NCBI GenBank assembly: GCA_027012135.1
Contig: JALUZF010000233.1
Coordinates: forward strand, 1 to 53,731
Reading direction: 5' to 3'
DNA: 53,731 bases
From: Gammaproteobacteria bacterium
GTDB taxonomy: Bacteria; Pseudomonadota; Gammaproteobacteria; GRL18
Shown: positions 1-53,731 of the stretch, piece after piece
Layout: each line of letters begins with the position of its first letter
How positions within the stretch are numbered: position 1 is the stretch's first letter
Made by a program: the position numbers and the translations under genes
The notes under the pieces: model-generated
Told to the model about the DNA's origin: nothing
What the model saw: only the letters and a program-made list of their open reading frames with translations
The model's database searches: none

Positions 1-2
1 AA

Positions 3-1538
3 AACAAAGCGTTAAAAGGGAAAGGAAAGGAGCAATATTTTTATCTTTATGTCATACATTCACCCTCTGATCCTGAGCAGACCATCGTTCCATTAAACGG
101 GCGGCATGTCACCCCGGACTATCTAACGGATTTTAATCGTATTGTTTCGCCTTTTCTGTCAACCTGTGGTGGTGAATTGAACACGGTTCAGGTAATCCAT
201 TATTACAGAGATCAATATAACGCTTCTGACAATACTGTACCCGGGCAGCAGCACATAGTCTGGTTTAACTACAGGTATCATGATGGAAAACTTGTTGTTA
301 AGGATGATAAATATCCTTCACCTATGTATTTCTATGACCCCAAGCAGAACACCAGACTAACTCTTGCCGGATTTCGGGCTAAACAAAGTCATAAGAAAAG
401 AATGGCAGCAGACTATCGCAAGAATTTTTTATACGCAGAGGGTAGAAAGCCGGGAATTGTTTACAAACTGGATCCTTTTTGGCGGCAATATGAACAGTTT
501 GAGATCGCCAGAAGAATCTTTGATGGTGATTTTGTTGAGTTCAACAAGACCATTGAGTTCAAGGCAATGTATATGGCCCTGGCCGATGTCTATTCAAAAC
601 GCTGCAGTGATAAGGTTGCGCAGTTTACAACATTCAAGATCCCCTACACGGCTTATGCGGGAAGTGAGTGGAACCTGGATGGTTCCCAAACAATTCATGA
701 AGTTGAAGGGATGAAGACCATTCGTATCGACAGCCGGTTTGCAGAGCAGTGGTCAAATTACAAACCTGCGGTCAATAGCTATTTGGCGAAAAAGGTATTT
801 AGCAACCTGGGTTCAGCCAGGGATCTTATGAGAATGTCTGTCAGCCGGGCGAAACAGGTGATCGGCAACTTTACCGGAAATATGCTTGTGGAACATTATC
901 AGATGGACAAGTTTATCAAGGAGCAGGGGTGTGACAGCGCAACTGTTCAACAAATGGTTGATAACTTTCTCAGGGCGGGCAATGGAATGAATTCGGTTCA
1001 GCGTGATGGTATTCAATATCAAGGCGCAGAAAAAGAAAGTGATCCGGTAAAAAAGAAAGGTACGCAACCATTGGTCAAAAACCCGCTTTATCAAGTAAGC
1101 AGCCAGTCACGAGGCAAAAGCCGACGGGGTGAAACAGATCAACAGGTTGATACTCACGCTGAAAGAACTAGTGCACGATACACTCAGCAAGATATGCGGC
1201 AGCAATCGGAGCAAGAACAACAGCGGCGTTTACAAGAGCTCAGGAAACGTCAACAGTTAGAGCAACAGGCGTTAAGGGAGATAAAAAGAAAAGAACTGGA
1301 AGCAAAGAATAAAAAAATGCTCGAAAAATATGCAAGGATGAATAAGGAAGTGAAGAGCCTGGAGGATAAATATGCTAAAGAATATAGAAAAGCGGTAGAT
1401 GATTATAGTCTTAAGCTGGAAAATGCAAAAACGAACGAAGATCGAATAAAAGCAGCGCGTGAGTATAAGAAAATCCGCCTGGAACAGGCAAGAAGACAGC
1501 GGGAGGAGATAAAAAAATTAAGGGAAAAATACAGGTAG
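3..1538 (+). CDS. Unknown protein with C-terminal coiled coil, 5' end outside window
   Basis: The frame is open from the first bases of the window to the TAG at 1536-1538, giving 511 visible residues, so the gene starts upstream; a TTG at 177 is not needed as a start. I do not recognise the family. The first ~350 residues look globular and mixed in composition. The last ~130 residues are almost entirely charged and Gln-rich (runs of E, K, R, Q), as expected for a long helical coiled coil. No membrane segment is visible in the part present. It is followed by a series of small exported proteins. A large cytosolic or secreted partner of those proteins is possible but is only inference. Confidence 0.75.
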   Translation, partial: NKALKGKGKEQYFYLYVIHSPSDPEQTIVPLNGRHVTPDYLTDFNRIVSPFLSTCGGELNTVQVIHYYRDQYNASDNTVPGQQHIVWFNYRYHDGKLVVKDDKYPSPMYFYDPKQNTRLTLAGFRAKQSHKKRMAADYRKNFLYAEGRKPGIVYKLDPFWRQYEQFEIARRIFDGDFVEFNKTIEFKAMYMALADVYSKRCSDKVAQFTTFKIPYTAYAGSEWNLDGSQTIHEVEGMKTIRIDSRFAEQWSNYKPAVNSYLAKKVFSNLGSARDLMRMSVSRAKQVIGNFTGNMLVEHYQMDKFIKEQGCDSATVQQMVDNFLRAGNGMNSVQRDGIQYQGAEKESDPVKKKGTQPLVKNPLYQVSSQSRGKSRRGETDQQVDTHAERTSARYTQQDMRQQSEQEQQRRLQELRKRQQLEQQALREIKRKELEAKNKKMLEKYARMNKEVKSLEDKYAKEYRKAVDDYSLKLENAKTNEDRIKAAREYKKIRLEQARRQREEIKKLREKYR

Positions 1539-1545
1539 GATTATA

Positions 1546-1686
1546 ATGAAAACAACATATATTGTTATATCAAATCCGACAGGAATTTATTCTCAGGTCA
1601 TTGAAACCATGGTGTCCATTGCAGCCGGTGAGCCTGCATGGGGCCTGAGAAATAAATGGCTTCACTCTTGGACTTGCTGTATTTAG
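1546..1686 (+). CDS. Possible 46-residue peptide
   Basis: An ATG 7 bases after the preceding stop opens a 46-residue frame ending in TAG. It begins MKTTYIVISNPTG and ends with two Cys. The AGGATTATA just upstream is a weak ribosome site. It may be a small gene co-transcribed with the upstream gene, or the N-terminal remnant of a longer protein. There is no recognisable domain. Confidence 0.25.
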   Translation: MKTTYIVISNPTGIYSQVIETMVSIAAGEPAWGLRNKWLHSWTCCI

Positions 1687-1695
1687 GATATATCG

Positions 1696-2262
1696 ATGCA
1701 TTTATTAAGAATAAATATTTTTTTTGTTGCCGCTTTTTTTACATTGAGCGGTATCGCAGAAGACAATAGCTACATAGATTCTCCGAATGGCTTATTTATC
1801 GTTAATAGAAGCGGAGTTGATAAAATTCTGGTTGATGGCGCGAAAGACAAATATGGGGATTATAAAGTGAAAATATTCAACATAATAAGCATTTATTCAA
1901 ATGTCAAATATGGCGAGTTAACTGGGGCCGGTTGGTGGTATCCATCTCTTCAACAATTTAATTTTCGTCCATATGAAAAATTATTAAATTCCCCACAGTG
2001 CAATGGGCTTGGTAAGCATCACTGGAGTTTTAGATATAGTCCAGTAAGAGTCAAAGTATTGGGGAAATATGTCAATGCCTATAAAGAGGTTAATAGATAT
2101 GGGAAGCGCAGCAAGCCTGAGACCATTTGTGTCAACGTTCATATTAATAGAAATACATGTAAACGATTGAAATGTAACAAATGGAAACCCGACAAGCCAG
2201 GTAATTATATTTTCAAGAATAAGGATGATGCGATTAGATATTTTAAATTAATTTCAAGATAA
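1696..2262 (+). CDS. Small exported protein, unknown function
   Basis: 188 residues with a Sec signal peptide: hydrophobic residues 5-18, likely cleavage near SGIA/ED around residue 21-22, and no lipobox. The mature protein is basic and rich in Tyr, Lys and Asn. It has Cys in the contexts QCNG, ICVN and TCKRLKC, so two disulfides are plausible in the periplasm. I do not recognise the family. The gene is visibly A+T-rich compared with the backbone and with the 3007-3519 gene, suggesting a separate origin. The next gene begins about 185 bases downstream. Confidence 0.6.
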   Translation: MHLLRINIFFVAAFFTLSGIAEDNSYIDSPNGLFIVNRSGVDKILVDGAKDKYGDYKVKIFNIISIYSNVKYGELTGAGWWYPSLQQFNFRPYEKLLNSPQCNGLGKHHWSFRYSPVRVKVLGKYVNAYKEVNRYGKRSKPETICVNVHINRNTCKRLKCNKWKPDKPGNYIFKNKDDAIRYFKLISR

Positions 2263-2447
2263 TAGTTAAATCGGAAAATGATCATCACAGGGAAAATTGG
2301 AGACTTAAAAACCAACAATCCAATGATTGCCTTCTGAGATTAATATGTGTTGCCATCGACAGTAGGATGTCAGCAATCCCCCTACTACGGTAACGGAACG
2401 AGTGGCTGAGGCTGACCATTAACCAACCTAAGGATAGGAGGAAATAG

Positions 2448-2924
2448 ATGTACAAAAAAATATCTTTTATTCTATTTGTTCTGATTTTTTCTGTTGTCGC
2501 GATTGCAAATGACAGATCAAAAGAGGATGAATCAAATACTGAGCCACTCATAACCGGTGTCTATAATGGCCATGTTTTCAATGGTGATGATCTGGATCCA
2601 GTATTGACGACCATTAAAGTTGATAACAATGGCGTGCTTTATGGAAAATATACTATAGTTGAAGAAGAGTCTGTAGTGTTCGGTAAGTTGACAAATTTCA
2701 GAAGCGAGGGAAAATATACTATTACGGTTGACTGGGAAGACAAATACGGATCAGGCGTCCTGAGAATTCTGTTTTCAGCCAACTATCGCTTTTTCTATGG
2801 CTATTGGGGTAAGTCCGAATCGTACACAAATTTTCCGTGGGACGGTGTGCGGAACGAACCACAGGTACAACGTAGGCAGATTATAGACCGGGTGAGCAGG
2901 GAACTCCGGTCTGGCCAGTCATAG
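2448..2924 (+). CDS. Small exported protein, unknown function
   Basis: 158 residues preceded by a strong ribosome site (AGGATAGGAGG about 6 bases before the ATG). Residues 4-20 are a hydrophobic signal peptide with likely cleavage after AIA. The mature part alternates polar and hydrophobic residues with many Gly, Tyr and Trp, as in a small beta-sandwich or barrel. It ends in a charged Gln/Arg tail. No family is recognised. It is the second of four consecutive same-strand genes for unrelated exported proteins, so a periplasmic role is the only supported statement. Confidence 0.65.
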   Translation: MYKKISFILFVLIFSVVAIANDRSKEDESNTEPLITGVYNGHVFNGDDLDPVLTTIKVDNNGVLYGKYTIVEEESVVFGKLTNFRSEGKYTITVDWEDKYGSGVLRILFSANYRFFYGYWGKSESYTNFPWDGVRNEPQVQRRQIIDRVSRELRSGQS

Positions 2925-3006
2925 TAAACATTTCCAGCCCATCACCCTGAGAATGAACCGTGGTGGATATCTGTCAATTAGCCCTGCACTGCCGGAGATT
3001 TGAACC

Positions 3007-3519
3007 ATGAAAACCGCTTTGTTTGTCACCTTCCTGCTGCTGGCCATCTTCTCGGCACAAGCGGTCGCCCGCGCCCCTTCCGTGTTCATAACTCCGATTG
3101 ACACTTATAAATATGAAGGACTGGCTTACTCAATCCTGACGCCAAATCGCCCACTATCGCACCTGCTGCTGCGTTTTGATCTGGAAATACTCAACCCCGA
3201 GGGTTTGCCTCTTGATGTGGTGCAATGCGGCATTCAATGGCAAATGAAGGTAAGGGATGCCTGGCCCCATGCCTTCACGCAGGACGGGGCTTTGTGGCTG
3301 ACCTTCGATGATGTACCGCCTGAAACACTGCTGAAGTTCGCGGTCGGGTGGCCGCGCTCCGATCAGGGCCGCGTGTTCGCTCACAAGGCTGCTGTGACGG
3401 TTGAAAGTCCTGAATGGCATACCATCAAACAATGGCAACGCGATCCACTCTATGATTTCGTACCAGGCCGTCCGGTGACTATAACCGTAGGAGAAAATAC
3501 CAGATGCTGGCTCAACTGA
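3007..3519 (+). CDS. Small exported protein, unknown function
   Basis: 170 residues with a clear Sec signal peptide (MKTALFVTFLLLAIFSAQAVA, cleavage near residue 20-22). The mature domain contains many aromatic and Pro residues and one Cys in VVQCGIQW plus one near the C terminus (RCWLN), possibly disulfide bonded. It looks like a beta-rich periplasmic domain, but I do not recognise it. The base composition is clearly G+C-richer than the neighbouring 1696-2262 and 2448-2924 genes, so the cluster is a mosaic. Its end lies 92 bases before the chosen start of the next gene. Confidence 0.65.
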   Translation: MKTALFVTFLLLAIFSAQAVARAPSVFITPIDTYKYEGLAYSILTPNRPLSHLLLRFDLEILNPEGLPLDVVQCGIQWQMKVRDAWPHAFTQDGALWLTFDDVPPETLLKFAVGWPRSDQGRVFAHKAAVTVESPEWHTIKQWQRDPLYDFVPGRPVTITVGENTRCWLN

Positions 3520-3611
3520 CTGGCGTCAGAAGACGGCGCTATAAAGTTAGCTGTCACCCGTTGAACCGACAAATGCAAAGGCTGAACTGCCGACCCATGA
3601 GGTGCAGGAAA

Positions 3612-4469
3612 ATGAAAAAGTTTTTATTGCTGATTTTTATTGTGTTTGCATACCCGCTTATGAGACCCGCCTACGTAATGGCGAATTCATCGAGTGCGGA
3701 GATTGGTCCTGATCATAAAATCGTTCGCCAGAGCGGTAAGGCCGTGATACCTTTGCATAATAAGTTGACCCAATATGATGAGTCGGCTCTAGGCGTACTC
3801 GCAAGGCATATAGTTTGGTCCAAATACATGGTACAGGACTGGGAAATAACCGAAATACGAGAGACAATGGTCAAACGCGCGCGACTTTGCAACTTAACGG
3901 CAGTGCTGCGTAGCGTTAGTGGGAATGGAAAAACAAAACAGGAAAAGACTTATCGAGATGCCTCGGGGATCTACCAACTTGTGGATGCAGCAATGAGCGG
4001 TGCCTTTGTTCCCACCCCTCGTTCGAGTCGTACAGCACTTAAATCAAAATCGAGAGGACAAATCGAAGAAATTGCCGGACGTTGCGCAGACTATATTACA
4101 CTTGGCACACTCAGTTTTACATTAGATGATGTGCCTGGATTTCCTTCCAATGACTATCTGCGGGCGAAAGCCTGCGCCGCTGTTCTTGATTTTGCCGTTG
4201 CACTTCTGAAGCAAGACGGTGCAAAGAATTATAGTGCAGCGATCAAGATCCTTTCCGAGTTTCGCGGAAGATTGAATCTCTATGCGGCTGCAAAGCGGGA
4301 CATGTTTGACATACCGACCAGTAATATTGGAGGCGATTCATATGGGGACCGTTTTTTGAAAAAGAAATACGGGAAACGCTATGCTAGCAATGACGACATA
4401 TATAACTGTTATGACGCTGGACGGAATATATTGATCTCTTTGCCTAACCCGGAGCAAGGTAAAGATTAA
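3612..4469 (+). CDS. Exported protein, unknown function
   Basis: 285 residues from the ATG at 3612. The frame is open from 3504, but 3612 has an upstream ribosome site (AGGTGCAGGAAA) and opens directly into a signal peptide (KKFLLLIFIVFAYPLM, cleavage near VMA/NSS), so this start is preferred. The mature protein has three Cys in helical-looking contexts (RARLCNLT, GRCADY, AKACAAV) and one near the C terminus (IYNCYDAG). No known domain is recognised. It is the fourth and largest of the exported proteins in this cluster. Confidence 0.65.
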   Translation: MKKFLLLIFIVFAYPLMRPAYVMANSSSAEIGPDHKIVRQSGKAVIPLHNKLTQYDESALGVLARHIVWSKYMVQDWEITEIRETMVKRARLCNLTAVLRSVSGNGKTKQEKTYRDASGIYQLVDAAMSGAFVPTPRSSRTALKSKSRGQIEEIAGRCADYITLGTLSFTLDDVPGFPSNDYLRAKACAAVLDFAVALLKQDGAKNYSAAIKILSEFRGRLNLYAAAKRDMFDIPTSNIGGDSYGDRFLKKKYGKRYASNDDIYNCYDAGRNILISLPNPEQGKD

Positions 4470-4476
4470 CAAGATT

Positions 4477-4566
4477 ATGGCAAGTGTCGCAACGGCAGCA
4501 ATGTGTACTCTCATAGGAGCACTTGCCATCAATATTTCAGTTATATATATTGTTTGTCAATTCTAG
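4477..4566 (+). CDS. Possible 29-residue hydrophobic peptide
   Basis: An ATG 8 bases after the preceding stop opens a 29-residue frame. Most of it (TAAMCTLIGALAINISVIYI) could be one membrane segment. The ribosome site is weak. It could be a membrane microprotein translated by coupling to the upstream gene, or chance. Confidence 0.2.
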   Translation: MASVATAAMCTLIGALAINISVIYIVCQF

Positions 4567-4669
4567 CAAGTTTATATATTACTTCGAAAATAGTTCAGGG
4601 ACGTCTTAGGTTCCTAAGAAGAGATTCAATAGGAAGATAGCGCATAGGCAGGAAAGCTATTATCGGTTG

Positions 4670-4840
4670 ATGAAAATAGATACAGAGATTAGTGACGGCC
4701 CATTAAATGCCCAATGCGAAAGTACACTGGGGGAACTATGGGATCTATTTGCCCAGGAAGATGAGCATATAAAGGATGGCTTTGATGTTGTTTTTTCGGA
4801 AATTATGAGCGAACTTGAAGATATACTTAGAGAACGCTAA
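4670..4840 (+). CDS. Possible 56-residue acidic protein or gene fragment
   Basis: ATG at 4670 to TAA at 4840. The sequence is protein-like and acidic (ELWDLFAQEDEHIKDG... EIMSELEDILRER). The frame is also open upstream without stops to 4610, giving a helical, basic run (RQESYYRLM) that fits naturally in front of the ATG. That suggests the 3' remnant of a longer gene rather than a complete small gene. No family is recognised. Confidence 0.3.
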   Translation: MKIDTEISDGPLNAQCESTLGELWDLFAQEDEHIKDGFDVVFSEIMSELEDILRER

Positions 4841-5064
4841 TTTGAGAAGCGGGCGCTCGATTGGGGCGCTATCCACAGATAGGGTCAATGCCCTTACCAA
4901 TAAACTTCTGATCAAATTGCAGATCCTGATTCTGGTAACGAAATCTGCCATTTTTTCTTTATGGATCTATGTGTGGTTTGCGGCTTGAATTGGTGAACTC
5001 TGATCATCACAATCGCCTGGCCTGGAATTAATAAGTGGATGCAAAAAAATTAAGGAAACATAGT

Positions 5065-5979
5065 ATGGAGTTCTTAAACCACGAACAGTACGGCAACCTT
5101 TTGCTGCATTACGATGATAATGTTTCTGCCGGGATTGTCATTTCTGAAGAGCAGGCCGTTCCTCTCGAGGATAGTGGACATATCAATTGCGTCTTCATGT
5201 TCGGTGGCGGGTTTGTACTGGGTTGTGATCTCATCTGGAAATGCTACCACCCGAAATTTGTGGCTGCCGGCTACCGGCGTGCCAGAGAGTCATTTCCCAT
5301 GGCCCTCTGGGATGCGCAAACAGGCAGGAAACTGACTACTCTGCAGGGACTACATACAGGCTCTTTGCGCGGAGTAAAACGGCTCGATGACAAACGCCTG
5401 ATCACATGGGCAAGGGATTTCCGCGTGTTTGTCTGGGATATTCGAACCGGGGAGTGCCTCGGAGAATATACAACTCCTGTCCTTATTGATCAGGAAGGCT
5501 ATGCGATTGTATCTTCCCGCAATGGTGAAGATTATTCAGCTGAAGACTGGCTGGATTATATAGGAGGATGCGGTAAACCAGGCTTTAATGTCACGATCTA
5601 TCTGAAATCCGATCCGGATGGACAACAGGATCAGCTTGGCCCGTTCAAAGGTGTTGAGGGAAGAGAAACAATGATCCGGCGTTATGAGCCTGATGATCGA
5701 CAGCTACTAGAACACAGGAATATTTTACACCGTATACAGGATTTGGAAGGTGCAGAAGCCGGATACTCTACACCCTTCAGACTGAAAGACGGACGGATTG
5801 GAATCGGCGGAACAACTTATGGTGCCTGGGAACAGGTGTTTGTCTGGGATGGACTCAAGGATTTGAGCATCCTTGTTCCCGGAAGACTCAATGTTGATTG
5901 CCAGATTGATGGCGAAATCGCTCCGAATACCATCCGCATCAATAACCATACGGAAACCTATACGTTCGAGGATATATAG
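5065..5979 (+). CDS. WD40-like repeat protein
   Basis: 304 residues from the ATG at 5065, which has AAGGAA about 9 bases upstream; a GTG at 5035 is in frame but lacks a comparable site. Two blade-like units are visible in sequence: MALWDAQTGRKLTTLQG followed by FVWDIRTGECLGEYT, with a third weaker VFVWDGL near the C terminus. This is the strand-D W-D signature of beta-propellers. No enzymatic motif, signal peptide or membrane segment is seen. Likely a cytosolic binding scaffold; the substrate is unknown. It converges on the small gene at 6106-6345. Confidence 0.7.
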   Translation: MEFLNHEQYGNLLLHYDDNVSAGIVISEEQAVPLEDSGHINCVFMFGGGFVLGCDLIWKCYHPKFVAAGYRRARESFPMALWDAQTGRKLTTLQGLHTGSLRGVKRLDDKRLITWARDFRVFVWDIRTGECLGEYTTPVLIDQEGYAIVSSRNGEDYSAEDWLDYIGGCGKPGFNVTIYLKSDPDGQQDQLGPFKGVEGRETMIRRYEPDDRQLLEHRNILHRIQDLEGAEAGYSTPFRLKDGRIGIGGTTYGAWEQVFVWDGLKDLSILVPGRLNVDCQIDGEIAPNTIRINNHTETYTFEDI

Positions 5980-6105
5980 GACATTACCATTTACATGATG
6001 CATACATACAACGTTTCTCCTGTTTCATCAGAACCCCGGTTTTTTAGAATGCCATTGTGATGATTGAGTGGTTACACCATTATTGTAAAACCAATGGCGG
6101 AAAAC

Positions 6106-6345
6106 TCATTTTGCACGTTTCCTGTTTTGACGGTACAGTGCGCAATAATAGCTGAAATCCAATGCACTGATCTCCTGCCAGTCTCCTGAAACAATAGCAT
6201 GAATCAAGGTGTTATCAATACTGATACCATCTTCATTGGGCCGTTCGGCACAAACCAGTACTCCTCCCGATCTGGTCAAACGGACAGGGATAATACCATT
6301 ATAAAAATACTCGTAGCGGTCATAAGGGTAAGAGATGGAGACCAT
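6106..6345 (-). CDS. Small cytosolic protein, unknown function
   Basis: 79 residues from an ATG (reverse strand, 6343-6345) with AAGGAT about 10 bases upstream. The frame continues upstream to a TTG at 6423, but that lacks a site and adds a low-complexity Asn/Pro/Lys segment. The protein reads convincingly (PVRLTRSGGVLVCAERPN, then SALDFSYYCALYRQNRKRAK) with a basic C-terminal tail and no signal peptide. I do not recognise it. It is convergent with the WD40-like gene, 126 bases away. Confidence 0.5.
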   Translation of the reverse strand: MVSISYPYDRYEYFYNGIIPVRLTRSGGVLVCAERPNEDGISIDNTLIHAIVSGDWQEISALDFSYYCALYRQNRKRAK

Positions 6346-6774
6346 GATCTTTGTATCCTTAGGATTTCCATTAGGGCCCGGAGAGTTTTTATTCCCCGAG
6401 AGTTCTTTGGTATCACGTTGCAAATGTGGGGTGAACCATAATTAAGTTACCATCAGCTAAACTTTAATATACCTTATATGGTCTTTTTTTTCAGTTTTTC
6501 GTAAAACATAGTAACTAGATTTTTTCAATGAGTTTATTATGCCGAAATTAATTCAACGAATAGAAGTCCGGGCGATGATTTTATTATTAATCATGACATA
6601 TACGTATTCGCAAGCTTCCCTGCTGCAGAGCTCTGCAAGCGCCCTTTATAAATCCTGATTGAACAAAATCTTAACAGTCTTTTTGTTATTTAATATTGAG
6701 TGTTGTCTTGAATTTTGAGTGGTCAGTCACGATATTACTGTTCAGTAATAATCATAACTTTACGAGGAGAAATT
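6346..6774 (+). other. 429-base stretch between divergent genes
   Basis: This A+T-rich stretch separates the minus-strand small gene from the yfdX-like gene and must hold promoters for both. One 39-residue frame (6539-6658) is present. I see no unambiguous -35/-10 pair, terminator or repeat. Confidence 0.4.
6539..6658 (+). CDS. Possible 39-residue peptide
   Basis: ATG to TGA, with a central hydrophobic run (MILLLIMTYTYS) followed by a Ser/Ala-rich tail, like a signal peptide with almost no mature protein. No good ribosome site is present. It could be the remnant 5' end of an exported-protein gene, or chance. Confidence 0.15.
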   Translation: MPKLIQRIEVRAMILLLIMTYTYSQASLLQSSASALYKS

Positions 6775-7668
6775 ATGAAAAAGTTATTGTATACATTTTT
6801 TTTGATATTGGGAATTATAAGTGCGGGATCTGCGATTGCAGTTGATACGATCAAGGCTCAAAAGCAGTCACAGGCTTCGCAGTCGGTTCAGTCACAGGTA
6901 GATAAAAATATTGCCGATAAAACGGCTGAAAAACGGAAAAAAATTGTGGAAGAAGCGATTGCCGCTGTCCTGAATACTGAAAAAGCTCTGGCTGCTTTGG
7001 AAAACAATAAAACCGATGAGGCTTTGAAACTGCTGGAAACTGTGACGGGTAAACTGGATCTGATTATGGCGCGTGACCCCGATCTGGCTCTGGCACCGGT
7101 GGGTATCAGCGAGACTGTCATCGATGTTTATACGGATATAGACAGTATTAAAGCGATGACCAGAGAAGCCCAAAAGGCTTTGGATAAGGGACGTTTACAG
7201 GAAGCCAGAGAACTGATCAAAGGCCTGGCCAGTGAAATTGTTATTTCAACCACCAGCATTCCATTGGCGACTTATCCTGTTGCCATAAAAGCAATCGCAC
7301 CATTGATCGATGCAGGTAAGATCGATGAAGCTAAGACGGCTTTGCATAGCTTGTTGAATACTTTGGTCGTGACCAGGCATGTCATTCCTTTGCCACTGTT
7401 ACGCGCCGAGTTATTGATTACAGAGGCGGAAGCGCTTACCGAAAATACTAAACGGACAGAAAAAGAAAACAAAGTGCTTGATGGCTTGCTGAATGCGGTC
7501 AGAGATCAATTGAAATTAGCGGAAGCACTGGGGTATGGGGATAAGGAGTTGTTTGAACCTATGAATAAGCAAGTCGAAGAAATCGAAAATAAAGTTTCAG
7601 GTGGAAAAGGCGGTAAAGGCTGGTTCGACAAGCTGAAACAACAGTTTTCATCGGTATTCAAAAAATAA
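6775..7668 (+). CDS. Exported YfdX-family protein
   Basis: 297 residues from the ATG at 6775, which has ACGAGGAGA ideally placed upstream; an earlier in-frame start at 6715 is not needed. Residues 1-22 are a Sec signal peptide (cleavage near AIA/VDT). Residues ~45-240 match the YfdX family by its pattern of alpha-helical repeats (EALKLLETVTGKLD, a LAPVG segment, LPLATYPVAIKAI, and the TRHVIPLPLLRAELLI block). A Lys/Gly-rich C-terminal tail follows. YfdX proteins are periplasmic or stress-associated with no firmly known reaction. It stands alone with a strong terminator immediately downstream. Confidence 0.8.
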   Translation: MKKLLYTFFLILGIISAGSAIAVDTIKAQKQSQASQSVQSQVDKNIADKTAEKRKKIVEEAIAAVLNTEKALAALENNKTDEALKLLETVTGKLDLIMARDPDLALAPVGISETVIDVYTDIDSIKAMTREAQKALDKGRLQEARELIKGLASEIVISTTSIPLATYPVAIKAIAPLIDAGKIDEAKTALHSLLNTLVVTRHVIPLPLLRAELLITEAEALTENTKRTEKENKVLDGLLNAVRDQLKLAEALGYGDKELFEPMNKQVEEIENKVSGGKGGKGWFDKLKQQFSSVFKK

Positions 7669-7750
7669 AGTTATTGCATAGTGTATAGTTTTACACTCAG
7701 AGATAATCTGGCCGCTTTATCAGGTTTAACTATCATAAACTATCATAAAG

Positions 7751-7781
7751 ACAGCATGACGTGAAGTCATGCTGTGTTTTT
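7751..7781 (+). terminator. Rho-independent terminator after yfdX-like gene
   Basis: A perfect 10-base stem (ACAGCATGAC / GTCATGCTGT) with a 5-base loop is followed by a T-run. It lies 82 bases after the yfdX-like stop codon. Confidence 0.85.
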
Positions 7782-7840
7782 AACATGAGTATTCCTTGCA
7801 GGACAGTAGATAATAGCCAATATCAAACTTGACGTGATGT

Positions 7841-7869
7841 TTTATTTGATGCAATGTGATATCAATAAA
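7841..7869. promoter_or_regulatory. Imperfect inverted repeat before vapB, candidate operator
   Basis: TTTATTTGAT at 7841-7850 is mirrored by ATCAATAAA at 7861-7869 with one extra T. It lies 18 bases upstream of the vapB start. VapB antitoxins typically bind such repeats to autoregulate their operon; binding here is inference. Confidence 0.35.
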
Positions 7870-7886
7870 TATGCGGGAATTATGGT

Positions 7887-8087
7887 ATGCGAACTACAGT
7901 CACGATAGACGATACGCTTTATGAACAGGCGCTGGAAATGGCCGATCCTGAAATGAATAAATCTGATCTTTTTCGAGAAGCTATCAAAACATTTGTCAGA
8001 GTACAGGCAGCGAAACGTCTTGCTGATCTTGGCGGAACTGCACCTGATATGCAGGATGTACCCAGACGACGAGAAAAGACATCCTGA
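7887..8087 (+). CDS. vapB: VapB-family antitoxin
   Basis: 66 residues. The N terminus [19 protein letters not shown] is the ribbon-helix-helix signature of VapB antitoxins (VapB_antitoxin family), which bind DNA as dimers. The C-terminal ~25 residues are the toxin-neutralising tail. The stop overlaps the start of the downstream PIN-domain toxin remnant (ATGA at 8087-8090), the usual translational coupling. The antitoxin looks complete although its toxin is destroyed. Confidence 0.85.
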
Positions 8088-8265
8088 TGAATGTGCTTGT
8101 TGATACATCCGTTTGGATTGATCATTTTAAAAACTTCAACACAAAACTGAGAGAACTGCTTAACTAGGATAATGTTCTGTTGCACCCAATACAAAGTTAT
8201 GGACATTGGATAAGCATCTTTTAAAAATAGCAAAGCGCTACAATATTTCATATCTAAATAATTAA
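8087..8265 (+). pseudogene. vapC: Internally deleted VapC toxin (PIN domain) remnant
   Basis: The start encodes [17 protein letters not shown], the PIN-domain N terminus with its first catalytic Asp at residue 6. An in-frame TAG stops it at 8165-8167 after 26 residues. The next codons still read like VapC (DNVLLHP). Then, in a shifted frame, LWTLDKHLLKIAKRY follows to a TAA at 8265, which matches the C terminus of the family. Roughly the central 70-80 residues, including the remaining catalytic acids, are missing. Nuclease activity is not expected. Confidence 0.8.
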
Positions 8266-8340
8266 TCGTTTATAAGCTATGTAATAAAATTGTTACAACT
8301 ATTGTAATATTTATACTGTCTGCTAAAAATCAGACAGGAT

Positions 8341-8380
8341 AAAAAAGCCCTGATATTGCACAATACCAGGGCTTTTATTA
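8341..8380. terminator. Bidirectional terminator hairpin
   Basis: AAAAGCCCTG at 8343-8352 pairs with CAGGGCTTTT at 8367-8376, with A-run and T-run on the two sides. It can end transcription of the minus-strand Met-rich gene (stop at 8396) and anything read from the vapBC side. A smaller hairpin (TGTCTG / CAGACA, 8317-8336) precedes it. Confidence 0.75.
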
Positions 8381-8395
8381 CTTTAAAGATAATTG

Positions 8396-8830
8396 CTACT
8401 GCAGCTGATATTCATCCGCATTTTCATCCCATTTGAATACTGAATCAGGTTTGGCCAGAATTGCCTGGTTGACAACAACCTGTTCCATCATGGCTTCCAT
8501 CATAGATAAACGTTTATCAAATTTGGCCATTTGATCCATATGGTCATTGGACATCATGGATTTTTTATCACCTTTCATGGAATTCATCATGGCATGCATG
8601 GATTTCATATGAGCAGCCATCATGGCTTTGCGTTTGGCAGGATCTTTTTCCTGCATAATTTTATTCATATCGGCTTTCATGGCTTTCATACTGGATTGCA
8701 TATCACTGGACATGCCGCTCATGGCCATACCGCCTTTATCCATAGCGGAATGATTGTGGTCATTGCCTGCATAAACAAAGGTGGTAGAAGCCAGTAATAA
8801 TACGCTTGCGATAGTTGTTAGTTTTTTCAT
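8396..8830 (-). CDS. Met/His-rich exported protein, possible metal binder
   Basis: 144 residues from the ATG at 8830, which has GGAG 7 bases upstream inside the sequence of an alternative ATG at 8842. Residues 1-20 are a Sec signal peptide (cleavage near VYA/GND). The mature protein starts with NDHNHSAMD and is crowded with Met, His and Lys (AMSGM, KAMMAAHMKSMHAMM) in a helical context. Met/His clusters are typical of periplasmic copper-binding proteins, but there is no named family and no neighbouring copper gene. Function is therefore inference. It is transcribed alone and ends at a clear hairpin. Confidence 0.7.
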   Translation of the reverse strand: MKKLTTIASVLLLASTTFVYAGNDHNHSAMDKGGMAMSGMSSDMQSSMKAMKADMNKIMQEKDPAKRKAMMAAHMKSMHAMMNSMKGDKKSMMSNDHMDQMAKFDKRLSMMEAMMEQVVVNQAILAKPDSVFKWDENADEYQLQ

Positions 8831-9098
8831 TGTAAACTCCATATACTTTAATTTTAAGAAGGTTAGTCATTTTCATTAATGGCTAACTTGGTGAAAAGTA
8901 TAAAGCACATAACATTACGCCGGACTTACCTGAACATTAAACATAGTTTATGTTTTAAGCCATTATGTCCAGTTCGGACGAGTCAAAACTGCACTGATAT
9001 CTGGTATGATTTACCTCAAGGTTGCATAGATAAACGGAGTAATATGAAAATAGTAAGTTGCGTCACTTTATGACTTATTACCATGATAAACTGACACC

Positions 9099-10340
9099 AT
9101 GAAAATTTTACACACATCAGACTGGCATCTGGGGCGCTCCCTGTATGGCCGCAAACGTTATGAGGAGTTCAGGCATTTTCTGGACTGGCTGACTGATACC
9201 ATTGAGCAGGAGCAGGTGGATATTCTGCTGGTGGCCGGTGATATTTTTGATACCAGTATTCCACCCAATTATGCTCAGGAACTGTATTATCGTTTTCTGC
9301 ATAAGGTCTCTACCACCCATTGTCAGCATGTAGTTATTATTGCCGGTAATCATGACTCCCCATCCTTTTTAACTGCCCCGGCAGCATTGTTGCGGGTGTT
9401 GAATGTCTATGTAGTGGGTTCAGCAATGGAAGATCCCCGGGATGAAGTTATTGTGCTCAGGGACAAGGCTGATCAGCCGCTGGCGATTGTCTGTGCCGTG
9501 CCTTATTTAAGAGAAAAAGATATCCGCAGAGTTGAAAGCGGTGAAAGTGTGGAAGAAAAGGGTATCAAGCTGGTTGCAGGGCTTAAAGAGCATTATGCCC
9601 AGGTGTGTGATTATGCTCAACAGCAGCAACAGGAACTGCACAGCCAGGGTGCTGAGCCGTTACCGGTTATTGCTATGGGCCATCTGTTTGCCGCCGGGGG
9701 TAAAACCCTGTATGAGGACGGTGTAAGAGAACTTTATGTCGGTTCTCTGGCTTATATCGGTCAGGATATGTTTCCGGAAAGTATTGACTATCTGGCCCTG
9801 GGTCATCTGCATATTCCTCAATGTGTGGGCGATAATCATCACTTTCGCTACAGCGGCTCGCCTCTGCCTATGTCCTTTGGGGAAGCCGGACAGGACAAAC
9901 AGGTTATTATTGCTGATTTTGAAAAAGGTTTAGTTGATATTAGGGAAATGACTATTCCCCGTTTTCAGCAGTTAAAACAACTGAGCGGCAATCTGGATGA
10001 GATACAGTCTGAAATAGAAGCATTAAAACAACAGGCTGAATCAGTCTGGCTGGAAATTGTCTATACAGGCAGGGATGTGGTATCTGATTTATGGTCACAG
10101 GTTGAGGAAATGCTGGCAGACAGTAAGCTGGAAGTATTGCGAATAAAAAATGAGGCGGCGTATAAGGGAATTGTGGTTAGTGATGGTGAGGGTGAAACTC
10201 TGGACGATATGGATGAATATGATGTTTTTAAGTCCTGTCTGCAGGCCCATGATATTCCCGAAGAGAGCCGGGATGATCTGATACAGTCCTATAAGGAAAT
10301 TATTCACTCTCTGCACGAAGAAGATCCCAACGCCTTATGA
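9099..10340 (+). CDS. sbcD: Exonuclease SbcCD subunit D (Mre11-like nuclease)
   Basis: 413 residues, the usual length. The calcineurin-like phosphoesterase metal motifs are all visible in order: D8-x-H10 in TSDWHLG, GDIFD around residue 47-51, GNHD at 83-86, then GHLF and GHLHIP. With SbcC it forms an ATP-dependent double-strand nuclease that opens hairpins and cleaves protein-blocked DNA ends in the cytoplasm. Its TGA overlaps the sbcC ATG by 4 bases (10337-10340), indicating coupled translation. Confidence 0.97.
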   Translation: MKILHTSDWHLGRSLYGRKRYEEFRHFLDWLTDTIEQEQVDILLVAGDIFDTSIPPNYAQELYYRFLHKVSTTHCQHVVIIAGNHDSPSFLTAPAALLRVLNVYVVGSAMEDPRDEVIVLRDKADQPLAIVCAVPYLREKDIRRVESGESVEEKGIKLVAGLKEHYAQVCDYAQQQQQELHSQGAEPLPVIAMGHLFAAGGKTLYEDGVRELYVGSLAYIGQDMFPESIDYLALGHLHIPQCVGDNHHFRYSGSPLPMSFGEAGQDKQVIIADFEKGLVDIREMTIPRFQQLKQLSGNLDEIQSEIEALKQQAESVWLEIVYTGRDVVSDLWSQVEEMLADSKLEVLRIKNEAAYKGIVVSDGEGETLDDMDEYDVFKSCLQAHDIPEESRDDLIQSYKEIIHSLHEEDPNAL

Positions 10341-13300
10341 AAATCCTGCAGCTGCGCTTTAAAAACCTTAACTCACTGCAGGGTGAATGGCAGATTGATT
10401 TTACCGATCCTAATTACCTTGCTAATGGAATTTTTGCCCTGACCGGGCCCACTGGGGCGGGTAAATCCACAGTACTGGATGCTATCTGCCTGGCCCTGTA
10501 CGGAGCGACCCCAAGACTGGGTAAAATTACCAAAAATAATAATGATATTATGTCCCGGCAAACCGGGGAGTGTTTTGCCGAGGTCTGTTTTGAATCCTCT
10601 GAAGGACGTTTTATTTGCCACTGGAGTCAGCACAGAGCAAAAAAACAGCCTGAAGGGGCTTTGCAGGTTGCTAAACACGAGATTGCAGAAGCTGACCAGG
10701 ACGGCAGTATTATCGAAAACCAGATCAGGCGTGTTGCTGCGGTTATTGAAGAAAAAACCGGAATGGATTTTGAACGATTCACCCGTTCCATGCTGCTGGC
10801 ACAGGGCGGCTTTGATACCTTTCTTAAAGCTGATATTGAACAGAAATCCCGCATACTGGAGCAGATCACCGGCACTGAAATTTATAGCCGAATTTCTATA
10901 CAGACTCATGAGCGCATGAAAGAGGAGCGTGAACAGCTTAATATCCTCAGAGCAGAAATTGCCGGTATAGCGCTGTTAAGTGAAGAGCAGAAACAGGCCA
11001 TTGAACAGACCTTAACCACACAACTACAGCAGCAAAATACGCTGTCCGGCCAATTGACTCAAACCCAGAAAGCCATTGCCTGGCTGCAGCTGCTTGAGTC
11101 TATCAGCAGGGAAATCAGGGAGCTTGAAAAAGAGGCTGAACGATTACAGACAGAACGTGAAGCATTTGTTCCGCAACGCCAGAAACTGCAGCTGGCTGTT
11201 CAGGCCAGCCATCTGGACGGTCTTTATGCCGCAATAACCGCTTTGCGAAATCAGCAGCAGGATGATCAACAGCAATTAACAAATGAGCAGAAAAAGCTTC
11301 CTGAACTGGAGCAGAATCTGCATGACTATAAAAAAAGCTCACAAAAATCAGAACAGGCTCTGTCTGATGCCAGAACACAATTACAGTCGGCAGCTGAAAT
11401 ATTTAAAAAAGTCCGTTCTCTGGATCAGTTTATTGTAGAAAAACAATACTCTGTCAAAAAACTGAATAGTGAATACCGGCAGTATCAGCAGCAGATTGAA
11501 GCAGAGCAGGCAGCGATACTGTCCCTGGAAAAAGAATCTGAAACTTCAGCACAGCAGCGCCGGCAATGTGAAACTTATTTAAATGATCATGACAGAGATC
11601 AATGGTTGATCAGCGGCCTGGCCGGTATTAAAGCCCAGCTGGGCAGTCTTGCTGTTTTAGAAAACGAACAGCTTAATCTCAGTCTGCAGATTAAAGCAGA
11701 ACAAAAAGCTCAGCTAAAGTATCAGCAGGGGCTTCAGGAAAGACAAACGGCAACAGATGCTTATACACAGGCATTAAAAGTTATACAGAAACAAACAGAA
11801 CAAAAACAGCAGCAGTTAAATACCGTTTTGCAGGATCGGCTTCTTAGGGAATACCGGGCAGAAAAAGAAGCCCTGCTAAAAGAATTAAGTCTGCTAAAAA
11901 CCATTGCCAGCCTGGAGGCAGAACGGGAAAAACTGGAAGATAATAAGCCCTGTCCATTATGCGGCTCACTGGAACATCCCTATGCCATGGGTAATATCCC
12001 TGCAATGGATGAGACCCAGAAACAGCTGGCCGTACTGGATGATATTATTGCCCGTGCGGAACAGCTTGAACAGCAGCTAGGCGAGCTTGCCCGGGAAGAA
12101 AAAACTGCACAGCATAAATTATCAGAAGCAGAAAAACTGATGCTGGAGGCTGAACATAAACTGTCTGCCAGTAAAGAAAATCTGCAAAAGCTGGAACAAA
12201 GCCGGCAGCAGCAGGAAGATGAATTTAAGCGTTTAAAAACTGAATTACTGCAGCAGCTCCAGCCTCTTGGTATTGCTGAAGCGGATATTACTGATTTTGA
12301 GGCCTTATTAAAGGAGCTGCAGAATCGTCTGGAAACCTGGCAGCAGCAACAGCAAAGCCTTAATGAGTTTGACCAGAAACTGAGCGGATTTTCCGCCACT
12401 ATTAAATCTCATAAGAGTGTTATAACGACCCTGAATAAAACGGCTCTGACTGTTAAGCAGAGATTAAATAATGAAACTGTCAGGCTGGAACAGTTAAAAA
12501 CTGAAAGACAGGAACTGTTTGCTGATAAGGATGTTGATGCTGAAGAAAATCAGCTCAGAAAATCACTGGCAGAGGCAGAGCAGGCAGAAAAAGCGGCTCG
12601 GGATCAACTGACCCGGATTGAACAGGCGCTGAATACTTTGCAGACCCGTATTCAGTCATTAGAGCTGCGTATAAAGCGAACTGCCAGGGACTTAAATACC
12701 CGGGAAAGCCAATTTCAGCAGCAATTACCGGCACAGGGTTTTGCCACTGAAACTGAATTTGTCCAGGCCAGTTTAACTGTAGAGCAACGGGAAGAATTAC
12801 ATAAAACAGCTCAGGAGCTGGATAACCGTGCAATCAGTATCAATACTCGTTTGACTGACTATAAACAGAAGCTGCAAACTGAACAGAATAAAAAAATAAC
12901 ACAACAGTCCCTGGACACTCTTTTACCTGAACAGCAAAAACTGGAACAGCAGATTTCAGAGCTGCGAAATGAAGTAGCTGCTTTAAAACATCAACTGGAA
13001 CAGGAACAACGGGATAAGGAAAAAATCAGGCAGAAACAGGCGGCTATTGATAAACAGCAAAAAGATTATCATCGCTGGGAAAAATTACATGCCCTGATTG
13101 GTTCATCAGATGGAAAAAAATACCGTAATTTTGCCCAGGGACTGACCTTTGAGCTGATGGTTAGCCATGCGAATTTGCAATTAAAGAAAATGAGTGATCG
13201 CTATTTATTAGTCCGGGATAAAAACCAGCCGCTTGAACTCAATGTTATAGATATTTATCAGGCTGGAGAAATACGCTCGGTTAGAAATCTCTCTGGCGGT

Positions 13301-13588
13301 GAGAGTTTTATTGTCAGCCTGAGCCTGGCTCTTGGCCTGTCTAAAATGGCCAGCCGTAAGGTAAGAGTGGATTCCCTGTTCCTGGATGAAGGTTTTGGCA
13401 GTCTGGATGAAGAAGCGCTTGAAAATGCTCTGGAAGCCTTATCCGGCCTGCATCAGGATGGCAAACTTATCGGCATTATTTCCCATGTCTCCGCCCTGAA
13501 AGAACGCATCAGCACCCAGATTCAGGTTATACCTTTGCCCGGAGGCAAGAGTGTAATCAGCGGACCGGGCTGTTATAAAATCAGTTAG
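10337..13588 (+). CDS. sbcC: Exonuclease SbcCD subunit C (Rad50-like ATPase)
   Basis: 1083 residues. The Walker A motif GPTGAGKST is at residues 37-45. Two very long Gln/Glu/Lys-rich coiled-coil arms flank a zinc hook with CPLC (Cys539 and Cys542). The ABC signature NLSGGES and Walker B/D-loop FLDEGFGSLD lie near the C terminus. This is the SMC-like partner of SbcD that tethers DNA ends. The gene converges on smpB with only 9 bases between stop codons and no visible terminator. Confidence 0.97.
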   Translation: MKILQLRFKNLNSLQGEWQIDFTDPNYLANGIFALTGPTGAGKSTVLDAICLALYGATPRLGKITKNNNDIMSRQTGECFAEVCFESSEGRFICHWSQHRAKKQPEGALQVAKHEIAEADQDGSIIENQIRRVAAVIEEKTGMDFERFTRSMLLAQGGFDTFLKADIEQKSRILEQITGTEIYSRISIQTHERMKEEREQLNILRAEIAGIALLSEEQKQAIEQTLTTQLQQQNTLSGQLTQTQKAIAWLQLLESISREIRELEKEAERLQTEREAFVPQRQKLQLAVQASHLDGLYAAITALRNQQQDDQQQLTNEQKKLPELEQNLHDYKKSSQKSEQALSDARTQLQSAAEIFKKVRSLDQFIVEKQYSVKKLNSEYRQYQQQIEAEQAAILSLEKESETSAQQRRQCETYLNDHDRDQWLISGLAGIKAQLGSLAVLENEQLNLSLQIKAEQKAQLKYQQGLQERQTATDAYTQALKVIQKQTEQKQQQLNTVLQDRLLREYRAEKEALLKELSLLKTIASLEAEREKLEDNKPCPLCGSLEHPYAMGNIPAMDETQKQLAVLDDIIARAEQLEQQLGELAREEKTAQHKLSEAEKLMLEAEHKLSASKENLQKLEQSRQQQEDEFKRLKTELLQQLQPLGIAEADITDFEALLKELQNRLETWQQQQQSLNEFDQKLSGFSATIKSHKSVITTLNKTALTVKQRLNNETVRLEQLKTERQELFADKDVDAEENQLRKSLAEAEQAEKAARDQLTRIEQALNTLQTRIQSLELRIKRTARDLNTRESQFQQQLPAQGFATETEFVQASLTVEQREELHKTAQELDNRAISINTRLTDYKQKLQTEQNKKITQQSLDTLLPEQQKLEQQISELRNEVAALKHQLEQEQRDKEKIRQKQAAIDKQQKDYHRWEKLHALIGSSDGKKYRNFAQGLTFELMVSHANLQLKKMSDRYLLVRDKNQPLELNVIDIYQAGEIRSVRNLSGGESFIVSLSLALGLSKMASRKVRVDSLFLDEGFGSLDEEALENALEALSGLHQDGKLIGIISHVSALKERISTQIQVIPLPGGKSVISGPGCYKIS

Positions 13589-13597
13589 TTTAACGGC

Positions 13598-14071
13598 TTA
13601 TTTCATCCGGGCAATACGGGCTTTATCACGATTCCAGTCACGTTCTTTTTCTGTAGCACGTTTATCGTGCAGGTGTTTACCCCTGGCCAGGGCGATTTTG
13701 CATTTAACCCGGCTGCCTTTCCAGTACAGCGCCAGTGGTACAATAGTATAACCCTTACGCTCAACTGCACCGATCAGTCGTGCTAGTTCATAATCATGTA
13801 GTAATAATTTTCGGCTGCGCTGTTGATCAGGATGGACATGTGTGGAGGCAGAGAGTAAGGGCGAAATAACCACACCATAGAGAAATGCTTCGCCATTAAT
13901 CAGCTGAACATAACTCTCATTGAGTTGTGCTTTGCCGGCACGCAGACTTTTGACCTCCCAGCCTTCGAGCACCAGCCCGGCTTCGTACTCCGTTTCCAGA
14001 ATATAGTCATGACGCGCTCTGCGGTTTTGAGCAATAGTATTACCGGAAGGTTTCTTTTTCTTTTTTCCCAT
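13598..14071 (-). CDS. smpB: SsrA-binding protein SmpB
   Basis: 157 residues. It shows the conserved SmpB beta-barrel segments ([37 protein letters not shown]) and the basic C-terminal tail ([19 protein letters not shown]) that enters the ribosomal mRNA channel. It works with tmRNA to rescue stalled ribosomes; the ssrA gene is not in this window. It is divergent from the sodium symporter gene, 96 bases away. Confidence 0.97.
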
Positions 14072-14167
14072 GGCGCTAATTATACAAAAAAAAGACGATA
14101 AAGGTTACAATAGCGCAAATAAAAACAAAGATAGACACTTATTACAGATTTAAAGGGATTAGTTCTT

Positions 14168-15673
14168 ATGTCTGAAAATACGACATCGACTCAGCCGTCT
14201 GAAGGGGCTTCACAGGTACAGTCAGCAGAACAGCCCAGAGAGCAATGGTCTTCACGACTGGTGTTTATTCTGGCAGCAACCGGTTCAGCAGTCGGTCTGG
14301 GTAATATCTGGAAATTTCCCTATATTACCGGTGAAAATGGCGGGGGTGCTTTTGTACTGATTTACCTGCTGTGTATTGCGGCTATTGGTATTCCTATTAT
14401 GATGGCGGAAATTATGCTCGGCCGACGCGGTCGGCAGGATCCGGTGACTACCATGAAGCACCTGGCTCGGGAATCCGGCCATTCCCGTTCCTGGGGACTG
14501 TTAGGCTGGATGGGGGTCATTGCCGGTTTTCTGATCCTTTCCTATTACAGCGTTATTGCCGGCTGGGCTTTATCCTATGTACCGAGAATGGCCGCCGGGG
14601 TGTTTGACGGTCTGGATGCTGAAAATGTGGATGCTATTTTTGGCGGCCTGGTGGGCAATGCGGAGAGTCTGCTGGCCTGGCATACTATTTTTATGATTAT
14701 GACCATGGCTGTGGTAGCCCGGGGTGTGCGGGGCGGTCTGGAAAAAGCGGTGACTTATTTAATGCCGCTGCTGTTTGTGCTGTTAATTATACTGCTGCTT
14801 TATTCCATGGAAACCGGTTATTTCAGGCAGGGTTTAAGTTATCTGTTTACGCCTGATTTCAGTAAAATATCTACTAAAGGTGTTCTCAGTGCCATGGGAC
14901 ATGCTTTCTTTACCCTGAGCCTGGGTATGGGCGCTATTATGGTTTATGGTTCTTACCTGCCTAAAAATACCTCAATTGCTACAGCCTCTTTTTCCGTTGC
15001 CATTATGGATACGGTGGTGGCTTTAATGGCTGGCATGGTCATATTCCCTATTGTTTTTGCTAATTCTCTGGAACCATCAGCCGGGCCAGGCCTGATCTTT
15101 AAAACCCTGCCGCTGGCCTTTGGGCATATGGAATACGGAGATTTATTCGGTACGCTGTTTTTTGTGCTGCTGGTTTTTGCTGCCTGGACTTCCAGTATCT
15201 CCCTGATTGAACCGGCGGTTACCTGGGGTATGAAAACTTTTAAGGTTTCACGCATTAAAATGTCGGTGATTTCCGGCTTGCTGGTGTGGTTTACCGGTCT
15301 GTTTACTATTTTCTCATTTAACCTGGCCAGTGACTTTACTATTTCCACCTCGATTAATACCCAGTATGGTGAGTTTGTTATATTAAAAGAGGCCACAGCC
15401 TTTGATTTTCTGGATTATCTGACCTCCAATATCATGCTGCCCCTGGGCGGTCTAATGATAGCGATTTATGCCGGCTGGTTAATGAAAAAGGAATATTCAA
15501 AGCAGGAGCTTAATATCAGTCCTTTCTGGTATAGCGTCTGGTCGTTCCTGGTACGCTATGTGGCCCCCATAATGGTTATTATTGTGTTTATGAATGCCCT
15601 GGGTATTATTGCTTTTTTTGAAAGTATATTTGGTATTGATCTGGATGCTTTTTTCAGTTCTCTTTTTAATTAA
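14168..15673 (+). CDS. Sodium-dependent transporter, SNF family
   Basis: 501 residues. The start of the first membrane segment carries the neurotransmitter:sodium symporter signature (AATGSAVGLGNIWKFPYI), which contributes to the sodium and substrate sites. About 11-12 hydrophobic segments follow, ending near residue 490. A Gln/Ser-rich cytosolic N terminus of ~28 residues precedes. Bacterial members import amino acids with Na+; the substrate here cannot be read from sequence. It lies between smpB and ratA. Confidence 0.93.
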   Translation: MSENTTSTQPSEGASQVQSAEQPREQWSSRLVFILAATGSAVGLGNIWKFPYITGENGGGAFVLIYLLCIAAIGIPIMMAEIMLGRRGRQDPVTTMKHLARESGHSRSWGLLGWMGVIAGFLILSYYSVIAGWALSYVPRMAAGVFDGLDAENVDAIFGGLVGNAESLLAWHTIFMIMTMAVVARGVRGGLEKAVTYLMPLLFVLLIILLLYSMETGYFRQGLSYLFTPDFSKISTKGVLSAMGHAFFTLSLGMGAIMVYGSYLPKNTSIATASFSVAIMDTVVALMAGMVIFPIVFANSLEPSAGPGLIFKTLPLAFGHMEYGDLFGTLFFVLLVFAAWTSSISLIEPAVTWGMKTFKVSRIKMSVISGLLVWFTGLFTIFSFNLASDFTISTSINTQYGEFVILKEATAFDFLDYLTSNIMLPLGGLMIAIYAGWLMKKEYSKQELNISPFWYSVWSFLVRYVAPIMVIIVFMNALGIIAFFESIFGIDLDAFFSSLFN

Positions 15674-15719
15674 CGAGCTAATATTAAAGAGTTAATATTA
15701 ATGAATTACGGTAGTAATT

Positions 15720-16163
15720 GTGACCACCATAAATAAAAGTGCGCTTATTCCTTTTAGTGCAGAAAAAATGTATAACCTGGTCGTGGACGTGGATCTCTAC
15801 GAGGAGTTTTTGCCCTGGTGCGGCAGTTCCAGAGTGTTAAGTCAGACGGAAGATGAGGTAAAGGGACAGATAGAAATCAGCCATACCGGTATGCATAAAA
15901 CCTTTACCACTCTGAATCGAATGCAGAAAAATAAAATGATAGAAATGCGCCTGATTGAAGGTCCTTTTAAACATTTACAGGGCTTCTGGCGTTTTGATGC
16001 ACTGGATGAAAACGGCTGTAAAATCTCCCTGGATCTCGAATTTGAGTTTTCCAATAAACTCATGAGTATGGCTTTCGGCCCTGTGTTCAGTCAGATTGCC
16101 AATAGCATGGTCGATGCTTTCTGTAAACGAGCCTTTGATATCTATGGTCAGGGAGCCGGCTAA
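15720..16163 (+). CDS. ratA: RatA / Coq10-family START-domain protein
   Basis: 147 residues from a GTG start. The family pattern is clear: an N-terminal strand then [17 protein letters not shown], and a C-terminal helix ending in AFDIYG. This START-like fold is called RatA in E. coli and relates to ubiquinone-binding Coq10; whether it acts in quinone handling or on ribosomes is unsettled for the family. Its TAA shares one base with the rnfH ATG (16163), so the two form an operon. Confidence 0.92.
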
Positions 16164-16504
16164 TGGAAAGTGAAATGGTGCTGAATAAGGCACCCAGGAC
16201 AATTATCGTTGAAGTAGCCTACGGCACCCCGGCCAAACAGATAATAGAAACCGTAGAACTGGATGAAGGCTCCACAGTGGAAGACGCCATAAAAGCCTCA
16301 GGCATCCTGCAGGAATTCCCGGAAATTGACCTGACCAAAAATAAAGTCGGCATTTTCAGCAAAATAACCACACTGGACAAGATTCTGGAACACAAAGACC
16401 GGGTAGAAATCTACCGAAAACTGATAGCCGATCCAAAAGAAGTCAGAAAAAAACGAGCCGCAGAAGGCAAGAAAATGAAGAAAGGAGGGGAAGAGCAGCG
16501 CTGA
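16163..16504 (+). CDS. rnfH: RnfH-family ubiquitin-like protein
   Basis: 113 residues. The ubiquitin-like core shows [11 protein letters not shown], a [10 protein letters not shown] helix and [15 protein letters not shown] near the end, which is the RnfH hallmark. A Lys/Glu-rich tail follows ([13 protein letters not shown]). The biochemical role is not established, but the ratA-rnfH pair is conserved in gammaproteobacteria. The gene ends in a GCGCTGAGAAAGAGCC motif that recurs after fur. Confidence 0.92.
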
Positions 16505-16513
16505 GAAAGAGCC
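16498..16513 (+). repeat. 16-base repeat copy 1, at rnfH stop
   Basis: GCGCTGAGAAAGAGCC spans the rnfH stop codon. It is identical to 17947-17962, just after the fur stop codon. Confidence 0.8.
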
Positions 16514-16595
16514 AGCAACTGGATTTATCTTCAAGTAAATACAAAATATTTTAATATTCTGTTTGCCTAAAGGATAAGAGGTTTTAAACTTTTTT

Positions 16596-16679
16596 CTGAA
16601 CGCTGAACGCTGAACGCTGAACGCTGATCGCTGAACGCTGAACGCTGAACGCTGAACGCTGAACGCTGAACGCTGAACG
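16596..16679 (+). repeat. Heptamer tandem array, 12 copies of CTGAACG
   Basis: Twelve contiguous 7-base units run through 84 bases. The fifth unit (16624-16630) is CTGATCG and the rest are identical by eye. The array starts 91 bases after the rnfH stop and ends 6 bases from the bamE stop, so it fills the convergent 3' junction. A 7-base unit makes copy-number slippage easy. Confidence 0.97.
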
Positions 16680-16685
16680 CTGCTC

Positions 16686-17270
16686 TTATTCCCCACTAGT
16701 CTGAGGAGAAGTCTCCAACGTCCCTGGTGCCACTTCCCCCTCACCCCTTGGATTCACCGGTACATCATTATCCTCAGGGATCCCCCTGTGTTCATCTGTC
16801 CAGGCAAAGAAATCAACAAAACGAGCCCAGTAGCCTTTTTCGCCCTGATCTTCTTCCTCGTAATCCTCTATTGGAACCACTACAATTTCAGTACTGCTAT
16901 GGACTTTTTCAGCTTTGTCTCCGGGGCGGAAGGTACCGATAATATTGACCAGACGTCCGTCTTCATTAAAATAAACGGAGGCCTGTTTAAATTCAATATC
17001 ACCATAGCCGGGTTTGAAACGGTAGATATAATCCCAGCGGTCATTGTGGAAGGGATCATCCAGCATCGGGGTGCCCATGACAAAACGTACCTGTTCCCTG
17101 TTCATTCCGGGACGCAGCTGGTTGATCTGATCCTGTTCAATTACATTACCCTGCGGTACATCCACCTTATGAACCCGTGGCAGCCCTATATCAGAAAGAT
17201 CAGGTACCCAGGAACAGGCAGACAGTATCAGAAAAAAGGGGATGAGACCGAGAATAATAATATTTCGCAT
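16686..17270 (-). CDS. bamE: Outer-membrane assembly lipoprotein BamE
   Basis: 194 residues. The lipoprotein signal peptide ends in the lipobox LSAC (Cys19). The BamE/SmpA domain follows (QLRPGMNREQVRFVMGTP, then WDYIYRFKPG, and the strand with FNEDGRLVNI). An acidic, Pro-rich C-terminal tail makes it longer than the ~113-residue E. coli protein. As part of the BAM complex it helps insert beta-barrel proteins. It is divergent from fur across 249 bases. Confidence 0.93.
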   Translation of the reverse strand: MRNIIILGLIPFFLILSACSWVPDLSDIGLPRVHKVDVPQGNVIEQDQINQLRPGMNREQVRFVMGTPMLDDPFHNDRWDYIYRFKPGYGDIEFKQASVYFNEDGRLVNIIGTFRPGDKAEKVHSSTEIVVVPIEDYEEEDQGEKGYWARFVDFFAWTDEHRGIPEDNDVPVNPRGEGEVAPGTLETSPQTSGE

Positions 17271-17357
17271 TGCTATAATGATTTCTTTAATAAATTATGT
17301 ATACTATCAACAGTTAACAGAGGCAGGTTCTCTGTTTAATTGCTGTTTTTCTATAAG

Positions 17358-17393
17358 TTTGATATTAGACTTTTGATATTAACTTTGATATTA
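17358..17393 (+). promoter_or_regulatory. Three direct repeats TTTGATATTA in bamE-fur intergenic region
   Basis: TTTGATATTA occurs at 17358-17367, 17372-17381 and 17384-17393. The copies lie in the 249-base divergent region, 126-162 bases before the fur start. Their A+T-rich GATATTA cores resemble Fur half-sites (GATAAT), which would fit fur autoregulation, but they do not match the 19-base Fur box. Operator function is inference. Confidence 0.45.
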
Positions 17394-17519
17394 AGAGTGC
17401 GATAATACAATATTCTTATACTAAAAGCATCAGTAGATACGTGTTTTAGACTTTCATTGCCTGCCTGTAAACGTATTTAAACGCAGCCTGTATATGTATC
17501 AGATTAAGGATCCTGTTTC

Positions 17520-17939
17520 GTGACAACCATTGATCTTAAAAAAGCCGGCCTTAAAGCAACTCTGCCTCGCCTGAAAATTCTTGAATTACTCGAAAGAGCT
17601 GATGTACGCCATATGAGTGCGGAGGATGTCTATAAAAAACTCCTTGAAATCGGAGAAGACGTCGGCCTGGCAACCGTTTACCGGGTTCTGACCCAGTTTG
17701 AAGGTGCCGGCCTGGTGTCACGCCACCATTTTGAAGGCGGTCACTCGGTTTTTGAACTAAACCAGGGCAACCATCACGACCACCTGGTATGTGTACAATG
17801 CGGCAAGGTGGAAGAGTTTATGGAAGAAACCATTGAAAACTGCCAGCACAAGGTAGCCGAGAAGTTTGGTTATAAAATGACCGATCACAGTCTTTATATT
17901 TATGGCATTTGTCCTGAGTGTCAGAAAGAGCAGGATTAA
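17520..17939 (+). CDS. fur: Ferric uptake regulator Fur
   Basis: 139 residues from a GTG start. The winged helix spans residues ~10-80 (recognition region VGLATVYRVLTQFEGAGLV). The metal sites are visible as HHDH at 85-88, C91-x2-C94 and C131-x2-C134. With Fe2+ it represses iron-uptake genes by binding Fur boxes; feoAB further along this window is a natural target. The bamE-fur-recN order is a conserved gammaproteobacterial arrangement. Confidence 0.97.
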   Translation: MTTIDLKKAGLKATLPRLKILELLERADVRHMSAEDVYKKLLEIGEDVGLATVYRVLTQFEGAGLVSRHHFEGGHSVFELNQGNHHDHLVCVQCGKVEEFMEETIENCQHKVAEKFGYKMTDHSLYIYGICPECQKEQD

Positions 17940-17940
17940 G

Positions 17941-17962
17941 CGCTGAGCGCTGAGAAAGAGCC
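17941..17962 (+). repeat. 16-base repeat copy 2, after fur
   Basis: Two CTGAGCG-like heptamers are followed by GCGCTGAGAAAGAGCC (17947-17962), identical to the motif at the rnfH stop. The heptamer is a one-base variant of the CTGAACG unit of the 16596-16679 array. Confidence 0.75.
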
Positions 17963-18002
17963 TTCGGGAGAGAGGTAAAAATAAGTATCAGGAACAATAC
18001 AA

Positions 18003-18236
18003 ATGGATTTTGAAATAATCGGAGAGCTTAAAAACTCGGAAACTTTTGCCCAGGGTACTGGTATTCGGGAAATTGGTCGTTTGCGTAAACTCTACGGTCA
18101 TGGACACTGGCGTAAACGGAAAGGCATTGCTACAGTTAGGTTAAAAGACGGGACCGAACTGGAAGCAGAACTGCATTGGTATGAAGCCAATGGTGTTGGT
18201 AAACGTGAATTTAAGATTAAACGATATATCGACTGA
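18003..18236 (+). CDS. Unknown 77-residue protein, first of a two-gene module
   Basis: 77 residues with AGGAA 8 bases before the ATG. The protein is compact and basic, with a motif-like middle (IREIGRLRKLYG, then WRKRKGIATVRLKDGTEL) and an end HWYEANGVGKREFKIKRYID. It looks like a small beta-rich fold. No signal peptide or membrane segment is present. I recall similar unnamed proteins in diverse bacteria but cannot name a family. The partner gene starts 11 bases after the stop. A toxin-antitoxin-like or nucleic-acid-binding role is possible but unproven. Confidence 0.7.
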   Translation: MDFEIIGELKNSETFAQGTGIREIGRLRKLYGHGHWRKRKGIATVRLKDGTELEAELHWYEANGVGKREFKIKRYID

Positions 18237-18247
18237 GGAGTTTGGAC

Positions 18248-18463
18248 ATGCGAAAATTTGTTGTTTGTGTCGATAATGAAGGTTATGAAGCATCCCTTGA
18301 AAAACGTAAATTATATGAAGTGGTACCTGACCCTGACGCTTTAAAACATAATCAAATCAGGGTTATCGACGAATCCGGTGAGGATTATTTATTTTCAACG
18401 GACTGTTTTCTGGAAGTGCCTCTGTCAGAAGTCATTGCAGAAAAACTGGCTCATGTTGCATAA
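18248..18463 (+). CDS. Unknown 71-residue protein, second of a two-gene module
   Basis: 71 residues from the ATG at 18248, with GAGGAG well placed upstream; an in-frame TTG at 18242 sits too close to that site. The sequence is acidic (KFVVCVDNEGYEASLEKRKL, then RVIDESGEDYLF and a short helical end). The acidic protein following a basic one is reminiscent of an interacting pair. No named family is recognised. The module lies between fur and recN, which are usually neighbours. Confidence 0.7.
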   Translation: MRKFVVCVDNEGYEASLEKRKLYEVVPDPDALKHNQIRVIDESGEDYLFSTDCFLEVPLSEVIAEKLAHVA

Positions 18464-18496
18464 CTTATAATATATAAACAAAGCCTTTAATTTAGT

Positions 18497-20173
18497 TTAA
18501 TCTTTAACACCTTCCAGCATTTCTTTAGCATGTGAACGGGTCTGTTCAGTTATTTTTACCCCCCCAAGCATTCTGGATATTTCGTCAATCCGCTGTTCTT
18601 TATCCAGTATTCTGATGGTTGTTTTTGTACTTTTATCATCGCTTTGCTTTTCTACAAAATAATGGCAATGAGCCTGGGAGGCAACCTGGGCCTGGTGGGT
18701 GACGCATAGTACCTGGGAATTGCTGCCCAGAAGCCTTAATTTACTGCCTACCATTTCTGCAATACCACCGCCAATGCCTACATCCACTTCATCAAAAATT
18801 AAAGTTGGAATCTCGCTGAACTGGGCTGTTACGACCTGTATGGCCAGGCTGATACGGGACAGTTCACCACCGGATACCACTTTGGATAAAGGCCGTAAAG
18901 GTTGTCCGGGATTGGTGGTCACATAAAACTCAATCACTTCCATGCCGTGTAACTGCGGCTGCTCACTGTCTGTGCTGTGCAGGCGGATTTCAAAAACACA
19001 ATGTCCCATGCCCAGTTCATGAATATGGGACATGACCTGCTCAGCCAGTAATTGACTGGCTTTTTCCCGTTCACCGGTAAGTTTTTCGGCCAGTTTAAAA
19101 TACTCCCGGCGGAACTCTTCGACTTCTTTTTCCAGAGTTGCCAGATGACTATCTGCATTTTCCAGTTGTAATAATTCCTGATTCAGCGTTTCAGCATGAC
19201 TGTAAAGTTCATCGGCTTCAATATGATGTTTACGGGCCAGATCATAGATGTCGGCAATACGCTGATCCAGCCAGTTCAGGCGTTCAGGGTCCAGCTCCAG
19301 GCTGTCAATATAGTGACGTAATTCGGAACCGGCCTCGTCAATCTGAATAAAGGCATTATTAAGCAGTTCCAGCACGGGATTAAGCCGGCTGTCCAGCTCG
19401 CCCAGGACGCTGAGTTCATTCAGGGTATGGCTGATCTGACTGCTGATGCTGTTTTCATCTTCACTGAGCTGGTAATAAGCATTTTGTGAGGTTTCTATCA
19501 GCCGGCTGGCATTGCTCAGGCGTTTATGTTCTTCTTCAAGCTTCGGCAGTTCGTTTGCCTGTAAATCAAATTCCTGAAGTTCCTGAACCTGAAAACGCAG
19601 CAGATCCAGCCGGGCATCCCGTTCAGAAGTATCCTGTTGTAACTTTTTATACTCGGTGGATTTTTTCTGCCACTGCTGATAACACTGGTTAAGCTCCTTG
19701 CGCAGGGCATTACTGCCGGCAAAGTTATCCAGCAGCAGGCGCTGTTCATCGGTTTTTAATAAGGCCTGATGGGTATTCTGACCATGAATATTGACCAGTT
19801 TTTCACCCAGCTCCCGTAATACCTGCAAGGGGACTGGCTGACCGTTGATAAAGCCCCGGGAACGGCCTTTAGTATTAATGGTGCGGCGGATCAGGCACTC
19901 AGATGGATTATCCGCATCGTCCAGATCATTATCGCTGAGCCATTGGCTGAGCTGAGCATTATTTAATTCAAATTCTGCTGTAATATCCGCCCGGTCAGCG
20001 CCGTAACGAACTGCAGCCGCTTCAGCACGGTCACCCAGTACCAGTCCTAAAGCATCAATCAGAATGGACTTGCCGGCCCCGGTTTCACCGGTCAGTACGC
20101 TGAAACCAGTATTAAGTTCCAGTTCCAGAAAATCGACAACGGCCAGATTTTTGATGGTAATATGATTCAGCAT
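18497..20173 (-). CDS. recN: DNA repair protein RecN
   Basis: 558 residues, the normal RecN length. Walker A GETGAGKS is at residues 29-36. A central coiled coil runs through residues ~150-370. The ABC signature VSGGELSRISLA and Walker B LIFDEVDVGIGG are near the C terminus. RecN is an SMC-like cytoplasmic ATPase that acts on double-strand breaks with RecA. The gene follows nadK on the same strand with a 48-base gap and is probably co-transcribed. Confidence 0.97.
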   Translation of the reverse strand: MLNHITIKNLAVVDFLELELNTGFSVLTGETGAGKSILIDALGLVLGDRAEAAAVRYGADRADITAEFELNNAQLSQWLSDNDLDDADNPSECLIRRTINTKGRSRGFINGQPVPLQVLRELGEKLVNIHGQNTHQALLKTDEQRLLLDNFAGSNALRKELNQCYQQWQKKSTEYKKLQQDTSERDARLDLLRFQVQELQEFDLQANELPKLEEEHKRLSNASRLIETSQNAYYQLSEDENSISSQISHTLNELSVLGELDSRLNPVLELLNNAFIQIDEAGSELRHYIDSLELDPERLNWLDQRIADIYDLARKHHIEADELYSHAETLNQELLQLENADSHLATLEKEVEEFRREYFKLAEKLTGEREKASQLLAEQVMSHIHELGMGHCVFEIRLHSTDSEQPQLHGMEVIEFYVTTNPGQPLRPLSKVVSGGELSRISLAIQVVTAQFSEIPTLIFDEVDVGIGGGIAEMVGSKLRLLGSNSQVLCVTHQAQVASQAHCHYFVEKQSDDKSTKTTIRILDKEQRIDEISRMLGGVKITEQTRSHAKEMLEGVKD

Positions 20174-20221
20174 AGGGGAACTATTTCAGACTTATGTTTG
20201 GTATTTTTTTAGTTATGAATT

Positions 20222-21136
20222 TTAGTTACGAAGTTTTTCACCCCAGCGTAGCTTGGTACGCAGGATTTTAAAATAATCATAGGTTTTAGGATGCAGAATG
20301 GTAATATGCTTTGGGTGACGCATAATTTTAACATGATCGCCGGGCATTAAGTTAAAGTTAATCTGACCGTCATAGGTGACCTGTGCCTGGGTAGAAAAAC
20401 GATCCGAGACGACAATATCAATTTCACTTTCACCGGATACCACTACAGGGCGATTACTCATGGTGTGCGGGCAGATAGGCACCAGTTCCATAACATTTAA
20501 AGAAGGATATAAAATCGGACCGCCGCCAGACAGGGAATAAGCGGTAGAGCCGGTAGGCGTGGAAATAATCAGGCCGTCAGCATGCATTGAATGCATAAAA
20601 CGATCATCAATATAGGTTTCAATCTCAATCATGCGAGCGACATCTGACTTGTGGATCACCACATCATTAAAGGCATTGCCTCCGCCGAAATAATCACCGT
20701 CCCGTTCTATTTCACTGATAATTAAAAAACGGTTTTCTTCGGTATATTCGCCCGCCATAATTTCATCCAGGGCTTTATGGACATCAATGGCCGATAAATC
20801 GACCAGGAAGCCCAGATGCCCCAGGTTAATGCCCAGCAACGGCACTCCAAAACCTACCAGGCTTCGGGCGGCATTAAGCAGTGTCCCGTCACCACCGACA
20901 ATAATAATTAAATCACAAAGTTCACCCAGCTGGGTACGTGAAGCCGGCTGCATTTCGTGATCGGAAAATACTGCGGCCGTGCTTTCATCCAGAAACACCT
21001 TGCAGCCAATCTGTTCAAAATACTCATGCAGACTGACCAGGGCATCTTCAACACTGGGATCGGCGTATTTTCCAATCAGACCAATAGTATTGAATATTGG
21101 TTTTTTGTCATTATCGGTTGGTGCTATATCTGTCAC
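20222..21136 (-). CDS. nadK: NAD kinase
   Basis: 304 residues from a GTG at 21136, chosen because GAAGGA lies about 7 bases upstream; a TTG at 21172 is in frame but unsupported. The kinase motif GGDGT is at residues 81-85, followed by LGINLGHLGFL and the STPTGSTAYSLSGGGPI segment. The enzyme phosphorylates NAD+ to NADP+ in the cytoplasm. The nadK-recN and divergent hrcA arrangement is standard in gammaproteobacteria. Confidence 0.96.
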   Translation of the reverse strand: MTDIAPTDNDKKPIFNTIGLIGKYADPSVEDALVSLHEYFEQIGCKVFLDESTAAVFSDHEMQPASRTQLGELCDLIIIVGGDGTLLNAARSLVGFGVPLLGINLGHLGFLVDLSAIDVHKALDEIMAGEYTEENRFLIISEIERDGDYFGGGNAFNDVVIHKSDVARMIEIETYIDDRFMHSMHADGLIISTPTGSTAYSLSGGGPILYPSLNVMELVPICPHTMSNRPVVVSGESEIDIVVSDRFSTQAQVTYDGQINFNLMPGDHVKIMRHPKHITILHPKTYDYFKILRTKLRWGEKLRN

Positions 21137-21227
21137 AGGTAATCCTTCGAACAATTTATTATCTACTAGCAAACTAGCATAAATAAACAGGAAAAAAAAC
21201 TCTCAAAGTAATTTAGGTTAAATACTG

Positions 21228-21256
21228 CTTGAAACTGCTGAACATAGCCTTATCTT
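21228..21256 (+). promoter_or_regulatory. Sigma-32-like promoter upstream of hrcA
   Basis: CTTGAAA at 21228-21234 and CCTTATCTT at 21248-21256 are separated by 13 bases, compared with the heat-shock consensus CTTGAAA-N(11-16)-CCCCAT. The -35 is perfect and the -10 is partly degenerate. It lies 36 bases before the hrcA GTG. Confidence 0.6.
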
Positions 21257-21292
21257 GTTATTACATTCATTTTTCTGAGAATTGAGTAAACA

Positions 21293-22339
21293 GTGGCTAA
21301 AACTCCCATTTTTGATGAACGAGCCGGGCAGCTGATGAAAGTACTGGTTGAAAGCTATATCAGCGATGGCCAGCCCGTAGGCTCAAAAGCTCTGGCAGAA
21401 CATTCCGGCTTAAAAGTCAGTGCCGCCACAGTGCGTAATGTTATGGCTGATCTGGAAAAAATGGGGTTGATTCAGTCACCGCATACCTCTGCCGGACGGA
21501 TACCTACCGTACAGGGTTATCGGGTATTTGTTGATTCCCTGTTGTCCGTAAAACGTCCTGATAAACTGCTGTTGAATCAACTGGCATCTCATATCCGTGA
21601 TGCCGAGGAACAAAGCCGGGTACTGGAAAATGTTACCGATACCCTGTCAGGCGTTACTCATTTGGCCTCCCTGGTGGTGCTGCCGAAAAAAGAATTGCTG
21701 TCACTGACCCAGATTGAGTTTATTCCACTGTCCAACCAGCGCATACTGGTCATTCTGGTGCATAGTGATAATGAGGTTCAGAACCGGGTGATACAGACAG
21801 AGCGGGAATATACCGTAGCACAGTTACTGCAGATGAGTAATTATCTGAATCATATACTGGCTGGCAAAACCGTTCGGGAAGCCTGTGAAACCCTGGCCCA
21901 GGAAATGGAAAATACCCGGCAGCAAATGGATGAGATGATGCGTTCTGCTATTAAAATGGCTAACTATGCTTTTGTAGATCAACGTGAACCAAAAGAAGAA
22001 GTTATGATACGCGGTGAAACCAACCTGATGCAGTATGAAGATATTGCGGATATGGGGCAGATGCGCCAGTTGTTTGAAGCTTTTCATGAAAAACAGCATA
22101 TTCTGTCCATTTTAAACCAGGTCAGTAATGCGGATGGGGTTAAATTATTTATCGGTAATGAATCCCGCTACCAGCCGCTGAACGACTGTTCGGTAGTGGC
22201 AGCCCCGTATCAGATAGACGGGCAGACCATGGGAGTGCTGGGTGTTATCGGACCGACTCGCATGGCTTACGACAAAGTTATCCCTATTGTCGATTTGACG
22301 GCAAAATTATTAAGCTCAGCCTTGAATCACGAAAACTAA
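21293..22339 (+). CDS. hrcA: Heat-inducible transcription repressor HrcA
   Basis: 348 residues from a GTG start. The N-terminal winged helix is typical (ESYISDGQPVGSKALAEHSG, then SAATVRNVMADLEKMGLIQSPHTSAGR). A GAF-like effector domain fills the middle and the end carries GVLGVIGPTRM. HrcA normally represses heat-shock operons by binding CIRCE elements; I find no CIRCE inverted repeat in this window. It is followed by grpE. Confidence 0.96.
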   Translation: MAKTPIFDERAGQLMKVLVESYISDGQPVGSKALAEHSGLKVSAATVRNVMADLEKMGLIQSPHTSAGRIPTVQGYRVFVDSLLSVKRPDKLLLNQLASHIRDAEEQSRVLENVTDTLSGVTHLASLVVLPKKELLSLTQIEFIPLSNQRILVILVHSDNEVQNRVIQTEREYTVAQLLQMSNYLNHILAGKTVREACETLAQEMENTRQQMDEMMRSAIKMANYAFVDQREPKEEVMIRGETNLMQYEDIADMGQMRQLFEAFHEKQHILSILNQVSNADGVKLFIGNESRYQPLNDCSVVAAPYQIDGQTMGVLGVIGPTRMAYDKVIPIVDLTAKLLSSALNHEN

Positions 22340-22348
22340 CCCTTATAT
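22321..22348 (+). promoter_or_regulatory. Weak sigma-32-like promoter before grpE
   Basis: CTTGAAT overlaps the last hrcA codons (22321-22327). After 12 bases comes CCCTTATAT (22340-22348). It resembles the dnaK and hrcA heat-shock promoters but is more degenerate. It ends about 94 bases before grpE. Confidence 0.35.
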
Positions 22349-22375
22349 AAAATGTGTCAATTATTAAATTACCTT

Positions 22376-22401
22376 TAAAGCCCGGAAAATTCAGGGCTTT
22401 A
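22376..22401. other. Hairpin in grpE leader
   Basis: TAAAGCCC at 22376-22383 pairs with GGGCTTTA at 22394-22401, 41 bases before the grpE ATG. There is no following T-run of useful length, so attenuation or mRNA stability is possible but unproven. Confidence 0.4.
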
Positions 22402-22441
22402 AAATCAGAAATATCAAACAGGATTAAACCAGGAATACAAA

Positions 22442-23059
22442 ATGGCAGAAGAACAGAAAGTGGATGGACAGTCAGCAGAGGAAAACAGTGCGCAGGCCTC
22501 AAATGCATCTGACCAGGCACAGGAAACAGCACAGGGTAATGACAACGGCGGTGAAGTTACGGATGAACTGGCAGCTCTGGAAGCAGAGGAACTGATAGCA
22601 CATATTAAAAAAGTGCAGGCAAAAGCTGATGAAAACTGGGACATTGCTCTGCGCACTAAGGCTGAAATGGAAAATGTTCGCCGCCGTACCGAAAAAGAAA
22701 TTTCCAATGCCAGAAAATTCGGTGTTGAGAAACTGGTGAATGAAATACTGCCGGTTAAGGATTCTATGGAAATGGGCTTAAAAGCCGCCATTGAACTTGA
22801 TACCGATGATGAAGCGGTACACAAAATCCGTGAAGGTATGGAACTGACCTTAAAAATGATGAATGACGCCATGGCAAAAATTGGTGTAAAAGAAGTCGCA
22901 CCGGAAGAGGGTGAACCCTTTAATGCCGATTTCCACCAGGCCATGTCCATGCAGGAAGTACCGGGCAGAGATCCCAATACCATTGTTGCAGTGGTACAGA
23001 AAGGTTATACCTTAAATGATCGTCTGATCCGCCCAGCCATGGTTATGGTGGCAAAATAA
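22442..23059 (+). CDS. grpE: Nucleotide exchange factor GrpE
   Basis: 205 residues. An acidic, Gln/Ala-rich N-terminal tail precedes the long dimer helix (AKADENWDIALRTKAEMENV) and the C-terminal beta domain (FHQAMSMQEVP, NTIVAVVQKGYTLNDRLIRP). GrpE releases ADP from DnaK. Its place between hrcA and dnaK is the conserved heat-shock cluster order. Confidence 0.97.
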   Translation: MAEEQKVDGQSAEENSAQASNASDQAQETAQGNDNGGEVTDELAALEAEELIAHIKKVQAKADENWDIALRTKAEMENVRRRTEKEISNARKFGVEKLVNEILPVKDSMEMGLKAAIELDTDDEAVHKIREGMELTLKMMNDAMAKIGVKEVAPEEGEPFNADFHQAMSMQEVPGRDPNTIVAVVQKGYTLNDRLIRPAMVMVAK

Positions 23060-23159
23060 CTGTTGCTTCAAACGTGTTGCGAAATTTGCTTAAAATACAC
23101 TAAAAAAGCATAAAAACTTAAAAAACACGCAAAAAAGCACAAAAAAGATTTAATTAACA

Positions 23160-23188
23160 CTTGAAAAGTGGGGGCATAACCCCATCTT
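23160..23188 (+). promoter_or_regulatory. Sigma-32 heat-shock promoter for dnaK
   Basis: CTTGAAA at 23160-23166, a 13-base spacer and CCCCATCTT at 23180-23188 match the heat-shock consensus almost perfectly. The dnaK ATG lies 86 bases downstream, leaving an A-rich leader of roughly 75-80 bases. Confidence 0.85.
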
Positions 23189-23274
23189 CTTTAGCAAGAT
23201 TGAAACTTTAATACGATTTGTAAAAAATTAAGTACAGAAAAAGTACAAAATAAAAATTCTGAGGAGAACAAACA

Positions 23275-25212
23275 ATGGGTAAAATTATCGGTATTGATTT
23301 GGGTACCACCAACTCATGCGTAGCGGTCATGGATGGTGACAAGCCAAAAGTTATAGAAAATGCAGAAGGCGATCGCACCACTCCATCTATCGTTGCTTAT
23401 ACAGAAGATGAAATTCTGGTTGGACAGCCAGCCAAACGCCAGGCGGTAACCAATCCAGCCAACACAATTTATGCAGTTAAACGTCTTATTGGACGTACTT
23501 ATAATGAAGACGCGGTACAGAAAGATATTGAACTTGTACCTTATAAAATTATTAAAGCAGATAATGGCGATGCCTGGGTAGAAGCTCAGGGTAAGAAAAT
23601 GGCGCCACCTGAAGTATCAGCAAAAATTCTACAGAAAATGAAGAAAACTGCAGAAGACTATCTGGGTGAAACCGTAACAGAAGCGGTTATTACTGTTCCT
23701 GCTTACTTTAATGATTCCCAGCGTCAGGCCACTAAAGACGCAGGTAAAATTGCCGGCCTGGATGTAAAACGTATTATTAACGAGCCAACTGCAGCTGCGC
23801 TGGCTTACGGTATGGACAAGAGCAGGGGCGATTCTACTGTTGCGGTATTTGACCTTGGTGGTGGTACATTTGATATCTCCATTATTGAAATTGCTGAAGT
23901 TGATGGTGAACATCAGTTCGAAGTACTATCCACTAATGGTGATACCTTCCTCGGTGGTGAAGACTTTGACTTACGCCTGATTGATTACCTGGCTGATGAG
24001 TTCAAGAAAGACCAGGGTATGGATTTACGTGGTGACCCACTGGCTATGCAGCGTCTGAAAGAAGCGGCAGAAAAAGCCAAGATTGAACTGTCCAGCGCTC
24101 AGCAGACTGATGTTAATCTGCCTTATGTTACCGCTGATGCATCCGGTCCTAAACACCTCAATGTTAAGGTAACCCGTGCTAAGCTGGAGTCTCTGGTAGA
24201 AGAGCTGATTAAGCGTACCATTGAACCCTGTAAAGTCGCACTGAATGATGCTGGACTGTCTGTTAAGGATATTAATGATGTGATTCTGGTTGGTGGTCAG
24301 ACCCGTATGCCTAAAGTACAGGAAGAAGTACAGGCATTCTTTGGTAAGGAACCTCGTAAAGACGTTAACCCAGATGAAGCGGTAGCTGTAGGTGCAGCGA
24401 TTCAGGGCGGTGTCTTAGGTGGTGACGTTAAGGATGTCTTACTGCTGGATGTTACACCACTGTCTCTGGGTATTGAAACTGCCGGCGGTGTGATGACCAA
24501 ACTGGTTGAGAAAAATACTACGATTCCTACCAAGGCGTCACAGGTATTTACTACAGCTGATGATAACCAGACTGCGGTAACGGTACATGTCCTGCAGGGT
24601 GAACGTGAAATGGCCAGTGCCAATAAATCACTGGGTCGTTTTGACCTGTCGGATATTCCACCAGCACCACGTGGAACACCACAGATTGAAGTATCCTTTG
24701 ACCTGGATGCCAACGGTATTCTGAATGTATCGGCTAAGGATAAGGCTACCGGCAAGGAACAGTCCATTGTGATTAAAGCGTCCAGTGGTCTGTCAGACGA
24801 TGAAGTCAACCGTATGGTTCAGGATGCTGAAGCACATAAGGAAGAAGACAGGAAGTTCCATGAGCTGATTACTGTTCGTAACACTGCAGATAATATGATT
24901 CATGCAACGAAGAAGTCCATGGAAGAGCTGGGTGACAAACTGGAAGAAAGTGAAAAAACTTCCATTGAAGCAGCGATTAAAGACCTTGAAGAAGCCATTA
25001 AGGGTGACGACAAGGACGATATCGAAGCCAAGACCAAGGCTCTGACTGATGCGTCTGCAAAAATGGCAGAACGTCTGTATGCTAACCAGGGTGATGCCGC
25101 GGGCACTGCCGGCGGACCTGGTGCAGCAGAAGCTGAAGGCGCTGCTCAGAACACTGCTGATGACGATGTGGTTGACGCAGAGTTCGAAGAAGTGGACGAT
25201 TCCAAGAAGTAA
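23275..25212 (+). CDS. dnaK: Chaperone DnaK (Hsp70)
   Basis: 645 residues, normal length. All Hsp70 signatures are visible: [11 protein letters not shown] at the start, [12 protein letters not shown] in the ATPase domain, [11 protein letters not shown], and the substrate domain beginning [17 protein letters not shown]. The acidic C terminus ([13 protein letters not shown]) is typical. GAGGAG precedes the ATG. It folds and protects proteins in the cytoplasm with DnaJ and GrpE. It is preceded by a sigma-32 promoter and followed by a terminator. Confidence 0.98.
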
Positions 25213-25281
25213 TTAGTCTCACTATGAAGCTCGCGTCCGACATAATCAGTTTTGACTATGACCGGCGTGGAGCGTTTAAGA

Positions 25282-25318
25282 ACACAGGATGGGGAATATC
25301 CCTCTCCTGTGTTTTTTT
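25282..25318 (+). terminator. Rho-independent terminator after dnaK
   Basis: ACACAGGA at 25282-25289 pairs with TCCTGTGT at 25305-25312 and is followed by a T-run. It lies between dnaK and dnaJ, so it may only partly uncouple the two genes or lower dnaJ expression. Confidence 0.8.
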
Positions 25319-25364
25319 GTTTTATAAAAATTAATTTTGTCATCACCAGATAAAGAAAGCAGAC

Positions 25365-26507
25365 ATGTCAAAAAGAGATTATTACGAAGTACTTTGTGTT
25401 GAAAGGACGGCCAGTGAGATAGAAATTAAAAAAGCCTATCGCCGTCTTGCTATGAAGCATCATCCGGACAGAAACCCGAATGATACTGAGGCAGAAGCTA
25501 AATTCAAGGAAGCCAAGGAAGCCTATGAAGTGCTCTCCGATGCCCAGAAACGGGCGGCCTATGATCAGTTTGGTCATGCTGGGGTAGAGCAGGGTGCCGG
25601 AATGGGCGGCGGACCTGGCGGTAATTTCAGTGATATTTTTGGCGATGTATTTGGTGATATTTTTGGCGGTGGAGGCGGCGGTCGTCGTGGTGAACGGGTC
25701 TACCGCGGGGCTGATCTGCAGTACAATCTGGAGCTGAGTCTGGAAGATGCGGTACACGGTAAAACGGTTAAAATCCGTGTGCCTACCTATGTCAAATGTA
25801 ATAAATGTAACGGTTCCGGAGCCAAACAAGGTTCCTCACCGGAAACCTGCTCAACCTGTCATGGGGTGGGCCAGGTACGCATGCAGCAGGGTTTTTTCTC
25901 CCTGCAGCAGACCTGTCCAACCTGTCATGGTACGGGCAAGGTCATTAAAGATCCCTGTGATGCCTGTCATGGCGAAGGCCGTATTCAGGAACATAAAACC
26001 CTTTCGGTTAAAGTGCCTGCCGGGGTGGATACCGGTGATCGTATTCGCCTGTCCAATGAAGGTGAAGCCGGGCAGAACGGTGGGCCACCAGGGGATCTGT
26101 ATGTGCATGTACATGTTAAACCCCATGATATCTTTACCCGTGAAGGCAGTGATCTATACTGTGAAGTCCCTATCAATATTGCTACAGCGGCTCTGGGCGG
26201 CACCCTTGAAGTACCTACCCTGGATGGTCGCATTACCCTGAAAGTTCCCCCTGAAACCCAGTCTGGAAAATTATTCCGTCTGCGCAATAAAGGCGTGAGT
26301 TCTGTACGTGGCGGTGTACAGGGGGATTTACTTTGCCGGGTCATTGTAGAAACACCGGTTAAACTGAATGCCCGTCAAAAAGAACTGCTGCAGGAATTTC
26401 AGGCCACTCTGGAAGAAGGCGGCAAAAATCACAGCCCTAAAGCACATAGCTGGCTGGACGGAGTTAAGAAATTCTTTGATGACATGAAGCAGAATATTGG
26501 GTCATAA
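25365..26507 (+). CDS. dnaJ: Co-chaperone DnaJ (Hsp40)
   Basis: 380 residues. The J domain has HPD at residues 33-35. A Gly/Phe-rich linker (residues ~70-110) follows, then four CxxCxGxG zinc motifs: [24 protein letters not shown] and CDACHGEG. The C-terminal substrate-binding beta domains complete a type I DnaJ. It stimulates DnaK ATPase. It sits 152 bases after dnaK and 30 bases before the DsrE-family gene. Confidence 0.98.
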
Positions 26508-26537
26508 TAAGGCCTGAAACTGACTTAAGGAGGCGTT

Positions 26538-27113
26538 ATGGATTCAGTATCATTCTGGGGGCGGATGAAAGCATTATTTCAGAAACAAAATAATAGTATA
26601 AATAATGCACAGGAACCCAGCCTGTCCCGACGATCAGCCCTGACAAAACTGGTTGCCGGCAGTGGTGCAGTGGCTCTGGGTGCATCGGCTGTAGCTCAGG
26701 CTCATCAAAAAGAAACTGGCAGTAAAAAGGGGGAGCGTTTCCCCGGTGATCCGCCCGAACACAAAATGCTCTACCAGCTCAATAAAGATGATGCCGAATA
26801 TCATCAACACGTTATCAATTCAGTGGGTGCCATGATTGGCAAATACGCTGATAATATTGACCTGGTGGTTGCCTGTTTTGGTCGTGGTATTCACGTTCTG
26901 GTCAAAAATCCTGCCCGGCCTGTGGATGATGAAATCAGGGAAAAAATCAAAAGTCTGGCTGAGCAGGGCGTTCAGTTTCATGCCTGCGGCAGAACTCTGA
27001 CCGCCATGAACTGGACCAAAGACGACTTATTACCTTTTGCCAAACTGGTGGAAGTCGGTGTGGCCGATATGATGGAACTGCAGGAACAGAACTATGCCTA
27101 TGTAGCATGGTAA
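26538..27113 (+). CDS. Tat-exported DsrE-family protein
   Basis: 191 residues with AAGGAGG before the ATG. Residues ~30-57 form a twin-arginine leader: SRRSALTKL then an Ala/Gly-rich hydrophobic stretch ending AVAQA. The mature domain has the DsrE/F-like fold pattern (LVVACFGRGIHVLVKN, then QFHACGRTLTAMN and GVADMMELQEQNYAYVAW), with a Cys in the conserved ACGRT position. DsrE-like proteins carry sulfur or thiol cargo; this one would act in the periplasm. It sits between dnaJ and dapB, which usually adjoin. The function beyond the family is inference. Confidence 0.85.
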   Translation: MDSVSFWGRMKALFQKQNNSINNAQEPSLSRRSALTKLVAGSGAVALGASAVAQAHQKETGSKKGERFPGDPPEHKMLYQLNKDDAEYHQHVINSVGAMIGKYADNIDLVVACFGRGIHVLVKNPARPVDDEIREKIKSLAEQGVQFHACGRTLTAMNWTKDDLLPFAKLVEVGVADMMELQEQNYAYVAW

Positions 27114-27117
27114 TTAA

Positions 27118-27981
<864 letters not shown>

Positions 27982-28073
27982 GCATAAACCCTTATTTAAG
28001 ATAGACAGTTTTTGCCATTTCTTGTAAAATCCCGAGGTTAAATTAGCTTAATTTAGACTTATGGGAGACATCA

Positions 28074-29267
28074 GTGGCCAGCTCTGAAAATAAACCGGAT
28101 ACGACGGCGCTTTCTGGTACACAATACGCCCCTGCCATTCTGGCTCTGGAAGACGGTACAGTCTTTTACGGCAAAGCCATTGGTGCCCTGGGTGAGACGG
28201 TTGGAGAGGTTGTTTTTAACACCTCCATGACCGGTTACCAGGAAATTCTCACTGACCCCTCCTATAAAGAACAGATTGTTACCCTGACCTACCCGCATAT
28301 CGGTAATGTCGGCACCAATTCCGGCGATGAAGAATCGGATGCCATTATGGCCAAAGGTCTGGTGATTCGTGATTTACCGCGTCTGATGTCAAGCTGGCGC
28401 GGTGAAATGTCCTTATCTGACTATCTTAAAAAGTATAATATTGTCGCCATTGCTGATATTGATACCCGTAAGCTGACCCGTTTACTGCGTGATAAAGGGG
28501 CACAAAGCGGTGCCATTGTGGCTATAGATGGCAAAAAAACTGAACTGGATGAATCGGCTGCTGTTGCTCTGGCAAAAGATTTTCCGGGCTTAAAAGGCAT
28601 GGATCTCGCAAAAGTCGTTACCACCCAAACGCCCTATGAATGGACAGAAGGCACCTGGTCTCTGGACACCAATAGCACAGAAACCATTGCAGAACTGCCT
28701 TATCATGTTGTGGCCTATGATTATGGTATTAAGAAAAACATCCTTAGAATGCTGGCGGATCGGGGCTGTAAAGTAACGGTTGTTCCGGCTCAGACCAAAG
28801 CATCTGAAGTACTGGCTATGGATCCTGACGGTATTTTTCTGTCCAATGGCCCGGGTGACCCCGAACCCTGTGATTATGCGATAGCAGCCATAGGCGAAAT
28901 TCTGCAGACCTCCAAACCGGTATTCGGTATTTGTCTGGGGCATCAGCTGCTGTCACTGGCCAGTGGTGCAAAAACCGTAAAAATGAAATTCGGTCATCAC
29001 GGCGCTAACCACCCGGTCAGCGATCTGGATACTAAAGAGGTCATGATTACTTCTCAGAACCATGGTTTTGCTGTGGATGAAAACAGTCTGCCGGATAATC
29101 TGCAAGCCACTCATAAGTCCCTGTTTGACGGTTCTCTGCAGGGAGTGCATCGTACCGACAAGCCCGCTTTCAGTTTCCAGGGACACCCGGAAGCCAGCCC
29201 GGGACCCCATGATGTAGCACCCCTGTTTGATCATTTTATTGATTTAATTAATCAGCAGAGCCAGTAA
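28074..29267 (+). CDS. carA: Carbamoyl-phosphate synthase small subunit
   Basis: 397 residues from a GTG start with GGGAG upstream. The N-terminal domain is followed by a class I glutamine amidotransferase with the nucleophile Cys287 in [10 protein letters not shown] and the GHPEASPGP histidine-glutamate pair. It supplies ammonia from glutamine to CarB for arginine and pyrimidine synthesis. Its last codons and stop are duplicated in the following repeat, so its 3' end was involved in a small tandem duplication. Confidence 0.97.
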
Positions 29268-29306
29268 ACTGCCAGAGCCAGTAAACTGCCAGAGCCAGTA
29301 AAAAGC
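29256..29306 (+). repeat. 17-base tandem repeat at carA stop
   Basis: The unit CAGAGCCAGTAAACTGC occurs at 29256-29272 and 29273-29289. A third, slightly changed copy runs 29290-29306 and a degenerate fourth follows. The first copy includes the last carA codons and its TAA. Confidence 0.9.
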
Positions 29307-29376
29307 AGAGCTGGTAAACAGAGCTAAACAAACACGAACAACCTGTTTTTAATACACCATTTTTAGTGAGCAGAGA

Positions 29377-32300
29377 ATGCCAAAACGTGAAGATATAAAA
29401 AGTATTCTGATAATCGGTGCCGGCCCCATTGTTATCGGGCAGGCCTGTGAATTTGACTATTCCGGCGCTCAGGCGTGTAAGGCACTAAAGGAAGAAGGCT
29501 ATCGGGTTATTCTGGTTAATTCCAACCCGGCGACCATTATGACTGACCCGGAACTGGCCGATGCCACTTATATTGAGCCGATTCACTGGAAAGTGGTGGC
29601 TAATATTATTGAAAAAGAACGTCCCGATGCGCTGCTGCCCACCATGGGCGGACAGACAGCATTAAACTGTGCCCTGGAACTGGATAAGCAGGGTGTTCTG
29701 GAACAATATAATGTCGAAATGATTGGTGCGGATAAAGAAGCCATTAATAAGGCTGAAGACCGGGATTTATTTCGCCAGGCTATGATCAAGATCGGTCTGG
29801 ATATGCCCAAATCCTATATTGCTCACACCATGGAAGAAGCAGCCCAGGTACAGAAAGATCTGGGTGCCTTCCCGATTATTATACGTCCTTCCTTTACCAT
29901 GGGCGGTTCCGGTGGTGGTATTGCCTATAATAAGGAAGAATATGTTGAGATCTGCGAACGCGGTCTGGATATGTCGCCCACCAATGAACTGTTGATTGAA
30001 GAATCCATTATCGGCTGGAAAGAATACGAAATGGAAGTGGTGCGCGATAAAAAAGACAATTGTATTATTATCTGCTCCATTGAAAATTTTGATGCCATGG
30101 GTGTGCATACCGGCGACTCCATTACCATTGCCCCGGCTCAGACCCTGACCGATAAAGAATACCAGATTATGCGTAATGCCTCCCTGCAGGTGCTGCGTGA
30201 AATTGGTGTGGATACCGGCGGTTCCAATGTACAGTTTGCCGTTAATCCTGAAAATGGCCGCTTAATTATTATTGAAATGAACCCCAGAGTTTCGCGTTCT
30301 TCAGCTTTGGCCTCCAAAGCAACCGGTTTCCCTATTGCTAAGGTGGCTGCCAAGCTGGCGGTCGGCTATACTCTGGATGAACTGGATAATGAAATTACCG
30401 GTGGTACCACCCCGGCATCCTTTGAGCCGACCCTGGACTATGTAGTGACCAAGGTGCCCCGTTTTACCTTTGAAAAATTCCCCCAGGCCGATGATACTCT
30501 GACCACCCAGATGAAATCCGTGGGTGAAGCCATGTCTATTGGCCGTACTTTTCAGGAATCTCTGCAAAAAGCCCTGCGCTCACTGGAAATTGATACCGAC
30601 GGCTTTACTGAAATGGTGCATGAGCTGGATGGTGATAATGAAGAAGAAGTTCTGGATGCATTGCGTCATGCACTGCGTGTTCCGGGTGCTCACCGTATCT
30701 GGTACATTGCCGATGCTTTCCGTAAGGGGCTGACACTGGAAGATATTCAGTCACTGACCGGTATTGATCCCTGGTTCCTGGTGCAGATAGAAGAACTGAT
30801 CCAGATTGAAGAAAGTATTCGCGGTAAAAATATTCTGGATATTGACGCTGATTTTCTACGTGAACTCAAGCGCAGAGGCTTTTCAGACAGCCGTCTGGCC
30901 AGCGTGCTTAATACTGATGAAGCCACGGTCAGAAAGTATCGTCACCAGTTAAATATTCGTCCTGTCTATAAACGGGTAGATTCCTGTGCAGCGGAATTTG
31001 CCTCAGATACGGCTTATATGTATTCCACCTATGAAGAAGAATGCGAAGCCGAACCATCCACTAAAGAAAAAATTATGGTACTGGGCGGCGGTCCCAATCG
31101 TATTGGCCAGGGTATTGAGTTTGATTACTGCTGTGTTCATGCGGCCCACGCCTGCCGGGACGACGGCTTTGAAACCATTATGGTTAACTGTAATCCTGAA
31201 ACCGTTTCAACGGATTACGATACCTCTGACCGCCTGTATTTTGAACCCCTGACTCTGGAAGATGTGCTGGAACTGATTGAACTGGAACAGCCTAAAGGTG
31301 TGATTGTGCAATACGGCGGGCAGACACCGCTGAAACTGGCCCGCGCCCTGGAAGCAGCCGGTACCAATATTATCGGTACTTCTCCGGACTCTATCGACCT
31401 GGCTGAAGACCGTGAGCGTTTTCAGGCCATGATTGAAGAACTGGGCCTTTTACAGCCGCCTAACCGTACGGCGTCTGATGTAGATTCTGCTGTGGCCCTG
31501 GCTACAGAAGTAGGTTATCCTCTGGTGGTTCGTCCGTCTTATGTCCTGGGTGGTCGTGGAATGGAAATTGTTTATAACGAAGATGAACTGCGCACCTATA
31601 TGACTACCGCCGTCAGAGTGTCCAATGACTCACCGGTACTGCTGGATCGTTTTCTGGATGATGCCGTGGAAGTGGATGTGGATGCCATCTGTGATGGTGA
31701 AAATGTTCTCATTGGCGGTATTATGCAGCATATTGAACAGGCCGGTGTACACTCCGGTGACTCTGCCTGTTCCATTCCACCCTATAATCTGTCGCAGGAA
31801 CTGCAGGATCGCTTACGGGATCAGACCACCCGCATGGCATTAAAACTGGGTGTAGTGGGTCTGATGAATACCCAGTTTGCCATTAAGGGCGATGATATTT
31901 ATATACTGGAGGTTAATCCCCGTGCTTCACGTACCGTACCCTTTGTATCCAAAGCGACCGGTATCTCCCTGGCCAAGGTGGCGGCTTTATGTATGACCGG
32001 TAAATCACTTAAAGAACAGAATCAACTGGAGGAAGCAAAACCAAAGTTTTTCTCAGTTAAAGAGTCGGTATTCCCTTTTATTAAATTTCCCGGAGTGGAT
32101 CCTATCCTCGGTCCGGAAATGAAATCCACCGGTGAAGCCATGGGGCTGGGTAAAACTTTTGGTGAAGCCTTTGGTAAATCTCAGTTGTCAGCGGGTGTAG
32201 AACTGCCCACCGGCGGTAAGGCATTTATCAGTGTGCGTGAAGCCGATAAAGGCAAGGTTGTGGACCTGGCGAAAAAGATCCAGTCTCTGGGTTTCACGCT

Positions 32301-32625
32301 GCTTGCCACCCGTGGTACTCATAAACTGCTGGTTGAGCAGGGCATTGAAGCCGAAGTAGTTAACAAGGTTCAGGAAGGCCGTCCGCATATTGTGGATATG
32401 ATTAAAAATGAAGAAATCGATCTGATTGTCAATACCACAGAAGGCAAAAAAGCCATTAAAGCATCATCCATGATCCGCCGTCTGGCTCTGCAGTATAAGG
32501 TTACCTATTCCACCACCATTACCGCAGCCGATGCCTTATGTGAAGCCATGATGATTGAAGGCATTCATATGGGTGATGTGGATGTCTACCGTATTCAGGA
32601 TATTCATAGTGAACTTTCCGCGTAA
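29377..32625 (+). CDS. carB: Carbamoyl-phosphate synthase large subunit
   Basis: 1082 residues. Two homologous ATP-grasp halves are visible, each with a GGG/GGR ATP-binding stretch ([24 protein letters not shown]). The oligomerisation domain lies between them, and the C-terminal MGS-like allosteric domain (residues ~935-1082) has TRGTHKLL and VNTTEGKKA. It makes carbamoyl phosphate from bicarbonate, ammonia and 2 ATP. It forms an operon with carA (109-base gap). Confidence 0.98.
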
Positions 32626-32662
32626 ACACTCGTGAGCTTTATTAAAAGGAATAAAGACTAAA

Positions 32663-33139
32663 ATGAACAAGATACCTATTACCAAAGTTGGCGCAGAAAG
32701 ACTGGAAGCTGAATTAAAAGAGCTGAAGTCCGTACGCCGCCCCAAAGTGATTCAGGCCATTGCTGAAGCCCGTGAGCACGGTGATTTAAAAGAAAATGCC
32801 GAATATCATGCCGCCCGTGAAGAACAGGGCTTTATTGAAGGCCGTATCAAGGATATTGAAGGCAAACTGTCTCATGCCCAGATCATTGACGTCACGGCCT
32901 TAAAAAATGACGGACGGGTGGTATTTGGTACTACCGTGGTGTTATACAATGATGCCGAAGATAAGGAAATTACCTACCAGATTGTGGGTGAAGATGAAGC
33001 GGATATCAAAGCCGGTAAAATCTCCATCTCCTCCCCGGTGGCCAAGGCTCTAATTGGTAAGGAAGTGGATGATGTGGCCGTTGTAAAAGCCCCCGGCGGT
33101 GATATTGAATACGAAATAGTTGAAGTAAAATATATCTAA
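32663..33139 (+). CDS. greA: Transcription elongation factor GreA
   Basis: 158 residues, exact family length. The N-terminal coiled coil carries [20 protein letters not shown], which reaches into the RNA polymerase secondary channel with acidic tips. The C-terminal FKBP-like domain has [15 protein letters not shown]. It rescues backtracked polymerase. AAAAGGA precedes the ATG; carB ends 37 bases upstream. Confidence 0.98.
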
Positions 33140-33153
33140 GGCCTTCCTTTTTC

Positions 33154-33173
33154 AAACTGCCAGAGCCACTAAA
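33154..33173 (+). repeat. Dispersed copy of carA-tail repeat
   Basis: AAACTGCCAGAGCCA (33154-33168) is identical to part of the 29256-29306 repeat and is followed by CTAAA. It lies 15 bases after the greA stop codon, about 3.9 kb from the first copies. Confidence 0.7.
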
Positions 33174-33209
33174 GATAGGAATCCCACAGGGGCGGAGGGT
33201 TTAAATAAA

Positions 33210-33665
33210 ATGCATAATTTCCGCCCCATTATCAGCCAGTCCGGTGGTGAAAAAATCCTTCTGACCCTCTGGGTAGGTGCCTTATGGGCCATCGGTTATA
33301 TTGCTGTGCCCGTTCTGTTCGGTTCTCTGGATGATCGTCAGCTTGCCGGTATGCTGGCCGGAAAAATGTTTACTGCCGTCAGTTACATAGGCCTGTTCTG
33401 CGGCTCTGTCCTGCTCGTTTCCCTGTTTAAACGTGCAGACAATATTAAACAGGAACTCAGTTTCTGGCTATTGCTATTAATGCTGGTGCTGGTGGTTATC
33501 GGTGAGTTTGTTATTCAGCCGCAAATAGCACAGTTAAAACTTCAGGGGCTGGCAGAAGGCACTGCTGCCGCTGCACAGTTCGGCAAACTGCACGGCATTG
33601 CATCAATATTATATATGCTTAATTCCCTGACCGGACTGATCCTCATTATTTTCCATAAACGCTAA
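33210..33665 (+). CDS. DUF4149-family membrane protein
   Basis: 151 residues with about four membrane segments (starting near residues 18, 54, 84 and 130). The pattern [20 protein letters not shown], then [13 protein letters not shown] and [14 protein letters not shown] is typical of DUF4149 (TMEM205-like). The function of the family is unknown. It is placed between greA and yjdM, as often seen near greA in gammaproteobacteria. Confidence 0.88.
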
Positions 33666-33705
33666 ATTTTATTGTATCTGTTTCGATACTACGGGAGAAA
33701 TGTTA

Positions 33706-34044
33706 ATGACAACCCTGCCTAACTGCCCAAAATGCGGCAGCGAATATACTTATGAAGACGCTGGACTGTTTGTCTGCCCTGAATGTGCTCATGAATTTAC
33801 TCAGGAAGATCTGGAAGAAAAGGAATTTACAGTTAAAGATTCCAACGGAGCAACCCTGCACAGCGGTGACAATGTCACAATTATTAAGGATCTAAAAGTA
33901 AAAGGCAGTTCCGGTATTGTTAAAATAGGTACCAAAATCAAGGGTATCAGACTGGTAGAAGCCAGCGATGATCATACCATTGACTGTAAAATTCCAGGGG
34001 TAGGAGCCATTAGGATAACCCCTAAATACGTTAAAAAATCATAA
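33706..34044 (+). CDS. yjdM: YjdM/PhnA-family zinc-ribbon protein
   Basis: 112 residues from the ATG at 33706; GGGAG is better spaced for this than for the ATG at 33700. The N-terminal zinc ribbon has [12 protein letters not shown] then CPECAHEF. The C-terminal SH3-like domain has [16 protein letters not shown] and KIKGIRLVE. Once linked to phosphonate use, its real role is unclear. The last 6 bases overlap the convergent yhbY gene. Confidence 0.93.
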
Positions 34045-34341
34045 CTTTTTAGGAATTTCAATTCGGGGTTTCTTTTTATTGCGGCGAAAAAAGATCCCGA
34101 TATGGCCAATAGTCTGCACCGGGGTCGCTTCGGTCTGCTTGCATATCTCAGTAATAATTGCCGCCTTGTCATCCCGATCATCTGCATTAACCCGAACTTT
34201 TATCAGCTCATGATCATCCAGTGCCTGGTTAATTTCATTAATCACCCCATCAGTCAGTCCGTTACCACCAATAATAACGACTGGTTTCAGGGAATGAGCC
34301 TGGGCCCGTAAAAAGCGAATTTGTTTATTATTCAGTGACAT
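34039..34341 (-). CDS. yhbY: Ribosome assembly RNA-binding protein YhbY
   Basis: 100 residues. The CRM-domain pattern is clear: [21 protein letters not shown], then [10 protein letters not shown] and the end [10 protein letters not shown]. It binds 50S precursor rRNA. It overlaps the convergent yjdM 3' end by 6 bases. In many gammaproteobacteria yhbY is divergent from rlmE directly; here a toxin-like locus lies between them. Confidence 0.94.
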
Positions 34342-34423
34342 GCTATAACTCGTGCTGGAAAAACCCTATTATAACGGTTCATATGTAGGGTGTCAGTAAA
34401 AAGGTTTTTTAAGGGATTTAAAC

Positions 34424-34944
34424 GTGACTAAAAAGTGTTTTATTATTGCGGGGCCCAATGGCGCAGGGAAAACAACTTTTGCTATGGATTTGTTACCGGA
34501 AGAAGTTAATTGTAAAAACTATATAAATGCTGATCTTATTGCCAAAGGTTTATCACCATTTGAACCAGAATTAGCTGCGGTGCAAGCCGGAAAATTAATG
34601 TTATTCGAAATCAAAAAGTGCGTAAATTCTAATGTTACTTTTGCATTTGAAACGACTTTAAGTGGTCGGGGATATGAAAAAAAATCAAGCAGTGGAAAAA
34701 TATCGGTTATGAAATAATTTTATATTATTTTTCTTTACCATCAGCAGATATGGCTGTTGAAAGAGTGAAATAAAGAGTTTCTCAGGGAGGACATAATATA
34801 CCAGTGAGTGATATTCGGCGTCGTTATATCCGAAGTAAAGAGAACTTTGAACAAATCTATAGTAAAATTGTTGATATGTGGGTTGTTTTTGATACATCAG
34901 GTGTTGAAGCATATCTGGTCAGGAGTTCTGTAAATGAAAAATGA
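34424..34944 (+). pseudogene. Zeta-toxin-like ATPase, frameshifted and interrupted
   Basis: A GTG start opens a P-loop protein with Walker A GPNGAGKTT, then INADLIAKGLSPFEPE and FAFETTLSGRGYE, the pattern of the zeta-toxin-like ATPase family. At an A8 run (34677-34684) the frame is lost and it stops at 34717. The other frame continues the family sequence (IKQWKNIGYEIILYYFSLPS, then AVERVK, an in-frame TAA at 34771-34773, RVSQGGHNIP and DIRRRYIRS) to the TGA at 34944. Two independent lesions make a single sequencing error unlikely to explain everything. Confidence 0.85.
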
Positions 34945-35101
34945 ACAATATTATGTAGAAATTGCAGTTAAGGCAGCTCAACGAGCGGCTTTTAAGCTGT
35001 CTGAAAAGGCCCGAAAAGAAAATCAGGCACTGCCCGTATGGAAAAATGATCATATTGAATATGAAATTCCAAAATATACCCAATCAACTCCATCCTGTTA
35101 A
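34934..35101 (+). CDS. Small partner of zeta-like gene, possible antitoxin
   Basis: 55 residues from an ATG that overlaps the end of the broken zeta-like gene by 11 bases. It is lysine- and alanine-rich, helical, and ends in a Pro/Ser tail (YYVEIAVKAAQRAAFKLSEK, then VWKNDHIEYEIPKY). Small proteins of this type often accompany zeta-like ATPases. It appears intact. An antitoxin role is inferred from position only. Confidence 0.6.
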   Translation: MKNEQYYVEIAVKAAQRAAFKLSEKARKENQALPVWKNDHIEYEIPKYTQSTPSC

Positions 35102-35134
35102 ATAGTCTCCTATCCCCTGTTTCAGGTTTAAATA

Positions 35135-35755
35135 ATGGCAAGAAGTAAAAGCAGTTCCCAATGGTTGCAGGAACATTTTAAGGATAAATATGTCTTACAA
35201 TCTCAACAGGACGGTTATCGTTCCCGGGCGGCGTATAAATTATTGCAGATCCAGGAAAAAGATCGACTGATTAAGCCGGGCATGAATGTGGTTGATCTGG
35301 GTTCAGCTCCTGGCGGCTGGTCCCAGGTAGCACGGCAGTTTATCGGTAGCAAGGGTAAGGTTGTTGCTCTGGATATACTGCCCATGGAGCAACTGGCCCA
35401 GGTGGAATTTATCCAGGGCGATTTTCAGGAAGAGTCGGTGCTCAATAAATTGCTGGCAGTGCTGAATAATGAACCGGTGGATCTTGTTATTTCGGACATG
35501 GCGCCCAATATAACAGGAGTAAAGGCTGTGGATCAGCCTAAAAGTATCTATCTGCTGGAACTGGCCATTGATCTGGCCGACCAGGTATTAAAACCCGGTG
35601 GTTCCCTGTTAATGAAAGTGTTTCAGGGTGAAGGTTTTCAGCCCTTGATGGCGGAATTAAGAAAACGTTATCAGAAAGTGATAACCCGCAAGCCTGATGC
35701 ATCCAGATCCCGTTCATCAGAGGTCTATTTGCTGGCTAAAGGCTTTAAAGGCTAG
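35135..35755 (+). CDS. rlmE: 23S rRNA 2'-O-methyltransferase RlmE
   Basis: 206 residues. The N terminus [20 protein letters not shown] and the SAM-binding [13 protein letters not shown] are diagnostic, with SDMAPNITG later. It methylates the 2'-OH of U2552 (E. coli numbering) in 23S rRNA using SAM. The ftsH gene follows after 141 bases; rlmE-ftsH is a conserved pair. Confidence 0.97.
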
Positions 35756-35896
35756 TAGGGTATAAGTGATATATTGATTTTCCTCTTATCATAGATATTA
35801 AAATAATATATCATTAATGGTTCGGCATAATGCCGTGAATAAAATTAGACAAAGCTAAAACAAAAAGCTAATACAAATAAAGTTGGAGTATTCGTT

Positions 35897-37840
35897 TTGA
35901 ACGAAATGACAAAAAATATATTACTCTGGGTGGTTATAGGTATCATCCTGATGTCGGTTTTCAGCAATTTTACCCCGGCGACAGCCCCCAGGGAAATGAG
36001 CTACTCTGACTTTATTCAGAATGTTGAGCGTGGTTCCGTTAATGAAGTTAAAATTGAAGGACGGGTCATCAGCGGTCTGACCACTGAAGGTAAAAAGTTT
36101 ACCACTTACAGTCCTGAAACCGATAACCGTGCCCTGATTGGTGAATTGCTGGACAATAAAGTCAAAATTGTCGGTGAACCGCCTAAACAGCAAAGCCTGC
36201 TGGTACAGTTGTTTATTTCTTCTTTTCCTATTTTGCTGATTGTCGGTATCTGGGTCTATTTTATGCGCCAGATGCAGGGCGGCGGCGGGGGCCGAGGTGC
36301 CATGTCCTTTGGCAAGAGTAAGGCGCGGCTGCTGGGTGAAGACCAGGTTAAAGTCACCTTTGACGATGTGGCCGGCTGTGATGAAGCCAAGGAAGAAGTC
36401 AGTGAACTGGTTGATTTCCTGAAAGATCCCGGTAAATTCACCAAGCTGGGCGGTAAAATACCGCGCGGAGTTTTAATGGTGGGTAATCCCGGTACCGGTA
36501 AAACCCTGCTGGCAAAAGCTATAGCCGGTGAAGCTAAGGTGCCGTTCTTTACTATATCCGGTTCTGACTTTGTAGAAATGTTTGTCGGTGTCGGTGCTTC
36601 CCGTGTTCGGGATATGTTTGAGCAGGCCAAAAAACACGCCCCCTGCATTATCTTTATTGATGAAATTGATGCGGTAGGTCGCCATCGTGGTGCCGGTCTG
36701 GGCGGCGGACATGATGAACGTGAACAGACCTTAAACCAGTTGCTGGTTGAAATGGACGGTTTTGAAGGTAATGAAGGCGTTATTGTCATTGCCGCAACCA
36801 ACCGTCCCGATGTACTGGATCCGGCTCTGTTGCGTCCCGGTCGTTTTGACCGTCAGGTCGTGGTACCTTTGCCGGATATTAAAGGCCGTGAACATATTCT
36901 GAAAGTGCATTTACGTAAAGTACCTATTGATGATGATGTTCAGCCAAAATATATTGCCCGTGGTACACCGGGATTTTCCGGTGCTGATCTGGCAAACCTG
37001 GTCAATGAAGCGGCTCTGTTTGCCGCTAAGGAAAATGCCCGGGTAGTAACCATGGAGCATCTGGAAAAAGCCAAAGATAAAATCATGATGGGCTCTGAAC
37101 GCAGATCCATGGTGATGAAAGATAAAGAGAAGAAAATGACCGCCTACCATGAAGCCGGTCATGCCATTGTGGGTCTGCTGGTGCCGTCTCATGATCCGGT
37201 TTATAAGGTCAGTATTATTCCGCGCGGCAGAGCTCTGGGTGTAACCATGTTCCTGCCTGAAGAAGACCGCTACAGTCTCACCAAGGAACAGCTTAACAGC
37301 CAGATTTCCAGCCTGTTTGGCGGGCGTATTGCAGAAGAGCTAATTTACGGTTCAGATATGGTGACCACGGGTGCCAGTAATGATATTGAACGGGCTACCG
37401 ATCTGGCGCGTAATATGGTAACCAAGTGGGGCCTGTCTTCCAAGCTGGGTCCTCTGGCCTATACAGAAGAAGAAGGTGAGGTTTTTCTGGGCCGTTCTGT
37501 GACCAAACATAAAAATGTATCGGATGAAACCGCCCATATTATTGATGAAGAAATTCGCAGTGTCATTGATCATAATTATGAGCGCGCAGAAAACATTCTC
37601 AGGGAAAATATGGACAAACTGCATGCTATGGCAGAAGCTCTGATGACCTATGAAACCATTGATCGGGATCAGATTGATGACATTATGGCCGGTAAACCGC
37701 CCCGCGAACCCAAAGGCTGGTCGGATATTGATTCCAACAAGGATGATGATTCCGGTGATGAACTGAGTCTGGATGACCATGAGATTGAAGTTGATGACAA
37801 GCCGGATAAGCCTATTGGCGGCCCGGCGGATCAACATTAA
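35897..37840 (+). CDS. ftsH: ATP-dependent zinc metalloprotease FtsH
   Basis: 647 residues from a TTG start with GGAG 9 bases upstream. Two membrane segments (residues ~7-23 and ~102-122) bracket a periplasmic domain. Walker A GNPGTGKT is at residues 196-203, then the AAA+ FIDEIDAVG and SRH region. The zinc site HEAGH is at 418-422. A long acidic tail ends the protein. It degrades membrane and regulatory proteins at the inner membrane. A strong terminator follows, separating it from folP. Confidence 0.98.
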
Positions 37841-37873
37841 TTCTGATTCCTGTAGGACATAAAGAAAGTGCAT

Positions 37874-37911
37874 AAAAAAACCGATGCTTTATAATAATCA
37901 TCGGTTTTTTT
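37874..37911. terminator. Bidirectional-type terminator after ftsH
   Basis: A perfect 13-base stem (AAAAAAACCGATG / CATCGGTTTTTTT) has a 12-base loop. It lies 34 bases after the ftsH stop and 24 bases before the folP start. Confidence 0.88.
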
Positions 37912-37934
37912 ATGTCTGATATTTTATAAATTCT

Positions 37935-38777
37935 ATGCCTGTAAAAATACTACAATGTGCAGATAAACAACTGACATTTGAAAGCTCTGTCATTATGGGG
38001 ATCTTAAATGTTACTCCGGACTCTTTTTCTGATGGCGGTCGCTATACCCATCTGGATAATGCTCTCAGGCAGGCTGAACAGATGTCTGCAGATGGTGCAA
38101 AAATTATTGATATTGGTGGTGAATCTACCCGTCCCGGAGCACAGCCGGTCACTGAACAGCAGGAGCTGGATCGGGTTATACCGGTCATAGAAAAACTGCA
38201 TCAAAAGCTGGATGTTGTTATCTCTGTTGATACCAGCAAGCCTGGAGTAATGCTTGAAGCTGCCCGGGCCGGTGCGGGTTTAATTAATGATGTTATGGCG
38301 CTTAGAGCTGATGAAGCACTGCAGGCGACACAGCAGACCGGTTTGCCTGTCTGTCTAATGCATATGCAGGGTGAGCCACGAACCATGCAGACCAATCCAC
38401 AGTACACTGATGTGGTTGCTGAGGTCAAAACTTTTCTAAAGCAGCGAGCAGAGCAATGCATTGCTCAGGGTATTAACAAAGAGAAGATTATTCTTGATCC
38501 GGGCTTTGGCTTTGGCAAAACACTGGCTCACAATATTGCCCTGTTTAAACATCTCGATAGTTTACAGGCATTGGGTTATCCGGTTTTAGTCGGTGTTTCG
38601 CGTAAATCCATGCTGGGACAGATCACCGGCAAAGCGGTTGAAGATCGTCTTGCCGGAAGCCTGGCACTGGCAACACTGGCAACGATTAAAAAAGCAGCGA
38701 TTATAAGAGTTCATGATGTAGCTGAGACTGTGGATGCAGTAAAAGTGGCGCAGGCATTAAGTAGTTACAATAATTGA
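37935..38777 (+). CDS. folP: Dihydropteroate synthase
   Basis: 280 residues. The signature GILNVTPDSFSDGG is at residues ~23-36, followed by IDIGGESTRPGA, DPGFGFGKT and GVSRKS. It joins p-aminobenzoate to the pterin diphosphate in folate synthesis. No strong ribosome site is visible. The normal next gene is glmM, but the feoAB cassette is inserted between them. Confidence 0.97.
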   Translation: MPVKILQCADKQLTFESSVIMGILNVTPDSFSDGGRYTHLDNALRQAEQMSADGAKIIDIGGESTRPGAQPVTEQQELDRVIPVIEKLHQKLDVVISVDTSKPGVMLEAARAGAGLINDVMALRADEALQATQQTGLPVCLMHMQGEPRTMQTNPQYTDVVAEVKTFLKQRAEQCIAQGINKEKIILDPGFGFGKTLAHNIALFKHLDSLQALGYPVLVGVSRKSMLGQITGKAVEDRLAGSLALATLATIKKAAIIRVHDVAETVDAVKVAQALSSYNN

Positions 38778-38828
38778 ATTTAATGCCAGATGGATGTAGC
38801 TATACTAATCCAGGCATGGATCAATAAA

Positions 38829-38840
38829 GTGAATATTCAC
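38829..38840. promoter_or_regulatory. Palindrome GTGAATATTCAC upstream of feoA
   Basis: A perfect 12-base palindrome lies 38 bases before the feoA start. It could be an operator, but it is not an obvious Fur box, and no -35/-10 pair could be assigned around it. Confidence 0.35.
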
Positions 38841-38877
38841 CTCAATATGGCCTTCCTCAAGAGGTTATTAATATAAG

Positions 38878-39354
38878 ATGTCGAACCGCAGTCATAATTA
38901 TCAGCCTATGCCGGGCAGCGAGTGCCTGATCACTGATCTGGGGAATGATCCCCAGGTAGCACAGCGTCTCGCACAGATGGGGGTTTTACCTGGCACACGG
39001 CTTCGGATAGTACGTCTTGCGCCTCTTGGAGATACTCTGGAAGTGGCAGTCGAGCAGGGGGAACTGCTGGCCCTGCGTCGGGATGAGCTCGATGCTCTGG
39101 GTTGCCAGTACCAGGTGCTGCCCCTCTCTCAGGTAGAGCGCTGGGGACCGGGACTCTATCGTGTGCTTTCCCTTGCCAACGGTCACACCTTTCGAGATCG
39201 AGTTGATCGTCATGGGATGGAACCTGGGAGTATTCTGCAGGTATTGCATCCCGGCCAGTGGCCACTTCGGGTAGAGATGGAGAAGAACGGAGAGTCTCTG
39301 ATACTGGGTCATGGCGAGGCCGTTAAGATTCTGGTAGAGCGTGCTGATGGCTAA
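38878..39354 (+). CDS. feoA: Tandem FeoA-domain protein
   Basis: 158 residues, about twice the usual single FeoA length. Two FeoA-like SH3 domains lie at residues ~8-75 (MGVLPGTRLRIVRLAPLGDTL) and ~82-156 (HGMEPGSILQVLHPGQWPL). It is a cytosolic partner needed with FeoB for Fe2+ import. It overlaps feoB by 8 bases. The pair is G+C-richer than the flanking folP and glmM genes by eye. Confidence 0.85.
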   Translation: MSNRSHNYQPMPGSECLITDLGNDPQVAQRLAQMGVLPGTRLRIVRLAPLGDTLEVAVEQGELLALRRDELDALGCQYQVLPLSQVERWGPGLYRVLSLANGHTFRDRVDRHGMEPGSILQVLHPGQWPLRVEMEKNGESLILGHGEAVKILVERADG

Positions 39355-41344
39355 GCCTTGTGTGACCGTAGCCCTCAGTGCTATTCCTAATACCGGTAAG
39401 ACCACTCTGTTTAATCGCCTCACAGGGGAGAACCAGAGCACCGGCAACTGGCCCGGGGTTTCAGTGGAGCGAAAAATCGGTCAGTTTAGCCTGGGTGAGT
39501 ATCAGGTGGAACTGGTGGATCTGCCCGGTGCCTATGCCCTCTCACCAGTGACAGAGGAGGAGAGGGTGGTGCGACATTACTTTTTGGATGACCCTCCCGA
39601 CCTGGTGCTTAATATTCTCAATGCGCAGAACCTCTACCGTGGGCTGGGGCTTACCTTGCAGATGGCCATGAGTGGCCTGCCTATGCTGGTTGCGGTCAAT
39701 ATGATGGATGAGGCAAAGGCTCGGGGTCTTGAACTGGATCTGGACATTCTTTCACAACACCTTGGCGTTCCAGTGGTGGGGATCTCGGCTCGCTCAGGTG
39801 AAGGTATCCCGGAACTGCAGGAAGCCCTGTACCAAATAATGCACCATCCTGAGACAGCGCATTTTCCACATATTTCCTGTCCACCAGTTCTGGAAGAGGC
39901 TGTAAAAGACCTGGTTCGACGCCTGGAGGCTTTAGAGGAAGGGCAGCGTCTGCGTCCTGACTTTCTGGCTTTTCGCCTGCTCGAAGTTCCTGCAGAGGCC
40001 CCAACAGAACCTCTGAAACAACAGGCAGACCAGTGGCGTCTGAAGATAGAGAAATCGCTCCAGACATCGGTGCCGGTTGCCTGTGCTAGCTGTCGTTTTA
40101 ATGCTGCCCGGGGCCTGGTACGTGAGGCGACTCATCAGCACCCACCGGGATCAGATGCCCGTAGCGAAACCCTGGACCGGGTGTTGCTGCACCGCTGGCT
40201 GGGTCTGCCGCTGTTTTTGATAATAATGGCTCTGCTGTTCCAGGCGATTTATGGCCTGGGTATGCCGCTTCAGGAATTGCTTGCACACGGCTTCGATGCG
40301 GGTGGAGCAGGGTTACGCAGTACACTGGCAATGACTAGCCTGCCCGACTGGCTGGTGAGCCTGCTACTCGATGGTCTATGGCAGGGAGTGGGAGTAGTAG
40401 TCTCCTTTTTTCCATTGATCCTGTTTTTCTTTGTTTTTATGTCATTGATTGAGGATAGTGGCTACATGGCCCGTGCCGCCTTTCTTATGGATCGTCTGAT
40501 GCATCGCCTTGGGCTTGATGGTAAGGCGTTTATCAACCTGTTGCTTGGGTATGGCTGCAATGTACCGGCAGTAATGGGAACCCGTATTCTTTCCAGTCGC
40601 TACAACCGGATAGTCACGATGCTGTTAATCCCTTTCACCCTGTGCAGCGCCCGTCTTCAGGTGTTTGTGTTTATGACCGGCATCCTGTTTACCTCTGCTA
40701 TGGCTCCCTGGGTGTTGCTGGTCCTGTACTTGATCAGTTTTGTTGTCGTAATCGCTATCGGGCTGCTGTTGCGTCTGTTTCGCATCACCGGACAACCAGA
40801 GCCTTTTATTATGGAGATACCGCCCTACCGTCTGCCGATCTTGCGCAGTGTACTGCTGCGTAGCTGGCAGGAGATGAAAGACTTTCTCTATCGTGCTGCA
40901 ACCCTGATCGTGGCAGGGGTGCTGGTAGTGTGGCTGCTGACTCATCTGCCTGTAAACCAGCCAGTAGCCGGTGCAGATACCTGGGCAGGCCTACTGGGAC
41001 GCTCGGTCTCACCCCTGTTTGAGCCTCTGGGAATCGACTGGCATGAAACTATTGCCCTGCTATTTGGTTTCATTGCCAAGGAGATTGTCATTGGTGCCCT
41101 GGCAGTGATTTATGGCGGAGCCGATCTGAGTGCACGGATTGCCAGTCAGGTTACTCCGCTGCAAGGACTGAGCTTTATGCTCTTTGTACTTCTCTATACG
41201 CCCTGTGTTGCTACTGTGGCGGCAATTCGTGCCGAATCACAAAGCTGGCGGATTACCTTCCTGAGTCTTGCTCTGGGTCTGGGCACCGCCTGGCTGGCGA
41301 GTCTGGCACTTTACCAGGGGGGGCGGGCTCTGGGATTCTCCTGA
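39347..41344 (+). CDS. feoB: Ferrous iron transport protein FeoB
   Basis: 665 residues from the ATG at 39347, shorter than the ~770 of E. coli. The cytosolic G domain has G1 AIPNTGKT (residues 12-19, with Ala where Gly is usual), DLPGAYALSP (G3), NMMD (G4) and ISARSGEG (G5). The membrane domain has GYGCNVPAVMGTR and the late YTPCVATVAAI motif. It imports Fe2+ across the inner membrane. The cassette interrupts the conserved folP-glmM order, which suggests acquisition. Confidence 0.95.
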   Translation: MAKPCVTVALSAIPNTGKTTLFNRLTGENQSTGNWPGVSVERKIGQFSLGEYQVELVDLPGAYALSPVTEEERVVRHYFLDDPPDLVLNILNAQNLYRGLGLTLQMAMSGLPMLVAVNMMDEAKARGLELDLDILSQHLGVPVVGISARSGEGIPELQEALYQIMHHPETAHFPHISCPPVLEEAVKDLVRRLEALEEGQRLRPDFLAFRLLEVPAEAPTEPLKQQADQWRLKIEKSLQTSVPVACASCRFNAARGLVREATHQHPPGSDARSETLDRVLLHRWLGLPLFLIIMALLFQAIYGLGMPLQELLAHGFDAGGAGLRSTLAMTSLPDWLVSLLLDGLWQGVGVVVSFFPLILFFFVFMSLIEDSGYMARAAFLMDRLMHRLGLDGKAFINLLLGYGCNVPAVMGTRILSSRYNRIVTMLLIPFTLCSARLQVFVFMTGILFTSAMAPWVLLVLYLISFVVVIAIGLLLRLFRITGQPEPFIMEIPPYRLPILRSVLLRSWQEMKDFLYRAATLIVAGVLVVWLLTHLPVNQPVAGADTWAGLLGRSVSPLFEPLGIDWHETIALLFGFIAKEIVIGALAVIYGGADLSARIASQVTPLQGLSFMLFVLLYTPCVATVAAIRAESQSWRITFLSLALGLGTAWLASLALYQGGRALGFS

Positions 41345-41510
41345 GGTCGCTACATATAATAAAGGTTTGCAGGATACTGGCTAATTTATGAAACCGGAAA
41401 CAGTGAAATACTGATATATGTAATTACTATAGGAAAAAATCAGCGTCTGGTGTATAACAGGATTGCATAAACCTGTAAAATCAGTTTATCAAAAAGATAC
41501 AATAATTAAG

Positions 41511-41542
41511 CCTGTGTTCATCAATAATCAGGTAGACACAGG
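41511..41542. other. Hairpin upstream of glmM
   Basis: CCTGTGT at 41511-41517 pairs with ACACAGG at 41536-41542. It lies 35 bases before the glmM start, in the 233-base gap after feoB. There is no T-run, so it is not a standard terminator. Confidence 0.35.
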
Positions 41543-41577
41543 TCATCAATCCGATTAATACGAGATCTCCACTATAA

Positions 41578-42918
41578 ATGAAAAAAAAATATTTTGGTAC
41601 TGACGGTATTCGCGGCAAGGTAGGGCAGAGCCCTATGACGGCTGATTTTGTAATGAAACTGGGCTGGGCTGCCGGACGGGTGCTGGCCAAACAGGGCAGG
41701 GGCAAAGCGGTTATCGGTAAAGATACCCGGATTTCCGGTTATATGTATGAATCAGCCCTGGAAGCCGGCCTGTCTGCGGCCGGGATTGACTGTTTATTAA
41801 CTGGTCCGATGCCGACTCCCGGTATTGCCTATCTGACCCGTACCATGAATGCCCAGCTGGGTATTGTGATCAGTGCCTCTCACAACCCTTATTATGATAA
41901 TGGTATCAAGTTCTTTTCTGCCGAAGGAACCAAACTGTCTGATGAAGTTGAGCAGGCAATTGAGGCTGAGCTGGAAAAAGAAATGGTGCATGTTGAATCT
42001 GCCGATCTGGGTAAGGCCAAACGGATTGATGATGCTTCCGGTCGTTATATTGAGTACTGTAAAAGCACCTCACCGTTTTTTATGGAGTTAACAGGCCTGC
42101 GTATTGTGGTGGATACTGCCCATGGTGCGGCCTACCAGATTGCCCCCAAGGTATTTAAGGAACTTGGAGCAGAGGTTTTTGCTATTGGCAATGAGCCTGA
42201 TGGCCTGAATATTAATAAAAATGTTGGTTCAACTCATCCTGAAGTGTTAATAGATGCAGTATTACAGCATCGTGCCGATCTGGGTATTGCCCTGGATGGT
42301 GATGCTGACCGGGTATTAATGATTGATCATCAGGGTGAAATTGTTGACGGTGATGAGCTGCTGTTTATTATTGCTATGGCTCGTCAGAAACAGCAGAAAG
42401 TTGATGATTTTGGTGTAGTTGGTACCTTAATGAGTAACCTGGGTATGGAAATAGCATTGAAGGAAGCCGGTCTGGGCTTTATTCGGGCTGATGTCGGTGA
42501 CCGTTATGTTATGGAAGAACTGCATAAACACGGCTGGAGTATTGGCGGTGAGTCCTCCGGCCATATTATCTGCCTGGACCGTACCACAACAGGGGACGGT
42601 ATTGTTTCTGCACTGCAGGTGCTGTCTGCCATGATAGGCAGTAGTAAGACCCTGAATGAACTTAAACAGGGCATGCAGAAATATCCCCAGCATATGATTA
42701 ACGTGCGTATCAGGGAAAAAGTCGATCCGTTTAGTTCGGAGCAGATTGTTAAGGCGGTTGAAGAAACCGAACAGCGCCTGGCTGATAAAGGGCGGGTATT
42801 ATTAAGAGCCTCCGGTACCGAACCGCTGATACGGGTTATGATTGAAGGTTCCGATGAACAGCAGGTACTTAAAGAGGTTCAGGAACTGGCGGATGTTGTA
42901 AAAACCGTGTTTGGCTGA
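41578..42918 (+). CDS. glmM: Phosphoglucosamine mutase
   Basis: 446 residues. The catalytic loop [12 protein letters not shown] has the phosphorylated Ser at 101. The metal loop DGDADR and sugar loop GGESSGH follow, and the phosphate-binding [12 protein letters not shown] is near the C terminus. It converts glucosamine-6-phosphate to glucosamine-1-phosphate for peptidoglycan and lipopolysaccharide precursors. It is followed by tpiA, the usual gammaproteobacterial order. Confidence 0.97.
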
Positions 42919-43080
42919 AGAGCTGGCTAAAAAAGCACAGAAATACCGCCATATATCCTCATAAAATTTGATTTATCAGGGCAGTAAAGGTATCATTTCG
43001 CGCTGGATAAGAAGCCACTGGCCTGAATAAAAGCCCGGTGCTGAGAATCTTAAAAAAATATAAAGGAAGGTGAATAAATA

Positions 43081-43833
43081 ATGCGTACCCCATTAGTCGC
43101 TGGTAACTGGAAAATGAACGGCTCGCGTGCGAGCGTTAAAGAATTAATCAACGGTGTTGTCGACGGTGCTAAAGCCATCAACGGTGTTGATATTGCGGTC
43201 TGTCCTCCCTTTATATTTATTGCCGATGTTGTCGCTGTTACCGAGGGTACGAATGTGGCTGTCGGTTCACAGGATGCCAGCACTGAACTTAAGGGTGCTT
43301 TTACCGGTGAAACCTCAGTTGAAATGATTCGGGACTTTGGCTGTAAGTATGCCATTGTCGGTCACTCTGAACGTCGTACCCTCTATGGTGAAACAGATGA
43401 AATTGTCGCTAAAAAGTTCGGTGTGGTTAAAAATGCCGGTCTGATCCCGATTTTCTGTATTGGTGAAACCCTGGAAGAACGTGAACAGGATATTACGGAA
43501 GAAGTCTGTGCCCGCCAGATTGATGCGGTCTTTGCCGCTCATGGTGAAAATGCTTTTGAAGGTTCCGTCATTGCTTATGAACCTGTCTGGGCTATCGGTA
43601 CCGGTAAAACAGCTTCACCTGAACAGGCTCAGGCGGTACATGCTTTTATCCGTGCCCATCTGGCCAAACGTAATGCTGATATTGCTGAAAAAGTACAGAT
43701 TTTATACGGCGGCAGTATGAATCCCGGCAATGCCAAAGAATTAATGGGTCAGGGTGACATTGATGGTGGTCTGATTGGTGGCGCTTCTCTGAAAGCCGAT
43801 GACTTTCTGGCTGTCTGTGCAGCAGGTCAATAA
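43081..43833 (+). CDS. tpiA: Triosephosphate isomerase
   Basis: 250 residues. The active-site residues are visible: Lys11 in GNWKMNG, His95 in VGHSERR and Glu167 in AYEPVWAIGTG, with the flexible loop GTGKTA. It interconverts dihydroxyacetone phosphate and glyceraldehyde-3-phosphate. AAGGAAGG precedes the ATG. The next gene, secG, starts 46 bases downstream. Confidence 0.98.
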   Translation: MRTPLVAGNWKMNGSRASVKELINGVVDGAKAINGVDIAVCPPFIFIADVVAVTEGTNVAVGSQDASTELKGAFTGETSVEMIRDFGCKYAIVGHSERRTLYGETDEIVAKKFGVVKNAGLIPIFCIGETLEEREQDITEEVCARQIDAVFAAHGENAFEGSVIAYEPVWAIGTGKTASPEQAQAVHAFIRAHLAKRNADIAEKVQILYGGSMNPGNAKELMGQGDIDGGLIGGASLKADDFLAVCAAGQ

Positions 43834-43879
43834 TTAGAGTCTTACAGTAAGTCTTAATATACAAGTAACGAGAAAAAAC

Positions 43880-44260
43880 ATGCAAACAGTTATTCTGGCA
43901 ATACATATTATTGTTGCTATTACTCTTATCGGTTTAATTCTTATCCAGCAGGGTAAGGGTGCTGATGCCGGTGCTGCTTTTGGCGGCGGAGGCGGTGGTG
44001 CTTCTGCAACAGTATTTGGTAGCCAGGGTTCTGGTAACTTTATGACCAAAACCACGGCGATTCTGGCCACGATTTTCTTTATTACCAGCCTGTTTTTATC
44101 GTTTCTGTCTGGCAAAATCTCTGAACAGAAAGCTGAGTCTGTTGAAGTGTCCAACCAGGTGCAGCAAATTGAAGCAGAAGACAAGCCCGCCATGCCCGTT
44201 ACTGAAAGTGCTCCGGCAGAAACGACAGACAAGCCGGCCATACCGGTACCTGCACAATAA
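43880..44260 (+). CDS. secG: Protein translocase subunit SecG
   Basis: 126 residues. Membrane segment 1 is at residues ~2-20, the conserved loop LIQQGKGADAGAAFGGG follows, and segment 2 is at ~55-74. The C-terminal ~50 residues are an acidic Pro/Ala-rich extension. It assists SecYE protein export. tRNA-Leu starts 37 bases after its stop, so they may share a transcript. Confidence 0.96.
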   Translation: MQTVILAIHIIVAITLIGLILIQQGKGADAGAAFGGGGGGASATVFGSQGSGNFMTKTTAILATIFFITSLFLSFLSGKISEQKAESVEVSNQVQQIEAEDKPAMPVTESAPAETTDKPAIPVPAQ

Positions 44261-44297
44261 AAAGATAATAAAAACCGATAAAATAAAAACTGAGTTC

Positions 44298-44382
44298 GCC
44301 GATGTGGTGGAATTGGTAGACACGCTATCTTGAGGGGGTAGTGGCGCAAGCCGTGCCGGTTCGATTCCGGCCATCGGCACCA
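44298..44382 (+). tRNA. tRNA-Leu (anticodon GAG)
   Basis: 85 bases with a cloverleaf. The 7-base acceptor stem GCCGATG pairs with CATCGGC, then A and an encoded CCA. The D-arm has GGTGGAATTGGTAGAC. The anticodon loop is TTGAGGG with GAG. A long variable arm (typical of Leu) and the T-arm GGTTCGATTCC follow. The position between secG and nuo is conserved. Confidence 0.96.
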
Positions 44383-44385
44383 AAT

Positions 44386-44407
44386 TTCAGGTATTTATAA
44401 ACCTGAA
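44386..44407 (+). other. Hairpin 1 after tRNA-Leu
   Basis: TTCAGGT at 44386-44392 pairs with ACCTGAA at 44401-44407, starting 3 bases after the encoded CCA. It may mark the tRNA 3' trailer or a processing site. Confidence 0.55.
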
Positions 44408-44433
44408 TGCGAACTTTTAGCCTAAACTGATTT

Positions 44434-44454
44434 ATTCAGGTTTAATACCTGAAT
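44434..44454 (+). other. Hairpin 2 after tRNA-Leu
   Basis: ATTCAGGT at 44434-44441 pairs with ACCTGAAT at 44447-44454 over a 5-base loop. It repeats the arms of hairpin 1. No T-run follows. Confidence 0.6.
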
Positions 44455-44930
44455 GTTCTGTTTCAGGCCGAGCTTATACAGAACTTGATTTTAGTACACT
44501 TTATTAAAGTGCACTTTGTTTTAGTACAATGGGAGGGGTTTACGGGATCAGTATTTCGTTCCTATTGATGTCTATCAATAAGTTAGCAAATACTTCTATA
44601 ACTCCCGACAAACCTTCCTGATATGCTGCATATAAAAAGCGCAAAAGCCGGTTAAAAAGGCTTTTAATACGTTTAGATTTGGTTTAAAGTGTTACTCATT
44701 CAGGATTTGCGGTATCTTTTTTAAAAGTAGCGGATGTGTTACAGAAAGGTTACCGGTAAGCTGTAAATAATAGGGTCAAAAACCAAATACGTTTCAAATA
44801 GATATAAAAAGACTAAGTGCCAGTTATTGAAACAGCCCTTAAACTTGCACTTAAACGACATAATAATTCATAAATAATATTAGTGTCTGGCTAAATCAAA
44901 TTGCGGCCAGATTATGTAAGGAGCGCTAAT

Positions 44931-45287
44931 ATGCTTGAAAACTACCTTCCCGTACTGATTTTTATGGGAGTAGGTCTTCTGGTTGGAATCGGTATGACAG
45001 CAGCAGGTCTGATCCTGTCTCCACACAGACCTGATCGAGAAAAAAATTCCCCTTACGAATGCGGCTTTGAGGCATTTGAAGATTCCCGAATGAAGTTTGA
45101 CGTTCGTTACTACCTGGTTGCCATCCTGTTTATTATCTTTGATCTGGAAATTGCATTCCTGTTTCCATGGGCCGTGGTGCTGGACAGCATCGGTACCTTT
45201 GGACTGGTCGCTATGGCTATTTTCCTGGGTTTGTTAGTGGTCGGTTTTATTTACGAATGGAAAAAAGGTGCGCTTGAATGGGAATAG
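44931..45287 (+). CDS. nuoA: NADH-quinone oxidoreductase subunit A
   Basis: 118 residues from the ATG at 44931, with AAGGAG upstream. Three membrane segments are visible. The loop motif NSPYECGFE and the segment [19 protein letters not shown] are diagnostic. It is part of the membrane arm of complex I near the quinone site. It overlaps nuoB by 10 bases and opens the operon after a 548-base gap. Confidence 0.97.
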
Positions 45288-45754
45288 AAGGAATACTTGA
45301 AGAAGGCCTGATCACCACCACAGCGGATAAAATGATTAACTGGGCCAGAACCGGTTCCATGTGGCCAATGACCTTTGGACTGGCCTGTTGTGCGGTAGAA
45401 ATGATGCAGGCCGGTGCTTCCCGTTATGACCTGGACCGTTTTGGTATTGTGTTTCGTCCCAGTCCCAGGCAATCGGATGTGATGATAGTAGCCGGTACCC
45501 TGGTGAATAAAATGGCACCGGCTCTGCGTAAGGTGTATGACCAGATGGCTGAACCTCGCTGGGTTATTTCCATGGGTTCCTGTGCCAATGGTGGTGGTTA
45601 TTACCACTATTCCTATTCAGTGGTACGAGGCTGTGACCGAGTTGTCCCTGTGGATATTTATGTGCCGGGTTGTCCGCCCACAGCAGAAGCTCTGCTGTAC
45701 GGTATTATCCAGCTGCAGAACAAGATTAAACGTACCAATACCATTGCCCGTTAG
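45278..45754 (+). CDS. nuoB: NADH-quinone oxidoreductase subunit B
   Basis: 158 residues. The Cys ligands of the N2 [4Fe-4S] cluster are visible: Cys37-Cys38 in LACCAVEM, Cys102 in GSCANGGG and Cys132 in PGCPP. N2 is the last electron carrier before quinone. The gene is translationally coupled to nuoA; 72 bases separate it from nuoC. Confidence 0.98.
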
Positions 45755-45826
45755 GCAGAAACCGAACAAGATACGTTAATACCCAATACGTCAATAGCTA
45801 ATACCAAATAAGTAGAGAAATACTGA

Positions 45827-46498
45827 ATGTCTCAATATTATTCTGAACTGTCTGAAAAAGTAACTGCCAAACTGGCCTCTATTGAGAGTGTTTCAGCTAT
45901 AGTTGCTCATGGTGAACTCACCATTGAAGTCAGCAAAGAGAATCTCATTGCCGTTTGTGAAACTTTAAAAACCGATCCGGAACTGGCATTTGATACGGTT
46001 ATTGATATCTGCGGGGTGGATTATAGTAGCTATGAAGGTTCAATGGCCTGTCAGACCCGCTATGCCTCGGTTTACCATTTATTATCCGTAACAAATAATC
46101 ATCGTATTCGTATCCGAACCTGGCTGGACAGTGACTTCCCTGTGGTTGATTCCGTAGTAGGGCTATGGAATGGTGCCAACTGGTTTGAACGTGAAGCTTT
46201 TGATTTACTGGGTATTCTTTATACCGGCCACCCGGATCTGCGCCGTATCCTGACCGATTACGGTTTTATTGGTCATCCTTTACGTAAGGACTTCCCATTA
46301 GTTGGGCAGGTTGAAATGCGTTATGACGCTAATAAACAACGGGTTATCTATGAGCCTGTAAGTATCGAAGAGCGGGTTAATATTCCAAGAGTGATCAGGC
46401 ATGACAACCGTTATGCAGAACGGGAACTGGCGGCCATGGCCCAGGAAGCCGCCGATGCCAGAAAGGCCGCAGCCAATGAAAGCGGGGATAAAGCCTAA
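45827..46498 (+). CDS. nuoC: NADH-quinone oxidoreductase subunit C
   Basis: 223 residues. The 30-kDa subunit signature ([20 protein letters not shown], then [14 protein letters not shown]) is clear. An Ala/Glu-rich tail ends the protein. It is part of the peripheral arm. It is separate from nuoD, sharing one base with its ATG, unlike the fused nuoCD of enterics. Confidence 0.97.
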
Positions 46499-47751
46499 TG
46501 TCAGAAATTCAGAACTATACCCTTAACTTTGGCCCTCAGCACCCTGCTGCACACGGGGTATTACGCCTGGTGCTTGAACTGGACGGGGAAGTTATTCAAA
46601 GAGCCGATCCTCATGTCGGTCTGCTGCATCGCGGCACTGAAAAATTGGCGGAAAGCCGCATTTATAATCAGAGTGTGGGCTATATGGATCGTCTCGACTA
46701 CGTATCCATGATGTGTAATGAACACGCTTACTGTATGACCATTGAAAAACTGCTGGATATAGAAGTGCCGGAACGTGCCCAGTATATCCGCGTGATGTTT
46801 GATGAAATCACCCGTATTCTGAACCACCTGATGTGGCTGGGAACCCATGCTCTGGATGTGGGTGCTATGACCATGTTCCTGTACTGTTTCCGGGAACGGG
46901 AAGATTTAATGGATGCTTACGAGGCCGTATCCGGTGCCCGTATGCATGCCTCTTACTATCGTCCCGGCGGTGTCTATCGGGATCTGCCTGACAGTATGCC
47001 GCAGTATGAAGCTTCTCAGTGGCATAACCAGAAAGAAGTAGACGAAATGAACAAAAATCGTCAGGGCTCCTTACTGGATTTTCTAAAAGATTTTACCGAA
47101 CGCTTTGAAGCCTATGTGGATGAGTATGAAACCCTGTTAACCAATAACCGTATCTGGAAACAGAGAACCGTTGATATCGGTTGTTTAACAGAGGAACAGG
47201 CTAAAGACCTGAGCATGACCGGTCCTATGTTGCGGGCATCCGGTGTGGCCTGGGATTTACGCAAAATGGAACCTTATGAAGTGTACGACAAACTGGATTT
47301 TGATATTCCTGTCGGCACCAATGGCGACTGCTATGACCGTTATGTGGTCAGGGTGGAAGAAATGCGCCAGTCCAATCGTATTATCAGCCAGTGTATTGAC
47401 TGGTTACAGAACAATCCCGGTCCGGTTATGCATGAAGATCATAAACTGACCATGCCCGAACGCATGGATATGAAACAGGATATGGAAGGTTTAATCCATC
47501 ACTTCAAGCACTTTACTGAAGGTTATATGGTTCCCGAAGGGGAAGCCTATTGCGGAGTTGAACATCCCAAGGGTGAATTTGGTACTTATATTGTGTCTGA
47601 TGGAGCTAATAAACCGTATCGTTTAAAAATCAGAGCTCCGGGTTTTGCACACCTTGCAGCCATGGACTTCCTGGTTAAGGGACATATGCTGGCAGACGTG
47701 GTCACTGTAATTGGTACACTGGATATTGTATTTGGGGAGATTGACAGATAA
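46498..47751 (+). CDS. nuoD: NADH-quinone oxidoreductase subunit D
   Basis: 417 residues. The 49-kDa subunit pattern is clear: [20 protein letters not shown] at the start, [11 protein letters not shown], and the end [15 protein letters not shown]-like region with DIVFGEIDR. It helps form the quinone-binding cavity with NuoB. Its stop shares a base with the nuoE start. Confidence 0.98.
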
Positions 47752-48254
47752 TGTCTCAAACAACTCAGGCTCCGAGCGACTTAATTAATGCCGAATCAAA
47801 ACAGGATATTGATCACTGGCTGGCCAAGTATCCGGAAGATCAGAAACAGTCAGCCGTGATGGCGGCTCTGCGCATTGTTCAGGATCAGAACGGCGGCTGG
47901 TTAACCCTGGAATTAATGGATGCGGTAGCGGATTATCTGGATATGGATAAAATTCATGTTTATGAAGTGGCTACTTTTTATTCCATGTATGAACACAAGC
48001 CGGTAGGCAAGCATAAGATCTGTGTCTGCACCAATCTTTCCTGTATGAGCTGCGGATCCGGAAAAATTGTTGAACATCTGGAAGAAAAATTACATATTAA
48101 ACTGGGTGAAACCACGGAAGATAATCAGTTTACCCTTAAAGAAGTTGAATGTCTGGGAGCTTGTTCCGGTGCACCAATGTTCCAGATTGGCGAGCACTAT
48201 TATGAAAACCTGACCCCGGAAAAAATAGATGAAATACTGGCGGGTTTGAAATAA
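47751..48254 (+). CDS. nuoE: NADH-quinone oxidoreductase subunit E
   Basis: 167 residues. The thioredoxin-like domain binds a [2Fe-2S] cluster through Cys93, Cys98, Cys134 and Cys138 (CTNLSC and ECLGACSGAP). It belongs to the NADH-dehydrogenase module with NuoF and NuoG. nuoF starts 73 bases later. Confidence 0.97.
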   Translation: MSQTTQAPSDLINAESKQDIDHWLAKYPEDQKQSAVMAALRIVQDQNGGWLTLELMDAVADYLDMDKIHVYEVATFYSMYEHKPVGKHKICVCTNLSCMSCGSGKIVEHLEEKLHIKLGETTEDNQFTLKEVECLGACSGAPMFQIGEHYYENLTPEKIDEILAGLK

Positions 48255-48327
48255 CCGCAGCAGCAAAAACAGAAAATAAATTGTAAACGGCAGATTGCTT
48301 GAGTAGCAATACCAGGCGGAGTATTAA

Positions 48328-49608
48328 ATGGCAAACGAAGTTTGTTTTAGAACATTACATCTTGATAAACCCTGGACACTGGAGTCCTATCTCAGTGTGG
48401 GTGGCTATGAATCCTTAAAAAAGATTCTGACCGAGAAGATCCCGGCTGAAGATATTATTGAAGAAGTAAAAACTTCCGCCTTAAGAGGCCGTGGTGGTGC
48501 GGGTTTCCCGACAGGTCTGAAATGGAGCTTTATGCCCCGTCAGGCACCGGGTCAGAAATACATCGTCTGTAATTCAGATGAAGGTGAACCGGGTACCTGT
48601 AAAGACCGGGATATTTTACGTTATAACCCGCACCAGTTAATTGAAGGTATGGCCATTGCCGGGTATTGTATTGGCGCCGATATGGGCTACAACTACATAC
48701 GCGGTGAATTCTGGGAACCTTTCAGCCGTTTTGATAATGCCTTAAATGAAGCACGTGAAGCCGGTTATCTGGGTAAAAATATATTCGGCAGCGATTTTAA
48801 TTTTGATCTGCAGGCGCATCTGGGCGGCGGTGCCTATATCTGCGGTGAAGAAACCGCATTACTGGAATCTATTGAAGGTAAAAAAGGTCAGCCCCGTTTT
48901 AAACCGCCGTTTCCTGCCAGTTTCGGTTTATACGGTAAACCCACCACTATTAATAACACAGAAACCCTGGCCTCCATTCCGGTCATTGTGGAAAAAGGCG
49001 GTCAGTGGTTTCTGGATATGGGTAAGCCGAATAACGGCGGCACTAAAATATTTTCAGTATCCGGTAATGTTAAGCGGCCCGGTAACTATGAAATTAATAT
49101 GGGTACCCCGTTTTCAGAATTACTGGAAATGTGCGGCGGTATGAAAGACGGCTATCAGTTAAAAGCCGTTATTCCGGGTGGTAGTTCATCTCCGGTTATT
49201 CCCGGTGAGCAAATGATGGATGTCACCATGGATTATGACGGTATTTCCAAAGCTGGGTCCATGCTGGGTTCTGGTGCGGTGATTATTCTGGATGATCAGA
49301 TGTGCATGGTGAATGCTCTGGCCCGTTTATCTCATTTCTATCATGAAGAATCCTGCGGTCAGTGTACACCCTGCCGTGAAGGTACCGGCTGGCTGTCCCG
49401 CGTTATGCATCGAATAGAGCACGGGCAGGGCAGACAGGAAGATCTGGACCTGCTGGATAAAGTGGCCGGTGATATTATGGGCCGCACCATCTGTGCCCTG
49501 GGTGAAGCCGCATCTATGCCGGTAAAAGGTTTCCTCAAGCATTATCGTGATGAGTTTCAATATCATATTGATCATAAAAAATGCATGGTCGGACCGGGCA
49601 GCAAGTAA
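48328..49608 (+). CDS. nuoF: NADH-quinone oxidoreductase subunit F
   Basis: 426 residues. The Gly-rich NADH/FMN site [15 protein letters not shown] is near residues 50-65, [15 protein letters not shown] follows, and the C-terminal [4Fe-4S] motif is [15 protein letters not shown]. It oxidises NADH and passes electrons via FMN. GCGGAG precedes the ATG. Confidence 0.98.
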
Positions 49609-49679
49609 TTATTAACTTTAGCGGCTAACAATACAATTAGCGGCTGACTTAACAAGATAAGATTAACGAGTACTTAAAT

Positions 49680-52040
49680 ATGGTAACAATTACAATTAAC
49701 GGAAAACAGGTTCAGGCCGAGCAGGGTCAGATGCTGATAGAAGCAGCTGATAATGCAGATATCGCCATACCTCGTTTTTGTTATCATAAAAACCTGTCTA
49801 TTGCTGCTAACTGCCGTATGTGCCTGGTGGAAGTGGAAAAAGCCCCCAAACCTGTTCCTGCCTGTGCCACACCGATTACTGACGGCATGGTGGTGAATAC
49901 CAAATCCACTAAAGCTCTGGCGGCTCAACAGGCTGTTATGGAGTTTCTGTTAATTAATCATCCGCTGGATTGCCCCATCTGTGATCAGGGCGGTGAGTGT
50001 GATTTACAGGAATTTTCCGTTGGTTATGGTAAAGATAAATCCGACTACTATGAAGTAAAGCGGGTTGTAAAAGATAAAAATATCGGCCCGCTGATTGCTA
50101 CCGAACTGACCCGTTGTATTCACTGTACCCGCTGTGTCCGTTTTGGACAGGAAATTGCCGGTATGCGTGAAATGGGTGCTACCGGTCGTGGTGACTGGAT
50201 GGAAATCGGCACTTATATAGAAAAGAGTATCGACTCGGAACTGTCCGGTAATATTATTGATTTATGTCCGGTGGGTGCACTTACCTCCAAGGTTTCCCGT
50301 TTTACCTACCGGGTCTGGGAACTGGCCAGCAATGACTTCGTGGCAGCCCATGACTGCATTGGCTCTAATATAAATGTGCAGACTAAAAACGGTGTGATTA
50401 AGCGGGTTATTGCCCGGGAAAATAATGAGATTAATGATACCTGGATTTCAGATCGTGACCGCTACAGCTTTGAAGGTATTAACAGTGCGGATCGCCTGAC
50501 CAGACCTATGATTAAACAGAATGGTCAATGGCAGGAAGCCAGCTGGGATGATGCCCTGCAGTTTGCCGTTAACGGCCTGAAAGCCATATCCGATGCCAGT
50601 GAACTGGGAGCCGTCTGTTCACCTTCTGTCACTACCGAAGAAATGTTTTTACTACAGAAACTTATGCGGGGTATCGGCAGCAATAATATTGATCACCGTC
50701 TGCGTCAGACTGACTTTTCCGCTCAGGATGCCGATCCCCGTTTCCCGGGACTGGGCATGAAACTGGCGGAAGTTAAAAACCTTAATGCCGCCCTGCTGAT
50801 TGGCTCCAATGTACGTAAAGAACAGCCGATTATGGGCCATCATCTAAGGCAGGCCAGTTTAAACAGTGCACAGATTGCTGTGCTTAATCCCGTTAAATAT
50901 GAGCAGATTTTCAAGCCTGCCCAGGAATTTATTGCCGCTCCTTCCCAGATGTTTAATGAATTAAAATCTCTGGCTAAAGCGGCTCTGGAAATCACCGGAA
51001 AAACTGCACCTGACGGTCTGGCTGACCTGGTTGCAGGCCAAACTGTCAGCGATGCACATAAGGCCTGTATTGAAAACTTAAATGAGGCTGACAATGCCGC
51101 GGTTATTATAGGCACTATGCTGCAGGCCATGCCGGATTATGCCGCCATGCGTATGCTGGCAGGCTTTATTGCCGATGCCACCGATTCAGTTTTAAGCTAT
51201 TTAACGCCTGGTGCTAATACCAGCGGAGCTTATCTTTCCGGGCTGCTGCCAAACCGCAATGCCGCCGGTGAGTCAGCCGATGGTCTGGATACCCAGGCCA
51301 TGTTTGCCCAGCATCGAAAGGGTTATATTTTATTCGGCATTGAGCCGGATCGGGATATTGAAAATCCTGTTCAGGTACAAAATGCCTTAGACAATGCTGA
51401 TTTTGTGGTGGCTGTAACTATGTACCAGTCTGATGCCCTGCAGAACAGTGCGGATGTTTTATTACCGCTCTCAGCCATTACCGAAGCATCCGGTACCCTG
51501 ATCAATGTGGACGGTACCTGGCAGAGCTTCCAGGCAGCCAGTAAGGCTATTGGCCAGTCCAAGCCGGGCTGGAAGATTTTACGGGTCATGGGTAATCTGT
51601 TTGATGTCAGCGGTTTTGATTACCAGAGTTCAGAAGAGGTTCTGGCTGATGTTAAGAGTGCAGCCGGTGATGCAGTAACAGATAAAGCAGGCAATAAACT
51701 ATCCTGGCAATGTCCAGATAAAAGCACTGCAGAAACTGCTCTGCAACGCATTGCAGAACTACCGATATATGCGGTAGATGCGGTAGTCCGACGGGCAGAA
51801 GCTCTGCAGCAAACCGCTGATGCTCAGGTTAACTGTGCCCGAATAAACTCAGCGACCGCAGAGAAACTGAAAATAGAGGACGGCCAGACAGTTTCAGCCG
51901 TACAGGATGGACATTTGGTGGACATGAGTGTCAGTATCGATGATCGAATTGCCGATAATTGCGTCTATATTCCGGCGGGTATTGAGTCCGCAGCGGCTTT
52001 AGGCGGCGGTTATAATGCCATTGAACTTAAGGCAAAATAG
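49680..52040 (+). CDS. nuoG: NADH-quinone oxidoreductase subunit G
   Basis: 786 residues. The N terminus holds a [2Fe-2S] domain (CYHKNLSIAANCRMCLVEVE), a His-containing DCPICDQGGECDLQ cluster site and CIHCTRCVRFGQ. A molybdopterin-oxidoreductase-like domain fills the rest. It carries electrons through the peripheral arm. The start directly follows a short gap with a partly repeated TTAGCGGCT motif (49618-49646). Confidence 0.96.
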   Translation: MVTITINGKQVQAEQGQMLIEAADNADIAIPRFCYHKNLSIAANCRMCLVEVEKAPKPVPACATPITDGMVVNTKSTKALAAQQAVMEFLLINHPLDCPICDQGGECDLQEFSVGYGKDKSDYYEVKRVVKDKNIGPLIATELTRCIHCTRCVRFGQEIAGMREMGATGRGDWMEIGTYIEKSIDSELSGNIIDLCPVGALTSKVSRFTYRVWELASNDFVAAHDCIGSNINVQTKNGVIKRVIARENNEINDTWISDRDRYSFEGINSADRLTRPMIKQNGQWQEASWDDALQFAVNGLKAISDASELGAVCSPSVTTEEMFLLQKLMRGIGSNNIDHRLRQTDFSAQDADPRFPGLGMKLAEVKNLNAALLIGSNVRKEQPIMGHHLRQASLNSAQIAVLNPVKYEQIFKPAQEFIAAPSQMFNELKSLAKAALEITGKTAPDGLADLVAGQTVSDAHKACIENLNEADNAAVIIGTMLQAMPDYAAMRMLAGFIADATDSVLSYLTPGANTSGAYLSGLLPNRNAAGESADGLDTQAMFAQHRKGYILFGIEPDRDIENPVQVQNALDNADFVVAVTMYQSDALQNSADVLLPLSAITEASGTLINVDGTWQSFQAASKAIGQSKPGWKILRVMGNLFDVSGFDYQSSEEVLADVKSAAGDAVTDKAGNKLSWQCPDKSTAETALQRIAELPIYAVDAVVRRAEALQQTADAQVNCARINSATAEKLKIEDGQTVSAVQDGHLVDMSVSIDDRIADNCVYIPAGIESAAALGGGYNAIELKAK

Positions 52041-52124
52041 CAAACAGCTTTATAAATATTTACATTTATTTATAAAAAGTTTTAAAAAGTGCAAAATAAA
52101 CAGCTTAGATAAACGGAGCCGATT

Positions 52125-53177
52125 TTGTTAGACCTGATTTTATCCATTTATGAAATACCGGTGATTAATATACTGCTCAAGATCATTGTGATCCTGGTGC
52201 CGTTATTATTGACTGTCGCGTATTTCACCTATGCAGAACGAAAAATCATCGGCTATATGCAGGTGCGTATCGGGCCTAACCGCGTCGGACCACGCGGCTG
52301 GCTGCAGCCTATTGCCGATGCCATGAAGCTGATGTTTAAGGAAATCATTTTTCCTTCTGATGCGAATAAGGTGTTGTTTACCATTGCGCCGACCCTGGCG
52401 ATTGCCACGGCACTGGCGGCCTGGGCCGTAGTACCCTTTGGTTCAGAAATGGTACTGGCGGATATTAATGTAGCCTTGCTCTATATCCTGGCCATGACCT
52501 CCATCGGGGTGTACGGTATTATTCTGGCGGGCTGGTCTTCAAACTCCAAGTACGCCATTATGAGTACCTTAAGAACAGCGGCGCAGGTGGTGTCCTATGA
52601 AATTGCCATGGGCTTTGCCCTGGTCGGTGTCGTTATGGCGGCCCGCAGCCTCAATATCGGTGATATTGTAGAAGGGCAGAGCGGCAGTATCTGGGGCTGG
52701 TATATGTGGCCATTACTGCCTCTGTTTGTTATTTATTTTATTTCCGGTGTGGCAGAAACCAACCGTGCCCCCTTTGATGTGGCCGAAGGTGAATCTGAAA
52801 TTGTGGCCGGTTTCCATGTGGAATATTCCGGTATTCTGTTTGCTATTTTCTTCCTGGCGGAATACGCCAATATGATCCTGATTTCCATTATGGCAGCCCT
52901 GATGTTTATGGGCGGCTGGTTATCACCTTTTGAAGGTGTCAGTGCCCTGGGCCTGGGAGACAGTTTCCTGGCCGGTTCCAGTATTATCTGGTTATTAGCC
53001 AAAACCGCAATATTTATGTTCCTGTTCCTGTGGTTCAGGGCCACTTTTCCACGCTATCGTTATGATCAGATCATGCGCCTGGGCTGGAAAGTATTTATAC
53101 CCATCACCATTGTCTGGATTTATGTGGTAGGTTTAATGTATTACCTGGAATTAGCCCCCTGGTTTATTAAGGGCTAA
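52125..53177 (+). CDS. nuoH: NADH-quinone oxidoreductase subunit H
   Basis: 350 residues from a TTG start with CGGAG 6 bases upstream. About eight membrane segments are visible. The conserved loop [20 protein letters not shown] and the acidic loop [20 protein letters not shown] near the quinone site are intact. It links the peripheral and membrane arms. Confidence 0.97.
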
Positions 53178-53264
53178 GAGCGGATTGATAAAAGTAAGTA
53201 TTCATATATAAAGAGCAAAATGGTAAATAGTAAAGTCGTTAGTAAAGGTTTCTGGAGATAATTT

Positions 53265-53731
53265 GTGCAGCAATTGATCCAATTTTTTAATAGCCTGTTT
53301 TTAGCAGAACTCTTTAAGGGGCTGAGTGTGACGGGCAAATATCTTTTTAAGAAAAAGATTACGGTACAGTACCCGGAAGAAAAAACGCCTCAGTCTTTTC
53401 GCTTTCGGGGTCTGCATGCACAACGCCGTTATGCTAATGGTGAAGAACGCTGCATTGCCTGTAAACTATGTGAGGCCATCTGTCCGGCACTGGCTATTTC
53501 CATTGAGTCAGAACAGCGGGAAGACGGTACACGCAGAACCAAAAGCTATGATATTGATTTAACCAAGTGTATTTTCTGCGGTTTTTGTGAAGAATCCTGT
53601 CCGGTAGATTCCATTGTGGAAACCCGGATTTTTGAATACCACGGAGAAGAACGTGGTGATTTATTAATGACCAAGGAAAAACTGCTGGCAGTGGGCGATA
53701 AATACGAAGCCCAGATTGCCGCTGACCGCGC
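53265..53731 (+). CDS. nuoI: NADH-quinone oxidoreductase subunit I, 3' end outside window
   Basis: 155 complete codons from a GTG are visible, with TGGAGAT 7 bases before it. The two [4Fe-4S] motifs are [12 protein letters not shown] and [12 protein letters not shown], both complete. An N-terminal amphipathic region precedes. It carries electrons toward NuoB. The window ends before the stop codon. Confidence 0.95.

Follow-up and report, generated by a model that had tools for sequence, protein, structure and literature searches.

A CTGAACG heptamer array between rnfH and bamE forms one arm of a dispersed intergenic element specific to its genus

Introduction

REP and BIME sequences are dispersed outside genes as inverted pairs at the 3' ends of genes, frequently between convergent ones; a REP unit is a palindrome and is associated with RAYT transposases. 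Miniature inverted-repeat transposable elements are small and non-coding and have inverted ends. Intrinsic terminators can be common to convergent genes, with one hairpin serving both. The element described herein resembles REP/BIME sequences in being extragenic, at 3' ends and commonly arranged as inverted pairs. Unlike them, its repeated module is not a palindrome, and the copy-rich congener G019 has no member of the Y1 transposase family, which mobilizes REPs.

Bacterial heptamer repeats have been little studied and were earlier described at start codons. In marine Beggiatoaceae, TAACTGA heptamers lie mostly just upstream of start codons, with two to six copies in the main genome (MacGregor 2015, PMC4679880). 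As far as the available part of that source goes, they share with the arrays reported here their short intergenic form, their number per genome, an orientation bound to the gene and a sporadic presence across distant phyla. Placement at start codons is absent for the array and modules studied here, and it was found for three other arrays of the same genome, in the leaders of der, a TraB-family gene and a DUF2333 gene. The differences are the unit itself, a position that is mostly behind stop codons, the fixed AAGAGCAG and AAAGAGC edges, the inverted pairs, a core with a putative promoter and a unit differing between species. The GGGAATC and GGGGA(T/C)T heptamers of Xanthomonas and Nostoc are G-rich and were proposed to form quadruplexes (Rehm 2015, PMC4692102). 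In the part of that report available, they too are intergenic tandem arrays, are present in a gammaproteobacterial genus, vary in length among close relatives and include some inverted pairs; in contrast to them, CTGAACG has no G run. Within the available parts of the two sources, neither set of heptamers comes with modules at stop codons, arms in inverted orientation or a core with a promoter, and the literature searched held no description of the element or its arrays. The class of heptamer repeats is hereby extended to stop codons.

The array and its element in the rnfH-bamE gap

We analyzed a stretch of 53,731 nucleotides (the window), contig JALUZF010000233.1 of the gammaproteobacterial assembly GCA_027012135.1 (genome G000). 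A first-pass annotation had reported a nearly perfect 12-copy CTGAACG array of 84 bases between convergent rnfH and bamE. The array is present at that place with a single imperfect unit, and the gene calls (made with a longest-ORF script) and Pfam matches bore out the convergent neighbors. The features of the gap are as follows.

16163-16504, + strand: rnfH (Pfam Ub-RnfH)
16491-16512, + strand: left, rnfH-side module, made of AAGAGCAG (16491-16498), CGCTGAG (16499-16505) and AAAGAGC (16506-16512)
16506-16595, + strand: core A, of 90 bp, the portion of the element that is dispersed; its AAAGAGC edge is common to the left module
16563-16590, + strand: weakened promoter-like pair of core A, TTGCCT (16563-16568), a 16-nt spacer and TAAACT (16585-16590)
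16596-16679, + strand: CTGAACG array of 12 units, (CGTTCAG)12 in the bamE sense, beginning 5 nt past the -10-like hexamer
16680-16687, + strand: outer flank CTGCTCTT, which in the bamE sense reads AAGAGCAG and begins inside the bamE stop codon TAA (16686-16688)
16686-17270, - strand: bamE (Pfam BamE), convergent with rnfH

The 12 units run head to tail, and only unit 5 (16624-16630) departs from CTGAACG, reading CTGATCG. Tandem Repeats Finder called the array at 16596-16682, with 12.4 copies and 97% matches. A two-unit CTGAACG pattern with at most three mismatches occurred 23 times in the window, compared with 2.97 +/- 1.55 times (largest 8) in 100 dinucleotide-preserving shuffles, indicating that the array is not a product of chance. 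The array had been said to abut the bamE stop codon; it does lie close, but strictly 6 bp of the outer flank separate the two. On the other side, the rnfH stop codon TGA (16502-16504) falls within the heptamer of the left module.

The array makes up the bamE-side arm of a longer element, about 190 bp in length (16491-16687), with the layout AAGAGCAG-(CGYTSAG)1-4-AAAGAGC, a core of about 85 bp, and (CTSAACG)n-CTGCTCTT. The annotation had suggested that the array might be a scar of a repeat family, which was right and understated. The two-unit pattern gave 53 matches in the own genome and none when read backwards. These matches make up 13 arrays on 11 contigs, and the genome also holds 47 modules. 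The annotation had set its idea against the case of a constant copy number with no other array in the genome, and the 13 arrays found are not that case.

Distribution of the element in the genus

A query of 111 bases (16490-16600), most of it to the left of the array, detected 11 further places in the own genome and 52 in five congeners at E <= 0.01. Ten copies in the own genome, including that of the window, span most of the query, one spans 68 bases and one 40; an element count of 11 for this genome thus leaves out the 40-base match and includes 10 copies near full length. Long core A matches were found in four of the five congeners (G019, G020, G022 and G023), with short pieces only in G021. 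From the 64 core matches in the genus, 45 loci entered the copy table (G000, 11 of 12; G019, 7 of 11; G020, 13 of 16; G023, 13 of 14; G022, 1 of 8; G021, 0 of 3; the omitted ones were mostly short), and 43 copies from five genomes passed the length filter and gave the core A consensus. Because of assembly fragmentation, with arrays at many contig ends, all element and array counts are lower bounds. Judging by identical match coordinates, G019, G020 and G014 appear to correspond to the public MAGs Gamma1-221, 134-614 bin 015 and SY_S20_27.

At the family level, three-unit matches were obtained in 7 of 24 genomes and in five of the six genus members, the own genome included; G021 had none, and the backward control had none. 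Among 299 Pseudomonadota genomes, (CTGAACG)3 occurred in the own genome only. The array is one arm of a dispersed intergenic element that is specific to this genus.

Modules at stop codons

The part shared by the loci is a module of the form stop-AAGAGCAG-(CGYTSAG)n-AAAGAGC. Its inner half, GCTCTTTCTNARCNCT, was found 47 times in the own genome and not once in the backward control; the pattern search of this genome matched the left module of the window at 16497-16512. Across 369 gammaproteobacterial genomes, the module occurred in 8, with 47 matches in the own genome, 26 in one congener and 1-3 in each of six others. The backward-control pattern gave one match in each of 10 of the 369 genomes, indicating that the module is at chance level outside the genus. 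By eye, no module was seen in 14 rnfH-bamE gaps of other genera. The annotation had also mentioned a related heptamer after fur. It is real, and it belongs to a module of the same family as the element of the array.

17940-17961, + strand: second module of the window, GCGCTGAGCGCTGAGAAAGAGC directly after the fur stop codon, with two CGCTGAG-type units and AAAGAGC

In G019, G020 and G023, the fur-recN gap carries a whole copy of core A (ortholog group L206/L172/L341). The fur-recN gap of the window has the fur-side module only, together with two small open reading frames at 18003-18236 (77 aa) and 18242-18463 (73 aa).

We examined the position of 106 distinct modules from loci of the six genus members. 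Eighty-five adjoined a same-strand stop codon only, 3 adjoined stops on both strands and 2 an opposite-strand stop only, in search windows that were not quite symmetric, the sense-stop window being the wider. The remaining 16 adjoined neither, and 6 of these stood at locus ends. By gap type, 44 modules were in convergent gaps, 24 in tandem gaps in the gene sense and 6 in tandem gaps in antisense, and 32 were not placeable; none of the 74 placeable modules lay between divergent genes. The distance from module to stop codon had a median of 13 nt and was within 60 nt in 63 of 68 cases. In the own-genome loci, the gaps of 60-600 bp without a module comprised 38 tandem, 22 divergent and 3 convergent ones. 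What had looked like a curious microsatellite is a 3'-end element found across the genus and strictly positioned, whose core can be exchanged and probably bears a promoter and whose unit varies from species to species.

The inverted repeats of convergent gaps arise because each of the facing genes bears its own module in the gene sense. Several modules in tandem gaps, that after fur among them, stand without an inverted partner, indicating that the module is first of all a feature of a single gene. The edges AAGAGCAG and AAAGAGC are direct, not inverted, and the module is not a palindrome. In addition, an ordinary intrinsic terminator follows the module at some genes (contigs C289 and C94), so the module is not required as a terminator.

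TTAACAC (CTTAACA) heptamer arrays stand beside CTGAACG arrays with the same GCTCTTT edge (L150, L074, L100, L104 and others), suggesting that several types of unit make up the module chain. A role as stop-codon insurance in all frames was considered and rejected; it suits CTC- and CTT-type units in the gene sense, but not the CTG type. Rho loading on the antisense strand was weighed as another conceivable role.

Turnover of units and cores

For the comparison of unit types, core A copies were selected by their core and not by their heptamer. The right arrays were of the CTG type in 5 of the 6 G019 copies with an array and in all 10 G020 copies. They were of the CTC type in 10 of 11 G000 copies, the copy of the window being the lone exception, and in G023 (n = 13) the third base was C in 9, T in 3 and G in 1. 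We found 13 groups of core A copies (two or more loci each) in matching gene neighborhoods, yet units and counts differed within them. One orthologous group contained CTCAATG x5, CTGAACG x15 and CTCAACG x14, and copies at orthologous places ranged from 5 to 17 units at the species level. Five G019 arrays have exactly 17 units (119 nt; L162, L163, L168, L194 and L334), which is probably an assembly (k-mer) limit and not biology, short-read assemblies being unreliable for long arrays.

The cores turn over as well. The rnfH-bamE gap of G020 and of G023 holds another core, flanked by modules of the same kind and with 4 and 5 CTGAACG units, respectively, and a G019 contig shows the right end of that same core. 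Core identity was 79.0% for orthologous pairs (30 pairs, one of which is two loci of one genome, G020), 78.8% for same-genome pairs (175) and 78.3% for other pairs (536); this comparison used 39 copies, after removal of four that had additional sequence or a disrupted core. Since orthologous cores are no more alike than others and the rnfH-bamE core differs in G020 and G023, the data point to core exchange between places. The annotation had expected copy number to change freely by slippage. This expectation stood as far as change between species goes, in the rnfH-bamE gap and in the der leader (8 versus 12 units).

Arm matching, folding and proposed role

We next compared the arms of each element, with one row per left arm (57 tracts). 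The majority third base of the left and right arms agreed in 46 of the 57 tracts, compared with 36.7 expected within genomes, and 2 of 20,000 permutations reached 46. The agreement came largely with G023, where 13 of 14 tracts matched (6.4 expected; 5 of 20,000 within-genome permutations reached it); without G023 it was weak (33 of 43, 30.3 expected, reached by 1,396 of 20,000 permutations). The arms of the window element are mismatched, with C on the left and G on the right (CTCAGCG versus CTGAACG types).

Predicted folding varied widely between copies. The window element folded no better than its shuffles (z 0.15), and the rnfH-bamE gap alone gave a fold z of +2.2. No terminator-like site was called in the window copy, where no stable stem with a U run was found; in the predicted fold, the outer flank CTGCTCTT pairs with AAGAGCAG of the left module. 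Two loci chosen as short, evidently symmetric pairs behaved differently: L294, a short convergent or facing module pair, had a fold z of -10.7, and L308 had a z of -8.0, its stem being followed by six U in a row, as in an intrinsic terminator. Among 18 genomes, the rnfH-bamE gap reached a fold z of -3 or below in 9, from very different sequences, and about half were without a strong fold. The strongly folding gaps include some of the sister genus with unrelated palindromes or octamer arrays. At L274 (G015) and L284 (G006), the palindrome AGACGTTGCATGCAACGTCT or a close form of it fills the gap, probably as a separate dispersed repeat.

Building on the anatomy, position rule, unit turnover and core exchange described above, the explanation we favor, to which we give about an even chance, is that the genus-specific 3'-end inverted repeat serves as a two-way transcript-end hairpin whose arms expand by slippage. 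Replication slippage would add and remove heptamer units. Cores would be swapped, and units homogenized within a genome, by ectopic recombination or by gene conversion between arms. In transcripts from either of the facing genes, the arms would pair with each other, and the resulting hairpin may act in transcript end formation or protection and as a barrier to antisense read-through. The annotation had proposed that the array may act on the 3' ends of both transcripts; the stop-codon lock of the modules is consistent with this part of its reading. The window copy would then be a partly decayed example, in which the outer AAGAGCAGCG/CGCTGCTCTT stem holds most of the pairing that is left. The hairpin leaves the partnerless modules of tandem gaps unexplained, and the ordinary terminators past some modules and the poor folding of the window copy also count against it.

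Such an element would resemble a shared intrinsic terminator in that the hairpin is placed to serve both genes, and at L308 a U run follows the long stem. The differences are that slippage-prone heptamer arrays make up its arms and that, at several genes, a separate terminator lies past the module. Should pairing of the arms be required, the genus would show, as an experiment of nature, how inverted repeats stay matched during growth by slippage.

Alternative explanations

The rival that survives best holds that slippage-born heptamers are simply tolerated in 3' gaps, with orientation and arm matching left over from ancestral seeding plus recombination, and that the element has no function. 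We regard this as unlikely, though well within consideration. It agrees with the over-representation of heptamers among bacterial simple sequence repeats noted, after a 2007 study, in the available part of one source (PMC4692102), with the variation of unit counts between relatives, with the lack of a special fold in the window copy and with the sporadic occurrence of the CTGAACG heptamer in other phyla and other contexts. In the sister genus, moreover, unrelated octamer arrays occupy the same gap next to the bamE stop codon, ACTTACAA x6 in G005 (L277) and ACTTACCA x3 in G001 (L281), suggesting that one place grows different tandem arrays. However, tolerance alone does not give 85 sense versus 2 antisense modules, or 24 versus 6 in tandem gaps, because most modules begin after the stop codon and are free of coding constraint. 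The -35 and -10 boxes of core A also argue against it, as they are still recognizable where the rest of the core drifts.

Those boxes bear on a second alternative, in which promoters would start (CUGAACG)n or (CUCAACG)n RNAs at the first heptamer and these RNAs would pair in trans with the 3'-UTR modules of many mRNAs. Core A has the order AAAATATTTTAAT..TTTTGC-TTGACT-N16-TANANT-N5-6-array. The pattern TTG(A/G)(C/T)N-N15-18-TAN(A/G)NT is present in 37 of the 43 core A copies and in none of their reverse complements, and shuffles average 1.2. The spacer is 16 nt in 34 copies, and the array begins 5-6 nt past the -10 box in 29. From these sequences, the commonest core is predicted to bear a sigma-70-like promoter; a start 5-9 nt past the -10 box would hit the first bases of the array, making the first heptamer the predicted start. 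The window copy falls outside the 37, being one base off in the -35 box of the consensus TTGACT-N16-TANANT, and its promoter-like pair was not listed by a promoter scan at a 9-of-12 threshold.

Arrays also follow unrelated promoter-like sequences in leaders, which would favor transcription of the repeats. In the der leader, a CTGAACG array behind a promoter-like pair has 8 units in G000 (L152:2450-2505) and 12 in G023 (L369); G022 has about 3 CTTAACG-like units and G021 a trace, and no such array was seen by eye in 16 der leaders from other genera. Together with those of the DUF2333 gene and the TraB-family gene, these leader arrays lie 17-34 nt upstream of the start codon. Of 54 in-genus arrays, mostly core A copies and excluding those after a GCTCTTT-type edge, 34 had a promoter-like pair within 9 nt, compared with 3.5% of random positions, which are largely coding. 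The species-specific unit types of core A (CTG in G019 and G020; CTC in G000 and mainly in G023) are likewise in line with pairing in trans. On the other hand, the arms match within the element in G023, which points to local and not genome-wide matching. Outside the genus, promoter linkage of arrays was found in 2 of 53 cases against a baseline of 2.3%; promoter linkage as a general rule is not supported there, and this lack of enrichment also speaks against array RNAs. Finally, no Rfam covariance model matched at E <= 1 in 16150-18100, which rejects a known RNA family and is a further point against this alternative. We consider it improbable, and find it just as hard to credit a repeat-coded RNA network. 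In such a network, strong promoters starting right at the arrays would make short repetitive RNAs, these would pair with complementary modules behind the stop codons of dozens of genes, and each species would have changed its code (CTGAACG, CTCAACG or CTTAACA) jointly on both sides. If transcription does start from promoters of the arrays themselves, they would offer repeat RNAs with complementarity to many 3' UTRs, a case open to direct testing.

It is equally doubtful that the element is a MITE-like mobile element, with a transposase acting in trans and the modules as its terminal inverted repeats. Like miniature inverted-repeat transposable elements, it has inverted modules at both ends, and it is about 190 bp long, intergenic and dispersed, with an AT-rich core; the window also has the whole element in a gap where three congeners carry another core. 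However, modules also occur singly and in the gene sense, and a terminal repeat would not be bound to stop codons. No target-site duplication was seen by eye; the gaps of other genera were too diverged to serve as empty sites. A search with PF01797 (Y1) found no cognate transposase: G019, which is 99% complete and has 11 core matches, gave 0 matches, so mobility driven by RAYT is rejected and the many copies in this genome count against the broader idea. A phage or plasmid origin was likewise dismissed, as no related copy was present in the phages and plasmids searched and no module-like pattern in the viral contigs.

CTGAACG arrays in other phyla

In a collection of 84,980 species, a 28-base CTGAACG pattern matched more than 115 stretches in many phyla, with 80 loci among the matches listed. 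The idea of one mobile heptamer crossing phyla is weakened by the contexts elsewhere, which are without the promoter and, save in family members, without the GCTCTTT edge, and by the restriction of (CTGAACG)3 to one of the 299 Pseudomonadota genomes. In Sulfurovum (L036, L055, L070 and L107), some CTGAACG arrays lie 0-7 bp from a stop codon and are antisense to that gene, which they have in common with those of the present genus, with flanks that differ.
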